Source: Methanosarcina mazei S-6
GTDB taxonomy: Archaea > Halobacteriota > Methanosarcinia > Methanosarcinales > Methanosarcinaceae
Assembly (NCBI RefSeq): GCF_000970205.1
Contig: NZ_CP009512.1
Location: forward strand, 1-64,000
Length of the DNA stretch: 64,000 bases
Direction of reading: 5' to 3'
The position numbers were made by a program, and so were the translations under genes. Each line of letters opens with the position of its first letter. Within the stretch, counting starts at the first letter, position 1. Positions 1 to 64,000 of the stretch are shown one piece after another. Below the pieces are notes generated by a model. That model did not search any database. It saw nothing but the letters and a program-made list of their open reading frames with translations, and was not told where the DNA came from.

Positions 1-619
1 TATTTAAGGCAAATAACTGTTCCAGTGGAAACAAAGGGGTCTTTACCATAACTATTAATACCGTGTACTTCCATTGCATCTACTGCAAATGTGAACTGAA
101 ATTGGATGCTTATATACAAATTTTAGCTAAAATTTTAGCTAAAGAATGTTCCGAATACACATTCAATCAGGGATTAAGAGATACTTTAAAGTGCGCAACT
201 GACTTTTCAGCGTGTTATTAGTATCCCTTGAATAAAAATTTCAGGCATTAACTTTAAGAAACATGCATTTGTCTATCCATTCTTCCCCTGTGAATCTATT
301 ATTATTTATGTTCACTTATTAAGGTTATACAAAAATAATATTTTGGGATTTCAGAATTTCCAGAAACTGAGAATAAAAAACACTTTAAAAAATAGCAGTT
401 AAACCTTCCCAAATATCTTTGCTATGTAGAGTTTAACTATGCAGTATTTGAAGTGAGAAGAGAAAAACATTCTTTAGACCGTATTTTCTTAAACGGCTTA
501 TTTACTTTGCATTAATAACTCTGCATATTATGTCAGCTATATGTTAGGCTATCCTAACCCGTTAAATCCAGATATTATAACAAATCCATGATATTATAAC
601 TTTTATTAAGAGGGTCATT
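1..619. other. putative replication origin flank upstream of orc1/cdc6
   Basis: This gene-free, AT-rich stretch of about 600 bases precedes the initiator gene and holds one clear ORB (separate entry). Archaeal origins commonly sit next to orc1/cdc6 and combine ORBs with an AT-rich unwinding region. Direct repeats of attttagctaa lie near 119-141, and a TATA-like tatata is near 111-116. I found no second strong ORB here, so the main part of any origin may lie to the left of the window. The origin role is inferred. Confidence 0.5.
19..40 (+). promoter_or_regulatory. ORB element (Orc1/Cdc6 binding site)
   Basis: The core tccagtggaaacaaagggg matches the archaeal origin recognition box pattern: a TCCAGTGGAAA dyad half followed by a G-string. 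It lies about 580 bp upstream of the orc1/cdc6 start, where such boxes are expected. Binding is inferred from the motif. Confidence 0.75.
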
Positions 620-1864
620 ATGATAAAGGCTCAATCATTAGACGGCTTGTTCGAAAAATTACTTGACGGAAAGTCAATTTTCAAAAATAAAGAAGTCCTT
701 CGTCCTTCTTATACTCCGGATCTGTTATTACACAGAAACGACCAGATAAACAGCCTTGCAACCATCCTGGTATCCGCGCTCAGGGGAGAAACTCCTTCAA
801 ATGTCCTGATTTACGGAAAAACAGGGACAGGAAAAACCGCAGTGACCAGATATGTAGGAAAAGAGCTCGAAAGAGTAAGTGAAGACAAATCAATTTTCTG
901 TTCTGTTGTTTATATTAATTGTGAAGTGATCGACACCCAGTATCGGCTTCTTGCAAACCTTGCCAGGCATTTTGAAGAAGAGGTCCCTATGACCGGGTGG
1001 CCCACGGATCAGGTCTTTATGAAATTTAAAGAAGCAATCGATTCAAGGGAACAGGTTATTATTATCATTCTTGATGAAATTGACAAGCTGATAAAAAAAG
1101 GCGACGATGTTCTTTACAATCTTTCAAGGATTAATACCGATTTAAGGAAAGCCAAGGTTAGCATGATTGGAGTTTCCAATGACCTCAAATTCACGGAATT
1201 TCTCGACCCGAGAGTTAAAAGTTCTCTGGGCGAAGAAGAACTTATTTTTCCGCCTTATGATGCTGAACAGATCAGTGATATCCTGAAACAGAGGGCTAAA
1301 ATGGCTTACAATGACGGAGTCCTGGGCGAAATGGTAATTCCGCTCTGTGCAGCCTTTGCAGCTCAGGAACACGGTGATGCCCGCCGTGCGCTTGACCTTC
1401 TGCGAGTTTCAGGAGAAATTGCTGAGAGAGAAAACCAGCCCCAGGTTCTTGAAGAACATGTAAGGCGCGCGCAGGAGAAAATTGAAATCGACCGTGTCGT
1501 GGAAGTTGTGCGGACCCTTCCCACCCAGTCCAAGCTTGTGCTCTACAGCATCATCCTGCTCAGAAACAGGGGAAGAGAAGGCAAAAATGTCACAACCGGC
1601 GAAATGTATAATGTTTACCGCCAGCTCTGTCATCACATTGATGTGGATATTCTTACCCAGCGCAGGGTTACTGACCTGATGTCAGAACTTGACATGCTCG
1701 GGATAGTCAATGCTGTGGTGGTAAGCAAAGGACGTTACGGAAGGACAAAAGAAATCTCTTTGAGTGTTCCCGTAGAAAACACCCGCAAAGTACTTCTTGA
1801 AGACTACAGACTTAAACCCCTTGTAGATTTCAAGGCTTCAGTGTTCAATAAAATGTTCTCATAA
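620..1864 (+). CDS. cdc6: Orc1/Cdc6-type DNA replication initiator
   Basis: This 414-residue AAA+ ATPase binds ORBs and loads the MCM helicase. Walker A (GKTGTGKT) is at residues 66-73, Walker B (IIIILDEID) at 147-155, sensor 1 (GVSND) near 184, an arginine-finger motif (DPRVKSSL) near 197, and sensor 2 (GDARRAL) near 253. A winged-helix DNA-binding domain follows from about residue 300. The length is normal for the family. A weak Shine-Dalgarno gagggt precedes the ATG. The ORB upstream supports it being the initiator paired with the local origin. Confidence 0.96.
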   Translation: MIKAQSLDGLFEKLLDGKSIFKNKEVLRPSYTPDLLLHRNDQINSLATILVSALRGETPSNVLIYGKTGTGKTAVTRYVGKELERVSEDKSIFCSVVYINCEVIDTQYRLLANLARHFEEEVPMTGWPTDQVFMKFKEAIDSREQVIIIILDEIDKLIKKGDDVLYNLSRINTDLRKAKVSMIGVSNDLKFTEFLDPRVKSSLGEEELIFPPYDAEQISDILKQRAKMAYNDGVLGEMVIPLCAAFAAQEHGDARRALDLLRVSGEIAERENQPQVLEEHVRRAQEKIEIDRVVEVVRTLPTQSKLVLYSIILLRNRGREGKNVTTGEMYNVYRQLCHHIDVDILTQRRVTDLMSELDMLGIVNAVVVSKGRYGRTKEISLSVPVENTRKVLLEDYRLKPLVDFKASVFNKMFS

Positions 1865-2583
1865 CATTATGTTCTAGCAACATAATATTCTTGTAAACAC
1901 TTTTAAAATAAACATTTTTTAAATAATTTTTAATACCGAGTAAATCCTGGAAAGTGCGGATTAGTTTTTGATCCGGCTTTTCCTATATTCTGGATTCTTT
2001 AAGACGGCTGATCTTTCCATATATTTTGGATTCTCTAAGAGGCCTGACCTTTCCAGACATTCTTGATTTCTCTGTCTTGATTTCTCTATCATGATTTCTC
2101 TAAGTTGATTTAATAAAAGTTCTTCTTTCGTGAACTTCTTTCCACTTTTTTACTTCAATTCTTCTGGAAATAGTCCGATTTTAATTCTTAAAATATCCTC
2201 GGTTTTTCAGGAAATAATATATATGATCCTGTGGTTTGACTAGGAGTATACATAGTGCTGCAGTTCACATCCAATGCGTATTTCAGGCATCATATTTCAA
2301 TACGATCTGCATCATTCACATCGTACACTGCATAATATCGTACTATTCAAGTTTTATTAAAATTAGTGATTTATTTAAATTTTATCAAAATTAGTAGTTC
2401 GTAATCTAAACTCGTTGAATTGAGCTTAGAGTTTTTATGGAGTGCAGCTCAAACTTTATTGAAACTGAACACTATTGATGATAAAATTTATTGAAGGTAA
2501 AACTTTATTAAGAATCTAATTCAGATTTATCTCTCAAACTTATAACTAAAATTCAGGTATTCAGATTTAAAAGGTAATTTTTG
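1865..2583. other. intergenic region, 0.7 kb, low complexity
   Basis: I see no convincing gene here. It contains imperfect repeats around 1985-2095 built on gattctctaag and cttgatttctct, then AT-rich DNA that presumably carries the promoter of the next gene. Confidence 0.5.
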
Positions 2584-3144
2584 ATGAAGATAATTGCGTT
2601 TGTAGGCATGCCAGCTTCTGGGAAATCCGAGGCTTCCAGGATTGCTGCTGAGATGGGGATCCCTGTTATAATTATGGGTGACGTTATCAGGAAGGAAGTA
2701 CTGAAGCGTGGGCTTGAACCCAATGATTCCAATACCGGAATGGTTGCAACAGATCTTCGCAAGCATGAAGGCATGGGTGCTGTTGCCAGAAGATGTATTT
2801 CTCAAATAAGAGAAACAGGCTCGGAACTTGTAGTTGTGGACGGTGTGCGCGGGATTGCTGAAGTTGAGTGTTTCAGGAAGGAATTCGGAAAAGGCTTTAT
2901 CCTGATTTCCATTTACGCTCCCATTGAAGTACGCTTCTCCAGGGTACAGAAGAGGGGGAGAAGTGACGATATGAACAGTATCGAAGGCCTTCGCCATAGA
3001 GATGAAAGGGAACTCAGCTGGGGCATGGGAGAAGCCATAGATGCTTCCAATGTAGAAATTGAAAATAACTTCACGCTTGAGACTTTCAGAAAAGATGTTA
3101 GAGACGTTTTGAGTAACTATTTAGAGGCTGATCTGGAAAAATAA
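2584..3144 (+). CDS. UPF0200 family P-loop nucleotide kinase-like protein
   Basis: This 186-residue protein has an N-terminal P-loop (GMPASGKSE, residues 8-16), then the GD.IR segment and later arginines typical of adenylate/dephospho-CoA kinase-like folds. The whole pattern matches the archaeal UPF0200 (COG0237-like) family. The phosphate acceptor is not established by the sequence. The ATG at 2584 is preferred over the adjacent in-frame TTG at 2581 because aaggt at 2571-2575 is spaced 8 nt from it. It lies between the initiator gene and a UPF0201 gene on the same strand. Confidence 0.85.
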   Translation: MKIIAFVGMPASGKSEASRIAAEMGIPVIIMGDVIRKEVLKRGLEPNDSNTGMVATDLRKHEGMGAVARRCISQIRETGSELVVVDGVRGIAEVECFRKEFGKGFILISIYAPIEVRFSRVQKRGRSDDMNSIEGLRHRDERELSWGMGEAIDASNVEIENNFTLETFRKDVRDVLSNYLEADLEK

Positions 3145-3341
3145 TTCAAATAACCTCAATAATCTCTAACAATTTCTAACAATTTTTAATAATCTCAAAC
3201 AATCTCAAATAATCCCAATAATCTAAAGAAAAAAGCTGGTAGAAGGTATTCAAGAATAATATTCAAGAATAGAATTTAAGAATAAGCTCTATAAATGACG
3301 TTTCAAGAATCAAAAACTTAAATATAAATTGGAGTACACTC

Positions 3342-3821
3342 ATGATAAGTGTAAATATTTCAGCATCTGTATATCCGACAGAAGATCCTGAAAAGGTTAT
3401 TAAAGCAATTTCAGGGCTTTTTACAGGGGTAGAACTCCAGAAAGAAAATTTTAGCTCACCAGAGCCCGAAAAGGGAATTTCTCCTTCTTTCCGTATCACA
3501 GGTGAAGGAGGACTTGACCTCCTGTTTACCCTGCACGGACTTATTCGTAGAGAGCAAATTATAGATAGTATCCGTAACAAGGTTTTCAATAAAGGACTTT
3601 CCAGTGAAGGGCTTTCAGTCAGTTTTTTGCTCAACAAACAGGCGGCTTTTGTCGGAATTCCAAGCGTTCCTGCTGAAAAAGAACCTCTAGGCTCCATCGA
3701 AGTCACTATCAGGGCAGATTCTTCCGAAGAAATGGAAAGGCTTTTTGAATGGCTTTTGCCTCTTACCGAAGAAGGAGTTCCGGTTGCTGAAGTGGAAATG
3801 GACTATGTGGAAAGGGGCTAA
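3342..3821 (+). CDS. UPF0201 family protein (RNA-binding-like)
   Basis: This 159-residue protein begins with the MISVNISASVYPTEDPEKV segment characteristic of UPF0201 (COG1325), an archaeal family often described as RNA-binding or exosome-related from genomic context. No catalytic motif is visible. It ends with a run that looks like a small alpha/beta fold (GSIEVTIRADS). Shine-Dalgarno ggag lies 7 nt before the ATG. It follows UPF0200 on the same strand after about 200 nt. The function is not known from sequence. Confidence 0.82.
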   Translation: MISVNISASVYPTEDPEKVIKAISGLFTGVELQKENFSSPEPEKGISPSFRITGEGGLDLLFTLHGLIRREQIIDSIRNKVFNKGLSSEGLSVSFLLNKQAAFVGIPSVPAEKEPLGSIEVTIRADSSEEMERLFEWLLPLTEEGVPVAEVEMDYVERG

Positions 3822-3934
3822 AGTTAGAAAAGAAGCTAAAGTCTAAAGGTTCAGTAAATGTCTCAAAGTTCAGTACAGGATCTGGATAATGAAGCTTTAT
3901 AATAAATATTGATTAAAGGGGCTGAATAGACATC

Positions 3935-4708
3935 ATGCAGCTGAGCAGGATCAGTTATTCATCACGGTCGGTAGTCGAAGATCCGTTTAAATGGGCCTAC
4001 ACGCTAGAAGATTACGGGTACACAGGCTGGGAGATTGTACAGGAGGGGTCACAGTGCCTGAGCAGTAAAACCGTTCAGAACCTGAAAAATATTTATGATA
4101 CCACCAGCCTGGAACTGACCCTGCACTTGCCCTTTTCGGATATGAACCTTGCAGGCTTGAATGACTCAATCCGCGCAGAAGTCCTCAGGCAGATGAAGCA
4201 TTATCTGACCCTTGCCTCTAACTATGTGAACCTCGCTGTGGTACATCCGGGATATCTCTCTCCTTATGGAGCACAGGTCCCACAGCAAGCTTATATGACA
4301 AACCTTGCTTCCATCAGGGAATTATGTGATTTTGCAGCCGATCTCGGGGTCTTGATAGCTGTCGAAAACATGCCAGACCTTCCAAAGATCTTTGGTAAAT
4401 ATCCCGATGAAATGGAGGAGATGCTCGACGCTGTCGGGAGCCACAACATTGGTTTTACCTTTGACGTCGGGCATGCAAATACAGTTGGACTTATAGATGA
4501 ATTTCTGGACCAGCTTGGGGATCGGATTTCCCATGTGCATATACATGACAACATGGGGAAAAAAGATGAGCATTTGCCCATTGGAGATGGCACCATAGAC
4601 TGGAAGCATATTATGGACAGGCTCTCAAATTACAAAGGAATTTTTGTTACCGAAATGGCTTCTATTGAAGAAGGTATCAAAAGCCTTGAGTTTTTAAGAA
4701 AACTGTAA
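3935..4708 (+). CDS. sugar phosphate isomerase/epimerase-like TIM-barrel protein (AP endonuclease 2 superfamily)
   Basis: This 257-residue protein has the metal-ligand layout of the xylose-isomerase-like/EndoIV TIM-barrel superfamily: HLPF near residue 67, VVHPG near 103, IAVENMPD near 142, FTFDVGHAN near 174, HVHIHDN near 199 and a C-terminal TEM glutamate. These residues usually bind two or three divalent metals. The family includes sugar isomerases, epimerases and true AP endonucleases, and the substrate cannot be chosen here. The ATG follows a weak aaagggg site. Confidence 0.8.
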   Translation: MQLSRISYSSRSVVEDPFKWAYTLEDYGYTGWEIVQEGSQCLSSKTVQNLKNIYDTTSLELTLHLPFSDMNLAGLNDSIRAEVLRQMKHYLTLASNYVNLAVVHPGYLSPYGAQVPQQAYMTNLASIRELCDFAADLGVLIAVENMPDLPKIFGKYPDEMEEMLDAVGSHNIGFTFDVGHANTVGLIDEFLDQLGDRISHVHIHDNMGKKDEHLPIGDGTIDWKHIMDRLSNYKGIFVTEMASIEEGIKSLEFLRKL

Positions 4709-4890
4709 TATTCTGGTTCCTCTAATATTCTGGTTATTCTAATATTCTGATTTTTCTAATATTCTGTTTTCTGTAAATTCTGATTCCTTTTCTATCTCCT
4801 CTAATACTCTGATCCCTCTAATATTCTGTTGTTATTTTCTGTAATATTCAGATACATTCTGTTACAATTTTCTGTAATATTCAGATATAA
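4709..4890. repeat. degenerate tandem repeats of tctaatattctg
   Basis: Between the TIM-barrel gene and the MITE-like element, the motif taatattctg and close variants (taatattcag, taatactctg) recur eight or more times at irregular spacing. This is a low-complexity spacer with no gene visible. Confidence 0.6.
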
Positions 4891-4891
4891 T

Positions 4892-4978
4892 CTAGTGTCG
4901 CGTCAGCAGTAAAATGTCATATATAGTCGGTTATAGCTACTCAAATTCTTTAATCTTTGAGGATTGACGCGACACTAG
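4892..4978. mobile_element. 87-bp MITE-like element with 14-bp perfect inverted repeats
   Basis: The arms ctagtgtcgcgtca (4892-4905) and tgacgcgacactag (4965-4978) are perfect reverse complements around a 59-bp AT-rich non-coding core. The outer CTAG on each side could be part of the arms or a 4-bp target duplication. CTAG is a favoured target of IS5-group elements (YTAR), so this may be a non-autonomous IS5-type derivative. No transposase fits inside. Confidence 0.6.
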
Positions 4979-5038
4979 TGCCTTACACCTATTTTATTTT
5001 CTTATTTTTTCTTTATTCCGATCCTTCCACACTACGTT

Positions 5039-5076
5039 CTTTATTCAGATTCTTTATTCAGATTCTTTATTCAGAT
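5039..5076. repeat. 14-bp tandem repeat, about 2.7 copies
   Basis: The unit tctttattcagatt is repeated three times with the last copy cut short. The TAA stop of the neighbouring minus-strand gene (5067-5069) lies within the array. Confidence 0.75.
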
Positions 5077-5450
5077 GATCCTTTTTCATTCAGGTATTTT
5101 ATCCAATCCCCGTGCTCTATTACTTCAGTTTCGGGTTTTTCATCGTAAACATAAATTAAACCTTTTACCTTCTGCTGCTCTATTTCAAGGTCAACATATT
5201 CCCTGTGATAACCGCCAAAAAGTTCCATATAATCAATGGACTTTGCGACCTCAAGCTGCTTTTTTCCTGAAAACCGGCGCACTTCTGCAACAACAGAACC
5301 GTTTTCAGCCGAGTAGACAGCCGGATAAGGGCCCAGGGAGTAAAGGGCATATCCTTTGATTCTTGTTATCCCGAGAAAGTCTGACCTGTTTGGAAGGTTT
5401 AAGCGGCGGCTGTTATAAAGTCCATCTCTAAGGCTGCCGTAAAGCGCCAT
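5067..5450 (-). CDS. gamma-glutamylcyclotransferase/AIG2-like protein
   Basis: The protein is 127 residues if started at 5450, where MALYGSLRDG gives the YGSLR substrate-loop motif that opens GGCT/AIG2-fold proteins. Further family features are YSLGPYPAVY, VVAEVRRF and SIDYMELFGGYHREYV, with Glu76 the probable catalytic acid. These enzymes release 5-oxoproline from gamma-glutamyl peptides or act on related amines, but the substrate here is unknown. An in-frame extension to 5609 overlaps the next gene and lacks homology-like sequence. The chosen start is preceded by ggagg about 14 nt upstream. It is probably co-transcribed with the upstream SelB-like gene. Confidence 0.78.
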   Translation of the reverse strand: MALYGSLRDGLYNSRRLNLPNRSDFLGITRIKGYALYSLGPYPAVYSAENGSVVAEVRRFSGKKQLEVAKSIDYMELFGGYHREYVDLEIEQQKVKGLIYVYDEKPETEVIEHGDWIKYLNEKGSSE

Positions 5451-5583
5451 TATGATCTCTTCGCCCTCCACTCTTTCGTAAGAGCGCTGCCAGCAAATAT
5501 TTCTGTGAAAGACATTCCCGTAAAGAGTCTTCTCTGTCCCCTGAGCCACGTTTTTCCCTTCTCCGGACTTTTTCTGTAAGATA

Positions 5584-6636
5584 TTATTTTGAAAAACCGT
5601 AAGCTGCAAATCTCTGAGTCAGGTCGAGGTTCGCAAGCAGGAAGCGGTCCTGTTTGCTGTAGGCAAGCTTTTTGTTTCCTGAAAGTTCCAGTACACAGGT
5701 ACTACCCGGTTTTGCCTCTTCTACCTCGTTTCCGTCAACCAGAATCTTTTCAACGCGCACAGGTTCGGACTGAAGCCCGACAAAAAGGTGAAGCACGCTC
5801 GCAGGCTCTATCTTTTTTGTGAATTTTGAGACCGTACATTCCAGAGTGTAATCGGTAGTTACGATTTCTTTATCGGAAATGATAAAGCCTCTTTCTATGT
5901 CCTTTGCCTGGACATTTTTCAGGCGCATACCCACCCTCGTACCGGCGGGAGCGCTGTCGATGTCCACATCATGGCTCTGGATAGAGCGGATTTCGATATC
6001 CCTGTCAAGCGGAAAAATTTTGGTTTTGTCTTTGTCCTTTGATATACCCTGCTTTACAACCCCCAGGACAACACATCCCTTGCCTGTGACATTGAAAGCG
6101 TGATCTATAAAGATCCTGGCAGGCAGGCTGTTAAGTTCTGCGTTTTCGGCTTCTATTTTTTCTGCCACTTCATTGATTCTGGCTTTAAGTTCGTCCACGC
6201 CTTCAAAAGGGTTTTTGGCACTTTTGTTTGTATTGAGGGAAATGCATTCCCAGTCCTGAAGTACAGTCCCTGAAGTGATCACTTTTAACTTTGCTTTCAG
6301 TTCATCAATAGCATGCATGTGAGTGCTGTCCGACCTTGTCAGGGCAATGATCCCATGTTTAAAGCCCAGCAGGTCCAGGGCAATGATACATTCTCCAGTG
6401 TGGGCGTCCAGACCCTGAGGAGGGATGCACAGGACTGCAATGTCAGATATATTCAGTGCCGTAATCAGGGATTTCAGGGTTTTCGGGTAGCTATGGGCAT
6501 CCACAAAAACCATGTTACGGCCTTCTTTATCATTATTGTACATTGTTATATCAGAGGAAGTTCCTTTTTTCCCAAGGTTTGCGGCAAGGGAGGTCCTGCC
6601 GCTTTTTTCTGTCCCTATAATTGCAACGTTTGCCAT
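5584..6636 (-). CDS. SelB/EF-Tu-like protein with degenerate GTPase domain
   Basis: This 350-residue protein has a translational-GTPase layout: a G-domain-like N-terminus (residues 1-160), then beta-barrel domains resembling EF-Tu domains 2 and 3 (DHAFNVTGKGCVVLGVVKQG near 195-215 is a typical domain 2 start). The nucleotide motifs are altered: the P-loop reads GTEKSGRTS with Arg for the usual Lys, the G3 DTPGH site reads DAHSYP, and the G4 NKxD site reads TRSD. The barrels most resemble archaeal SelB or EF-1A. It may bind tRNA or ribosome without normal GTP hydrolysis. The start ATG at 6636 is followed by a typical G-domain beta strand. Confidence 0.75.
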   Translation of the reverse strand: MANVAIIGTEKSGRTSLAANLGKKGTSSDITMYNNDKEGRNMVFVDAHSYPKTLKSLITALNISDIAVLCIPPQGLDAHTGECIIALDLLGFKHGIIALTRSDSTHMHAIDELKAKLKVITSGTVLQDWECISLNTNKSAKNPFEGVDELKARINEVAEKIEAENAELNSLPARIFIDHAFNVTGKGCVVLGVVKQGISKDKDKTKIFPLDRDIEIRSIQSHDVDIDSAPAGTRVGMRLKNVQAKDIERGFIISDKEIVTTDYTLECTVSKFTKKIEPASVLHLFVGLQSEPVRVEKILVDGNEVEEAKPGSTCVLELSGNKKLAYSKQDRFLLANLDLTQRFAAYGFSK

Positions 6637-7099
6637 TTTGAGTCCCCTTTCTGGATTAATGTTTTCTAAATAAATGATATGTATGAGAGTATTTCCAGAA
6701 TCTGGAAATGTGAGTGTGTTTTGAATGCAGGTTAATTGAATCTAAAGGTTAATCAAATCTTTATGCGCAGAATCCTGATATTAATGATCCTGATATTAAT
6801 GATCCTGATATTAATGATCCTGATATTAATGAATCTTGATGTTAATGGATCATGGTGTTTAATATTTTTGAAACAGCAACTTTTTGAAACTATAACTTAC
6901 TTTACTCATTTTAAAGCTGCGACTTTTAGACTACGGCTTTTGCTACTTTGTAGCTGCCACTGGTATTAATATACTTCAATATATTTCTTTTCGCACTGTT
7001 ATCAAGAAGAGAAAAAAAAAGAGAAAAATGAGAGAAAGAAATCAATCCGGAAAACAAAACATATCAAAAATAATCGTAAAATATCAAAAATAACCGAAA
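6637..7099. other. intergenic region between SelB-like gene and IS element
   Basis: No gene is evident. It holds the promoter side of the SelB-like gene, a 15-bp tandem repeat (separate entry), and AT-rich sequence with aaatatcaaaaataa repeated near 7064-7092. Confidence 0.5.
6772..6847. repeat. 15-bp tandem repeat, four exact copies plus one degenerate
   Basis: atcctgatattaatg repeats exactly at 6772, 6787, 6802 and 6817, followed by a 16-bp degenerate copy. It sits upstream of the SelB-like gene. Because the unit is a multiple of three, it creates an artefactual open frame rich in ILMILM. Confidence 0.85.
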
Positions 7100-8772
7100 C
7101 AGGTAGTCTCAAAACCATTTTTAATTCTACAATTGGGTAATGCCCTTTCAATTTTTATTTCATTTCAACAAGAAAAAGTAAATTTTCATAGCTCAACATA
7201 GCGTATTTGTCATTCTTGCTTGAATTCTCCTCTTATTCCATCCTTTACTTTCTCCTCCAACTATCATTTTCAGCATTTCTTTCAGGTTTTTCCCTTGTCT
7301 TTTTATGAAATCTGCTATTTTCTTTATATTGTGTACGGTACATATCATAACAAATTCAATTCCTGTTTTCCTTATTCCTCTCAACAGAAATTCCCTAAAC
7401 CCTCTATCCTGTTTCATTTGACCAAACACAGGTTCTACGGTAGACATTCTTTTCTGATACTTTTCCGTACCTTTTTCTGTGTTCAGTTTAGCCCTCATAT
7501 CCTCCATTAAATGTTCTCGAGGATCTCTTGTAATCGTCCTTTTTCCACTCTCAGTACATGCATTTTTCAACACACACTGAGAACAATAACTACAGACATA
7601 ATACCTTAAATCAGGTTCACCTTTCCTCTTTTGTATTCTTGAAAAGGGAATTTCAAAAGCAGCAGGACAATAATAGCAGTCTTTTTCTTCGTCGTATTTA
7701 AAAAGAGACTTTCTGAACTTCCTGGTTTTTCCTTCTTTTTCAGCTTTATAGAAGTTGTCAGGAATATAAGCATCAATTCCTTCTTTCTGTAAAAATTCCA
7801 GATTCTCATATGAAAAATAACCTGCATCTGCAAGCACGATTGTTGGTTTATATCCCAGTGTATTTTTTACATTCTGTATCATTGGTTCTACTTGATGCAG
7901 GTCGTTTTCTTCGTTGACAACGTCTGCTGCAACGATAATTTGTTCCTTTTCGTCAACAGCAACCTGACAGTTGTATGAAGGTTTCTTGCTCCCATCTTTA
8001 TATTTCATAATTCGAGCATCGTTGTCTGTGATGTTTACTTTTTTCAGCTTTTCTTCATCAAGCTTCTTCTTAGCGTTTTTAATCTTCTCTAATCTTTTCT
8101 TCTTGTCAACTAGCTCTTCTGGAATCTGATATGGTGTTGAGTCACCATAAATTTCATCTTCATACTTATCTGTCTCAATACTCTCTTTTAGTATCCGATC
8201 TATTTCTTTTTCGAGAGAATCCGAACTCTTGCTTTGTCTTGATGAAGCATTTGCCTTGATCTTTGTTCCGTCAATCGAGATACTGGAACCAATCATATCC
8301 ATTTCTTTACAAAAAGTGACAACCTGGGAAAATATCTCTTTAATAGGACCAAGGTGAGTTGAACGGAATCGACAAATAGTATGAAAATCAGGTTTTTGCA
8401 TGGCTGCCAGATACATAAATGCAGTATCAGTTTGAGTCATTTGTTGCAGTTTACGTGAACTTCTAATGCCTATAAGATAACCATAAAGTAATATTTTTAA
8501 AAGAATTATTGGATGATAGGCTGGGCAGCCTTCCTTAGAATAAGTGGATTCAATAGCAGTGATATCAACGACATCTACGATGTCGTTTAGTACTCGGGCG
8601 AGATGATTTTCAGGAACAAAATCTTCCAGGTTTAATGGAAGTAAAAACTGCTGCTTTTGATCGTATTTTCTAAACATGGGAAACACTGGAATTTAGTTTT
8701 GTAAAAAAGATAAAGATTACGGGTTTCTGACCCAAATGTGCGATCAGGTATAGTTTTGAGACAACCTGGAAA
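7096..8772. mobile_element. complete IS1182-family insertion sequence
   Basis: The terminal inverted repeats are caggtagtctcaaaac (7100-7115) and gttttgagacaacctg (8753-8768), matching at 15 of 16 positions. The element is about 1.67 kb and is flanked by the 4-bp direct repeat gaaa (7096-7099 and 8769-8772), consistent with the short target duplications of this family. One full-length transposase fills it. Intact ends, duplication and reading frame suggest a recent insertion. It landed 28 bp beyond the stop codon of the RNA ligase gene. Confidence 0.88.
7193..8686 (-). CDS. IS1182-family DDE transposase
   Basis: This 497-residue transposase has the family N-terminus (LLPLNLEDFVPENHLAR), a helix-turn-helix-like region, and candidate catalytic DDE residues in SISIDGTKIKANAS (D), IVLADAGYFSYEN (D) and STVEPVFGQMKQDRGFREF (E). 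A Cys-rich insert (YYCPAA, CSYCSQC) precedes the last acidic residue, as in other members. No frameshift or internal stop is visible, so it could be active. Confidence 0.92.
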   Translation of the reverse strand: MFPMFRKYDQKQQFLLPLNLEDFVPENHLARVLNDIVDVVDITAIESTYSKEGCPAYHPIILLKILLYGYLIGIRSSRKLQQMTQTDTAFMYLAAMQKPDFHTICRFRSTHLGPIKEIFSQVVTFCKEMDMIGSSISIDGTKIKANASSRQSKSSDSLEKEIDRILKESIETDKYEDEIYGDSTPYQIPEELVDKKKRLEKIKNAKKKLDEEKLKKVNITDNDARIMKYKDGSKKPSYNCQVAVDEKEQIIVAADVVNEENDLHQVEPMIQNVKNTLGYKPTIVLADAGYFSYENLEFLQKEGIDAYIPDNFYKAEKEGKTRKFRKSLFKYDEEKDCYYCPAAFEIPFSRIQKRKGEPDLRYYVCSYCSQCVLKNACTESGKRTITRDPREHLMEDMRAKLNTEKGTEKYQKRMSTVEPVFGQMKQDRGFREFLLRGIRKTGIEFVMICTVHNIKKIADFIKRQGKNLKEMLKMIVGGESKGWNKRRIQARMTNTLC

Positions 8773-8799
8773 ATATACTTTATTAGCAGGTGAGTCCTA

Positions 8800-9969
8800 T
8801 TACCAGAGTTCTCCTTCCCAGATCGCCTGAGTTTTATCATTGGTGCTTTTATTGATTTTTTTGATGTTTATCAGGTATTCATTTCCTATAGGCTGTGGTT
8901 CTTCAAAGATAGCATCCACTCCAAGCCTTTTGAGGTAATTCTCGAATTCTGTTGCAGTTTTCGGGTCCTTTACACGGATTCTGACTTCTTCATAGAGCCT
9001 CTGTCCGTTCTTTACACTTTGGATAGACTCTCTCAGGGGTCTCAGGATACTTTCCCCCAGCTGCATATAACGCTTTTTGAATTCGGCTTCATTTTCGTCC
9101 CATTCAACCGTCTGGAACCCCTCTCTAACAATCCTGGGGAGCATATAGTCCCTGCCTGCTTCATTATAGAACCTGAAGGCGTGCCTGAGGTCAGAACAGT
9201 TGCTCTGGGATGAGGTGTATTTCAGGGGAGCAAGAATCATATCAGGATCTTTTATTACCACTCCTTCGTGTTCTTTTTTCCCGAGTTCCCGGATTATTTT
9301 AGTAATTTGTTCTGCAGCTGTATGAAGGGGAAATTCTCCAAAACATTCAACCTGCAAAAAACCATATTCTTCCAGAATTTCGTGTTTCTTGCTTATTGGA
9401 AGAGGGTTTCCAGTATTTTTTTCCCGAATATCGAAGATATAGAACTCCACGGAGTCAATGCCGTAGATCTCTTTTGGGACATAGGGGTTGTCAGGGCCCA
9501 GCATTTCTCCATAAAGCACAAGTTCGGGGAAGTCATCAAAAAACTTCAGGTCAAGCTTCTCTTTTGCCTTTTCAGTAGTATAGGGGCAAATATAGCCGCT
9601 TCTGGTAATTGCCAGGATATCGTCTTTTACTTTTGCAACCCTGACATTATACCCGTTCATCTTTTCTTCTACAGTTATCTTCTCAAGCCCGCTGAAATGT
9701 TTCTTTAGAGTGGGGTCCAGTACCATAGCTCTCCGGATTTTGGGAAAACCCATAATTACTTCAAACGAGTCTCCCTTTTCGTAAAGTACCGTACCTCTTT
9801 CTATGCGAGAAATCTCCTTGTCAAAACGGAATAAATAGTCATGTTTCCCCCAATTTCTCGCAAGATAGATTTTTTCAAAAAGGTGTTGAACTCTTTCTTC
9901 ATCAAATCCCAGAAATCCAGCCAGCCGCTCAACAAAGCCAGAATCTATTTCCTCATCCCCTCTTTTCAT
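8800..9969 (-). CDS. ATP-dependent RNA ligase, Pab1020 (Rnl3-like) family
   Basis: This 389-residue protein belongs to the archaeal homodimeric RNA ligase family. The nucleotidyl-lysine motif I is EKMNGYNVR with Lys103, motif III-like LYGEMLGPDNPY lies near 152-163, FYIFDIREK follows, and motif IV/V-like EGVVIKDPD and LAPLKYTSS lie in the middle. The helical C-terminal region matches the family dimerisation part. Known members join or circularise single-stranded RNA through an enzyme-AMP intermediate. RNA-end enzymes Tpt1 and RtcA are encoded 10-12 kb away. Confidence 0.88.
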   Translation of the reverse strand: MKRGDEEIDSGFVERLAGFLGFDEERVQHLFEKIYLARNWGKHDYLFRFDKEISRIERGTVLYEKGDSFEVIMGFPKIRRAMVLDPTLKKHFSGLEKITVEEKMNGYNVRVAKVKDDILAITRSGYICPYTTEKAKEKLDLKFFDDFPELVLYGEMLGPDNPYVPKEIYGIDSVEFYIFDIREKNTGNPLPISKKHEILEEYGFLQVECFGEFPLHTAAEQITKIIRELGKKEHEGVVIKDPDMILAPLKYTSSQSNCSDLRHAFRFYNEAGRDYMLPRIVREGFQTVEWDENEAEFKKRYMQLGESILRPLRESIQSVKNGQRLYEEVRIRVKDPKTATEFENYLKRLGVDAIFEEPQPIGNEYLINIKKINKSTNDKTQAIWEGELW

Positions 9970-10132
9970 ACTTATTTATCTGTTTTCGAGCGTAAAATAA
10001 GTTGTCATTCCTTACAGTGTTTCGGAACTTGTCTACTTGCGTAGACTTATCTAATTTACAAAGATTAATCATCAAGAAACTTTTTAAATATGTGACTTCT
10101 AATTTCTCCTGTAGTTTAATTTTAATGTAAAT

Positions 10133-10149
10133 AAGGAGGCTACAAAATA
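10133..10149 (+). promoter_or_regulatory. strong Shine-Dalgarno placed before an ATA codon
   Basis: aaggagg (10133-10139) is a near-perfect complement of the 16S tail. Seven nucleotides later lies ata (10147-10149), in frame with the downstream gene. No ATG or GTG occurs at the expected spacing, so this site decides the unusual start. Confidence 0.7.
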
Positions 10150-10938
10150 GCTGACGATATCGACTACGAAATTATTGGCAATGAAATGCAGATCGTTGAG
10201 ATCGAACTTGACCCGGGCGAGGCTGTTCAGGCAGAAGCTGGAGCTATGGCATACATGGGGCCCGGAATTCTAATGCAGACAGGTATGGGCAACGAAGGCG
10301 GAGGACTCTTTGGAGGCCTGAAAAAAGGCCTGAAAAGAGCTTTAACAGGCGAAAGCTTCTTTATTACAAGTTTTATTCATAAAGGCTCCGGAAAAGGGCA
10401 CGTAGCTTTTGCAGCTCCTTACCCAGGCAAAATTCTCCCACTTGACCTTTCCAAATTCGGAGGCAGTATTCTCTGCCAGAAGGATGCATTTCTCTGCGCT
10501 GCTAAAGGTATTGAGGTGGAACTGGCTTTTACCCGCAAACTGGGTGCAGGGCTTTTCGGTGGTGAAGGCTTTATTCTCCAGAGACTGAGGGGTGACGGAC
10601 TGGCTTTTATTCATATCGGAGGCACGGTTATAAGAAAAGATCTGGCTCCGGGTGAGACCTACAAGGTTGATACCGGATGCGTAGCAGCTTTTACAGAAAA
10701 TGTGACTTATGACATAACATGGTCCAGAGATTTCAAAAATGCGCTCTTTGGTGGTGAAGGAGTAGTCCTTGCTACCCTGACAGGTCCAGGTACAGTGTAC
10801 ATGCAAAGTCTACCTTTCTCACGTCTTGCTGACAGAATTTTTGCAGCTTCTGCTTACGGGCAAAACAGGGAAGAACGCAGTGGCATTGGTGGAAGTGACA
10901 TACTTGGAGGTCTTCTTGGAGGAGACAAATCCTTCTAA
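10147..10938 (+). CDS. AIM24/TIGR00266 family protein, apparent AUA start
   Basis: The protein has glycine-rich beta-helical features of the AIM24/TIGR00266 family: VEIELDPGEAVQAEAGAMAYM, then repeated LFGG/GGEG segments and a C-terminal GGSDILGGLLGG tail. The biochemical role is not established. Reading from the ribosome site, the first codons are ATA-GCT-GAC-GAT-ATC-GAC-TAC-GAA, giving a natural-looking N-terminus (x-ADDIDYEIIGNEMQ). The first conventional start is ATG 10186, which lacks its own Shine-Dalgarno and would remove 13 residues. Either AUA is used, or this copy has lost its ATG. Confidence 0.85.
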   Translation: MADDIDYEIIGNEMQIVEIELDPGEAVQAEAGAMAYMGPGILMQTGMGNEGGGLFGGLKKGLKRALTGESFFITSFIHKGSGKGHVAFAAPYPGKILPLDLSKFGGSILCQKDAFLCAAKGIEVELAFTRKLGAGLFGGEGFILQRLRGDGLAFIHIGGTVIRKDLAPGETYKVDTGCVAAFTENVTYDITWSRDFKNALFGGEGVVLATLTGPGTVYMQSLPFSRLADRIFAASAYGQNREERSGIGGSDILGGLLGGDKSF

Positions 10939-11092
10939 AACGGAAACAATCCTAGCTAATAAAAATTATTAAAACTGATAATAGAAATAAAAACTGATAA
11001 TGAATTTATAATTTCATAAAGACCCGTAATCGGCAAAAAAGAATATTAAAATAGAATTTACCCGATAAGAAATTATTGAAATTCAGGAAGGA

Positions 11093-11118
11093 CTGCCTCT
11101 CAAGGCAGACCTTTTTCT
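11093..11118. terminator. hairpin with T-tract
   Basis: ctgcct-ctca-aggcag (11093-11108) is followed by acctttttcttt. It lies between the convergent AIM24 gene and first CBS gene and could end plus-strand transcription about 150 nt after the AIM24 stop. Confidence 0.5.
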
Positions 11119-11142
11119 TTCTCTCTTTTCTTCTTCAGAGTT

Positions 11143-12233
<1,091 letters not shown>

Positions 12234-13079
12234 TCAGAGTACAGCTTTCATGATATCGGTTCTGCTAAGCATTCCTATTATATCTTCACCATCACTGACA
12301 GGAAGAGCGTTTATCCCTTCTTCAATCAGTTTTTTTGCAGCATTGCTAATTTTCTCGTTCACATCTATGGACATTATTGGAGAAATCATAATGTCTTCTG
12401 CTATTAAAGGCACTTCTTTTACATACCTGTAAGTTTTCTGACCTGCAGGAGAAGACTTCCGCGTCATCTTAATACTTTTTGTTGAAAGTTTGCCTTCATT
12501 ATCAGTTAACAGGTTTAAGGCAAGGCTTCTCCTTGAAACCAACCCAACCGGTTTTCCTGCATCATCTTTAACGATTACCCGTTCAATTTCATTTTTATTC
12601 AGTTCGTCTATAACGTGGTTGATTGTGTGGTGCCTGTGAACAGAAACAATATCCTCGGTCATCAGCCTGGGAATTTTAGTTTCTATTTCGTCTGCGTGTT
12701 CAGCAACATAACGCACAATATCTGTCCTGGTGATAATACCCACAACATCGTTTTTTACCACAGGAATGTTATGTACTCCGTTCTCAAGCATCAACGTCAC
12801 TGCCTGGGAAATGGAGGCCTCGGGATAGATAGTGATTACGGACTCTGTCATCAGCAACTTTATAGGAATCTGGTCTATCGGCCGTCTCCTCCAGAGAGGT
12901 TCTGCCTGAGCCAGACGGTTGGTGATGTCTGTTTTCGTGACGATTCCCACCATTTTGCCCTCGTTCAGGACAAGCAATGTACTGATTCTGTGTCTTAACA
13001 TCAGATTTCTTGCATGTGACACGGGTTCATCTATGTTTATAACGTACACAGGTGAACTCATGATGTCCGCCACATTCAT
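12234..13079 (-). CDS. CBS-domain protein 2 (four CBS motifs)
   Basis: This 281-residue protein has four CBS repeats: [63 protein letters not shown] and [22 protein letters not shown] basic linker ([19 protein letters not shown]) lies before the last repeat. A full aggaggt site precedes the ATG at 13079. It is likely a cytosolic nucleotide sensor or partner-binding regulator with no attached catalytic domain. Confidence 0.9.
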
Positions 13080-13593
13080 TAAATACCTCCTTCACTTTTA
13101 CAATATATAAGTATTAATAATTATAGTTTTTGAATGAAGTTGAACTTTGTAATCCTTGTTACAAACATTCCTTTTGATTCCAATGTTTTGTCAGCATCTG
13201 CCGTATTTTTTAATTTATATGACCTGACCCATCTATGCTTCATGGGGTTACAGGCTGATAGAAAAATATCTTGGTTGAAGGCAAATTCTAAGACCAGCTA
13301 CGCTCCAGGATACAGATATATCCAGAATATGGAATTTATTCTGGTCTGTCCAGCTAAAAATTTTCCTCCCTGCGATCTTTATTGAAGTTTTACCCGGATC
13401 CTTTTTTATTAAACTTCCAGGTTAATTCTGGCTAAAGGTTAATTCTGGCTAAAGGTTAATTCTGGCTTATCGGTTATGGTTCATTTTAGCAGAAGTTTTA
13501 ACAGAAATTTTCTGTTTTTACCAAGCTATCAGGTTCGACACACACCTTTTCCTGTTCGCTGGAATTTTCATTTGAGCCTGGTCAAAACTCCCG
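13080..13593. other. intergenic region, 0.5 kb, between CBS genes 2 and 3
   Basis: No supported gene. A direct repeat of gctaaaggttaattctg occurs around 13431-13467, within a pyrimidine-rich spacer. Confidence 0.45.
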
Positions 13594-14490
13594 TTAAAAG
13601 TCAAAACCTCTCAGGAAATCGCTCTCCGTAATAATACCACGTAGCATTCCCTCTTCCAGAATCGGAAGCGAACCTATCTTTTTCTCGAGCATAATTTCCA
13701 TAGCCTTCCCCATATCTGTGCCAGGGCTGGTCCAGATCAGTTCTTTTGAGATAATAGAGCCTACAGGCTGGTCCAGAGCTTCATGAATATTCCCTGTTGT
13801 GAGTTTGCTGAATGCATCTCCTTTTCCCATGAAATGAACGATATCCGAGGCGGTAACTATTCCTGCAAAGATCCCGTCTTTTACCACGGGAAGCCTTCGG
13901 AATCTATTCTGCACCATGACTTTTGCAGCCTGCCCTATAGTAGTATCTGTCGTTACCATTGTGACATTTTTAGTCATATACTCATCAACAGTTTTATTTG
14001 TCACAAGCCCGGCCATTAATTCTACGGCATTTCTTTCGGTAAAGATTGCGACGACCTGCATTTCACTGTTTACTATAGGCAGGCCACCGGTCCTCCTTTC
14101 AAGCATTGTTTTGACGGCTTCTTTAAAGTCTGCCTGATCATGGATGTATGCAGCATTGGTATCCATGATCTGCCGTACCTCTTCGTTTATTGCAGCTAGA
14201 AGGTTGCCTTTAAAACGGTTTGTGACAAGGAGATTCCTGCTGCCGCCTCCCAGGAAATCAATGATATCAACAGAAGTAATTACTCCTTCCAGCCTCCCTG
14301 TTCCTGCATTTGTAATAGGAATACGCCTGAATCTCCTTTCAGTCATAATTTTTATTGCTTCCATAATGGTTGCAGTAGGAGGGAGTGTTACCACATTTCT
14401 TGTTGCCAGGGCAAGAATTTTCCCCTCATGTTCTGAAATTCGGGACTTAAAATCAGGGCCAATTCTCATTGTACCCCTGCTGCTGACCAT
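13594..14490 (-). CDS. CBS-domain protein 3 (four CBS motifs)
   Basis: Four CBS repeats are visible: [51 protein letters not shown] and [15 protein letters not shown], with [13 protein letters not shown] at the C-terminus. The start is uncertain. ATG 14490 is preferred because agaagga lies 7 nt upstream, giving 299 residues. ATG 14469 follows aggggt closely, while GTG 14595 and ATG 14550 lack a ribosome site but would add a basic, Ser/Lys/Gln-rich leader. It is part of the five-gene CBS array. Confidence 0.85.
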
Positions 14491-14851
14491 ATGTGGGTCC
14501 TTCTGCTGCGACTTTTTGCTTGACTTGTTCAGATTTGGCTGAACATTCATTTTTTCGACTGGTACAAATGTCTTATTTTTGCTCAATAGGATCACCGAAT
14601 CGAGTTGCAGTTAATTGCTTTTTTCATCTTCCGTTTTTACTCTACCTGCATATTAGCAGGAACTTTCCTGAGGATCCAATTACAACCTCAGGACCGTAGA
14701 CAGCGTCGGAGACAGACAAAGCCTTAAAGCAATCTTCTCTCGAATCTTTTCTAACACTTACTCTTGTTTTCCAATCTGTAATCTTTATTATTTATAATCT
14801 TTAATCGTTATAATGCTTTTGCGCGAAACCTACTTTCTATATTTTTCAGGA

Positions 14852-15646
14852 TTATTCACTCCAGCCTTTAACAACAGACTCCAGAAGATCCTGTCTGTCA
14901 GCGATTCCGGATATTTTACCCTGTTCATTCACAACAGTAATTCTTCCTATATCACGCTGAACAATTATGTCAATTGCACTTTTTATTGAATCATTCTCCG
15001 ATAAAGTATAAGCAGGAGTTGACATAATCTTCTCAACTTTGGGACTTTCGTTCGGTCTTGTTGCCCGCTCGTCTTCTATAGCCATTCTTAAAGCGCCTGA
15101 CTTAATTATGTCCCTTCTTGTTATCATCCCAATGGGATCCCCTTTCTTTGAAACTACCGGAATGCCGGTATAATCCGTTTCTATCATATAATTCCAGACT
15201 TTTGATACCCTTTCATCTGGAGAACAGGTCTTGACTTTTTTTGTCATGATAGCTTCTATGGTTTTCGAAATATTTCTGGGGAGTTCCACATTTCTGAGAA
15301 TATCCACATCACTGAGAATTCCAACAACCGTGCGGTCTGTTGTTGATTTGACAACCGGAACTCTGTTCTGTTTCGATTGTACCATTAATTTTGCAGCTTT
15401 TACGAGATCCATGTCCGGAGTGATGGTAGGAGACTGCCTCGCATATCCGCTCACTGTCACATTTGAACGTGTGGATGTAACATTCATGATGTCCTGGTCG
15501 TTTAACATTCCTACGAGCCTGTTTCCCTCATCCACGACAACAATACCCCGAAAGAAGTAATCACGCATCAGCTGGCGGGCGTGAGTTACAAAATCCCCTT
15601 CTTTGATACTTACGGGCTCTTCTGTCATAATCTCGCTGACATTCAT
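14852..15646 (-). CDS. CBS-domain protein 4 (four CBS motifs)
   Basis: This 264-residue protein has four CBS repeats starting [61 protein letters not shown] and [20 protein letters not shown]. The start at 15646 follows aggagaggaag. It begins 86 nt downstream of CBS gene 5, so the two are probably co-transcribed. No catalytic domain is present. Confidence 0.9.
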
Positions 15647-15732
15647 TGTTTATCTTCCTCTCCTTATTAAAACAGAAAATTGACAGTCAAGATTTCAAGC
15701 TTACAATTCACTCGTGATTGCGGTTTAATGAT

Positions 15733-16368
15733 TCATTCGTAATCCTCTCCTTCCTCCTGCCTGCAGTTCCCGCATAAGTACCTCCCGTCAACAAACCTGA
15801 GGTCATATGAGAAAACATTGCAAGACTCACATACTCCAGTACTGAAGTCTTCTGATTCCGATATTTCTTCAGCTGAAGGGGTTGAGAAAAGAGCTTCTCT
15901 ATTCATATCAATAAGATCTTTGAGAATCGTATTGAGACCTGGAGTTATCATCAGGATATCTGTATTCGAAATCACCCCTATGATTGCCCCGTTTTCCAGG
16001 ACTGGCAGCCTCTTAACATTTGCTCTCAACATCATTTTCGCAGCTTCAACTATACTGGTCGTGGGGTCGACAGTAAGTAAAGGAGTGGAAAGGATTTCAC
16101 TTGTGTCCACTTCACTTGGTTTTCTGTCCCCGGCAATGACGCTCTTCACAAGGTCTCTTTCAGTTATAATCCCCATTGCCTTTCCGTTTTCTGTGATAAT
16201 AACGCTTCCTGCATCACGATCTACCATTTCCTTTGCAATAGCAGGAATATCTGAATTAATATCCATTGTTATAACTGCTTTATTCATAATTTCTGCAACT
16301 GAGACCTCCCTCTCAATTTCTCTGTTGTGAATACCAGTAACTGTTTCCCTTTCAGGGTCTTGTACCAT
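15733..16368 (-). CDS. CBS-pair protein with C-terminal zinc ribbon
   Basis: This 211-residue protein has one CBS pair (VAEIMNKAVITMDINSDIPAI, then TSEILSTPLLTVDPTTSIVEA) followed by a small C-terminal zinc ribbon with two Cys pairs, CESC and CGNC. It is the only member of the local CBS array with this appendage, which could bind nucleic acid or protein. ATG 16368 follows aaaggggg about 12 nt upstream. A minus-strand TATA-like tatatatta lies near 16613-16621, leaving a leader of about 200 nt. It is the first gene of the likely CBS5-CBS4 transcript. Confidence 0.88.
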   Translation of the reverse strand: MVQDPERETVTGIHNREIEREVSVAEIMNKAVITMDINSDIPAIAKEMVDRDAGSVIITENGKAMGIITERDLVKSVIAGDRKPSEVDTSEILSTPLLTVDPTTSIVEAAKMMLRANVKRLPVLENGAIIGVISNTDILMITPGLNTILKDLIDMNREALFSTPSAEEISESEDFSTGVCESCNVFSYDLRFVDGRYLCGNCRQEEGEDYE

Positions 16369-16765
16369 TGGCTGCAGTTCCCCCTTTACCTGTTCAGCAC
16401 CCAGAACCGATAAATCCTCTCTTTAAAGCCCTTCCAGGTTTTCAATTTCCTGTGGAAAATACTTCCAGATTCTTTTAAACTTCCCCATTTGTTACTTTTC
16501 TGGAAGGAATCCTGAAAAATTGGTTATCGGTAAAATCCTTCTTTTAAGTATCTTTCCGGTTTTTTCCTGTAAATCTCTTTCCCGCACTTCTGAGACCTTT
16601 TTATGACACTTAATATATACGAGTCAATGGTACATAATGATAACGGCATTCCTTTTTAGCATGATCTAAATTTTCCTCTAAGACGGCGCTGAGTCTCTTT
16701 TTTAAGGTTGAGATTTATGTCTTCTTTAAGCGCAATTTCTTAAAGTCAGTCAGGAATTTTTTAAT

Positions 16766-16788
16766 AACCCCCTTATTTCCACTGGAGA
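16766..16788 (-). promoter_or_regulatory. ORB-like box A
   Basis: The minus strand reads tccagtggaaataaggggg, almost the same as the ORB at 21-39 (tccagtggaaacaaagggg). It lies in non-coding DNA upstream of the CBS operon and downstream of rpa1. Confidence 0.6.
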
Positions 16789-16942
16789 TTTTTGCTCAGA
16801 ATGAAAAATATCGAGTCATGTAGAAAAAATATTAGGGGGAAGTAGCAGGTGGGAAATATTCTTTTTTAAAAATTGTTAAAAAGAATAAAACATTCTTAAT
16901 TATATTTAGAACGCTATTGATTTTTCTCACAGGAAATCTTTC

Positions 16943-16966
16943 TAACCCCTATATTTCTACTGGAAT
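16943..16966 (-). promoter_or_regulatory. ORB-like box B
   Basis: The minus strand reads ttccagtagaaatataggggt, in the same orientation as box A and about 177 bp from it. It deviates at one dyad base (A for G) and in the linker before the G-string. Confidence 0.5.
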
Positions 16967-17245
16967 TTACTTTTTTACTTTTTTGCTTGTATTTATTTGA
17001 GTGTAAATTTGCAAATATCTTTTGAAAAATACAAAAAATCCTGAAGGGATTAGCCGAAAATAAGTATGTTAGTATAAGGTGAAAATAATTGACATCTTGA
17101 CAAATTCAGTAAATTCAGACAAAAACATAATGTAAAAATCTGGATAGAATCCAATGCTCCTCCAGCAAAATATAAGTATAAAAATTAAAAGCTGTAAAAG
17201 CTCAATGTTAAATAAATATATAAAGTAAAAGTCAATGTATAGTGA

Positions 17246-17385
17246 AAATAAACAGATGAATAGAAAACAGATGAATCGGCGGAGAATAAAATTAAATAAC
17301 AAATAAGATAAAAATAAAATCAGGCGAAATCGAAAACAGATGAAATAGATAGAGTATATAATAGATAACAAATAAGATAAAAACA
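17246..17385. repeat. interrupted direct repeats of about 70 bp period
   Basis: gaaaacagatgaa and taacaaataagataaaaa each occur twice in the same order (first around 17264-17311, again around 17331-17383). They are AT-rich and non-coding. Confidence 0.6.
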
Positions 17386-17526
17386 CACATGATATTCTTC
17401 GAATAACATGCCCAAAAAATGAAAGTACTTGAGAGCACTTTCATGCCAAATAAAAGCAGAAAGTGAGTAAGCAGGAAAGAAATAAAGTGATGAGAAAGCT
17501 TTAATAAACAGAAAACAGGGGAATGA

Positions 17527-18981
17527 TCAGAGGATAATCAGTCTACTCCTGTTTCCAACACTCAGTTCTATTTCTTCGTTCAGCCCGTACCTGGCATAAG
17601 CATCGATGATCTGGATTTCGGAATCTATGTCAAGGTCTTCTATCACATATGCCTGTTCTCCCCAGAGTGTCAGTCGGATGCTGCCTGTATCGTCTTTAAG
17701 CTGGAGATTTGCAACAACATTTTCGGTTCCGTCTTCTTTTTCAAATTCTCTGAGCTCTCCAATCTCAGCAACTTTTCCCTGTACAGAATAGCTTTCTCCG
17801 GGGATGATATCGGCTATATCGGTAAATTTCTCCCTGTACTCGACCTTCTTTTCGCTTCTCTGAATTATTCCTCTGGCTCCAAGGTTGAGTTCAACCTGCT
17901 GGCTGAAAGTATTTTCCCGCGAATAAGCGTTAAGGACTTCAACTGTTTCATCAAAGTCAATTTCTTCAAGAATATCAGTTTTTTCATCCCATAGCGTCAG
18001 TCTTATTTTGCCTGTAGAATCGCCCAGAAGGACATTTCCTACTCTCCCAGTGGATCCATCTTTTTTCTCGAAAGTCCTGACTTCCGAGATATCAAGGATC
18101 CTTCCTGAGATATTTATATTATTCATATCAGCTTTTATATCATCAATAGGAGTAAATTCTTCTTCGTATTCAATTTTCTTTTCACTTTTCCTGATTATAC
18201 TCCTGTTTCCTACCTGCAACTCTACTTTCTGGCTAAAGGCATTTTCGCGGGCATAAGCATTAATCAGCTCTATACTATCCCCATATTCAACCTGGCTTAA
18301 AAAATCAGTTTTGTCATCCCAGAGTGTTACCCTGAGCGTACCTGTTTCGTCTCCCAGCATCAGGTTTCCTACCCTCCCGCTGTTCCCGTCTTTTCTCTGG
18401 AATGTCCTGATCTCGGAGACTTCCAGTACCTTTCCGTTAAGGTTGATGTCTCCCATGCCATCCTTTATATCCTTTATTTTATAACTATTTGAAACAACAT
18501 CGATCTCTTCCTCACTTTCTGTCAGGACTCCATTGTTACCAATATTAACTTCCACTCCGGAATATCCCTGCTTTGCGAATCCACTGACCTGAACGGATTG
18601 CCCTGCCTTTATTTTTCCCATTTTAATAAGGTCTGCCATATTGTCCCACAGGGTTAACTTTACTTTTCCGGTCTCATCCCCAACAATAAGGTTTCCTACC
18701 CTTCCTATAGTCCCGTCATTCCTTGTGAATTCTTTGGTATCGAAAACAGAAATAATTCTTGCAATAAAGTTAACAGGTCCGCTTTCGGGGGTAATGTTTT
18801 CTATCTTTATGCTATCTCTGCCTGCATCCGAGAATCCCAGCTCATTGGCTACCAGCATGGCAGCCATTGTCTCATCACAGAGCCCTCCCATATTCTCTAC
18901 TTTTTCCTGTATGCGCTGCAGGAAATCCTCTTTACTTATGACGTGGCTGAGCTTCTTATAAATAGTTTCAATATCGGTCAT
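17527..18981 (-). CDS. rpa1: replication protein A with four OB folds (RPA1 type)
   Basis: This 484-residue single-stranded DNA-binding protein has four successive OB folds, each with the recurring F.(R/K).DG..GRVGN(L/V)..GDETGK.(K/R)LTLWD pattern near residues 80-120, 190-225, 290-330 and 400-440. Length and architecture match the four-OB RPA1 described in Methanosarcina. It coats single-stranded DNA during replication and repair. Repeats 2 and 3 are especially similar, suggesting internal duplication. It sits beside the ORB-like gap. Confidence 0.92.
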   Translation of the reverse strand: MTDIETIYKKLSHVISKEDFLQRIQEKVENMGGLCDETMAAMLVANELGFSDAGRDSIKIENITPESGPVNFIARIISVFDTKEFTRNDGTIGRVGNLIVGDETGKVKLTLWDNMADLIKMGKIKAGQSVQVSGFAKQGYSGVEVNIGNNGVLTESEEEIDVVSNSYKIKDIKDGMGDINLNGKVLEVSEIRTFQRKDGNSGRVGNLMLGDETGTLRVTLWDDKTDFLSQVEYGDSIELINAYARENAFSQKVELQVGNRSIIRKSEKKIEYEEEFTPIDDIKADMNNINISGRILDISEVRTFEKKDGSTGRVGNVLLGDSTGKIRLTLWDEKTDILEEIDFDETVEVLNAYSRENTFSQQVELNLGARGIIQRSEKKVEYREKFTDIADIIPGESYSVQGKVAEIGELREFEKEDGTENVVANLQLKDDTGSIRLTLWGEQAYVIEDLDIDSEIQIIDAYARYGLNEEIELSVGNRSRLIIL

Positions 18982-19768
18982 GTTGCTCCCTTAAATCGTT
19001 AGTGCTTACTGCAATTACTGGTGTCTTACTTGCAATTACTGGTGTACTTCTGGTAGTACTTTTATTCAATATATGTGTCTACCCTAAAATCAGGTGTTTA
19101 TCCCTGATAGAGTGTTAATGTGAGCTTTATTTATTGTGTGATTTATTAGATGTGAGTTTTAAGTTCAATTAGATGTGAGTTTTAGTTCAATTAGATGTGA
19201 GTTTTAGTTCAATTAGATGTGAGTTTTAGTTCAAGATGCAGAATTTTTGAATATATGAAGCTTTCTGGAAGTTCAATATATTCCAGGTCAGGATTGATAT
19301 AAAAATTCAATCGGATATATTCAAATTTAAGTTAAAATATTTCTCAATCTCATGGTGAGAATAACAGATTCTATACGTCCACAGATTCTATACGTCCTTT
19401 CACTAATGCATAATAAGAATATCCCTGAAAATTAAATTATATGGTAAGTCCACTTTTCGATTATTTCTAAAGTTCAACACTTTTTAAAGATCCCTTGATA
19501 CGGTATGTAAGGCGTCTTACTAAAGATTACCGTAAGCAGGGTGAAAGTATTCTGTATGTGAAATGAAAATACTAATTTCGGGAAGCATTTTTGAGTGTTG
19601 TATGGTTTATGCCAGTGCTTTATACCGGTACTTTTATAGTAGATTTATAGTATAATCTGTTTGATAAGGTTGAATATCTCAAGTTCTTTTCAAAAACCAG
19701 TTTTAAGAAATAAAGTTAATTAAAACAAAACCTTATTTATGGTAAAGTTTCATTATGTACGTGATATC
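18982..19768. other. intergenic region between divergent rpa1 and tpt1
   Basis: This stretch of about 790 nt holds promoters for both divergent genes. Visible features are a direct repeat of gcaattactggtgt (near 19011 and 19032), a 22-bp tandem array (separate entry), and short repeats of acagattctatacgtcc around 19363-19397. No gene is seen. Confidence 0.5.
19149..19234. repeat. 22-bp tandem repeat, four copies
   Basis: The unit begins gatgtgagttttagttc and occurs at 19149 (23 bp, one extra a), 19172, 19194 and 19216 (truncated). It lies in the rpa1-tpt1 divergent intergenic region. Confidence 0.88.
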
Positions 19769-20392
19769 ATGATTCGAAAATGCACTGATCACGGCTATTT
19801 TAGAGGAGGCAGCTGTCAGCAGTGTAAACGCCCTGGAAGATACGTGCTTGACGATGGCAGAGAAGAAAAGCTTGGAAGGTTTGTATCGGGAACTCTCCGT
19901 CATTTTCCGGCATCTGCAGGAGTTAAAATGGATAAGTACGGCTGGATAGACCTTAATGCTTTCTGCGAGGTTATGAAAAAGCGTTATAACTGGATGAGAA
20001 AAGAATATCTTTATGCCCTTGTCGAGTCTGATGAAAAAGGAAGATATCAGATCAGCGGGCCCATGATTAGAGCGCGTTACGGACATTCAGTCAACGTTGA
20101 CCTTGACTACGACGAAAGTGATACTCCTTACGTTTACTATGGTGCAAGCCCTGAAGAAGTCGATGTCCTTCTTGAGAATGGAATTTTCCCTATTAAACAG
20201 CGTTATGTGCATCTCAGTACCACATACGAAAAGGCAGCCGAAGTTGCCCTTATTCACACTGAAAGTCCTGTGATTCTGCAGGTTGATGCCTTCAGAGCTC
20301 AGGAAGACGGAATTTCTCTGAAGCTTGCAACGGATTATATAGTACTTGCAGAAAAAATACCTCCTGATTACCTGTTTGTACTTGAGGACTAA
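19769..20392 (+). CDS. kptA: RNA 2'-phosphotransferase Tpt1/KptA
   Basis: This protein of about 207 residues transfers an internal RNA 2'-phosphate to NAD+, giving ADP-ribose cyclic phosphate. Family motifs are visible: LGRFVSGTLRHFP (Arg44, His45), MIRARYGHSV and KQRYVHLS, which carry the Arg-His-Arg-Arg catalytic set. The N-terminus has a small CTDHG...CQQC zinc-finger-like motif seen in archaeal members. ATG 19769 is chosen because gtgat (19761-19765) pairs with the 16S tail; an upstream ATG at 19739 lacks such a site. It is convergent with rtcA, another RNA-end enzyme. Confidence 0.93.
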   Translation: MIRKCTDHGYFRGGSCQQCKRPGRYVLDDGREEKLGRFVSGTLRHFPASAGVKMDKYGWIDLNAFCEVMKKRYNWMRKEYLYALVESDEKGRYQISGPMIRARYGHSVNVDLDYDESDTPYVYYGASPEEVDVLLENGIFPIKQRYVHLSTTYEKAAEVALIHTESPVILQVDAFRAQEDGISLKLATDYIVLAEKIPPDYLFVLED

Positions 20393-20506
20393 TCTCTTCT
20401 TACTGTTTTACTTTTAGTATTATTTTTCTATCCTTTACATTTTCTTTGTATTTCAGTATTATTTTTTCTGCTTTTTTCTTTACAGTTTCTTTGCTTTTTA
20501 TCTTTA

Positions 20507-21565
20507 TCAGCCTACAGATACTTCAAAAAGGCCTTCCTTTTCCTTTATTTTGAACTTCACATCCAGAAACTGTTCTGTCACCCAGATATTAGTCGCAGCA
20601 TGCAGGGTCAGCTCACGGACAGTAAAGGAACTGTTGCCAGCAAGTGCCATATAGGGAATTAACTGGTCTGCCAGATGAATGTCCACAGCAGCTCCTGCCC
20701 TGAGTTCTTTAATAACTTCTTCCGCAGCTTGCCTGCCTACTTTTTCAGCAGGCAGCCCCTTTTTTCCAAGGGCACTTCCCCCGCAATAGCCCTTCCAGAG
20801 AGTTATTCCGCTTCCTGTGGAGAAAAATTCGGAGGAACTGACATCTATCCGGGCATCATATCCGGCTTCAAGAAACAGGGACCTTGCAGATTCAGCCTGG
20901 CGGGCCGGTACATGTGCAGGAAGGTTAGATGCGTGTGAAACTCCAATAATTTCTTCCATCATGCTTTTTTCTCCCTTCAAACCTTCTCCCACCGGGTTAC
21001 TTTCTGTTTTTTTATTTCCTTCAGTTTTCCTGAAATGAAAACCATGAAGTTTACAGGGCTCAAAAACAGCTGAAACACTTCCTCCGCCTCTCGGATAGTA
21101 GCCGCGCTCTTTCAGGGTTACGCTGCCCGCATATCCAAATTGTTCAAGTGCCCTGAGGGTTACATGCTTCAGGTAGTCGATTGTCGGAGACCATGCAACG
21201 TCAGTCCCGCCTCTGATTGTTAACTCTACCTTTTCTTCTACAAAAGGCAGGGCTGGCATAATGCATTGCAAAAGCAAGGTTATGCTCCCCGCGGTCCCGA
21301 TATCAATATTATACTTTCCCCCCTTTATTTCCACTGGAGCAAAAAATAATTCCGAGGAGCCCTGAGAAAGCCCTGAAACCCGTGCCCCACAAATCTTTGC
21401 TGCAGTTTCCAGAGCTTTAAGGTGTTGCTGTTTCAGGCCCGGATTTGGCCTGTTTTCTCTTATATTCGTAACTTTTATTTCTTCCCCTGTAACTGCAGAA
21501 AGGGCAACAGCAGTTCTGACTAACTGCCCACCTCCTTCCCCGTAAGAACCGTCTATTTCTATCAT
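20507..21565 (-). CDS. rtcA: RNA 3'-terminal phosphate cyclase RtcA
   Basis: This 352-residue enzyme converts RNA 3'-phosphate to a 2',3'-cyclic phosphate through an RNA-adenylate step. N-terminal DGSYGEGGGQLVRTAVALS and RPNPGLKQQHL, central DIGTAGSITLLLQ, and the C-terminal HLADQLIPYMAL histidine (the adenylated residue in characterised cyclases) are all present. The insert around residues 180-210 is Lys/Glu-rich. The ORB-like sequence at 21318-21340 lies inside the coding region. Stop codons of rtcA and kptA face each other 114 nt apart. Confidence 0.95.
   Translation of the reverse strand: MIEIDGSYGEGGGQLVRTAVALSAVTGEEIKVTNIRENRPNPGLKQQHLKALETAAKICGARVSGLSQGSSELFFAPVEIKGGKYNIDIGTAGSITLLLQCIMPALPFVEEKVELTIRGGTDVAWSPTIDYLKHVTLRALEQFGYAGSVTLKERGYYPRGGGSVSAVFEPCKLHGFHFRKTEGNKKTESNPVGEGLKGEKSMMEEIIGVSHASNLPAHVPARQAESARSLFLEAGYDARIDVSSSEFFSTGSGITLWKGYCGGSALGKKGLPAEKVGRQAAEEVIKELRAGAAVDIHLADQLIPYMALAGNSSFTVRELTLHAATNIWVTEQFLDVKFKIKEKEGLFEVSVG
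21318..21340 (-). promoter_or_regulatory. ORB-like sequence inside rtcA
   Basis: The minus strand reads tccagtggaaataaagggg, differing from the ORB at 21-39 by one base. It encodes part of A-P-V-E-I-K-G-G in rtcA, so it may be coincidental. Confidence 0.3.
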
Positions 21566-21770
21566 TTTCCACTCCCGTTTATTTCACTTAACTTTTCATT
21601 CGGCTTTTCATTCGGCTCCTAATTTAGCTCCTAATTCAGCTTCTAATTCAGCCTTTTTTTAGTTTTCATTCAATATTTTTCCTTTTTATCCAGATTTCAT
21701 TCATTTGCCTTAATTTTGCTATTTAACCTCATATCCAGCCTGATTACTTATATGGGCTTCTTTCGTTGCC

Positions 21771-23252
21771 TTAATTTCCCTTACCCTTAATTTTCCGCAT
21801 GTTTCTGGCTGCAGCTTTTACAGCCGGGGTAAGAGGATCAACAAGCGTGGAAACCGGAGGAGCATAACAGGTTTCAAGGTTGAGGAGGTCTTTAATTGTT
21901 GCTTCCTTTCTTATCGCCAGGGAAAGAGCGTCAATCCTTTCTTTTATTCCTTCTCCTCCTGCAAGCTGTGCTCCTGCAAGACAGTTGTTTTTAAAAAGAA
22001 GCTTTATATAGAGGTCTTTTCGACCGGGATAGTAAGAAGCTCTGGTGCGCCCTCTGGAAAAGCCTGTTACAGTCTTTATCCCCTGTTTTTCAGCCTGACC
22101 GGATGTTAGCCCAACTCCTCCGAACTGAAGGTCTCCGGCAACTGCCACCCAGGGGTCAGCAAGAGGCCCGAAAGTCGAATGTTTGCCTGTTATATTGTTT
22201 CCTATCACATCTGCCATACTTCTTGCTGTTGTACCAAGCTGGCTCAGTCTTGACTCTCCGGTTATAAGGTCAATAACTTCAGCGCATTCGCCCCCTGCAT
22301 ACACATGGGAGAGAAATTTCTCTCCTGCTTTTACCTGAAGCATTTCATTTACAATTATTCCTCCTGCCTTCCCGATCGTTATTCCTGTTTCTCTGGAAAG
22401 CCAGGTTTCGGGTTTTACACCAGTTGCCAGCAGCACAAGGTCTGCAGGAAGCTGTCTATCCCTTAGAATCAGAGTTTTTTGTTTCCAGAAGTTTTCAGGC
22501 AAAATTACAGATTCCCCTGTGATAACTTCAACCCCGAGACTTTCAAGATGTTCCCTGACAATTGCAGACATATCGGAATCAAACTGCCTGGTAAGCAGGT
22601 CATTGCCCCGCGTTATAAGAGTAGTCCTGATCCCCCGTTTTGTAAGAGCTGAGGCACATTCTATTCCTATCGTGCCTCCGCCTATGATGCAGACTGTCCG
22701 GGCAGTTTCCAGTGCTTTTTCAAATAGCATGCCATCGGCAAGGCTTCTCAATGTAAAGATTCCATAAGGTAAAATATTTGCCCTGCTTTCCCGGGGTATA
22801 AAAGGCAGGCTCCCCGTAGCAATAACCAGTCTGTCAAAAGGATAGGTTCCTTCCCCTGTAATAACGACCTGCCCGTTCAGATCGATTGAGGTTACTTTCT
22901 CGTTCAGTTTCACATTAATTTTGTTTTCCCTGAAAAAAGCGAGAGGCTTTACAATCAGTTTTTTTAAACTTTCAATTTCCTTTCCAAGGACAAAAGGAAT
23001 TCCGCAGTGACTGTAAGCAGTATGGGAATCCCATGAAAGCACGGTTATATCAAAATCGCTCTGCCTTCGAATTTTTGTTGCAGTTGCCATCCCGCAGGCT
23101 CCTCCCCCTATAATGACCACTTTTGCAAACTCTTTTTCTGTCCGGGAATTTGAAGAGGCATTTTCGGAAATATTTTCCTGAATTTCGCCTTCTGTTCGAG
23201 AACTTCCATCTTCAGTACCTTTCGCACCAGAATTGCTTCCCATGCTTTTCAT
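21771..23252 (-). CDS. NADH oxidase/CoA-disulfide reductase-like flavoprotein
   Basis: This 493-residue pyridine nucleotide-disulfide oxidoreductase has an FAD-binding VVIIGGGACGMATA at about 45-58, the single redox Cys in AYSHCGIPFVLG (Cys83) as in CoA-disulfide reductases and NADH oxidases, an NAD-binding VCIIGGGTIGIECA, and the second FAD motif SHVYAGGECAEV. The first 42 residues are a Ser/Glu/Asn-rich extension not needed for the fold. It probably reduces O2, disulfide or polysulfide for redox balance or oxygen defence; the substrate cannot be chosen. Confidence 0.85.
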   Translation of the reverse strand: MKSMGSNSGAKGTEDGSSRTEGEIQENISENASSNSRTEKEFAKVVIIGGGACGMATATKIRRQSDFDITVLSWDSHTAYSHCGIPFVLGKEIESLKKLIVKPLAFFRENKINVKLNEKVTSIDLNGQVVITGEGTYPFDRLVIATGSLPFIPRESRANILPYGIFTLRSLADGMLFEKALETARTVCIIGGGTIGIECASALTKRGIRTTLITRGNDLLTRQFDSDMSAIVREHLESLGVEVITGESVILPENFWKQKTLILRDRQLPADLVLLATGVKPETWLSRETGITIGKAGGIIVNEMLQVKAGEKFLSHVYAGGECAEVIDLITGESRLSQLGTTARSMADVIGNNITGKHSTFGPLADPWVAVAGDLQFGGVGLTSGQAEKQGIKTVTGFSRGRTRASYYPGRKDLYIKLLFKNNCLAGAQLAGGEGIKERIDALSLAIRKEATIKDLLNLETCYAPPVSTLVDPLTPAVKAAARNMRKIKGKGN

Positions 23253-23429
23253 AATGGTGCTTCGCGCCTATTATATGTTTTTAAATACAAAATTAGTCTT
23301 GAGAAGCTCTTTAAAGGCAGGTTGCTTGTAAAAAATTCCCTTTAGAATCTTTTCTTAAAATATCCATTAAAACATCCATTTTAAGTTATTTTAAGAAAAC
23401 AACAGGATATACCGGTTTAAATGGGGGTC

Positions 23430-23493
23430 TGAACGAGCGAGTTGGGAGTGGGGGGGTTAGTATATAAAACAGTGTATTTGTCTCGCTCGTTCA
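23430..23493. repeat. inverted repeat with G-rich loop
   Basis: tgaacgagcgag (23430-23441) and ctcgctcgttca (23482-23493) are perfect 12-bp reverse complements around a 40-nt loop containing gttgggagtggggggg and a TATA-like tatataaa. It could be an RNA hairpin or a protein-binding site 180 nt upstream of the flavoprotein gene. Confidence 0.6.
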
Positions 23494-24009
23494 AATTTTT
23501 AGACGTCTTTTGTTTTATATATACTTTTCTAAATTTTTCCAATCCGGTAATTTTTAGAATCTTAAGTATCTTCACGAAAAATTGCTATCCTTATATTTAT
23601 CAAGTATAAATTAAAAAATTCAGGCCTGAGCAACTTCCTAAAGAACCACAAAGTTCTTAAAGCCAGCAGGCATTAAACATATGAATTTAAGACATGTGAC
23701 GTACAGGATTCCTGTTTTGCCGAAGTTGTTTTCCGGTGGGCGGGAGCTGTTCTGTCAGGTCATATCATATATTAACAATTTCATCCATTCATCACACTGG
23801 ATCCGTAAAGAATTTCACGTACTAAACGTATGCAAACTTGATAGAAATTTCAGATTATACATATTACCAATTCAGGGCTAATATTCCAGTCCAGATAAAA
23901 CCTTATACACCACATCACCCATGAAATAAAAGTCAAAAAGTGCTTTCAATAAACCTGATGCATTCCATTCACCACTTTACCACTTATCATTTAGAGATAC
24001 TTGTTTAAG

Positions 24010-24470
24010 ATGAAAAAGACTTCAGGGAAACTCGCGCCACTGGCGCCTCAGTTTAATCCCGCTTATGGAAGTATTCAGACATCAGGAAATTGAATTGTAA
24101 ACACGTAATTTGACTTATCGGTCTGAAAGCTGTTTCAGATCTTCAATAAGCTTATGTTAGGGCGAAGACCTTCGGGCAGGTAAAGAAAGACACCTTGAGT
24201 TAAGTGTCTTTTTACTATATCGAAAGTCGAAGAGCAGCTCTATCTGTGAGAGCTTTAAAACCAGAATGTCATTGATCTGGCGATTACCTTGCAGGTAAGA
24301 ACTTTCATCAAATAATAGTCAGGAAGTATTCCTTCTGCTTGATTCTCCTGGCATAAGCACAAAAGGCAGTGCAGACAACCCGGAATTTCTCTTTCCGGCT
24401 CACAGCATAACCGATTCTGAAGTCTGCCTTTCAAGGGTGTATTATCCCTGACCTGGTTTTAATCTGATTT
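24010..24470 (+). ncRNA. candidate structured non-coding RNA upstream of dnaG
   Basis: Several stems occur in series: gcgcc-act-ggcgc (24045-24057), ctgaaagctgtttcag near 24122-24137, a cgaagaccttcg motif near 24165, aaagacac/gtgtcttt near 24185-24213 followed by T residues, and aaaggcag/ctgccttt (about 24359 and 24424) enclosing ccggaa/ttccgg. The GC content exceeds the surrounding spacer and no coding frame fits. I checked by eye for RNase P and SRP RNA signatures and did not find them. Strand and ends are uncertain. Confidence 0.35.
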
Positions 24471-24724
24471 TGCTATTATTTTTGTATTCTCTGGTTCTTT
24501 GCGGTTTCCAGCACGTTTCCAGGGATAGATAACAGGTCCTTTACTGAACAGGTCCTTTACTGTCAGAAAAATACTGTGGACTGAAGCCGGAAAAAGAATT
24601 GTACACCAGGTTCCCCCGTGTACAGAGACTATTTCCTGTCTATTTGCCAGAAAATTGCCAGAGAAAAAACCTTTCATAATAATACTTCATGATAAATCGT
24701 TATAATAATTCTGGGAGAATTCAC

Positions 24725-26293
24725 ATGCAAAATACTGATACAACAAAATACATTATTCACTCTAAAATCAATGCTGATGGGGTTATTGAGCGTCCGGATA
24801 TCGTAGGCGCAATTTTTGGTCAGACTGAAGGTCTTCTTGGAGCTGACCTTGATCTGCGTGATTTGCAGAAAACCGGAAGGATCGGAAGGATTGAGGTAAT
24901 GGTCACTGCTAAAGGTGGAAAAACCAAAGGAAATATCTTCGTTCCTTCTAGCCTTGATAAAGTAGAGACATCAATTCTTGCAGCATCGCTGGAAACCATT
25001 GACAGGGTAGGTCCCTGCAGTGCCAAGATAGAGGTTTTCCAGGTAGAAGATGTCAGGGCTGTAAAACGCAAAAAAATCATTGAGAGGGCAAAACTCATTT
25101 TTACGAAAATGTTCGATGAGACTGTGCCCGAATCTCAGGAACTTGCCGATGAAGTAAGACAGTCTGTAAGGGTTGATGAGCTGACCTATTATGGCAAGTC
25201 AAGAATACCCTGCGGGCCGAATGTGCTTAACTCGGACGCTATTATTATTCTCGAGGGCAGGGCTGATATCCTGAACCTCCTCCGTTATGGGATTAAAAAT
25301 ACCATCTGCGTTGGTGGAACCAACATTCCTCCTGAGGTTGCCGAACTTACTAAAAAGAAAACAGTAACCGCTTTTACGGATGGTGACCGTGGCGGAGAAC
25401 TCATTATACGTGAACTTTTGCAGGTAGCAGACATCGACTATGTTGCCCGTGCGCCGGATGGCAAATGTGTGGAAGACCTGGTCCAGAAAGAAATTATCAG
25501 AGCTCTCCGCCGCAAGGTTCCGGTGGAACAGATCATTGAGAAATACGGGATTCAGGAAAGAGAAAATGAAGACAGCGCATGCAGGCTGGAACGTGTTTCT
25601 AAAAGAAAGATCAGAGCTCCGGAAATTGTTCCCAGGATTGCTGAGAAGAAGCTGCATAAGCGTGTGAAGGTTCACAGGGTATCTCCAAAAGCAGACATCC
25701 ATGAAGAGGAGTTCCCTGAAGAAATGGAAGAAACCGGCCCTGAAAGAGCTCCGGAAAAAATTTTCGAAAAGGTCACTGAAAGAATTCCAGAAAGGCCTGC
25801 TGAAAAAACTTCTGCTGCGGCAGAAAGAGTTGAGGCAAGAACCTCTGTTGCAAAGCCTGCGGTTATGGCAAGGGCAGTTCCTGCTACCAGAGTCACCAGA
25901 GGAAAAGCTGCGGCTGAAAAAGGCCCGGCTGTAAAGGTTCCTGGAGGAGAGGCGGTTAGGGTTTCCCCGGCTCCGGCAAGACAGGCCCCGGCTCCGGTTT
26001 CTCCGGAAGCTATAAGGTTCAGGCCTCACGTTGATGCTCTTAAAGGTACTTTGACTGCAAGGATTCTTGACTCCGATGATAAGGTTATAGAAGAAATCGC
26101 AGTAAGAGACCTTGCAAGCAGGCTAAAGAACTACAGGGATAATGTGAAAAGTGTAGTTTTTGATGGCGTGATCACACAGAGGCTCGTTGATATCGCTTCT
26201 AGCAATGAAATCAAAAACCTTATAGGAGTAAAAATAGGAAATATCGCTAAAGTTCCTGCAGATATGGAAGTTTTGACCTCAAGCATGCTCTGA
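24725..26293 (+). CDS. dnaG: archaeal DnaG primase (TOPRIM; exosome-associated)
   Basis: The protein is about 522 residues. The N-terminal region (1-165) matches archaeal DnaG, then a TOPRIM domain has [13 protein letters not shown] (Glu177) and [11 protein letters not shown] (Asp219, Asp221). Archaeal DnaG is found mainly with the RNA exosome, with primase activity reported in some species. Residues about 300-440 are a low-complexity Glu/Pro/Ala/Arg-rich linker, making the protein longer than typical. A conserved C-terminal domain follows ([19 protein letters not shown]). ATG 24725 is chosen because gggag lies about 7 nt upstream; an earlier ATG at 24689 lacks one. Confidence 0.95.
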
Positions 26294-26770
26294 GAGGCTT
26301 TTTAACTTCCTTTTTTCTTTCCTTTTCCTTATTTTTGTATTTTATTTCTCCATTTTTCTATTCTTTCATTTTCCCGTTCTTTTGTTCCATTCTTTCATTT
26401 CCCGTTTTTTTGTTCCTTTCCTTTTTCATTCTTTCGTTTTTATTCTTCCTTTTTTTATTTTTTTACGAATAATTGTTTATGGCAGGCTTTTTTTCTAACG
26501 GTAATTTTTTCTAAGCAGATAATTATCCTATCATTTTTATTTTATGTGTAACATTTATGTATGAATGCCGTGAAATCACCACGATTTGGTATGATTTCAC
26601 ACTATGGTGCTAAAATTCACACTCTTTGCTGGGATTCTTCATGATTTTTCATATACAATATATGGAAAACTCTATTAACTAAAAGTAGGAAGAATATTTC
26701 CTCGGGTAATTCTTTTATTCGGTTCAAGATAATATTAAATTGATCTTGTAAAATTGTAGGTCTGTTCGCT
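26294..26770. other. pyrimidine-rich intergenic region with inverted repeat
   Basis: The first 180 nt after dnaG are a T/C-rich run on the plus strand, typical of archaeal T-tract terminators. Further on, gtgaaatca (26570-26578) and tgatttcac (26592-26600) form a perfect 9-bp inverted repeat with a 13-nt spacer. No gene is seen. Confidence 0.55.
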
Positions 26771-27049
26771 ATGCACAAGGAAGAACTAATACAACTGCAC
26801 ACATATATGGCTCAAATGAAGAGGTACTTTGAGAGGCACGGTGTAACGCACGAGTTCGACGACTATAAGGCTTTATCGATAAGCCCTGTCCACATCCACA
26901 GGAGCAAGGCGGATCACAAGCGCGCAATTTTTATTTTAGGAGGCGAGCTTGCCACTCTCATGTCAAGGGATGACCCTATCTTTGAAGAAGCGTCTGCCCA
27001 TATGAGAGATTCCATGAATTCCGTCATTAAACTTATCGGTAATAACTGA
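26771..27049 (+). CDS. UPF0058 family small protein
   Basis: This 92-residue, largely helical protein matches the archaeal UPF0058 pattern: MHKEELIQLHTYMAQMKRYFE at the start, then HIHRSKADHKRAIFILGGELA. The His-rich conserved positions (HTYM, HVHIHRSKADH) suggest metal or nucleotide binding, but no function is established. Its last codons overlap the 3' end of the convergent acetyltransferase gene by 17 nt. Confidence 0.85.
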   Translation: MHKEELIQLHTYMAQMKRYFERHGVTHEFDDYKALSISPVHIHRSKADHKRAIFILGGELATLMSRDDPIFEEASAHMRDSMNSVIKLIGNN

Positions 27050-27587
27050 TAGGGCCCCTTATAGTAGTAAAGAATTCGTTGTCCGAAAATACGGGTTCGA
27101 GATATTTTTGTTTTGAGATCAAAAGGCGGTATGGGTGCAGATGCATTTTCATGACCATACCGTCTTCTCCATCTGAATAATACTTTTTTTCAGTCCAGCA
27201 TTGTGTGAATCCTATCGATCTGTATAATTTTTGTGCACCAGTATTACTGGTTCTTACTTCGAGTCTTGCGTATCTGAGCCCGTTTGCGACAAAGATATCG
27301 CATATCGCATGGATAAGTTCCGTGCCTATCCCCCTTCCCCTGTATTCTTTTTTAACGCCGACGGAGAATATATGCCCTTCATTTTCTGCAGAACGGTAGC
27401 CTACAACATACCCCACGACTTTTCCTTCCTGTTCTGCAACCAGAAAGCCGTCTCCAACCATTTCGTAAAAATTCATATACACCAGGGAGTTATGCTCCGA
27501 AAAAGCCTCTTCCTCGATTTCGACTATTTCCTGGAAATCCTCAGGTGCGAACCGTCTTATCATGATATCATTATATATTTCTACCAT
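27033..27587 (-). CDS. GNAT N-acetyltransferase (RimI-like)
   Basis: The GNAT fold begins at IMIRRFAPEDFQEIVEIEEEAF. The acetyl-CoA-binding motif A is IFSVGVKKEYRGRGIGTELI, followed by ARLEVRTSNTGAQKLYRSIGF, which resembles RimI-type protein alpha-N-acetyltransferases. The C-terminal tail after MKMHLHPYR is unlike the family. The start is uncertain: ATG 27587 gives about 184 residues, whereas ATG 27635 overlaps the arcS stop (TAATG) but lacks a ribosome site. It probably forms an operon with arcS. Confidence 0.85.
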   Translation of the reverse strand: MVEIYNDIMIRRFAPEDFQEIVEIEEEAFSEHNSLVYMNFYEMVGDGFLVAEQEGKVVGYVVGYRSAENEGHIFSVGVKKEYRGRGIGTELIHAICDIFVANGLRYARLEVRTSNTGAQKLYRSIGFTQCWTEKKYYSDGEDGMVMKMHLHPYRLLISKQKYLEPVFSDNEFFTTIRGPISYYR

Positions 27588-27634
27588 TTTATTACTTCTT
27601 CGAGGAAAAAACTGCTCTTTTATAGAGACCTGCA

Positions 27635-29506
27635 TTAAAGTTTTTTAACATGCCTCACGTCCACTGCAACACCTCTTCCTGACTTTTCCATTTCCTTTCC
27701 GCTCATCGCAGCTCTTCCTACGCAGAGCGCTCTTTTTCCAAGCACTATTACCTCATCATTCGGCCTTATTCCGTGGTCTGCCTCAAGAACACCCGGAGCA
27801 AGAATGGAACCACGTGGGACAAAGTCATCAATCTTTACCACATACTTCTCACTTTTTAGCACCAGTTCTCCTCCTTCAGGAGAGAGGGCAAGCATCCCGT
27901 ATTGCGGAATTAAAGTTGCAAGCTGCTTCTTTCCAACAAATAGCTGGTATTTTGGAAAACGCCCTTTCACCACAGGGGTTCCGACCTCTCCTGAAAAGAG
28001 ATATTTTGCGCCCTCTCCAAATTGATAGCTTGCAACCGCCTTTACGAAGTTTTTCTTCTCTTCTTCCGCATTCTGGCTTTTCCTGTTAAAACCCTCGGAT
28101 GTGCAGATAGATTCAACAGTATTTTTCAGGCTTGAAAGAGATTCGTAGGACGTGAGGCTCTCCCCTGCAGTATAAACTATTTCAATTCCCAGCTTTCTGG
28201 CTACTCTTTCACAGATTTCTCTGTAAGCTCCCTCCACATGGGCAACTATCGCTTTATAATTGTATTTTGAGAGATAGTCTTCAAGGCAGCCTGAAACCCA
28301 GGCTTTTTCTTCTTCGTCCCAGTGTCCGGTGACTGCAGTATCGTAATGGGCTGCCGGATAGGTAAGTTCAAGTTCTCTGGGAACGATTCCCAGGGGCGAC
28401 GTTATGATCACTTCATGGACAAACTTTCGGTATTTGCCAAGGGTAAGTATGAACTTTTGATGGGACTGTGACGTTGAGTAAGGTTTTCGGGCTGCACACG
28501 GAAGGAGCAGGAGGATATCAAGATCAGGAGGCGTGTATCTCTCCCGTATGCGCTGTGCAAATCTGACCACTTCGATCCTTGAAAGAGACTCTGAAGTATC
28601 TGCAAGTAGCTGGTTTTGCCGGAAAGCAGGGACCCTTTCTTCGAGATAAGAATATTCAAAGTCCCCAAGGCGCAACAGAGCTGTGAGCCAGGGTCTGACC
28701 CTGCACTGACCTTCTACATACTCACGCAGGTTACCTGCCCTGATCTTTTCCCTTACAAGGGAAAATTCGGCATCGAGAGCATCCCTGTTATGCGCCGCAA
28801 GAAGTTTTGCCCTTTCAGCTTTCGGGAGAGTCCTTAATTCTGCAGGCGTGGTTGAGGCACATACCCTGCACCTGCACGGAAATTCTGTCAGTGAATCAAG
28901 ATAAAAACTGCCGGCAGCCGTAAGGTAAACATCAGAATAAGCTGCAATCTCAGCCCTGGTATCATCCGTTACATCGATCCCCATGTAGGCAAGCATTGCT
29001 GCATTTTCAGGAAGCGCCAGATTTGGGGCGTACAGCGCAGTGTCAGGGGGGATGCGGTTTTTAAGGTCTATCAAAGTTTCCAGAAACCTGCGAGCGTTAT
29101 TTTCCAGAGTCCCTATACCTTCGATTATGTAAAGGTCGCTCTTCTGGACCTCTCCGCCTATTCGCAAAAGAGAGCCTGCAGGTCCATCAATTTCGTTGTT
29201 TCCATCGGAAGTAAATGTTTTTACTTTTCCAAGCGACTCTGCTGGAATGGCAGGAGGGTAGGCCTGATGTGGAAGAATTACAAGGGTCCCTTTTCCTGTT
29301 TTTTCGCGGATTTTTTTAATGCGTTCTTGAAGTTCTTCTTGGCTACCGGTCCAGAGGCTGCCTGCATCAACAACAGGCCCCGGGTTTTCAAGATTTCCGA
29401 GTGCTGCCGTATGCAGGGCACAGGGAGTGCGGAGTTCGGGAGAGAGCAGGAGTTTCCCTATACGTGCTGCTCCATCTCTATTTTCTACTTCAAAGTACTG
29501 TGTCAT
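27635..29506 (-). CDS. arcS: archaeosine synthase ArcS (TgtA2 family)
   Basis: This protein of about 623 residues converts the preQ0 base at tRNA position 15 toward archaeosine. The N-terminal half resembles a TGT TIM barrel with a Cys-rich site FPCRCRVCAS. The ArcS-specific motif PCAARKPYSTSQSHQKF is near residue 340. A C-terminal PUA domain starts near KYVVKIDDFVPRGSILAPGV. ATG 29506 is chosen for its agagga site 5-6 nt upstream; an in-frame ATG at 29551 has no such site. The downstream acetyltransferase overlaps the arcS stop region. Confidence 0.9.
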   Translation of the reverse strand: MTQYFEVENRDGAARIGKLLLSPELRTPCALHTAALGNLENPGPVVDAGSLWTGSQEELQERIKKIREKTGKGTLVILPHQAYPPAIPAESLGKVKTFTSDGNNEIDGPAGSLLRIGGEVQKSDLYIIEGIGTLENNARRFLETLIDLKNRIPPDTALYAPNLALPENAAMLAYMGIDVTDDTRAEIAAYSDVYLTAAGSFYLDSLTEFPCRCRVCASTTPAELRTLPKAERAKLLAAHNRDALDAEFSLVREKIRAGNLREYVEGQCRVRPWLTALLRLGDFEYSYLEERVPAFRQNQLLADTSESLSRIEVVRFAQRIRERYTPPDLDILLLLPCAARKPYSTSQSHQKFILTLGKYRKFVHEVIITSPLGIVPRELELTYPAAHYDTAVTGHWDEEEKAWVSGCLEDYLSKYNYKAIVAHVEGAYREICERVARKLGIEIVYTAGESLTSYESLSSLKNTVESICTSEGFNRKSQNAEEEKKNFVKAVASYQFGEGAKYLFSGEVGTPVVKGRFPKYQLFVGKKQLATLIPQYGMLALSPEGGELVLKSEKYVVKIDDFVPRGSILAPGVLEADHGIRPNDEVIVLGKRALCVGRAAMSGKEMEKSGRGVAVDVRHVKKL

Positions 29507-29781
29507 GTTTGTCCTCTTATGTCTATCAGGATGTAAAGGTTTGCCCTGCATTTTTTTCTGAAAAAGTTCCTGTTTTCCTTGCCTTTATTTTACTTTTTCT
29601 TCTCTTATCTGAAAAGCTGTAATCTCTTTCTGGATTTCAAATGTATCCCGGAAGGAAGGAGGATGGTATATTCTTATATATTATTAATATTGATTATCTG
29701 CTGCAAATTATCTCTCATTTCTGTCCCAACCGTGACAGACTTTCTATTTTTCACATCTGAATTCTACATTTGAGGTCTATA

Positions 29782-31152
29782 ATGAATATAACTGAAGAGC
29801 TTAGAAAAATCGTTGGTGGGCGGCTCTCGGTCTCGCCTTCTGAACTTTATTGTTATTCTTCTGACGCATCCCAGGTCAAGGGGATGCCTGATTACGTGGT
29901 GCGTCCTGAAAGCACCGACGAGGTCAGCCGCATTTTGAGGCTTGCCTATGAAAATGAAATCCCGGTTACTGCAAGGGGCGCAGGCACAGGTCTTGCCGGC
30001 GGAGCTGTCCCGGTCAGTGGGGGCATTGTGCTGGATATGTCGGGAATGAATCGTATTCTCGAAATTGATATTGACAATATCCAGGTAGTCGTGGAGCCCG
30101 GAATGATCCAGGACGCCCTTAACGACGCTTTAAAACCATACGGATTTTTCTTTCCCCCTAACCCGGGCAGCTCTGCAATGTGCACCATCGGGGGCATGAT
30201 AGCTTATAATGCAAGTGGGATGCGCTGCGTTAAGTACGGAACAACCAGAAACTACGTCCGCGACCTTGAAGTGGTGCTTGCGGACGGGACTGTTATCCAC
30301 ACAGGCTCAAAAATGCTAAAATCAGCTGCCGGGTATGACCTGACACAGCTTATAATAGGATCTGAAGGCACGCTTGGAATTGTCACGAAAGCCAGCCTGA
30401 AGATCGCCCCTCTTCCGAAGACACGCAAACTTGTGATCGCCTCCTTTAAAAGTGCGGAGGTTGCAGGACAGGCAGTTGTAAAGACTTTTTCAAACGGAGT
30501 TATTCCATCAGCCTGTGAGATCCTTGACCGGGTTTCCCTGCAGGTGCTTAAACGTTATGACCCGAAACTTGTGCTCCCCTCTGAAGGTGATGTCATCCTT
30601 TTCGAGGTCGACGGCACTGAAAACTCGGCTCGTGAGGCAGCAGAGCAGATAATAGAAGTTTGCTCTCCTCTGACCCTTTCCATAAAGCTTGCAGAAAGCG
30701 AAAAGGAAATGGCAGATATCTGGGCAGCAAGGAAGCTGGTAGGCGCAGCAGTTTCTCGCCTTGACCCTACAAAAACCAGGATTTATGTAGGTGAAGATGT
30801 AGGGGTTCCTATTAAGAAGATCCCGGAACTGCTCAGGAGGGCACAGGAGATTTCCGAGAAATTTAACCTGCCTGCAATGAAATACGGGCATATAGGAGAC
30901 GGAAACCTTCACCTAGCCCTTTTCATTGATGTCCTGAATGAAGATGAGTGGGACCGCCTTAACCGGGCTGCAGATCTTGTCCACAGGACTGCAATAGAGC
31001 TTGGGGGCACGGTCAGTTCCGAACACGGTGTCGGTGCAGCCAGAGCCGAATACATGGAAGCCCAGTGGGGACCTGCTATTGAAGTGATGCGTGCAATTAA
31101 GAAAGCCCTTGACCCAAAGGGAATCCTGAATCCGGGTAAACTGGGGCTGTAA
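29782..31152 (+). CDS. FAD-linked oxidoreductase, GlcD/D-lactate dehydrogenase type
   Basis: This 456-residue protein is an FAD-binding type 4 oxidase. The FAD-binding segment VPVTARGAGTGLAGGAVPVSGG is near 55-75, PNPGSSAMCTIGGMIAYNASG near 130-150, and the C-terminal cap contains KYGHIGDGNLHL and the end motif ALDPKGILNPGKLGL. It probably oxidises a 2-hydroxy acid (glycolate or D-lactate). ATG 29782 follows gaggt. The next gene starts 5 nt later and encodes its Fe-S partner. Confidence 0.92.
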   Translation: MNITEELRKIVGGRLSVSPSELYCYSSDASQVKGMPDYVVRPESTDEVSRILRLAYENEIPVTARGAGTGLAGGAVPVSGGIVLDMSGMNRILEIDIDNIQVVVEPGMIQDALNDALKPYGFFFPPNPGSSAMCTIGGMIAYNASGMRCVKYGTTRNYVRDLEVVLADGTVIHTGSKMLKSAAGYDLTQLIIGSEGTLGIVTKASLKIAPLPKTRKLVIASFKSAEVAGQAVVKTFSNGVIPSACEILDRVSLQVLKRYDPKLVLPSEGDVILFEVDGTENSAREAAEQIIEVCSPLTLSIKLAESEKEMADIWAARKLVGAAVSRLDPTKTRIYVGEDVGVPIKKIPELLRRAQEISEKFNLPAMKYGHIGDGNLHLALFIDVLNEDEWDRLNRAADLVHRTAIELGGTVSSEHGVGAARAEYMEAQWGPAIEVMRAIKKALDPKGILNPGKLGL

Positions 31153-31157
31153 AAATT

Positions 31158-32321
31158 ATGAAAAACGAAGTAAAAAATGAAGAAGTAAAAAATGAAACCG
31201 GGAGGGCAGAGAAATTGAACAAAAAAGAAACAGGCGAGAAAAGCAAAAAGCTGCCCTTTGAAGTTGACCGCCGTTCGGTTTATAAATGCGTGCAGTGCGG
31301 AACCTGTCGTTCAGTCTGTCCTGTCTTTGACGTTGTCGGCTGGGAGTCTGCCAACACACGTGGAAGAATGCTTATTATTAAAAGCCTGATCGAAGGGAGG
31401 CCGCCGTCTGAAGATGTCCTTTCGAGCCTTGCTTCCTGCACTACCTGCGGGATCTGCGCTGCTAAATGCCCTGCCGGAGCCAATCCTCCAGAAGTAGTGG
31501 AAGCTGCCCGTGCCCAGCTGGTAAAATGCGGTGTGACAACAGATGCCCAGGAAAAATTGAGGTCAGCAGTTGCGACCAGCGGCAATTCGTTCGGTGAAAC
31601 CAGAAGCCGACTACACTGGCTTTCTGATTCGGAACGCTCAACACTCCCTGAGAAGTCGGATTACGTGTACTTTGTAGGTTGTTTTGACTCTTACCGCTAT
31701 CCGGAATTTGCAAAAAAGACCTTTGAGGTTTTGCAGCACTTTGGGGTAACCCTCCTGCCGGATGAGCAGTGCTGTTCATCTCCCCTTCTCCGCACCGGTT
31801 TCCGGGAAGACGCGGAAAAGATTATGGAGCACAACCTTGAGCAGATAAGAAATGTGGGAGCACACACCCTTATTACAGGCTGTGCAGGCTGCTACACCAC
31901 CCTCAAGAACAATTATCCTGAAGAATTGAGAGTCATCAGTCTACCTGAGTTCCTTGCCGAGCACCTTGAAGAACTCAACCTGAAACGCCTTGACCTTTCA
32001 GTTACATATCATGACCCCTGCCACCTGGGCAGGCATAATAAGGTCTATGATGCTCCCAGAAAAGTTATTCAGGCAATCTGCAATCTTAAGGAAATGAAAA
32101 ACATCAAAGAAAACTCCCGCTGCTGCGGCGGTGGGGGCGGAGTCAGGATAGGATATCCGGATATCTCCCTAGAACTTGCCAGAAACAGGCTCGACGATGT
32201 GCCTGAAGGCGTTGACTACATAGTGACATCCTGTCCTCTCTGTGTGAGGAATCTCAGAGATGCAGGCGGAAATATCGAGATAATCGATATTATAGAACTC
32301 GTGGCAATGGCGATGCAATAA
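31158..32321 (+). CDS. Fe-S oxidoreductase, GlcF/HdrD-like
   Basis: This 387-residue protein has a charged N-terminus (Lys/Glu-rich, residues 1-35), then two [4Fe-4S] motifs, CVQCGTCRSVCP and CTTCGICAAKCP, and two CCG domains (CCSSPLLRTG; CCGGGGGVRIG). This is the GlcF or HdrD architecture. It most likely passes electrons from the FAD subunit encoded 5 nt upstream to a carrier, possibly methanophenazine or a thiol system; the acceptor is inferred. Confidence 0.9.
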   Translation: MKNEVKNEEVKNETGRAEKLNKKETGEKSKKLPFEVDRRSVYKCVQCGTCRSVCPVFDVVGWESANTRGRMLIIKSLIEGRPPSEDVLSSLASCTTCGICAAKCPAGANPPEVVEAARAQLVKCGVTTDAQEKLRSAVATSGNSFGETRSRLHWLSDSERSTLPEKSDYVYFVGCFDSYRYPEFAKKTFEVLQHFGVTLLPDEQCCSSPLLRTGFREDAEKIMEHNLEQIRNVGAHTLITGCAGCYTTLKNNYPEELRVISLPEFLAEHLEELNLKRLDLSVTYHDPCHLGRHNKVYDAPRKVIQAICNLKEMKNIKENSRCCGGGGGVRIGYPDISLELARNRLDDVPEGVDYIVTSCPLCVRNLRDAGGNIEIIDIIELVAMAMQ

Positions 32322-32594
32322 GGTCGGTTCTTCATTGTTTAGCCACTCTGATTTCAGTTATGGCTTTGAGCTGTTGTTTTCTCTCAGCTCCACCTTAACT
32401 CCGGGCCGGTTTTGTCCGGCTCAAATCTATTTCTCTCCCCTTTGAATTAACTTTACCTTTTCAGCCTGGACAACATAAACCTCTGTTTTTTACAACCAGT
32501 ATACTTTTTATCCCCGGAAGACGATTTTTGTCTAGAAATTCCAGTCAAATACGGGCTTTAGAAATAGTTCTAAGTAGTCAGGGAGGAGAAAACA

Positions 32595-32852
32595 ATGAGC
32601 TGTAGACCTATAAAGTTTCGTAATGTTCCGCCTGATACGTTCGCATGTATGAAGAAAAAGCTTCAGGGAGCAGGGATCAGTGTTCCTTCAGGAAACAGAG
32701 GAGAACTCTCGGGATCCGGCATTGTGGCAGATTTCGAATGGGATGGGCAGTCTAATCTTACGATTACCATCAAAGAAAAGCCGTTTATTGTCAGCTGTGA
32801 AGCCGCAGCCATGCGAATAAAACAATTCGTAAGACAGTGCCACGGTTCATAA
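32595..32852 (+). CDS. small protein of unknown family, paralogue A
   Basis: This 85-residue protein has the layout IKFRNVPPDTFACMKKKLQ...GSGIVADFEWDGQSNLTITIKEKP...CEAAAMRIKQFVRQC. It shares this full pattern with the gene 24 nt downstream. Conserved Cys residues in the first helix, mid-protein and at the C-terminus could form a metal or disulfide site. A gggaggag ribosome site precedes the ATG. I do not recognise a function. Confidence 0.8.
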   Translation: MSCRPIKFRNVPPDTFACMKKKLQGAGISVPSGNRGELSGSGIVADFEWDGQSNLTITIKEKPFIVSCEAAAMRIKQFVRQCHGS

Positions 32853-32876
32853 AAAGTCCGGGAGCCTGGTACAGAT

Positions 32877-33158
32877 ATGGATGAAAGAAAAATTGACACC
32901 GAAGGCTGTCAGGGCATCAAATTCAGAAATGTGACTCCAGCGGTTTTTTCCTGCATGAAGAAAAAACTCCAGGCTTACGGGATCGAAACTTCGCCCGGAA
33001 ATTCCGGAGTGTTTGAAGGAAATGGCATAGTTGCCGATTTTAGCTGGGATGGAGAGGCGAACCTTGTGATTGAGATCAGGGAAAGGCCCTTAACTACTTA
33101 CTGCGGGCAGGTAAGCGGAAAACTGAAAGCTTTTATGCGCGAGTGCCAGGGATTTTGA
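32877..33158 (+). CDS. small protein of unknown family, paralogue B
   Basis: This 93-residue protein is a tandem paralogue of the preceding gene, matching in IKFRNVTPAVFSCMKKKLQ, GNGIVADFSWDGEANLVIEI, YCGQ and FMRECQGF, with an N-terminal extension of about 10 residues. The same three Cys positions are kept. Function unknown; divergence is large enough for an old duplication. Confidence 0.8.
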   Translation: MDERKIDTEGCQGIKFRNVTPAVFSCMKKKLQAYGIETSPGNSGVFEGNGIVADFSWDGEANLVIEIRERPLTTYCGQVSGKLKAFMRECQGF

Positions 33159-33250
33159 GAAAAACGCAAATTTCCCTGAAAATCCGTTTCTTCTCAGTCC
33201 TGTTTATTTGAAGCCTGCATATTTTTGCTAAGCCTGTCCTGTTGAGTTCT

Positions 33251-35386
33251 TTACTTTCGTTGCCTTTCTTTTCTCCTTATCAGGCATTTATGGGCATTTC
33301 CAACAAGGTCAAGCCGTCCTGCCTTTTCCAGAGCCTCATATACGAGTTCGTAGTTTGCAGGGTTCCTGTAATGCATAAGGGCTCTTTGCATTGCTTTTTC
33401 TTTCTTATCCCTTGCAACGTACATTTTTTTGCCTGTAAACGGGTCAAGCCCTGTGTAATACATGCAGGTTGAAACTGTCATAGGAGTTGGAGTGAAGTCC
33501 TGAACCTGTTCGGTATATCCTCCATGGTCCCGCACATACTCTGCCATTTCGATCATATCTTTAAGAGTGCATCCGGGGTGGCCCGACATCAGGTAGTTTA
33601 CAATATACTGTTCTTTGCCGCATTTTTTGTTAAAGGCGTTAAACCTGTCTGCAAACTTCTCATAAACTTCCTTTCCGGGCTTGGACATTGCATCGGTTAC
33701 TCTTCCTGAGAAATGTTCAGGCGCGATCCTGAGCTGCCCGCTAATATGGTGGGCACAGAGTTCCTCTAAATACTCTTCATCTTCAAGGGCAAGGTCATAG
33801 CGCACGCCGTAACCTGTAAATACATGCCTGACTCCCGGAAGCTCACGAAGGCGGTGCATTAATTCAAGCAGCTTTTTGTGGCTTGTATCCAGAGCAGGGC
33901 AGACGCGCGGGTAGAGGCAGGCTTTGTCAAGGCAGGCTCCTTTCTTCTCCCAGGATCTGCACTCCATGCCGTACATATTGGCAGTGGGACCTCCTACCCC
34001 GTTGATTATGCCTTTAAAATCAGGTTTTTGGGTAAGCTTTTTTGCTTCACGCAGTATAGACTCGATGCTCCGGCTCGCAATCATGCGCCCCTGATGCTGG
34101 GTGATGGCGCAAAAAGAACAGCCTCCAAAGCAGCCCCTATGCGTTGTCAGGGAAAATTTAACCATCTCAAGGGCAGGTACGGGTTCGGTGTAAGAAGGAT
34201 GGGTTTCGCCTGTATATGGCAGTTCATAAACATGGTCAAGTTCCGCTTCTGTAAGTGGGCGCATTGGCTTATTCTGTATGATAATGGTTTTCGGGTGAGG
34301 CTGCACAATACCTTTTCCGGTAACAGGGTTCTGTTCCAGGAAGTATGTGCGGAAAGCCTTTGCAAAAACCGCTTTATCCTGGGAAACTTCGGAGAACGAA
34401 GGAATCTCGACATATTCCTTAAAAAATTCAGCCGGGTCTAGAGATTTATCCTTAGCTACCTCCTCAGTTGCATTTTCAGATTCATCCTGCTCTCCGGCTT
34501 TTTCTTTACCCTTTCCTTTAAGCTCTTTCCAGGCTTTAACTTCCATTTTCCATACAGTTCCGGAGATGTCTCTGATTCCCTTTATGTCCTCTCCGGCTTG
34601 AAGCCGTTTTGCAATTTCTACAATCTGGAGTTCACCCATACCGTAAACTACGAGGTCTGCAGGGGCATCAGCCAGAATTGACTGCCTTACTTTGTCCGAG
34701 AGATAATCATAATGGGCAAAACGCCGCATTGAAGCTTCGATTCCTCCGAGTACTATAGGCATGTCAGGAAAAGCTTCCTTTATTCTGTTTGAATAGATAA
34801 TTGCTGCGCGGTTAGGGCGAAGTCCTGTTTTTCCTCCCGGGGAATATGCATCTTTATTACGTGGCTTGAGTCCGGGTGTCAGGTTGCTTACCATTGAATC
34901 CGTATTTCCGGCGCTTACGGAAAAGAATAGTCTGGGTTTTCCGAGTTTTTTGAAATCTTCGGGATTTTCCCAGCGCGGCTGGGCAATAATTCCTACTCTG
35001 AAACCTGCATCTTCAAGGACCCTTCCGATTATTGCAGTCCCGAAACTGGAGTGGTCCACGTAAGCGTCTCCGGTGACAAGAATAACATCAAGTTCCTTCC
35101 AGCCGCGAGCTTTTACTTCTTCAGGGCTCATCGGTAGAAATTTTGAAAGAGGGAGGGGCGGGGAAAACCTTTTTTTCTGCTTCTTTTCTTTCTTTCCGGT
35201 TCTTGTTCCGGGTCTCGACTCTTCTTTTTTCCCTTCCACGGTCAAAGCTTTCAATGGCTCCGCTTTTTCAGTCTTTCTTACGGCCTTTGTTCTGGTTTTT
35301 ACTTCCGCTTTTTTTCCTGCCTTTTTCGGAGTAAAAGAACCGGAAACGGTTACTTTTGTTTTCAGGTTAAAGTTTTCTTCAGACAT
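33251..35386 (-). CDS. YgiQ-family radical SAM protein (UPF0313)
   Basis: This 711-residue protein starts with a basic Lys/Thr/Ala-rich tail (1-75), then the UPF0313 N-domain (PLSKFLPMSPEEVKARGW, DVILVTGDAYVDHSSFG), a radical SAM core with RGCFGGCSFCAITQHQG (the CxxxCxxC cluster), and the C-terminal DUF3362 region (VQDFTPTPMTVSTCMYYTG). A Lys/Glu-rich insert lies near 285-325. The substrate is unknown. It begins 9 nt after the metallo-hydrolase stop, so both share a transcript. Confidence 0.92.
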   Translation of the reverse strand: MSEENFNLKTKVTVSGSFTPKKAGKKAEVKTRTKAVRKTEKAEPLKALTVEGKKEESRPGTRTGKKEKKQKKRFSPPLPLSKFLPMSPEEVKARGWKELDVILVTGDAYVDHSSFGTAIIGRVLEDAGFRVGIIAQPRWENPEDFKKLGKPRLFFSVSAGNTDSMVSNLTPGLKPRNKDAYSPGGKTGLRPNRAAIIYSNRIKEAFPDMPIVLGGIEASMRRFAHYDYLSDKVRQSILADAPADLVVYGMGELQIVEIAKRLQAGEDIKGIRDISGTVWKMEVKAWKELKGKGKEKAGEQDESENATEEVAKDKSLDPAEFFKEYVEIPSFSEVSQDKAVFAKAFRTYFLEQNPVTGKGIVQPHPKTIIIQNKPMRPLTEAELDHVYELPYTGETHPSYTEPVPALEMVKFSLTTHRGCFGGCSFCAITQHQGRMIASRSIESILREAKKLTQKPDFKGIINGVGGPTANMYGMECRSWEKKGACLDKACLYPRVCPALDTSHKKLLELMHRLRELPGVRHVFTGYGVRYDLALEDEEYLEELCAHHISGQLRIAPEHFSGRVTDAMSKPGKEVYEKFADRFNAFNKKCGKEQYIVNYLMSGHPGCTLKDMIEMAEYVRDHGGYTEQVQDFTPTPMTVSTCMYYTGLDPFTGKKMYVARDKKEKAMQRALMHYRNPANYELVYEALEKAGRLDLVGNAHKCLIRRKERQRK

Positions 35387-35395
35387 GAGATGTTT

Positions 35396-36037
35396 TCATG
35401 CTCCCATAATCATTTTCAGCATCGTATATGATGCCGTGATCTGTTTGTTTCCATCCCTGTCAGTTGGAGCCCCGTGCCCGGAGTACAGGTTTTTTACATC
35501 GAGTTTTGTAAGCTTTTCTACGGAGCCGAGCATTTTATTGGGTTCTGAGCCTTCAAAATCCATTCTCCCAAACCCTCCTCCTGGAAATACGGTATCCCCT
35601 GAAAAGAGACTCTTTGAAACCGGCTCATAAAGGCAGATACTTCCCTTTGAGTGGCCAGGAGTGTGAATGACCTTCAGGTATTCCCCATCTCCGATGTCAA
35701 TTTTATCTCCTTCCTCATATGTGATTGTGGGTTTGACGGCAGGAGCGCGTTCCCCAAAGAGCACGGAAACGCTCAGATACTCATCGTTTACACCTTCAAG
35801 GTCAGCTTTATGTATCCCAACTTCTGCTCCGCTTTTTTCTGCAATTGCTGCAGCTGCTGCTGTGTGGTCATAATGGCAGTGAGTAAGGATGATGAGTTTC
35901 AGTTCTGTAAGTTTGATGTATTTTTCAAGCTGTTTAATTATCAGGTCACTGTTCATGCCTGCATCGATAAGGACTTTCCCGTTTACAAGATAAACACTGG
36001 AATCGTAAGCTGTGGGGCAAATATACCGGACTTCCAT
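35396..36037 (-). CDS. metallo-beta-lactamase fold hydrolase
   Basis: This 213-residue protein has the THCHYDHTAAA metal motif near 52-62, HTPGHSKGSICLY near 110-122, and SGDTVFPGGGFGRMDF near 135-150, a glyoxalase II-like set of dinuclear-metal ligands. It probably cleaves a thioester or related ester; the substrate is unknown. Site gaggaag precedes ATG. It lies in a tatD-mbl-ygiQ run on the minus strand. Confidence 0.9.
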   Translation of the reverse strand: MEVRYICPTAYDSSVYLVNGKVLIDAGMNSDLIIKQLEKYIKLTELKLIILTHCHYDHTAAAAAIAEKSGAEVGIHKADLEGVNDEYLSVSVLFGERAPAVKPTITYEEGDKIDIGDGEYLKVIHTPGHSKGSICLYEPVSKSLFSGDTVFPGGGFGRMDFEGSEPNKMLGSVEKLTKLDVKNLYSGHGAPTDRDGNKQITASYTMLKMIMGA

Positions 36038-36189
36038 ATTTCTTCCTCTTCCGCTCCTTTTTTTGCTTTTTTGTTTGCTGTTTTTTCCTTCCCTTTCTTT
36101 TATTTTTCTTCCCTTTCTTTCCTTTTTTTCTTGAAGCCTCTTCCTGATTTTCTCTTCCTGATTCCCTCTTCCTGATTACTACTGAAATT

Positions 36190-36963
36190 TTATATCTTGA
36201 AAACTCTGCGTGCGTTTTCAGTTGCAAATTTAGCAATCTCTGCAGGTTCCATTTCCTTATATTCTGCCACTACAGGGATCGAATCCACAATAAATGCAGG
36301 CTCGTTTCTGCCCCTGCGCGGGGAAAGGAAAGGACTGTCTGTTTCGAGGAGCAGGTTTTCAGGGGGCACTTCTGCTGCAAGGGTCTGGTGATGTTCGGAA
36401 AAACAGACAAGTGTTGCCAGGGAGATGTAGTAGCCTGCGTCCACGATTTCCTTCATGGTTTCAACAGAGCCGCTGTAGCAGTGATAAATTACTGTGTCTA
36501 CGTCCCTGGCAAGCTCCAGGACTTCAGCTTCAGCCATTCTGGCATGCACAACAAGAGGTTTTTCCAGGTTTTTTGCAAGCTCGATCACCTTTTTAAATGA
36601 AGCTGTTTGTCTTCTACGTTCTTCGTCTGTTTTGCAGTCCTGAAAATCTAGGCCGGCTTCTCCGATAGCTACCGCTTTTCCTGCATTAGCTTCTATCTGG
36701 GCAAGGATTGCATTTATATCTTTATCACTGCCTTCCCTGCCGATATCAGGGCTAAGCCCCAGTGCGGCATGAATATCCTCGTTCTTTTCCGCGAGTTCAA
36801 GACTTATGCGGTTTCCTTTAAGGGAAATTCCGGAGTTGACCATCCCGACAACTCCTGCTTTTCGGGCTCTCTGAATGGCTTCTTCCCTGTCAGGGTTAAA
36901 TTTTGGAAAATCAAGGTGACAGTGAGAATCAATGATTGGATAAGGCATGGGTTTGTATTCCAT
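36190..36963 (-). CDS. TatD-family metal-dependent hydrolase
   Basis: This 257-residue TIM-barrel protein has metal-binding IIDSHCHLDF near 10-18, AIGEAGLDF near 96, LVVHARMAEAEVL, VIYHCYSGS, and LLLETDSPFLSP near 210. Members are nucleases or D-aminoacyl-tRNA deacylase-like hydrolases. No Shine-Dalgarno precedes the ATG at 36963, but a TATA-like box lies close upstream, so leaderless initiation is possible. Confidence 0.9.
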   Translation of the reverse strand: MEYKPMPYPIIDSHCHLDFPKFNPDREEAIQRARKAGVVGMVNSGISLKGNRISLELAEKNEDIHAALGLSPDIGREGSDKDINAILAQIEANAGKAVAIGEAGLDFQDCKTDEERRRQTASFKKVIELAKNLEKPLVVHARMAEAEVLELARDVDTVIYHCYSGSVETMKEIVDAGYYISLATLVCFSEHHQTLAAEVPPENLLLETDSPFLSPRRGRNEPAFIVDSIPVVAEYKEMEPAEIAKFATENARRVFKI

Positions 36964-37161
36964 TTCATTTTATTTTACTTTATACATGCTTCGGGAATAC
37001 AAACCCAAAAAAAGAGAAGATTCCGGACCTTATCCGATTTTGGGTTTTGAGCTGATATCTTCGGTTTTTCTTTCCGGGTTTCCGGTATATTATTCCGGTT
37101 TTTCAGCCTTTTTTGCCCTTCAGTTTTTCTTATCCTTTACTTTTTCTTCAGGGCTTTACTT

Positions 37162-38712
37162 TCAGCTTTTGTTTTCTTTTTTATAGAGAAGGTTCATAGC
37201 ATTTACAAGGGCTTCCACGGAAGCCATTACTATGTCCGGATTTGCGGACCGGGCTGTTACAATCCTTCCCTTTTCATTTTCCAGACCTATGTATACATCG
37301 GCAAGGGCATCTGCCCCACCTGTGATAGCATCGATCCTGAAATCCTGGAGTCTGAAATGATTACTCTCGCCAAGAATGTCTCTTACGGCATGGAGGGCTG
37401 CGTCCACAGGACCGACTCCTGTTCTTGCTGCAATGATTTCTTTTCCTTCAATATCTGCCTTAACCACAGCCGTAGGTGTAAGGATGTTTCCTGTCATGAC
37501 GGATACTTCTTTGAGTTTGATCAGCTCTTCCTCAGAACTCGCTTTACCGAGAACTGCAGAGGCAACTGCATAAAGATCAGCATCTGTTATCTGTTTACCT
37601 TTGTTTGCGATTTCTTTAATCCTGATCACAATTTCATCGAGTTGATTATCATTGGTTTTTATCCCGGCAGACTCAAGGGACTGTTTGACCGCATGTTTGC
37701 CGGTATGCTTACCAAGGACAATGCGCCGTCTGTGCCCAACCATTTCCGGAGTCATAATTCCTGGTTCGAAGGTGTCGGATTTTTCAAGCACTCCCTGACT
37801 GTGAATTCCTGACTCATGGGAAAATGCGTTTTGCCCCACCACAGGCGTGTTTGGAGGGAGCCTGATTCCTGTATAGTTTTCAACCATTTTCGAGGTTTCT
37901 ACAAGGTATTCTGTCCGGATATTGGTTTTTGCACCGTAGATTGATGTCAGGCTCATTACTGTCTGGGAAAGATCAGCATTTCCTGCCCTTTCTCCTATGC
38001 CGTTTATGGTGACCTGTACCTGAGATGCCCCGGCTTCAACAGCCATAAGGCTATTTGCCACAGCAAGCCCGAAGTCATTATGACAGTGCACGTCTATAGG
38101 AATCGTTATTTCAGCTGCAATGCCTTTTATCTGCCTGTACATTGCAGACGGGACCATCACGCCAACAGTATCCGGCACGTTGATGATGTCGCAGCCTGCT
38201 TCCTGAACCGCTTTGAAAACCTCTATGAGGTATTCAGGGTCTGTTCTGGTGGCGTCCATTGCGGAAAACATGCACTTCAGCCCGTGGTCTTTGATGTACT
38301 GGACAGCTTCTACAGCCAGTTGAATGACTTCTTCCCGGCTCTTTTTGATGGTATAGATCCGCTGTACATCCGAGGTAGGGACGAAGGTGTGCACAAGGCC
38401 AACATCACTTTCAAAACAGGCATCGATATCTTTTTTCAGCACACGAGCCAGTCCGCAAACTGTGGTGTCAAGCCCGGCATTAGAAATCGATTTTACGGAT
38501 TCTTTATCTCCTTCTGAAGAGATGGGAAATCCGGCTTCTATTATGTCTACCCCGAGTTTGTCAAGTTGATGAGCAATTTCCAGCTTCTGTGTAGAAGTCA
38601 GGGATACTCCAGGGGTTTGTTCTCCGTCACGCAGTGTTGTGTCAAAAACAGTTACTTTTTTACTCTGCATGGGTTCGATGTAAAAATCGATCCCTTCTTT
38701 CAGTGTGTACAT
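37162..38712 (-). CDS. leuA: 2-isopropylmalate synthase family protein (LeuA; CimA/AksA alternatives)
   Basis: This 516-residue enzyme condenses acetyl-CoA with a 2-oxo acid. FDTTLRDGEQTPGVS near 23-37 and VHCHNDFGLAVANS (HxH metal ligands) mark the catalytic barrel, HESGIHSQGVL lies in the linker, and the C-terminal 130 residues form the leucine-type allosteric domain. IIEAGFPISSEGD favours LeuA over citramalate or homocitrate synthase, but those paralogues are hard to exclude. Start 38712 is taken; ATG 38670 is a shorter option. An operator-like inverted repeat covers the start region. Confidence 0.82.
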   Translation of the reverse strand: MYTLKEGIDFYIEPMQSKKVTVFDTTLRDGEQTPGVSLTSTQKLEIAHQLDKLGVDIIEAGFPISSEGDKESVKSISNAGLDTTVCGLARVLKKDIDACFESDVGLVHTFVPTSDVQRIYTIKKSREEVIQLAVEAVQYIKDHGLKCMFSAMDATRTDPEYLIEVFKAVQEAGCDIINVPDTVGVMVPSAMYRQIKGIAAEITIPIDVHCHNDFGLAVANSLMAVEAGASQVQVTINGIGERAGNADLSQTVMSLTSIYGAKTNIRTEYLVETSKMVENYTGIRLPPNTPVVGQNAFSHESGIHSQGVLEKSDTFEPGIMTPEMVGHRRRIVLGKHTGKHAVKQSLESAGIKTNDNQLDEIVIRIKEIANKGKQITDADLYAVASAVLGKASSEEELIKLKEVSVMTGNILTPTAVVKADIEGKEIIAARTGVGPVDAALHAVRDILGESNHFRLQDFRIDAITGGADALADVYIGLENEKGRIVTARSANPDIVMASVEALVNAMNLLYKKENKS

Positions 38713-38740
38713 CCATAGTAATCATCTACATGGATGTACA
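38706..38740. promoter_or_regulatory. inverted-repeat operator at the leuA promoter
   Basis: tgtacatccat (38706-38716) and atggatgtaca (38730-38740) are perfect 11-bp reverse complements, 13 nt apart. They overlap the probable transcription start and the leuA initiation codon (38710-38712). The minus-strand arm also reads GTACATCCATGTAG, nearly the palindrome found upstream of the aro operon. TGTACA is the TRP-box sequence bound by TrpY in Methanothermobacter, which hints at amino-acid control. Confidence 0.65.
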
Positions 38741-38747
38741 GTTCTGG

Positions 38748-38755
38748 TATATAAA
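38748..38755 (-). promoter_or_regulatory. TATA box of leuA
   Basis: The minus strand reads tttatata about 25 nt upstream of the expected start near 38725, placing the start inside the inverted repeat. Confidence 0.6.
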
Positions 38756-39095
38756 CATCATGTATATTTTTAAATGTTTAACTGAAATTTTACTTTTTTG
38801 AGTTTTCAATGGAAACTTATTTATAGTTGATATGCTATGTTAGGGTTGCTTCTCGGGTGTCACAAGACATCCCGAAGGTGAAAAACGGAATTTGAAAAAC
38901 GATGTTCGAAAAACGGAACAGGTACTTAAAAACGAGACATGAAAAACGAATAAAAGTGCCTGAGTGATTTGTTTTAATAACGATCGCTGATAAAAACGGA
39001 CAGAGAAAAGGATTCAAAGGGCCAACTTCCTTGAAATCTTTTAACTATTCACTTTCCATCATTCAAATTTGTTCGACCTTCCTTGAAGGAAAATG
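38756..39095. other. intergenic region between leuA and the rRNA promoters
   Basis: No gene is supported. A cluster of gaaaaacg repeats lies around 38879-38950. The rest is AT-rich spacer upstream of the rRNA promoters. Confidence 0.45.
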
Positions 39096-39119
39096 TTTAT
39101 ATACAAGAAATTCCTTGTA
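39096..39119 (+). promoter_or_regulatory. rRNA promoter P1
   Basis: TATA box tttatata (39096-39103) is followed by the inverted repeat tacaag...cttgta (39102-39119) and gtatcccctcaca. Confidence 0.75.
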
Positions 39120-39165
39120 TGTATCCCCTCACAATGCGTAAATGCGTGGGGGAACAACACAAAGC

Positions 39166-39189
39166 TTTATATACAAGAAACGTCTTGTA
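39166..39189 (+). promoter_or_regulatory. rRNA promoter P2
   Basis: A second TATA box tttatata (39166-39173), 70 bp after P1, is followed by the inverted repeat tacaaga-aacg-tcttgta (39172-39189) and gtatccctcaca. The two promoters are clear duplicates. Confidence 0.75.
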
Positions 39190-39277
39190 TGTATCCCTCA
39201 CACAGGTCAAATGTGTGGGTTGAAAATCAAATTCAATTTCATCTTTTAATGGAGTCAGGAGTTATTTCCTGACTGAC

Positions 39278-39318
39278 GAGGATTTGTCGGTTCGGTTAAT
39301 TCTGGGTGATATTTGTTA
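39278..39318 (+). other. 5' half of the 16S rRNA processing stem
   Basis: The segment with gaggatttg and ctgggtgatatttgtt is complementary to 40901-40940 just after the 16S 3' end (caatatcacccag, caaatcctc). This fits the long stem cut during archaeal pre-rRNA processing. Confidence 0.65.
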
Positions 39319-39417
39319 TACTACATTTATCGCGACATGAACTAACTGAATTGATAGTTGTTAGTGCAAGTTTCTGCGACCAAGACCTTTAATTTTGAAG
39401 TGTGCGATACAATAACA

Positions 39418-40892
<1,475 letters not shown>

Positions 40893-41100
40893 AAGCATAA
40901 AACAATATCACCCAGATGCCGATAAACCGAACAAATCCTCAAACCAGAAATCGATAAGATTTCTCCATATTAATCTCACAAATCATCAAGTGCACCCGGA
41001 AAGTAAATTTTCGGGGAAGGATGGATAGCCTGCGCGGAACCGCAGGCACATGAAGTCGTGTATAGGTGCTGTATATTGAACGCTAACTGGACCTGGTTAG
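40893..41100 (+). other. 16S-23S spacer without tRNA gene
   Basis: About 200 nt. It holds the 3' half of the 16S stem (to about 40940) and the 5' half of the 23S stem: agtcgtgtataggtgctg at 41054-41071 and ctggacctggttag at 41087-41100, complementary to 44034-44049 and 44004-44018. No tRNA-Ala is present, unlike many euryarchaeal operons. Confidence 0.75.
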
Positions 41101-44003
<2,903 letters not shown>

Positions 44004-44049
44004 CTAATTCAGGTCCAGGCGAAATTCAGTATGCAGCACTAACACGACT
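44004..44049 (+). other. 3' half of the 23S rRNA processing stem
   Basis: ctaattcaggtccag (44004-44018) and cagcactaacacgact (44034-44049) pair with 41087-41100 and 41054-41071 respectively. Confidence 0.6.
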
Positions 44050-44077
44050 TTCATATTCCCCTATCCTTTTTATAGGT

Positions 44078-44207
44078 TGAGTTTGGCGGCCATAGCGGCA
44101 GGGCAACTCCTGTACCCATCCCGAACACAGAAGATAAGCCTGCCCGCGTTCCTTACTGTACTGAAGTGTGCGAGCCTTCGGGAACTCTGGATCGCTGCCA
44201 AGCTCAC
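44078..44207 (+). rRNA. rrf: 5S ribosomal RNA
   Basis: The gene is about 130 nt. The terminal stem tgagtttggc pairs with gccaagctca at the 3' end (one G-U pair). Internal cccatcccgaacacagaag is the conserved loop B/C region. It follows 23S by about 75 nt and is the last gene of the operon. Confidence 0.95.
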
Positions 44208-44592
44208 CTTATAATACTTTAATTTTAAAACCGATTTTTGAAATTGTTTTTTCTGGTATTGTTTTTTGAATGACTCTTTGAATATTGTATTTCTTATGTG
44301 GTATTCCGATATTGTTTTCTATGATTTTTAATTTTATTTTGTTTTCTATGATTTTTAATTCTATTTTCCTGCAATTTTGTTTATCTCTTCACATTTTTTG
44401 CTTGATCGTAGTCGAAATTCTCACAAAAATAAATTCTAAAAAAGGGCGTTTTACAAATTTTCTCTGCAGGAATTTATTCGATAAATATTCTCTGGGGTAC
44501 TGGGGTTTTGATCTTTTCTAAAACTCTTTTGCAGGTACCCTCAAGATCTCTAAAAAAAGTAAATTAAAAAAGGTAAATTCTACAGTTCATCT
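44208..44592. other. intergenic region after the rRNA operon
   Basis: T-rich runs (attgttttttctgg, attgttttttgaat) just after 5S are likely terminators. A direct repeat of gttttctatgatttttaatt occurs at about 44313 and 44341. No gene is supported. Confidence 0.55.
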
Positions 44593-45063
44593 TTATTCGT
44601 AAATCTGTTGCGCCAGATAGTTCTGGATACCAATGTGACTTATCTGGTCGAGCTGGGCCTCAATCCAGTCGATATGCTCTGTTTCTTCTTTAAGGATAGA
44701 CTCGAGAAGTGATTTTGTGTCATTATCTCCTATCTCAGACGCCAGACGGATACTTTCATTATAACCCTTTATAGCTCCTTCTTCGGCCCTGCGGTCGTTT
44801 TCATGCATCTCAGGCACAAAGGACCCGATGGTTATTTCGTTCAGGTTGCTGACTATGGGCCTTCCTTCGAGGAAAAGGATGCGTTCGATAAGTTTCTCGG
44901 CATGCTTCATTTCAGTAATGGCTCGCTTCTCCACTACCTCTCCCAGTCGCTTGTAATTCCAGTCTTCACACATTTCAGCATGTACAAAATACTGATTGAT
45001 AGCAGTCAATTCCTCCGCTAAACGAGCATTTAGATGCTCAATCATCTTTTCATTTCCTTTCAT
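44593..45063 (-). CDS. bfr: bacterioferritin
   Basis: This 156-residue four-helix protein stores iron as a 24-mer. Diiron ligands are visible in LAEELTAINQYF (Glu), EMKHAEKLIERI (Glu, His), RAEEGAIKGYNE (Glu) and ILKEETEHIDWIE (Glu, His). The protein starts MKGNEKMIEHLNARLAEEL, and ATG at residue 7 is another possible start. The length is typical. A candidate heme methionine follows AITEM. It is probably tied to iron or oxygen stress. Confidence 0.92.
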   Translation of the reverse strand: MKGNEKMIEHLNARLAEELTAINQYFVHAEMCEDWNYKRLGEVVEKRAITEMKHAEKLIERILFLEGRPIVSNLNEITIGSFVPEMHENDRRAEEGAIKGYNESIRLASEIGDNDTKSLLESILKEETEHIDWIEAQLDQISHIGIQNYLAQQIYE

Positions 45064-45253
45064 GCATAAACCCCCTGTGCAAAAGAGATTATAGTTTGCA
45101 CAATTTATAATTTATCTATTATACTTTTTAGATACTCACCTGGTACCTGAGAGCGATGTCAATCATATATCTACTTAAATATCCATTTAATTATAAAAAT
45201 CGCCTAAAATTGTTAAATATCATGAAGTCTCTTATTTTTGTGGAGGATTACAT

Positions 45254-45622
45254 ATGAGTGATACTGACAGCAGGGATATATTTGACTTTAAGCTTGAAAA
45301 GTGGGTTTTAGGTGCGGATGAATGTGCTTTTGCGAACCTGAGCGCTATAGGGAAGGACAAGCCTCTAAGTCAATATTTGATGGAGTCGATCGAAAACTGG
45401 GTAAATAAAGAAGAGGTATTTTTAACGGACAAATTCATTTCCGAAATGTGCGACTTTATAAAAAGTCAGGATGAAGACCTTTACGACCGTTTAATGAAGA
45501 AATGTGCTTTAAAAGGAATAAGTGTGGGTGAAGGTATATTTGAAGCACTGAATTTATTGACCTGTGGGGCAGTAAGTGAACAGCAATGTAGAGAGATTAG
45601 AGATAACTCATGTGATGAGTAA
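45254..45622 (+). CDS. hypothetical acidic protein
   Basis: This 122-residue protein is not recognised. It is acidic and mostly helical in appearance, with five Cys residues scattered (ECAF, EMCDF, KKCAL, LTCGA, QQCRE) that do not form a clear CxxC site. A good ribosome site (ggagg, 7 nt) precedes the ATG, so expression is likely. It is divergent from bfr with a shared intergenic region. Confidence 0.7.
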   Translation: MSDTDSRDIFDFKLEKWVLGADECAFANLSAIGKDKPLSQYLMESIENWVNKEEVFLTDKFISEMCDFIKSQDEDLYDRLMKKCALKGISVGEGIFEALNLLTCGAVSEQQCREIRDNSCDE

Positions 45623-45792
45623 CCTGGTCAGTCTCTCTAAATGTGCTTCTGTGAAGAATTTTACTAAATTTTATTATATCTTTTTTTGCGGTCTAATATT
45701 CTTTTTGTCTGAGATCCTGTTTATCTAAAAGCAGATTTCTTTTTGACTCATGTTTAAATATGACTCATGCATATTTTTTATCGGGATATTCT

Positions 45793-46353
45793 ATGGATTA
45801 TATCGAAACATGGAAAGAGGTCATTCAAAGACCTTCTAATTTTTACCGAAAAATGCCAGTGACCGGAGGATACGCTGAGCCGCTTACTTTTGCAGCAATC
45901 AGTTATCTCATATACGGGCTTTTGAGTGCACTTTTCAACCGCGAAATGATCGGAGATATGTATGGATATGGAATAGGTTCCGGCGGTCCCGGTCTTTTTA
46001 ATTCGCTCATTATCGCGATTACGTTTCCCATTACGGGTATTATTTCTGTACTCGTAGGGGCTGCAATACTTTACATAATTTATAAAGTGCTTGGTGGCAA
46101 AGGGAGCTATGAAGGTACTGTAAGGTTCATATGCTATGCGACTGCTGTGATGCTGCTTTCCTGGATCCCTTTTATCGGCTGGGTTTTCGGATTTTACGGA
46201 CTATATCTTTATATTCTCGGCGGAATGATTGTACATGATGTCAGTATGGTGAAATCGGCGATAGCTGTACTCTTGCCTCTAGTCCTGATCATCTTACTGG
46301 CCGTGGCTGTAGCAGTATTTGTTCTATCCAGTACTTTTTCAACTCTTGTTTAA
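45793..46353 (+). CDS. Yip1-domain membrane protein
   Basis: This protein of about 186 residues begins MDYIETWKEVIQRPSNFYRKMP, the usual cytosolic start of prokaryotic Yip1/YIP1-like proteins, then has about five hydrophobic segments (PLTFAAISYLIYGLLSALF; GLFNSLIIAITFPITGIISV; FICYATAVMLLSWIPFIGWV and two more). The function is unknown. An upstream ATG at 45760 adds 11 residues; 45793 is preferred from family alignment. Confidence 0.75.
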   Translation: MDYIETWKEVIQRPSNFYRKMPVTGGYAEPLTFAAISYLIYGLLSALFNREMIGDMYGYGIGSGGPGLFNSLIIAITFPITGIISVLVGAAILYIIYKVLGGKGSYEGTVRFICYATAVMLLSWIPFIGWVFGFYGLYLYILGGMIVHDVSMVKSAIAVLLPLVLIILLAVAVAVFVLSSTFSTLV

Positions 46354-46450
46354 GCATATATCATCCGGGTGTCTCTTTTTAAGAGATAACCCAAAAATTT
46401 TTTTACTTATTTCTTAAAATTTTTTATTATTCACCTTTTCAAGCTAAATA

Positions 46451-46458
46451 TTTATATA
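46451..46458 (+). promoter_or_regulatory. TATA box of first tRNA-Cys
   Basis: tttatata lies about 50 nt upstream of the tRNA 5' end, leaving a short leader. Confidence 0.55.
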
Positions 46459-46507
46459 TAAGAAATTACTTTAATTGCATCTACACGATTAAGACGTGTT
46501 CAAAAAT

Positions 46508-46579
46508 GCCAAGATGGCGGAGCGGCTACGCAATCGCCTGCAGAGCGATACCATTCCGGTTCGAATCCGGATCTTGGCT
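46508..46579 (+). tRNA. tRNA-Cys (GCA), copy 1
   Basis: This 72-nt cloverleaf has acceptor GCCAAGA/TCTTGGC, anticodon loop CTGCAGA (GCA), T-loop ggttcgaatcc and discriminator T, as expected for tRNA-Cys. CCA is not encoded. Confidence 0.95.
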
Positions 46580-46650
46580 TTTCTCTTCTAATAAACAACT
46601 CAACCTAAAAGTATATATTCAATAAAGTGCTTTAAACGAATCCACTTTGT

Positions 46651-46722
46651 GCCAAGGTGGCGGAGCGGCTACGCAATCGCCTGCAGAGCGATACCATTCC
46701 GGTTCGAATCCGGACCTTGGCT
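46651..46722 (+). tRNA. tRNA-Cys (GCA), copy 2
   Basis: It is the same as copy 1 except for the last acceptor pair, GCCAAGG/CCTTGGC, a compensatory A-U to G-C change. It lies 71 nt downstream with its own TATA-like agtatatatt near 46608. Confidence 0.95.
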
Positions 46723-46913
46723 TTTTAAACACTTTATCTTTATCTTTTTCTTTCTCATTTAAAATTTGTTTCTTTTGTCTTTTCCTGGATTTTCTCTAAA
46801 TCTTTTTATCTTTAGTTGAGCTTTCTCTGGAAAATTTTTTTCTTTTTTAGCTGAGAAAACAATCACCTTTTTAATCTGGTATTTTTTATATCAAAAGAAT
46901 ACTAATTCTGGGC

Positions 46914-47531
46914 ATGGACACTGACGAACTCATGCGGAGACTTTTCGAACTTTATCCCGATGGCTGCACTGTAGATGTACGGGAGCCTTTTTTTGCATTG
47001 ATTTCCACTGTCATGTCACACAGAACCCGTGACGATGTGACCTACCCTGCAGCAAAGAAGCTTTTTGAAAGGTTTTCAACCCCTGAGGAAATGGTCGAAG
47101 CTAACGTTGAGGATATTGAAGAGCTCATAAGAGACGTTGGTTTTTATCGGGTCAAGGCAGGAAGGATAAAGGAAATATCCCGGATTTTACTGGAAGATTA
47201 TAACGGCAAGGTCCCGGATGATATGGAGACTCTCCTTAAACTCCCTGGAGTCGGCAGAAAAACAGCTAATTGTGTACTTGCGCATGCATTCCTTAAAGAA
47301 GATGCTCTTGCCGTTGATACCCACGTCCACAGGATTTCTAACCGGCTAGGGCGGGTAGTAACAAAAAATCCCGAGGAAACGGAAATGGAATTAAAAAAGC
47401 TCCTGCCGCAAAAATACTGGAGACATGTAAATATTTTGCTTGTAAAATTCGGGCAAAATGTCTGCCGGCCCATATCTCCCAGGTGCGGGATTTGCATCCT
47501 GAATGATATCTGCCCTAAAATTCTCCTTTGA
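46914..47531 (+). CDS. nth: endonuclease III-like DNA glycosylase
   Basis: This 205-residue base-excision repair enzyme has the helix-hairpin-helix LLKLPGVGRKTANCVLAHAF with the catalytic Lys, the catalytic Asp in LAVDTHVHRISNRLG, and a C-terminal [4Fe-4S] motif CRPISPRCGICILNDIC. It removes oxidised pyrimidines and cuts the abasic strand. The length is typical. Confidence 0.95.
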   Translation: MDTDELMRRLFELYPDGCTVDVREPFFALISTVMSHRTRDDVTYPAAKKLFERFSTPEEMVEANVEDIEELIRDVGFYRVKAGRIKEISRILLEDYNGKVPDDMETLLKLPGVGRKTANCVLAHAFLKEDALAVDTHVHRISNRLGRVVTKNPEETEMELKKLLPQKYWRHVNILLVKFGQNVCRPISPRCGICILNDICPKILL

Positions 47532-47833
47532 TCAGGATTTCAATCCTCCTTTGATCAGGATTCCTTTACTATTTTTTCTGTGAAACTAATCTGTATAATC
47601 GAATTCATGAGGCATTGTGCATGGATAGAAAACTATTATGGGGATACGAGATTATTTATATAAAGCTGGCATTAAGCTGGCAAAAGGGTTATGCTTATCC
47701 CTTAATTCGATGACAGATTCATTTCAGGTGCACAAACATCATTCTTTACATTGTACTCTCAAAATTCAATACTCTGCACAGTGTATATCATCAGTAATCT
47801 GCATCTCACATTTACCATTTCGCGAGGTTAAAC
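47532..47833. other. intergenic and long leader upstream of fae-hps
   Basis: A direct repeat cctttgatcaggatt follows the nth stop (47523 and 47549). A strong TATA-like box tttatataaag lies at about 47653-47663, which would give fae-hps an untranslated leader of roughly 150 nt. I do not support the small open frame at 47638. Confidence 0.5.
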
Positions 47834-49012
47834 ATGTTTCAGATAGGAGAAGCATTAATGGGGCAGGGCTCAGAACTTGCCCACGTTGATTTGATGATAG
47901 GAGACAAGGGAGGTCCAGTAGGGCAGGCTTTTGCAAACGGCCTTACCCAGCTTTCAGCCGGGCACACCCCTCTCCTTTCAGTTATCAGGCCAAATCTGCC
48001 GCCCAAGCCTTCAACCCTTATTATCCCGAAGGTCACTGTAAAAAACATGGACCAGGCAGCTAGGATTTTCGGACCTGCCCAGTCAGCTGTTGCAAAAGCA
48101 GTAGCAGACTCCGTGGAAGAAGGCGTGATCCCGAAGGACCAGGTTGAAGACCTTGTTATTGTGGCAAGCGTTTTTATCCACCCTGAAGCCCAGGACTACA
48201 ATAAAATCTACAGGTACAACTACGGAGCCACAAAACTCGCAATAAAGAGGGCACTTGAAGGCTTCCCTGACATCGACACTGTACTTGAGGAAAGCAACAA
48301 GTCCACACATGCTATCATGGGATTCAAAGTTACAAGGCTCTGGGACCCACCATATCTGCAGATTGCCTTTGACAACCCGAACCTTGAGTTCGTGCTCTCG
48401 GCTATCTCGGAAATCCCGAAGAGCGACCACGTAATCATCGAAGCAGGCACGCCACTTATCAAGCGCTACGGCACAGATGTTATTTCCAAGATCAGGCAGG
48501 TAAGACCGGATGCATTCATCGTTGCTGACTTGAAGACTCTGGACACCGGAAACCTTGAAGCCAGAATGGTTGCAGACGCCGCAGGTGACGCTATTGTAGT
48601 TTCAGCCCTTGCTCCTATCAGCACCATTGATAAACTTATTGAGGAAGCCCACAAGACCGGAATCTACGCGGTTATGGACACCCTTAATCAGCAGGATCCG
48701 ATTTCTGTCTTAAAGCAGCTCAAAGTCATGCCAGATGTCATTGAGCTTCACCGTGGAATCGATATTGAAGGCACAGAACACGCCTGGGGCAATATTGGAG
48801 AAATCAAAAAGATCGCTCCAAAGGCTCTGGTTGCAGTTGCAGGTGGAGTCCGCCTCGACAAGGTTCCTGTAGCCCTCAGCCAGGGTGCTGATATCCTTGT
48901 GGTCGGACGTGCAATCACCAATGCAAAAGACGTCAGGGAAATGGCTGAACAGTTTATCAACAGCCTTAATAAGCCAGAGATTGACCAGTTCAGAGTCATG
49001 ACAGACTTCTGA
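47834..49012 (+). CDS. fae-hps: bifunctional formaldehyde-activating enzyme/3-hexulose-6-phosphate synthase
   Basis: This 392-residue fusion has Fae at residues 1-165 ([25 protein letters not shown] with the active-site His; [17 protein letters not shown]) and Hps at about 170-392 ([58 protein letters not shown]). Hps makes formaldehyde from hexulose phosphate for pentose supply in archaea, and Fae joins the formaldehyde to tetrahydromethanopterin. Site gaggtt precedes ATG. A hairpin terminator follows. Confidence 0.96.
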
Positions 49013-49043
49013 AAGCGTGTATTTTCACGCTTTTTCTTTTCTT
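49012..49043 (+). terminator. hairpin terminator between fae-hps and tpiA
   Basis: aaagcgtg (49012-49019) and cacgcttt (49026-49033) form an 8-bp stem with a 6-nt loop, followed by a T/C tract that runs into the tpiA ribosome site. Confidence 0.6.
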
Positions 49044-49062
49044 TTTTCAGGAGGGGATTTTT

Positions 49063-49731
49063 TTGGGTTCACCATTCATTTTACTGAACTATAAGACTTA
49101 TATACAGGGCACAGGCAAGGGCGCAGTTGATATTGCAAAAGCCTGCAAAACCGTATCCGAAGAGTCAGGTATCGAGATTGCAGTAGCTCCTCAGCTTCCG
49201 GATATTTACAGGGTAGCTTCCGAAGTTGAACTTTCGGTTTTTTCCCAGCACATGGACGGCATAGGAGCAGGAAGTTTTACAGGTCATGTTTTCGGAAAAT
49301 GTATAAAAGAAGCAGGAGCTTTCGGGACTCTTATCAACCACTCTGAAAGGCGTCTGACCCTTGCGGAAATCGAAGCTTCGTTGAAAGCTGCAAAAGAGTT
49401 CGGGCTCAGGGCAATTATATGCACCAACAACGTCCCCACAACTGCAGCAGCTGCAGCGCTTGTTCCTGATTACGTAGCAATCGAGCCACCTGAGCTTATA
49501 GGTAGCGGAATTCCTGTCTCAAAAGCCGACCCTGAAGTTGTCAGTGGTTCTGTTGAAGCGGTTTCAAAGATCAATCCTGATGTAAAAGTGCTTTGTGGAG
49601 CCGGAATTTCAAAAGGTGAAGACCTGAGGGCAGCCCTTGACCTTGGCTCGCAGGGAGTACTACTCGCATCCGGTATAGTGAAAGCTTCAGATCCTAAAGC
49701 TGCACTTGAAGACCTTATTCGGCTTGTTTAA
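49063..49731 (+). CDS. tpiA: triosephosphate isomerase, archaeal type, TTG start
   Basis: This 222-residue enzyme interconverts glyceraldehyde-3-phosphate and dihydroxyacetone phosphate. LNYKTY holds the catalytic Lys, LINHSERRLTLAE the catalytic His and YVAIEPPELIGSG the catalytic Glu; the phosphate loop LCGAGISKGED is near 180. The short length is normal for archaea. The start is TTG at 49063, preceded by ggagg (49051-49055) at 7 nt. It follows fae-hps after a hairpin. Confidence 0.95.
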   Translation: MGSPFILLNYKTYIQGTGKGAVDIAKACKTVSEESGIEIAVAPQLPDIYRVASEVELSVFSQHMDGIGAGSFTGHVFGKCIKEAGAFGTLINHSERRLTLAEIEASLKAAKEFGLRAIICTNNVPTTAAAAALVPDYVAIEPPELIGSGIPVSKADPEVVSGSVEAVSKINPDVKVLCGAGISKGEDLRAALDLGSQGVLLASGIVKASDPKAALEDLIRLV

Positions 49732-50069
49732 GTCTTTACTTTGTTGAATTTCAGGTTGAGCTTTAGATTCGTCTTTATTTGATGAGAGTTCTGTTATTTT
49801 CTCATCTTTTTTTCTGTTTTCTTATCTCCAGTATCAAGCAGAAGAACCGGCTTTTTTCTTTTTTATTTCTGGTTTTAAGTAATTCTTTTTTATTCATCTT
49901 TATTCTGATATTTGTATTAGTAATCTATTCTTTGTTAATAATAGTGAATATTTTATATGTTTGTGTAATATCGTATTACAAATATTGAATTATTTATGTT
50001 AACATTTTTTCACTCTATACTTGATCATTAATTAGACTGGTTATAAAATCGCTTTCATGGAGTAATTTG
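49732..50069. other. T-rich intergenic region
   Basis: After tpiA the plus strand is T-rich with several terminator-like T runs. A low-complexity open frame (49779-49988) rich in Phe/Leu/Ile is probably chance. No gene is supported. Confidence 0.5.
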
Positions 50070-50816
50070 ATGGAAACTAAGGAAATAATCAGAAACTACT
50101 GGGACCACCGCAGCGAGATCTACAGCACTGGCATTGTGGAGTACTCTGAAGAGGAAAGGATTGCCTGGAAAAATATGCTTGCTTCAAAGCTGGGCGGGAG
50201 AAAACGCCTTGAGATACTTGACGTGGGCACAGGACCTGGCCAGCTTGCTCTGATGTTTGCAGAGATGGGACATCATTTAACTGCTGTCGATCTGTCTGCC
50301 AGCATGCTTGAAAAAGCCAGGAAAAATGCCTTACAGAGATCTCTTGATATTAATTTTATTCAGGGGGACGCAGAAAATTTGCAGCTTCCTGACGCACATT
50401 TCGATGTTGTGTCCAGCAAATTCCTCCTCTGGACACTTCCTGACCCGAAAAAGGCTCTCCTGGAATGGAAGAGAGTGTTGAAGAAAGACGGCATGATAAT
50501 TGCTATTGATGGGGACTGGTACAGCTCCGGGATATTCCTGAAATCGATCCGTACAGTTTCCGGACTCATCCGGTCTGTAAAGGAAAGAAATCGTCACGAC
50601 CCTTTTAAGAATAAATACCAGCTGATTAAAAATGATCTCCCTCTTTATAGCTTAAAACCCGGTAGGGTATTCGGTTTATTGAATGATGCCGGGTTTGAGG
50701 AGATTAACATTGAACGTATGGATTCTCTTTGCCTTTCTGCCAGGAAACACGGAAGCCTGCTGGATAAGCTCGATTATTCCCATCCGATTTATTTCATAAG
50801 GGCTGTTAAAAAGTGA
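50070..50816 (+). CDS. class I SAM-dependent methyltransferase
   Basis: This 249-residue protein has motif I LEILDVGTGPGQLALMFAEMG, the acidic ribose-binding loop LTAVDLSASML, motif II QGDAENLQLPDAHFDVV and motif III LLEWKRVLKKDGMIIAIDGDW. It is closest in style to UbiE-like small-molecule methyltransferases; the substrate is unknown. ATG 50070 with ggag 8 nt upstream is preferred to the adjacent TTG 50067. Confidence 0.88.
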   Translation: METKEIIRNYWDHRSEIYSTGIVEYSEEERIAWKNMLASKLGGRKRLEILDVGTGPGQLALMFAEMGHHLTAVDLSASMLEKARKNALQRSLDINFIQGDAENLQLPDAHFDVVSSKFLLWTLPDPKKALLEWKRVLKKDGMIIAIDGDWYSSGIFLKSIRTVSGLIRSVKERNRHDPFKNKYQLIKNDLPLYSLKPGRVFGLLNDAGFEEINIERMDSLCLSARKHGSLLDKLDYSHPIYFIRAVKK

Positions 50817-50918
50817 TCGCGGTTTCTGAACCTTAAGAAATCCACAGATAAATAATACGATTATAATACTCTAACATATATGAATAATAAAACTCTAACA
50901 ATATGAATAAAAAATAGT

Positions 50919-50940
50919 GCGGCTTTTTCAGCCGCTTTTC
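50919..50940. terminator. bidirectional hairpin terminator
   Basis: gcggct-ttttc-agccgc followed by ttttc lies between the convergent methyltransferase and HEAT-repeat genes and can serve either strand. Confidence 0.65.
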
Positions 50941-50962
50941 AGATTTCCTAAGGATTTTTTAG

Positions 50963-52498
50963 TTACTTATATGCTTCAATAAGAGGTTCAACCGCTCTTG
51001 GATCCCCTATTTCAATAAGGATCAGGGCAGTTTCATCCTTAATTTTCTGGTCTTCTGTTTTCAGGTTTTCTATCAGGGGTTCAACTGCCGTTTCTCCCAT
51101 GTTGATAAGGGCTTCTCTGGCACTCACTCCAAAGTCTTTATCTCCTATTTTTTTTATAAAAAACTCTGCAGCTTCCTGGTTTTCAGTTTTACCAAGAGCA
51201 ATAAGGGCTCCGTTTCTGACGTTCATATTCATGTTCTGGTTTTCATAAGTCTTTTTAAGGACATTTACAGCTTCAGGGCTTCCTATGTTCCCGAGAGCTA
51301 TGGTTGCGGCTACCCTTACATCAGGTATTTCTCCCTCGTCGTTTATTACGCCAATTAATGTTTGTGTAGACTCAGTGCCCCCTATTCCTCCAAGAGCAAG
51401 GACAGTGCTTTTTCGGACATCCACACCTGTATTCAGGCTATCTTTTCTTCTCCCTTCAGAATCCTTGCCGCTTTCCAGAATATTTTTCAGAGGTTCTACT
51501 GCTGTTTCATCCCCCATTTTACCAAGTACAAGGGCTGAATTACTCCTTACCGAAGCTCTGGTATCTCTCAGTCTTTCTATCAGATAAGGCACTGCCTCTT
51601 CTGCCTCCAATTTCCCAAGAGCTATTGCAGTGCTGCTCCTGATGTAATCCTTCCCGTTATTTTTCAATTCGTTCATCAGGGTGTTTACAGCTCTTTCATC
51701 TCCCATTTCTCCAAGTGCCATAACTGCACTGTGTCCGGCCAGAGGGTAATCCTGAGCAAGCATCTTCAGTAAAGGATCTGTTGCGGCTTTTTCCTTTTTT
51801 TGTCCAAGAGCCATCGCAGCTGAAACTCTCACGTATCCTTTTTCGCTTTTAAGAGCTTGAAGAAGTATTTCAGTTTCGTTTTCAGATTCAAATTCAAAAT
51901 TTGAGAGTACAAAGGAGGTATATAGAGTGGAATTCTGTTCTTCTGCCTTGAGGGCTTCTTCAAGAAGGTCTGTATCATTTCCGTATTCACTGGTCATAGA
52001 CCTTGCAAGGCTCTCTCTCATGGCTTTATCTTTTGCTTGTATAGCCAGCATAATATCTTCCGGGACTTCTCCTTTACTCTGTACCCCGTCTGCTACAGCC
52101 GCATTTGAAGCTTCTTCTTTTCCAAGGTATTCAGAAATAATATTCTCCGCTCTTTTATCTCCTGTTTCAAGAAGTGCAAGAAGCATGTAACTCTTTATTT
52201 CTCCCCCCAGACTCGGGTTTTCGGCTTCCATTTTCTCAATGATAGCGCTGGCAGCTGGCTCTCCGAGGTTCCCAAGTTCAGTCGCGGCGTTTAGCCTGGC
52301 TTCACTTCCATTGCCAGTTTCCAGTCTGTTCATAAGGCTTATAACCTGATTTTCTCCCGAAACTCCAGCCATTGCTGTAGTATTTACTTCGTTTCCCATA
52401 CTTTCCGTAAACTTATCACTACTTAATAAAAGTGAAAAAAATATGGAAAGAGTGATAAGTGCAAATAAAAGAGAAATTTTCCATTTGACCTGGGACAT
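50963..52498 (-). CDS. exported or membrane-anchored HEAT-repeat protein
   Basis: This 511-residue protein has an N-terminal hydrophobic segment (WKISLLFALITLSIFFSLLL, residues 6-25) consistent with a signal or membrane anchor, then a long array of HEAT/PBS-lyase-type repeats of about 30 residues (for example AAMALGQKKEKAATDPLLKML and ALVLGKMGDETAVEPLKNIL). Such solenoids bind proteins. Outside location is inferred. No catalytic domain is seen. Confidence 0.85.
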   Translation of the reverse strand: MSQVKWKISLLFALITLSIFFSLLLSSDKFTESMGNEVNTTAMAGVSGENQVISLMNRLETGNGSEARLNAATELGNLGEPAASAIIEKMEAENPSLGGEIKSYMLLALLETGDKRAENIISEYLGKEEASNAAVADGVQSKGEVPEDIMLAIQAKDKAMRESLARSMTSEYGNDTDLLEEALKAEEQNSTLYTSFVLSNFEFESENETEILLQALKSEKGYVRVSAAMALGQKKEKAATDPLLKMLAQDYPLAGHSAVMALGEMGDERAVNTLMNELKNNGKDYIRSSTAIALGKLEAEEAVPYLIERLRDTRASVRSNSALVLGKMGDETAVEPLKNILESGKDSEGRRKDSLNTGVDVRKSTVLALGGIGGTESTQTLIGVINDEGEIPDVRVAATIALGNIGSPEAVNVLKKTYENQNMNMNVRNGALIALGKTENQEAAEFFIKKIGDKDFGVSAREALINMGETAVEPLIENLKTEDQKIKDETALILIEIGDPRAVEPLIEAYK

Positions 52499-52572
52499 TA
52501 TAATTTCTATCTATTAATTGTTTATATGTATTTCTCTGTTTATTAAGCCCGGCAGAGAGAAAAACCTTTTCA

Positions 52573-53991
52573 TTAACTGAATTTCAGGTTTTTCTCTCTT
52601 ATACGGCATCCGAGACCGCAAAGAAGGGCTGTCACCTCAGTTTCAACAGAATCTGCGTCACAATCCCCAAATATACTTATTCTGTAAGTTACTCCCAATT
52701 TTTCGGCTGTACTTCCTTTTTTTTCTAGCAACGTCCCATTAACCCCTTTATAAATGTCACTGATTTTACAGTCTGCAAGATGTTTATTTGTACTCACCGC
52801 CCTGAGGACTACTTCAGGATCGGCTCCTTCAGGGATCACGACTGAAATATCCCTTACCGAATGCTCCAGGTTTTCTTTTCTCCATTCCCTTAGTTCAGCT
52901 TCCGAAAGGGGGCGAAGGTTTTCAAGCTTTAGTGTTATAAATCTGTTTTTTATATTGGGAGCAGTACCTTTTGAGACAAGTTTCATAAGAACTATCTCGT
53001 TCGGTCTAACTTTTTCCAGTCTGCCCACGTGGATATTTCCGGAATAAATATGAGAAAAACCACAGACTTTTCCTGTAGAATTCAGGATAGTTTCATATTC
53101 GATTATCCTGGAGTTGATCAGTTTGTCCGACCTGCGCAGGGCATGAGATGTGTCATCATATTTACGGGCAGCTGCTTTCATCTTTCTTACAAAGCCTTCC
53201 TCATCGTGTGCCTTCACAAGGCTGGAAAGCTCCTCACACTCTTTTATAAATGCTTCATGCACCTCAGGAACTCCAGGGTTTTCCATCTGAATCAGGGCAT
53301 AGAGATAGGGATTCTGTCCCAGGATCCTGCCCACAAAGTCGAGCATTATACTGTAAACCGGGCTTACGAATTTTCTGGACTTTTTGACGTCAAAATCAAG
53401 CCTGTCAATGGTTGTGCCTATAGCAATATAAGCAAAATGAGTAAGCCCCTGCACTACTGAGACCAGCCTGTCGTGTTCCTCTGCAGTTGTGATCTCAACG
53501 TGCGCGCCGCTTTCCTCAAAAAGCTGTCTGATTACCGGAAACCATTTTTCCGAATACCCTTTTACCGGAACAAGGATTACTGTTTGCCCCCTTATTGTGG
53601 GAATTGTCGGACCAAACATGGGGTGCGTCCCAAGAATTTCAACATCTTTGGGCGCAAACTTTCTCATCGCTTCAACAGGTCCTACCTTTATTGAGGTAAA
53701 ATCCATAAGAATGCTTCCAGCTTTCATTTTTGGGGCGATTTCTGCGATGGTTTCTTCTGTTGCATTGATCGGGACGGAAACTATCACTATGTCACTTTCA
53801 GGGATAACTGCCTCAAGGTCTAAAGCAAAAGGTACGTCCAGTTTTTTCGCGACTTCTATCTTGCCGCCTTTTCCCCAGACAGTAACCTCATAGCCTCTTT
53901 CTTTGAAAAAACGTGTGAACCACTGCCCCATCTCTCCGGTCCCGCCAAGGATCAGAACCTTCGTTTTTCCAGCATCGTAGTCCGTATTCAA
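52573..53991 (-). CDS. tyrA: prephenate dehydrogenase TyrA
   Basis: This 472-residue enzyme oxidises prephenate toward tyrosine. The NAD-binding VLILGGTGEMGQWFTRFF is near 12-29. EILGTHPMFGPTIPTIRGQTVIL and the LVQGLTHFAYIAIG-like helix hold the prephenate His residues. The C-terminal 170 residues (from about 300) form an extra domain ending RISIFGDCDADSVETEVTA, possibly regulatory. Its ATG overlaps the aroE stop by 4 nt, so it is the last gene of the aro operon. Confidence 0.92.
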   Translation of the reverse strand: MNTDYDAGKTKVLILGGTGEMGQWFTRFFKERGYEVTVWGKGGKIEVAKKLDVPFALDLEAVIPESDIVIVSVPINATEETIAEIAPKMKAGSILMDFTSIKVGPVEAMRKFAPKDVEILGTHPMFGPTIPTIRGQTVILVPVKGYSEKWFPVIRQLFEESGAHVEITTAEEHDRLVSVVQGLTHFAYIAIGTTIDRLDFDVKKSRKFVSPVYSIMLDFVGRILGQNPYLYALIQMENPGVPEVHEAFIKECEELSSLVKAHDEEGFVRKMKAAARKYDDTSHALRRSDKLINSRIIEYETILNSTGKVCGFSHIYSGNIHVGRLEKVRPNEIVLMKLVSKGTAPNIKNRFITLKLENLRPLSEAELREWRKENLEHSVRDISVVIPEGADPEVVLRAVSTNKHLADCKISDIYKGVNGTLLEKKGSTAEKLGVTYRISIFGDCDADSVETEVTALLCGLGCRIREKNLKFS

Positions 53992-54830
53992 GCTTGCAGA
54001 GCCTCCAGTACGGTCTTTTTCATAAGCTCCAGCGGAGGCTCAACCCCTGTCCAGAGCCTGAAAGCTTCTGCTCCCTGATAGACGAGCATTAAAACCCCGC
54101 TTATCGTTTTTGCTCCTGATGTCCTGGCTTCCCTTAAAAGCCTTGTCTCAAGTGGGTTATATACGATATCAAAAACTGTAAGGCCGCTGTGAAGCTCTTC
54201 TGCTGTTACAATAGTTGCGTCCGTGTTCGGGTGCATTCCGAGAGTTGTGGTATTTATCAGGACATCGGCATCCCTTAACAGTTCTTTTAATCCTGAAAGC
54301 CCGGTACCTCTGATTTTTCCCGGAAGGTCTGCAGCCGAGATTTCTCTTGCAAGTCCTACTGCCCTTTCTTCTGTCCTGTTTATTACTGTGATATCTGCAC
54401 CGTCGGCTGCAAGCTGAAAAGCAACTGCCCTTGCTGCTCCTCCTGCTCCTGCGACCACCATTCTGGACCCCCTAATTTCCACTCCAGTGTCCAGAAGCGC
54501 CTGCTTTGCCCCAGGCCCGTCAGTGTTATATCCCTGGATATCTCCCTTTTTCCCGAATACCAGAGTATTCACTGCTCCAATTCTCTTTGCAAGGGGGTCA
54601 GGCTTGACGAAGTCAAGTTTTAAAGCCTTTTCTTTCAAGGGAACTGTAAGGTTAATCCCTCCAAATCCCATAGCTTCAGCTCCAAGGATCGCTTTTTCCA
54701 GCTTTTCTGGAGTGACCCTGAAAGCGTGATAGATACAGTCCATGCCAAGTGCTGAAAAAGCTGCATTATGCATGGCTGGGGAAAGGGAATGACCTACAGG
54801 GTCTCCAAATACACCAAAAACCTGCTTCAT
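53988..54830 (-). CDS. aroE: shikimate dehydrogenase
   Basis: This 280-residue NADP enzyme reduces 3-dehydroshikimate. Substrate motif [18 protein letters not shown] is near 5-22, [13 protein letters not shown] (catalytic Lys) near 60, nucleotide motif [17 protein letters not shown] near 125, and NRTEERAV is the NADP-phosphate loop. It overlaps aroD (4 nt) and tyrA (4 nt), implying translational coupling. Confidence 0.96.
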
Positions 54831-55555
54831 TTTAGCATTTCCATTATTTTTTTTACTTCATCTACCGGAAGCTGGCCAGGAGCTGCAGACGCATTACTTT
54901 CTATAGAAGCATATGTAAGGACTGAACCATAAAAAGGGGCAACAACTCTTGTATGCTTTCCTTGACTGCCCATTGCAATTGTGCACACGGATTTTCCTGC
55001 ATCTTTAAAGTCCAGAGTAACTCTCAGCAGGTTAAGGGTATCTCCCACTGACAGGGGCATAACTGCAAGTTTGGCAATATCTGCACCTGCAAGAAACATT
55101 TCTTCAATAATTGTCCTCATGTTCTGGAGGGGAGGGGTTTTCAAAAAGTCATGGGAAGAGACGATTACAGCTGTTTCCCGGTCCTTAGCCGCTTTAATAA
55201 CCCTGTTTCTTTCTTTCATGCCGGCAGAAAGTTCGATATCAATCGCATCCGGGCCATCTTTTAAAGAAAGAAGATTTATAAGAAGTCCTGTTCTATCTTC
55301 TTCTTTTCCATCCCACTTTCCTCCTTCCGCTCCCGAACGGCTGGTAACAATTATGGGAATCCCGGTTTCGGCTTTTATTTCCCTGATCACCTCTGCGGCT
55401 CTCTCAGGGGTCCTTATCCCAAGCAGGTCCAGCCGGATTTCAAGGATATCAGCTCCTTTTTCGGCTGCCTTCTTTGAATTTTCAAGGGGTTTCTCAAGAA
55501 TGACTGCAACAACTGCAGTTTTCTTTTCAAGGTCAAACGAGCCTATTTGAGTCAT
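54827..55555 (-). CDS. aroD: 3-dehydroquinate dehydratase, type I
   Basis: This 242-residue type I enzyme forms a Schiff base during dehydration. DILEIRLDLL near 35-44, VSSHDFLKTPP (catalytic His), DIAKLAVMP (Schiff-base Lys) and IAMGSQGKHTRVVAPFYGS are in order. The start overlaps nothing upstream; aroB' ends 60 nt before it. The aroE ATG overlaps its stop. Confidence 0.96.
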   Translation of the reverse strand: MTQIGSFDLEKKTAVVAVILEKPLENSKKAAEKGADILEIRLDLLGIRTPERAAEVIREIKAETGIPIIVTSRSGAEGGKWDGKEEDRTGLLINLLSLKDGPDAIDIELSAGMKERNRVIKAAKDRETAVIVSSHDFLKTPPLQNMRTIIEEMFLAGADIAKLAVMPLSVGDTLNLLRVTLDFKDAGKSVCTIAMGSQGKHTRVVAPFYGSVLTYASIESNASAAPGQLPVDEVKKIMEMLK

Positions 55556-55615
55556 GCTTTCTCCGAACCGGGAGTAGAAATCTGCTGCTATCGACTTTAC
55601 AGAGTCTTTCCTGCT

Positions 55616-56758
55616 TTATTTCTCTATAATCGTCTCTTCGATTTTTTTGCCGAAATGCCTGGCTCCTTCTTCGAGGCGTACCAGAACCTCATCACCTTTT
55701 TTGAGCTTTGCAACCGAGATAGGGGTTCCGCCCTTTCCTACAAGCTTGATGGTTTCGGCATTTTGCAGGATTGCGGTTAAAGTCCGGTCTCCGGCTTTTG
55801 CTTCAATTAGCATAAGTGGGCGGCTTTCTATCTTTATCCTGCCAACTATTCCTTCCCTCTGCTTCCCTCTTGAGTCTATGATAGTAACGCTGTCTCCAGC
55901 CTGGAGTTCTGAAAGATAGCGGGTTTTGTCTCCAATTTTTATATAAGAATGAACTGCACCTGCATTTACCCTGAATGGGCGGGCTGCCACGTAAGGACTG
56001 TCGTCAGACTCCGAATTTACCAGGAACATCCCGCTTGCCTGTGAACCTATAAGCATTCCTTCTCCGCGCTGCATGAGGTTGCAGGTATCCACACAGACCC
56101 TGTCCCCCATTCCAAGAGGTTCTACCCTGGTTACAACTGCGGATTCAAGTTCTGTGCTTTCGCTTTCAAGTTCTCTTGCAGCTTTAATTGTGTCTTTTAT
56201 TTCCTGCGGGTTTCCGCTGTCAAGGAGGACTCCATCAGCTCCTGTTTCAAGAGTCTGGAAGGCGAGCCTTGCTTCCTCGGCACTTTTTACTCCAAAAATA
56301 ATCTTTACTTTCTCACGCTGGAGGTCAGCAATCAGGTTTTCGAGAGGGATAACTTTCCAGTCAGTGCCGGTAACAAGCAGGTAATCGCAGATTTTTCCCA
56401 TTTCTGCTGCGAAGCGTTCGTAGCTTCTGTCCTTTATGACCACATATCCGCCTACGGTTACGCCTTTGTCGGTGAGCAGGGTTGCTGCGTTTACATCAAA
56501 AGAACCCGGAATTTCCTGAGGCAGGGGTTTTGTTCCGTCACCTTCTCCTCTCTTTCCCACGACCACGATGTCGGCTCCTGACTTATTGTCGCGGGCAAAG
56601 GCTGCAACTGTAATGTTTCCGAGTTCCCTGACTTTTTCTACATCTCCCGGATTTACAAGTACACAGTCGGCTCCGGATTCCAGGCCTGTTGTGATCCTCT
56701 CTTTCTGTTCTTCCCATCCGCCTTCATCGGCTTTTATCCAGACGCTTTTCTTTTTCAA
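55616..56758 (-). CDS. aroB': 3-dehydroquinate synthase II (AroB')
   Basis: This 380-residue archaeal enzyme makes 3-dehydroquinate from the aminodeoxyheptulosonate precursor in the DKFP route. Family segments are KSVWIKADEGGWEEQKERITTGLE at the N-terminus, VDTCNLMQRGEGMLIGSQASGMFLV in the middle, and NAGAVHSYI and RPLMLIEAK near the C-terminus. It is unrelated to bacterial AroB. It is second in the aro operon. Confidence 0.94.
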   Translation of the reverse strand: MKKKSVWIKADEGGWEEQKERITTGLESGADCVLVNPGDVEKVRELGNITVAAFARDNKSGADIVVVGKRGEGDGTKPLPQEIPGSFDVNAATLLTDKGVTVGGYVVIKDRSYERFAAEMGKICDYLLVTGTDWKVIPLENLIADLQREKVKIIFGVKSAEEARLAFQTLETGADGVLLDSGNPQEIKDTIKAARELESESTELESAVVTRVEPLGMGDRVCVDTCNLMQRGEGMLIGSQASGMFLVNSESDDSPYVAARPFRVNAGAVHSYIKIGDKTRYLSELQAGDSVTIIDSRGKQREGIVGRIKIESRPLMLIEAKAGDRTLTAILQNAETIKLVGKGGTPISVAKLKKGDEVLVRLEEGARHFGKKIEETIIEK

Positions 56759-56898
56759 AGGCTTTCAACCCCGTTCATAAATTCTGTTTTTATTCCGGAT
56801 TTATTCCGGTACATTCTCCGAAACCCTGCTTGGGAATCCTTCATTCTGTGTCTTTTTCACAGCGGGCCTTTTTTATTCAATATTTTTATTCAATATTT

Positions 56899-57696
56899 TT
56901 ATTTTAGCTGCTCCAGAGCTTCTTCTACAGGCCTTCTGTGGTGAACGATTTCGCAGATAGCCCTGGTCAGCCTGACAGGGTCCCCGTGCTGGAAGACATT
57001 TCTTCCTATTGCAGCTCCTCTTGCTCCGGCTTCCATTGCCCCGTCAATCATTTCAAGAAGTTCCATGTCGGTAGAGGTCTTCGGCCCGCCTGCAATTACC
57101 ACAGGCACAGGACAGCCCCTCACAACATCCCTGAAACTGTCAGGGTCTCCGGTGTATACGGTTTTCACAACATCAGCCCCGAGTTCGGCTCCAATTCTTG
57201 CAGCGTGTGCCACATTTACCGGGTCATGTGGGTTTGTGATCTTTTTGCCTCTCGGGTACATCATGGCAAGAAGAGGCATACCCCATTCCGTACAGTCCCT
57301 TGAGATTTTCCCGAGCATTTCAAGCTGGTCGGCTTCTGTATCAGATCCCACGTTGATATGCATGGAAACTGCATCAGCTCCCATCTTAATTACTTCTTCA
57401 ACGGTACAGACCTGCACTTTGGCATTGGGGTCCGGGCTCAGGACAGAAGAGGCACTGATATGCACAACAAGCCCGATATCGTGGCCGTATCCTCTATGTC
57501 CGTACCTGACCATGCCCTTCTGCATGAGAACTGCATTTGCTCCTCCTTCGGCAACCCTATTAACTGTATCGGTAATATTAATAAGCCCTTCAATAGGTCC
57601 GTCAGAGATTCCATGGTCCAGCGGAATAATTACCATGTTTCTGCTCTCACGATTCATCAGCCTTTCTATACGGATCTTTTTGCCAATTTCAGACAT
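56899..57696 (-). CDS. aroA': 2-amino-3,7-dideoxy-D-threo-hept-6-ulosonate synthase (AroA')
   Basis: This aldolase of about 265 residues joins DKFP with aspartate semialdehyde, the first archaeal aromatic step. [18 protein letters not shown] near 21-38 and [20 protein letters not shown] (Schiff-base Lys) mark the FBA class I-like barrel, with [17 protein letters not shown] as phosphate site. ATG 57696 is chosen because aggggа-like site (agggga) is spaced 8 nt from it, while ATG 57702 is only 2 nt away. It is the promoter-proximal gene of the aro operon. Confidence 0.94.
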
Positions 57697-57774
57697 CGTC
57701 ATTCCCCTATTCTAAACTGATTAACTTTATCTGTTTATTTTTTCCTGATTTTCTAACCTTTACTCTTTTCTAGC

Positions 57775-57799
57775 GTGCTAGTGTGTGACATACTAGCAC
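57775..57799. promoter_or_regulatory. palindrome at the aro operon start site
   Basis: gtgctagt (57775-57782) and actagcac (57792-57799) are perfect reverse complements, 9 nt apart, just downstream of the minus-strand TATA box and over the probable start site. The position suits a repressor operator. Confidence 0.55.
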
Positions 57800-57807
57800 A
57801 GAACTTA

Positions 57808-57815
57808 TATTTAAA
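57808..57815 (-). promoter_or_regulatory. TATA box of the aro operon
   Basis: The minus strand reads tttaaata; a start about 25 nt downstream would fall in the 57775-57799 palindrome and leave a leader of about 90 nt before aroA'. Confidence 0.55.
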
Positions 57816-57883
57816 CTTATTCAAGCCCCTTTTAAATCCGGTTTTAATTATTCTGAATTCTAATGAAGTTATTGAGCTAATTT

Positions 57884-57897
57884 GTACATCTATGTAC
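57884..57897. promoter_or_regulatory. GTACAT-CT-ATGTAC palindrome upstream of aro operon
   Basis: This is a perfect 14-bp palindrome about 70 nt upstream of the aro TATA box. It differs by two bases from the GTACATCCATGTAG arm of the leuA inverted repeat, suggesting one regulator for both. Confidence 0.55.
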
Positions 57898-58163
57898 TAT
57901 AATGTCCAGTTCTTAAAGTTTTCTCTTATTTAACAATCTTTTATAGCAGGTTATTATTCCTGTTTCAAATTCTCAGTTAACTTTCCTGAAACCTTTTCCT
58001 TCTGGTGCAATTATATAAGTCTAAGAAAATGAGGGCTGGAGAACAGGAAAGCTCTGAATCAAATCCTGGAAGATACAAGAATTAAAATAGGATAAGATGG
58101 GCTAATAGGATAAGCTCAGAGCGTAAGAACATTTTATATTTGTAAACAGGAACGGAAGGAACT

Positions 58164-58733
58164 ATGAGAGAACTAAAAATCCTTGTTGTGAACAACTACG
58201 GGCAGTTTTGCCACCTTATTCACAGGACTGTCCGGGACCTTGACATGGATACAAAAATCATTCCTAATGTAACCCCCATAGAAGAGATTCTGGCAGAAGA
58301 GCCTGACGGGCTGATCCTGAGTGGTGGCCCCGAAATGGAAAGGGCAGGCCTTTGCTTTGACTATGTGAGGGAAATAGATGTCCCTATACTTGGAATCTGC
58401 CTGGGGCACCAGGCAATTGCTCTCGCTTACGGAGGGCATGTTCATGCAGGCAAAAAAGGAGGCTATGCCGAAATTGAAGTAGAGGTTCTCGAAGAAGACG
58501 ACATACTCAGAGGACTTGGCCCGAAAACAACTGTATGGGCCTCGCATGCTGATGAGGTAGCCATTCTTCCTGACGGATTTATCCATCTTGCCCGCTCGGA
58601 TGTCTGCGAGATTGAAGCCATGCGCCATCCCACAAAACCGATTTACGGCGTTCAATGGCACCCTGAGGTTTCCCACACAAAGAAGGGAGAAGAGCTGCTC
58701 ATGAATTTCTTTGAAGTTTGTGATCTGTATTAA
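58164..58733 (+). CDS. guaAA: GMP synthase glutaminase subunit
   Basis: This 189-residue class I glutamine amidotransferase supplies ammonia for GMP synthesis. The nucleophile elbow is [11 protein letters not shown] (Cys near 78) and the His-Glu pair is in [20 protein letters not shown] forms the oxyanion strand. In archaea the ATP-pyrophosphatase subunit is encoded separately, and it is not in this window. ggaagga precedes ATG. Confidence 0.95.
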
Positions 58734-58825
58734 TCCGGTCATTGATCATTATTGTCGGCTCTTCGCTGTTTCGGGTAGGTAACTTGTATTTAGTCCCTAA
58801 AATGTTGAAGTTGCATTAAATATAG

Positions 58826-58943
58826 TAGGACTTACGCATTTGAGGTACAAAATCATGTGCAAGAGGCGTCTGAATGAAATACGCATCTTAGAGAATTAGT
58901 GGTTTTAAGTCATCGAGTTTTCATTTCAACTGCGTAAGCCCTA
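58826..58943. mobile_element. 118-bp MITE-like element
   Basis: taggacttacgca (58826-58838) and tgcgtaagcccta (58931-58943) are inverted repeats with one mismatch around about 92 bp of non-coding DNA. The GGACTTACGCA-type end resembles ends of small non-autonomous elements in archaea and cyanobacteria. Its right edge supplies the TAG stop of the adjacent gene. Confidence 0.6.
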
Positions 58944-59516
58944 TAACGTTTTATCTTTAAATACTTTTATAAAAATTATATTCCCGGAGGTTTTACTCTC
59001 GATATCGGCTCCATATGTTATAAACAAACTTTTGCATGTCATTAAATTTAGTTTTGAATTATTAAGGCCCAGACTATGAGTTAGTATCAGCAAATAGTAG
59101 TCGCCATTGTCCTTGCAGTCTATTGTATCAAACATGTGTGATGTTCGGAAGACAATCATTAGTCCATTTACAACTTCTTCTAGACTGCATTCGTTAAGAG
59201 GCTTCTGGAGAAGAATCTGTATTTCATATTCTATGGGTTTATTTTTGGTCACATACTCCTTAAATCGTTCATGGTTTACAGTTTCCATTAGTATTTTTAA
59301 AGCCTCTTTTTGGACACAACAAACCGAACCTATTGATTCACACATCAGCCAATATTTTTGCTTGACAGTTAATTCTGAGTATTGTTCTGTATTGTTTTCT
59401 AGACATTCCAATGCTATTTCCAAGGCTTTTCGTTGTGTTTCAAATTTTTCTGCATGTATTTTTAATAATTTCCAATGTTTATCTGAAATGGTCGTGGCAA
59501 TACGATGTCTTTTCAA
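58941..59516 (-). CDS. ribbon-helix-helix domain protein of unknown function
   Basis: About 191 residues if started at TTG 59516, chosen because gggaggtg lies 5-6 nt upstream; ATG 59555 and 59597 lack a site. The N-terminus KRHRIATTISDKHWKLLKIHAEKF, then a second helix (QRKALEIALECLEN), looks like a ribbon-helix-helix DNA-binding fold. The rest (YWLMCESIGSVCC..., then MIVFRTSHMFDTIDCKD) is unrecognised and may bind a ligand. The TAG stop lies inside a MITE-like end, so the C-terminus may be altered. Confidence 0.65.
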   Translation of the reverse strand: MKRHRIATTISDKHWKLLKIHAEKFETQRKALEIALECLENNTEQYSELTVKQKYWLMCESIGSVCCVQKEALKILMETVNHERFKEYVTKNKPIEYEIQILLQKPLNECSLEEVVNGLMIVFRTSHMFDTIDCKDNGDYYLLILTHSLGLNNSKLNLMTCKSLFITYGADIESKTSGNIIFIKVFKDKTL

Positions 59517-59805
59517 AATTGCACCTCCCGGTTCTACTTCTCTTATATGACTCATTAATTTTATAATGTATATGCTGAACATACGATACGCAGACAACTT
59601 ATTTTTACATGTGTATATTTAATTAATTTGTCAACACAAAAAAATTATTGTGAGATTTCTACAGTTGATGTAAAAAAACTCTTCTCTAAAAAGTCAACAT
59701 TACATCTTGTGAAAACTCAAAAGCGCTTGACAAAACCAGTTATTATTTTAATGGTGATGAAACAGCCAAACACTTGGTTATTTGATCAACATATGGAGGT
59801 ATATG

Positions 59806-60290
59806 ATGAAAATATCTCAAGATGTAGAAGCTATAATTCATGAGAACATTTCGAGTAGTAAGGCTCCTAAATTTAATCATACGGCAGCTTCCATCGGTGC
59901 GGACGAGGATCTGCAAGTAGTATGCCTTGGAACTGATGGATTACCTTACCTTTTCTGGCAGGGAGGGGTCAAAAAAAGTCAATGGCATTATGAAGGAAAG
60001 TTGCTTCATGATAAAATCGAAGGTATCAAGTTTACTAGTGTGGCAGCTTCCATTGGTGCGGACAAGGATCTGCAAGTAGTATGCCTTGGAACTGATGGAT
60101 TACCTTACCTTTTCTGGCAGGGAGGGGTCAAAAAAAGTCAATGGCATTATGAAGGAAAGTTGCTTCATGATAAAATAAAGGTGTAAAGTTTACTAGTTTG
60201 ACAGTTTCAATTGGTGCAGACTGGGATTTCAATTAGTATGCTTTGGAACTGACGGATTAACTTGTATTATCGCGAAAGACGATGCAGGTT
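59806..60290 (+). pseudogene. repeat protein gene with decayed third repeat
   Basis: The open part encodes 127 residues from ATG 59806 (ggaggt 5 nt upstream) to a TAA at 60184-60186. It contains two nearly identical 53-residue repeats with AASIGADxDLQVVCLGTDG, LPYLFWQGGVKKSQWHYEG, a pattern like lectin-type beta-propeller blades (PLL/fucolectin-like). A third copy follows at about 60187-60290 but small deletions near 60172-60186 shift the frame and stop codons break it. This looks like a truncated remnant of a longer propeller gene. Confidence 0.65.
59883..60183 (+). repeat. 159-bp near-identical tandem repeat
   Basis: Copies begin at 59883 and 60042 (period 159 bp) and differ at only a few bases over most of their length. 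A degenerate third copy starts near 60199. Confidence 0.9.
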
Positions 60291-60483
60291 AGTATTTTCA
60301 AAATGGACCGACACCAGTTCCAATTTGCTGTATAAACGAATGACGATTTTTATTCGTTTATAATTTTTTCCTTTAATAGTCCACAAGAAAAGTCTTCATT
60401 CATCGGTTTTGGATTCTATTCTTATAATATGTTCTAAAAATTTTAGTATTGAAAAATAACACTAAAAAAGAACTCGGGGATTA

Positions 60484-61815
60484 TTACATCCCCATTTTCT
60501 TCTTCATCATTTTCTGGATATTGAATTTTCCGCCTCTGAAGCCTTTCAAAGCCGTCTGCATGGTTTTATGATATTTTAGAAGTTCCCTGACATCTTCAGG
60601 ACTGCAGCCAGAGCCTCTTGATATTCTTTTGATCCGTGATCCGCCTATTAGCTTGGGGTCAGCCATTTCATCTTCTGTCATCGAGTCCATAATGACCTTG
60701 TAATTCTTCATTTTGTCACTGGTAGCCTGGAACATCTCATCTGATAATTTCACGCCTCCCAGTCCTCCCATGCCCATAGGGAGCATTGACATAATCTGCT
60801 TGAGAGGGCCCATTTTATTCATTGCTTCAAGCTGCTTGTACATATCTTTCAATGTGAAGCGCCCCTGCATAAGGGCTTCGACATTGACGTCTTCTTCGCT
60901 CAGGCTTTCCTCTGCCTTTTCCATCAGGCTCTTGAGGTCCCCCATTCCAAGAAGTCTTGAGATGAACCTGTCAGCCTCGAACTTTTCAAAGTCTTCCGGA
61001 GTTTCCCCTACTCCTATAAAGGCAATCGGAGCTTTTGTTTCAGATACTGCTGAAAGCGCTCCACCACCTTTTGCTGTTCCGTCCAGTTTTGTGATGATAA
61101 CGCCCGTGATCCCTACCGAATCATTGAAAGCATGAGCCTGCTGGCTTGCCTGTTGCCCTATACCCGCGTCGAGAACCATGAACTTGTGGTCAGGTTTTGC
61201 AACGGCATGGATCCTCTCCATTTCTTCGATAAGGTCGGCTTCGAGGGCGTGCCTGCCTGCTGTGTCCACTATTTTTATATCGTATTTTTCGAGTGCTTTA
61301 AGCCCATGTATGGTAATCTCTACAGCATCGGGGTTTCCTTCCTCTCCGTAAAAACCCACATTGAGCTTTTCAGAGAGAGTCTTGAGCTGGTGGTAAGCTC
61401 CTGGCCGGAAGGTATCTGCGGCAACAACACCTGCTTTGAGCCCCTTTCTCTGGAAATAGCGTGCCAGTTTTGCAGCACTTGTGGTCTTTCCGCTTCCCTG
61501 AAGTCCCACCATCATGATTGTCTGGGGCTTGAGCTGGATATCGGCTCCTTTCCCGATGATTTCCATCAGTTCCTGATACACAATGCGGATCACATGCTCC
61601 CTCGGGTTCATACCCGCAGGAGGGTCTTCTTTCATTGCACGCTCTTTGATTCTCTGCGACATCCCCATGACAAGTTTTACGTTAACGTCAGCCTGGAGCA
61701 GAGCGCGCTGAATATCCTTTACTACTTCATTGACCGTGCGCTCATCAATTCTCCCTGCGCCGATCAGCTTTTTGAGTGCTCCCTGTAAGGAGTCTCCGAG
61801 TTTTTCCATTACCAT
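60484..61815 (-). CDS. srp54: signal recognition particle protein Srp54
   Basis: This 443-residue SRP GTPase has an N-terminal helical domain (1-90), the G domain with P-loop [21 protein letters not shown] near 101-121, [16 protein letters not shown] (G3), and [18 protein letters not shown] (G4), and a Met-rich M domain ([29 protein letters not shown], with [19 protein letters not shown] for RNA contact). It targets secreted and membrane proteins. The Met-Met-Lys-Lys-rich C-terminus is usual. Confidence 0.97.
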
Positions 61816-62220
61816 ATGAGAATCGTCCTGCTAAATTTTGAGGATGGATAAAAGGATAGATTAAATTTAATATCTTGAGTTTAACTTATTCGTCTGCGTA
61901 CAAAGTTGTTTTCCGGTTTTATTTTTTACCTTATAAGAAGGTGATTTTTTTTGCATTTATTTTACTCTGTATAAGAGGCGATCTTTGTTTAATAAGCCTT
62001 TTAGTTTTTGATACTTAAAAGGTGTGAAGGTGATGTCTGAGATAATAATAGAATGTGTATGATAGAATGTGTAAAACGAATTTGAATATCAGGCAGATTA
62101 AATGCTCCGAATATAAATAACCGCTCGGATATAAAAAATCAAAGTATGAAAAAAACCTGAGGATGCATAAAATTTCAGGTAAGAAAAACGGAAAAATAAT
62201 TCATGAAAAATTACTCTTAA
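61816..62220. other. AT-rich intergenic region
   Basis: About 400 nt, with the srp54 promoter side at left and the ends of the initiator tRNA transcripts at right. I see no gene. Confidence 0.5.
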
Positions 62221-62295
62221 TAGCGGGGGATGGATTCGAACCATCGGTCTACGGGTTATGAGCCCGTCGGGATCTCCTGGCTACCCCACCCCGCT
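62221..62295 (-). tRNA. initiator tRNA-Met (CAT), copy 2
   Basis: On the minus strand the acceptor is AGCGGGG/CCCCGCT with the A1-U72 end pair, the anticodon stem-loop is GGGCTCATAACCC with three G-C pairs, and the anticodon is CAT. These are initiator features. Discriminator A; CCA not encoded. Confidence 0.93.
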
Positions 62296-62358
62296 ACGGG
62301 GTTTGCTGATTATTTTACAAAAGGATTATTATCATGAAGAGATGCGAAACTTTCCTTA

Positions 62359-62433
62359 TAGCGGGGGATGGATTCGAACCATCGGTCTACGGGTTATGAG
62401 CCCGTCGGGATCTCCTGGCTACCCCACCCCGCT
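62359..62433 (-). tRNA. initiator tRNA-Met (CAT), copy 1
   Basis: It is identical to the copy at 62221-62295, and 63 nt upstream of it in transcription order. The flanking bases tacgggg also match, pointing to a recent duplication. Confidence 0.93.
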
Positions 62434-62674
62434 ACGGGGCTTTATACTTCAGGCATTATGCCCGAGACAGCTATCAGAACATACTAACGATTACTTATAT
62501 ACTTTTCGCTCACCTGTAATCTTGCAGGAAAATCCGGATGACGGTCATGTCCGATTTAAAAACTTCGCCAAACTCCTCTATTTTACCCGTCTTTATTTCA
62601 GGTTTCATTTCTAATAGCTGTTTTTCAGGCTTTTTCGGGAAAGATATTTGAAAGCTGAAGTCCCACGTTATATT

Positions 62675-62866
62675 ATGACCAGATGTTTGTTTTGCGGGGC
62701 TTATTGTGAAGTAAAATGCGGTGTCTACTGTGAAAGCTATTCAGGAAACACGGAAGAAAAAGAACATACGGAAGACGCAAACATACTTGGGTGTACCCAG
62801 ATAGGCACCTCGTATATCTGCGACAGCTGCCTCAAAGATCTTAAAGAAGCTCTCGGGCTCTTATAA
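62675..62866 (+). CDS. small Cys-rich (zinc-binding-like) protein
   Basis: About 63 residues from ATG 62675, or 72 from TTG 62648 (gggaaag upstream). Cys residues occur as CLFC, AYC, KCGVYC, LGC and CDSC, enough for one or two zinc sites. The acidic middle (NTEEKEHTEDAN) separates the two Cys clusters. The family is not recognised. Confidence 0.6.
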   Translation: MTRCLFCGAYCEVKCGVYCESYSGNTEEKEHTEDANILGCTQIGTSYICDSCLKDLKEALGLL

Positions 62867-62962
62867 AGCTCTTGAAGCCGATGCGGTCCTTAAGAGAAAT
62901 ATTTCATGCCTCTATGAGGAGAAAGTAAAAAGAATCAGAGGCATGAAAAATGAGATTACTGC

Positions 62963-63244
62963 TCAGAAAACATCAACATTAAGTATAAATCTGTCTTCGG
63001 TTCCTGTTTCATTTTCCCAGGGCCTTTTATATACCGCTGTTACTTGCTGGGCGCCCTCGGAATCCGCTTTAATTTCCCACTCACGGACTCCTCCAGCACC
63101 AACAAGAGGTGGAGTATCCTCCTGAGAGTCTGGGGAATAAAATGTTCCATTGATATCAGTGAGATTAAGTCCCTGGCTCAGGTTTAATTCCCACAAATAG
63201 CCTGTAGACGGGTTATCCTTAAGTCTAAGATAGAAACTCTCGCC
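62963..63244 (-). CDS. chagasin-like (I42) inhibitor domain behind an in-frame UAG
   Basis: These 93 codons lie in the same frame as the lipoprotein gene, directly after its TAG (63245-63247). They encode GESFYLRLKDNPSTGYLWEL (NPxTGY loop of the I42 chagasin family), LVGAGGVREWEIKADSEGAQ and VYKRPWENE, the three inhibitory loops, and end with TGA. No ribosome site or start codon lies at the beginning. The domain can only be made if the UAG is read, possibly as pyrrolysine, or it is a relic cut off by a nonsense mutation. It targets papain-like proteases in characterised members. Confidence 0.7.
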   Translation of the reverse strand, partial: GESFYLRLKDNPSTGYLWELNLSQGLNLTDINGTFYSPDSQEDTPPLVGAGGVREWEIKADSEGAQQVTAVYKRPWENETGTEDRFILNVDVF

Positions 63245-63796
63245 CTATTCGATATTTATATTTGTCCCATTACCAGCTTCTGTTACTACCTGCTGTCCCG
63301 GTGGCATAGAGTCCGGCGTCTCCTTAAGGATATTATCGACAGTAAGTTCAAAAGATCCGGTCACTCCATTTACATTTACAGTATAATTTCCGGCTCTGAG
63401 ACCCTGGACTTCCAGGGGGATCGTTTCCCTGAAGCTCTCTATAGCCTGGGTGCAGATTGCATCTTTTGGACGCTTTGTCGTGATATTGATATTGAAGGTC
63501 TCTCCTTCCCTTTCGGTCTTTATTTCGTCAATCCTGGTGCATCCATCAGGCAGATAGCCTTCTGCTATTACATTTATCTGCACTGGAAAAGATTCCATAA
63601 TCAGAATATCAATACTCTCCACATTTGCCATACCGTAAGTGTATTCTATTTCAGTGGTGTTATTCTGCTCGTCCTCGACGTTTTCAACACAGCCGGAAAG
63701 AGCAACTATAAAGAATGTAAACAGGACTGCTGTCAATCTTACAGTTTTGACATGCCTGATACTTTTTATGTACTTTCCATCTATTCTTCCTTTCAT
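63245..63796 (-). CDS. lipoprotein, N-terminal part up to an in-frame amber codon
   Basis: The protein is 183 residues to the TAG. The signal peptide is RLTAVLFTFFIVALSGC with a lipobox-like LSGC, so it is probably lipid-anchored outside the cell. The body has YGMANVESIDILIMESFPVQINVIAEGYLPDGCTRIDEI and a GNYTVNVNGVTGSFEL strand-rich region. A gggag site precedes ATG 63796. Read through the TAG, the total would be 277 residues with a chagasin-like domain at the C-terminus. The same Cys-anchored, inhibitor-bearing layout occurs in other exported I42 proteins. Confidence 0.82.
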   Translation of the reverse strand: MKGRIDGKYIKSIRHVKTVRLTAVLFTFFIVALSGCVENVEDEQNNTTEIEYTYGMANVESIDILIMESFPVQINVIAEGYLPDGCTRIDEIKTEREGETFNINITTKRPKDAICTQAIESFRETIPLEVQGLRAGNYTVNVNGVTGSFELTVDNILKETPDSMPPGQQVVTEAGNGTNINIE

Positions 63797-64000
63797 CTGT
63801 CTCCCTCTTCTTTTAATATATAGATGAAAAAATAAGCCTGTTCCAATTTATCTTTTGCTTAAACTTCAGTTCTGTTCGTAGCTTTCATTTTTTAATCCGG
63901 AATTCTTAAGCAGAAGCATTTAAAAAATGAAAAAGTAAAAAACCGGTTTTTAAATTTCCGGTTTCAATATCAGGGTTTTTAATGGAAGGATAAAGTGTAT
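63797..64000. other. intergenic region at window end
   Basis: This AT-rich stretch of about 200 nt contains the likely promoter of the lipoprotein gene (minus strand). I see no gene in it. Confidence 0.4.

Follow-up and report, generated by a model that had tools for sequence, protein, structure and literature searches.

In bacteria, initiator boxes that lie outside oriC, such as datA, DARS and clusters of DnaA boxes, are found at conserved chromosomal places and control initiation. Little is settled about how initiation is kept in check in archaea that have one Orc1-dependent origin. In archaeal origins of the oriC1 type, ORBs, the boxes bound by Orc1/Cdc6 proteins of the Orc1-1 type, are inverted and flank an unwinding element (DUE). 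The ORB-rich region oriC2D of Haloarcula hispanica, in which 11 ORBs lie directly downstream of their own cdc6 gene, was proposed to titrate Cdc6E, and ORB-mediated negative control was described in the same study, which also mentions datA (PMC3936714). The main published model of ORBs as negative regulators rests on one haloarchaeal origin. For Methanosarcina mazei, a single origin has been published on the basis of Z-curve analysis (PMC4164010, PMC5333045), and it was never experimentally validated (PMC5333045).

We analyzed the chromosome of M. mazei, a single contig of 4,142,816 bp, and in particular its first 64 kb, hereafter the window (Table 1). By rpa1, its named neighbors are Methanosarcina, with protein identities reaching 91%. 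The AT-rich gap between rpa1 and a CBS-domain gene contains two 21-bp boxes, A and B, as the original prediction had claimed; they are direct repeats, 178 bp apart from start to start, and the AT content of the gap peaks locally at 87% over 60 bp. Their likeness to the ORB upstream of orc1 was also borne out, with three mismatches each to this reference site. A third box, ~4.5 kb beyond the pair and inside rtcA, had been missed by the prediction, and all three are located within 4.6 kb. The boxes share TCCA-GT-GAAA-GGGGT with the archaeal ORB, the G-string included in both A and B, and resemble the boxes of the cell's own oriC; unlike classical ORBs, they do not flank an unwinding element but lie 17–21 kb away from both orc1 and the origin, either as direct repeats or within a gene. 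Judged from its sequence, Orc1 is clearly orthologous to Orc1-1 proteins of crenarchaea whose structures have been solved, and it is therefore reasonable to expect that the Orc1 encoded in the window would bind these boxes. The only other Cdc6 gene of the chromosome, a divergent one at 4057226-4057414 (4.057 Mb), has no ORB match nearby.

Table 1 Positions of the boxes, neighboring elements and genes on the M. mazei chromosome.
Feature	Position	Strand	Sequence	Remarks
ORB box A	16945-16965	minus	TTCCAGTAGAAATATAGGGGT	Copy nearer rpa1; from motif scans and conservation in orthologous gaps
ORB box B	16767-16787	minus	CTCCAGTGGAAATAAGGGGGT	Orientation as box A; from motif scans and conserved spacing
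Element after box A	16914-16939	minus	AGATTTCCTGTGAGAAAAATCAATAG	From footprint alignment
Related element after box B	16741-16766	minus	TATTAAAAAATTCCTG	TTCCTG begins 31 bp from box start
Conserved block	16596-16647	minus	GCCGTTATCATTATGTACCATTGACTCGTATATATTAAG	From footprint alignment; unique in genome
Intergenic gap with boxes A and B	16369-17526			1158 bp, 69% AT
CBS-domain gene	15733-16368	minus		Downstream of gap; Pfam CBS
rpa1 (OB-fold RPA-like protein)	17527-18981	minus		3' end toward gap
Third ORB	21319-21339	minus	CTCCAGTGGAAATAAAGGGGG	Inside rtcA, codons 75-82
rtcA (RNA 3'-terminal phosphate cyclase)	20507-21565	minus		Pfam RTC
orc1 (Orc1-1 type initiator)	620-1864	plus		Pfam Cdc6_C and lid; best PDB matches 2qby_A, 2v1u_A
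orc1-proximal ORB of predicted origin	20-40	plus		Reference site
Second ORB cluster	Boxes 3774240, 3774590; region ~3773719-3774775			Between aroA'-type aldolase gene and radical-SAM gene
Other genomic ORB matches	2380481; 880285			Intergenic singletons; 2380481 upstream of trpC

When the 20-40 box was used as a query, four matches with at most three mismatches were found in the window, against 0.01 expected from shuffled sequences. A pattern scan of the whole genome detected 10 sites with at most two mismatches and none with the reversed control; with at most three mismatches the numbers were 16 and 4, respectively. Since this local pattern, to which boxes A and B have 0–1 mismatches, was partly shaped by the boxes themselves, the scan was repeated using the ORB motif that accompanies Ori-Finder 2 for Methanomicrobia (PMC4164010), which is not derived from the window. 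The published motif yielded 10 genome-wide sites with at most two mismatches, boxes A and B among them, versus one for the control. Matches are thus few in the genome and not scattered in abundance, and the chance of two same-strand boxes (at most three mismatches) falling in the gap was estimated at ~5e-6.

The original prediction had offered a second origin as one reading of the gap. The predicted oriC contains an inverted ORB pair at 4139646(-)/4139943(+), between mfnA and a symporter gene, and further boxes next to orc1 at 4142673 and 20. To test for an origin we used strand-corrected third-position AT skew, GC skew being too noisy near the origin. The AT skew had a positive sign across the 200 kb preceding position 1 and a negative one across the following 264 kb, with a single changepoint at -4.0 to +1.5 kb (bootstrap 95%), beside orc1, in agreement with the published Z-curve origin. 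Samples taken round the chromosome displayed the opposite change at ~2.1–2.3 Mb and no change near 3.77 Mb. All 14 genes in 0–17 kb already have the sign of the right arm (sign test p=1e-4), indicating that the 17-kb sites are not dominant origins; it is a dominant origin only that the skew excludes at 17 kb. A weak or dormant second origin would suit an AT-rich gap with two ORBs, and dormant origins known in haloarchaea provide a precedent (PMC4595724); in addition, the skew magnitude in 0–17 kb is slightly lower than further out, a difference that is not significant (p=0.28). Nevertheless, we regard such an origin as improbable, because boxes A and B are direct repeats and not inverted ORBs around an AT-rich unwinding element, no initiator gene adjoins them (orc1 is 15 kb away), strand composition does not switch at them, and the published work describes one origin.

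The boxes are kept in related species, so neither outcome that the original prediction had named as refuting it, abundant scattered matches or a lack of conservation, was observed. In 28 of the 29 orthologous loci with enough sequence, which share ancestry and are not independent, at least two same-strand boxes (at most four mismatches) were detected downstream of rpa1, and the remaining locus has a single box. The spacing in the 28 loci is nearly always 177–180 bp, the exceptions being 168 bp (two loci), 173 bp and 247 bp; one locus has three boxes, of which the last two are 179 bp apart. Spacings between 135 and 247 bp, most often 178 bp, were recorded in the set of named genomes. The columns of the boxes hardly vary in the alignment, and the gap around them averages 59% identity to the window. 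Both boxes also occur in g4 and g5, which are sister genera; a single, weak box was all that g6 showed, and no box was detected in the rpa1-side gap of g7, g9, g10, g11 and g13.

Conservation extends beyond the boxes. AAAAATTTCCTG follows each of them, and the conserved TTCCTG in it begins 30 bp from the box start after box A and at nearly the same distance after box B. This shared placement at ~30–31 bp indicates that A and B are a direct repeat of one composite module of ~45 bp. The element after box A may resemble an ORB half without the G-string, and the stretch is present as a single copy in the genome. An Rfam search over 14–20 kb gave nothing credible; one match below the gathering score was disregarded.

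The box inside rtcA is conserved more widely than the pair, which is found across Methanosarcina and two sister genera, whereas the rtcA box is found across the family. In Methanosarcina and the sister genera, synonymous identity in the 8-codon windows over the box was 0.95 versus a gene mean of 0.57, and in distant genera of the family the same windows reached 0.93 versus 0.43; in both sets, the windows of highest synonymous conservation in rtcA overlap the box. The pattern in the sampled family members is close to xxT-CCA-nnn-GAA-ATA-RRG-GGG. At codons 75, 77 and 80 the encoded residues vary and the bases of the box are kept, and in one genus part of an otherwise conserved glycine pair of RtcA is gone with the Gs retained. 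In three other families of the order, this region of rtcA uses other codons and the box is absent. Furthermore, rtcA is missing from this locus in genus g10, where an ORB still occupies the corresponding interval that separates kptA from a toprim-domain gene; the relocated rtcA-like genes of g10 are without a box. The codon pattern, the families without the box and the intergenic retention in g10 together indicate that the rtcA element is selected as DNA. In principle, the box could be destroyed by synonymous changes that leave the protein unaltered.

These data bear on the view that the boxes have no function and arose by chance or as by-products of coding sequence. Two other conserved matches, one in a GntP-like transporter gene at about -20 kb and one in aroE, do have the look of coding coincidences and were rejected as such. 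For the boxes described here we consider this explanation very hard to sustain, given a pair conserved within a fast-evolving gap, the synonymous conservation in rtcA and a total of 276 pattern matches over 31 genomes of the genus versus 12 for the reversed pattern.

A second ORB cluster was found at 3.774 Mb, downstream of an aroA'-type aldolase gene of the DeoC/LacD family. In 13 of 13 Methanosarcina loci it consists of two or three ORBs in one orientation between convergent genes, each box with its own conserved flanks. Genera g5, g11 and g12 likewise have an ORB immediately after aroA', with a different next gene in g11 and g12. Depending on the species, the cluster lies 0.2–1.8 Mb from the origin. 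We also considered whether boxes are always oriented toward oriC; when the coordinates were checked by eye, several genomes broke this rule at the aroA' cluster.

Position relative to the origin is central to another explanation, in which Orc1 bound to origin-proximal boxes would serve chromosome organization or segregation by anchoring or pairing new origins in a parS-like manner. In every complete Methanosarcina genome checked, the 16.8–21.3 kb cluster lies close to the origin, and its fixed spacing would suit a protein–DNA complex or loop. Such a role appears distinctly unlikely, however, as the aroA' cluster sits remote from the origin and shifts between species.

Orc1-dependent transcription control of rpa1 or of the CBS genes had been proposed in the original prediction as well. 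Control of rpa1 is unlikely, since the gap lies at the 3' end of this gene and its promoter is on the opposite side. At the CBS gene the proposal is partly tenable: Orc1 at A and B could activate or repress the downstream CBS gene cluster and tie it to the replication state. The boxes are located upstream of both the CBS gene and the conserved block at 16596-16647, which is probably the promoter of this gene, judging from a TATA-like sequence, and an AT-rich, TATA-like stretch, AAATATAATT, is present ~40 bp after box A. Outside this gap, the interval that separates the PAN proteasome ATPase gene from a divergently oriented gene contains an ORB in g10, g12 and g13. A review notes reports of extra Cdc6-bound regions in Pyrococcus abyssi and of possible gene-regulatory roles (PMC5333045). 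On the other hand, box B is ~150 bp upstream of the conserved, likely TATA element of the CBS gene, and the intragenic position of the rtcA box and the convergent genes around the aroA' boxes in Methanosarcina mean that promoter control cannot explain all of the conserved sites. Its fit to the gap is least poor at the CBS gene, and we consider it unlikely overall. The highly conserved block, with a TATA-like stretch, GCCGTTATCATTATGTACCATTGACTCGTATATA, may hold a regulator site besides the probable CBS promoter. Five CBS-domain genes stand in a row on the minus strand (11143-16368) and adjoin the gap, and similar rows are found beside rpa1 in other genera.

Of the readings first proposed, an auxiliary Orc1 site is the best supported, with Orc1 binding expected from the sequence of the protein and of the boxes. 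We tentatively favor, at somewhat less than even confidence, the explanation that A and B are genuine Orc1 recognition boxes and, with the rtcA box, form a conserved station outside the origin that holds or modulates Orc1. On this view the initiator would probably dock at conserved sites outside the origin, and the most likely purpose of these would be to regulate Orc1 itself. Initiator-box clusters outside the minimal origin are represented by the pair with the rtcA box and by the second cluster at 3.774 Mb, although the number of boxes is low. Most likely, the boxes would hold part of the cell's limited Orc1. Owing to their proximity to oriC they would be copied soon after initiation, and the competing sites would double and leave less free Orc1 at oriC, in the manner of datA and DnaA-box clusters in bacteria and of the role proposed for oriC2D in Haloarcula; the aroA' cluster might be another such station.

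An archaeal precedent for titration near oriC is provided by oriC2D. In both cases ORBs lie apart from an active origin with no compositional sign of origin activity. In contrast to the 11 ORBs of oriC2D beside their own cdc6 gene, there are two or three boxes per site here, 17 kb to megabases away, and their retention is locus-specific over a genus or family. For a titrator, two or three boxes is a small number, and some genera have single boxes only. Moreover, pure titration would allow the boxes to move, whereas their positions are strictly kept, which hints at a locus-specific role, and for the aroA' station the varying distance from the origin means that timing relative to initiation is not constant. 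Since a locus-specific role is no worse a match to this strict retention of position, we put forward titration or modulation of Orc1 only with the reservation stated above. With datA, DARS and DnaA-box clusters the sites share the presence of initiator boxes outside oriC at conserved chromosomal places; the initiator family is different, and no accessory-factor site was identified here beyond the TTCCTG element.

More broadly, Methanosarcinaceae could possess family-wide, position-locked Orc1 stations outside the origin, one of them within a coding gene where selection on the DNA has shaped the protein. Together these would make up a circuit that controls the initiator by titration, Orc1 resetting or origin tethering, and for which no archaeal counterpart has been described. 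We offer this broader proposal as a speculative one that we doubt more than we believe. A search of the open literature, with most subscription journals outside its reach, found no paper on extra-origin ORBs in Methanosarcina. The sites bear on whether archaea, like bacteria, use initiator reservoirs. They are defined 21-bp sequences that lie outside the origin and are retained across a family whose members include M. acetivorans and M. mazei.

Additional features were observed elsewhere. The singleton upstream of trpC (2380481-2380501) is a near-perfect ORB. Three genomes of g7 have an ORB-like box on the upstream side of a gene for a PaaI-type thioesterase. Within the window, an ORF judged from sequence to be transposase-like (7193-8686) is located between orc1 and the row of CBS genes.
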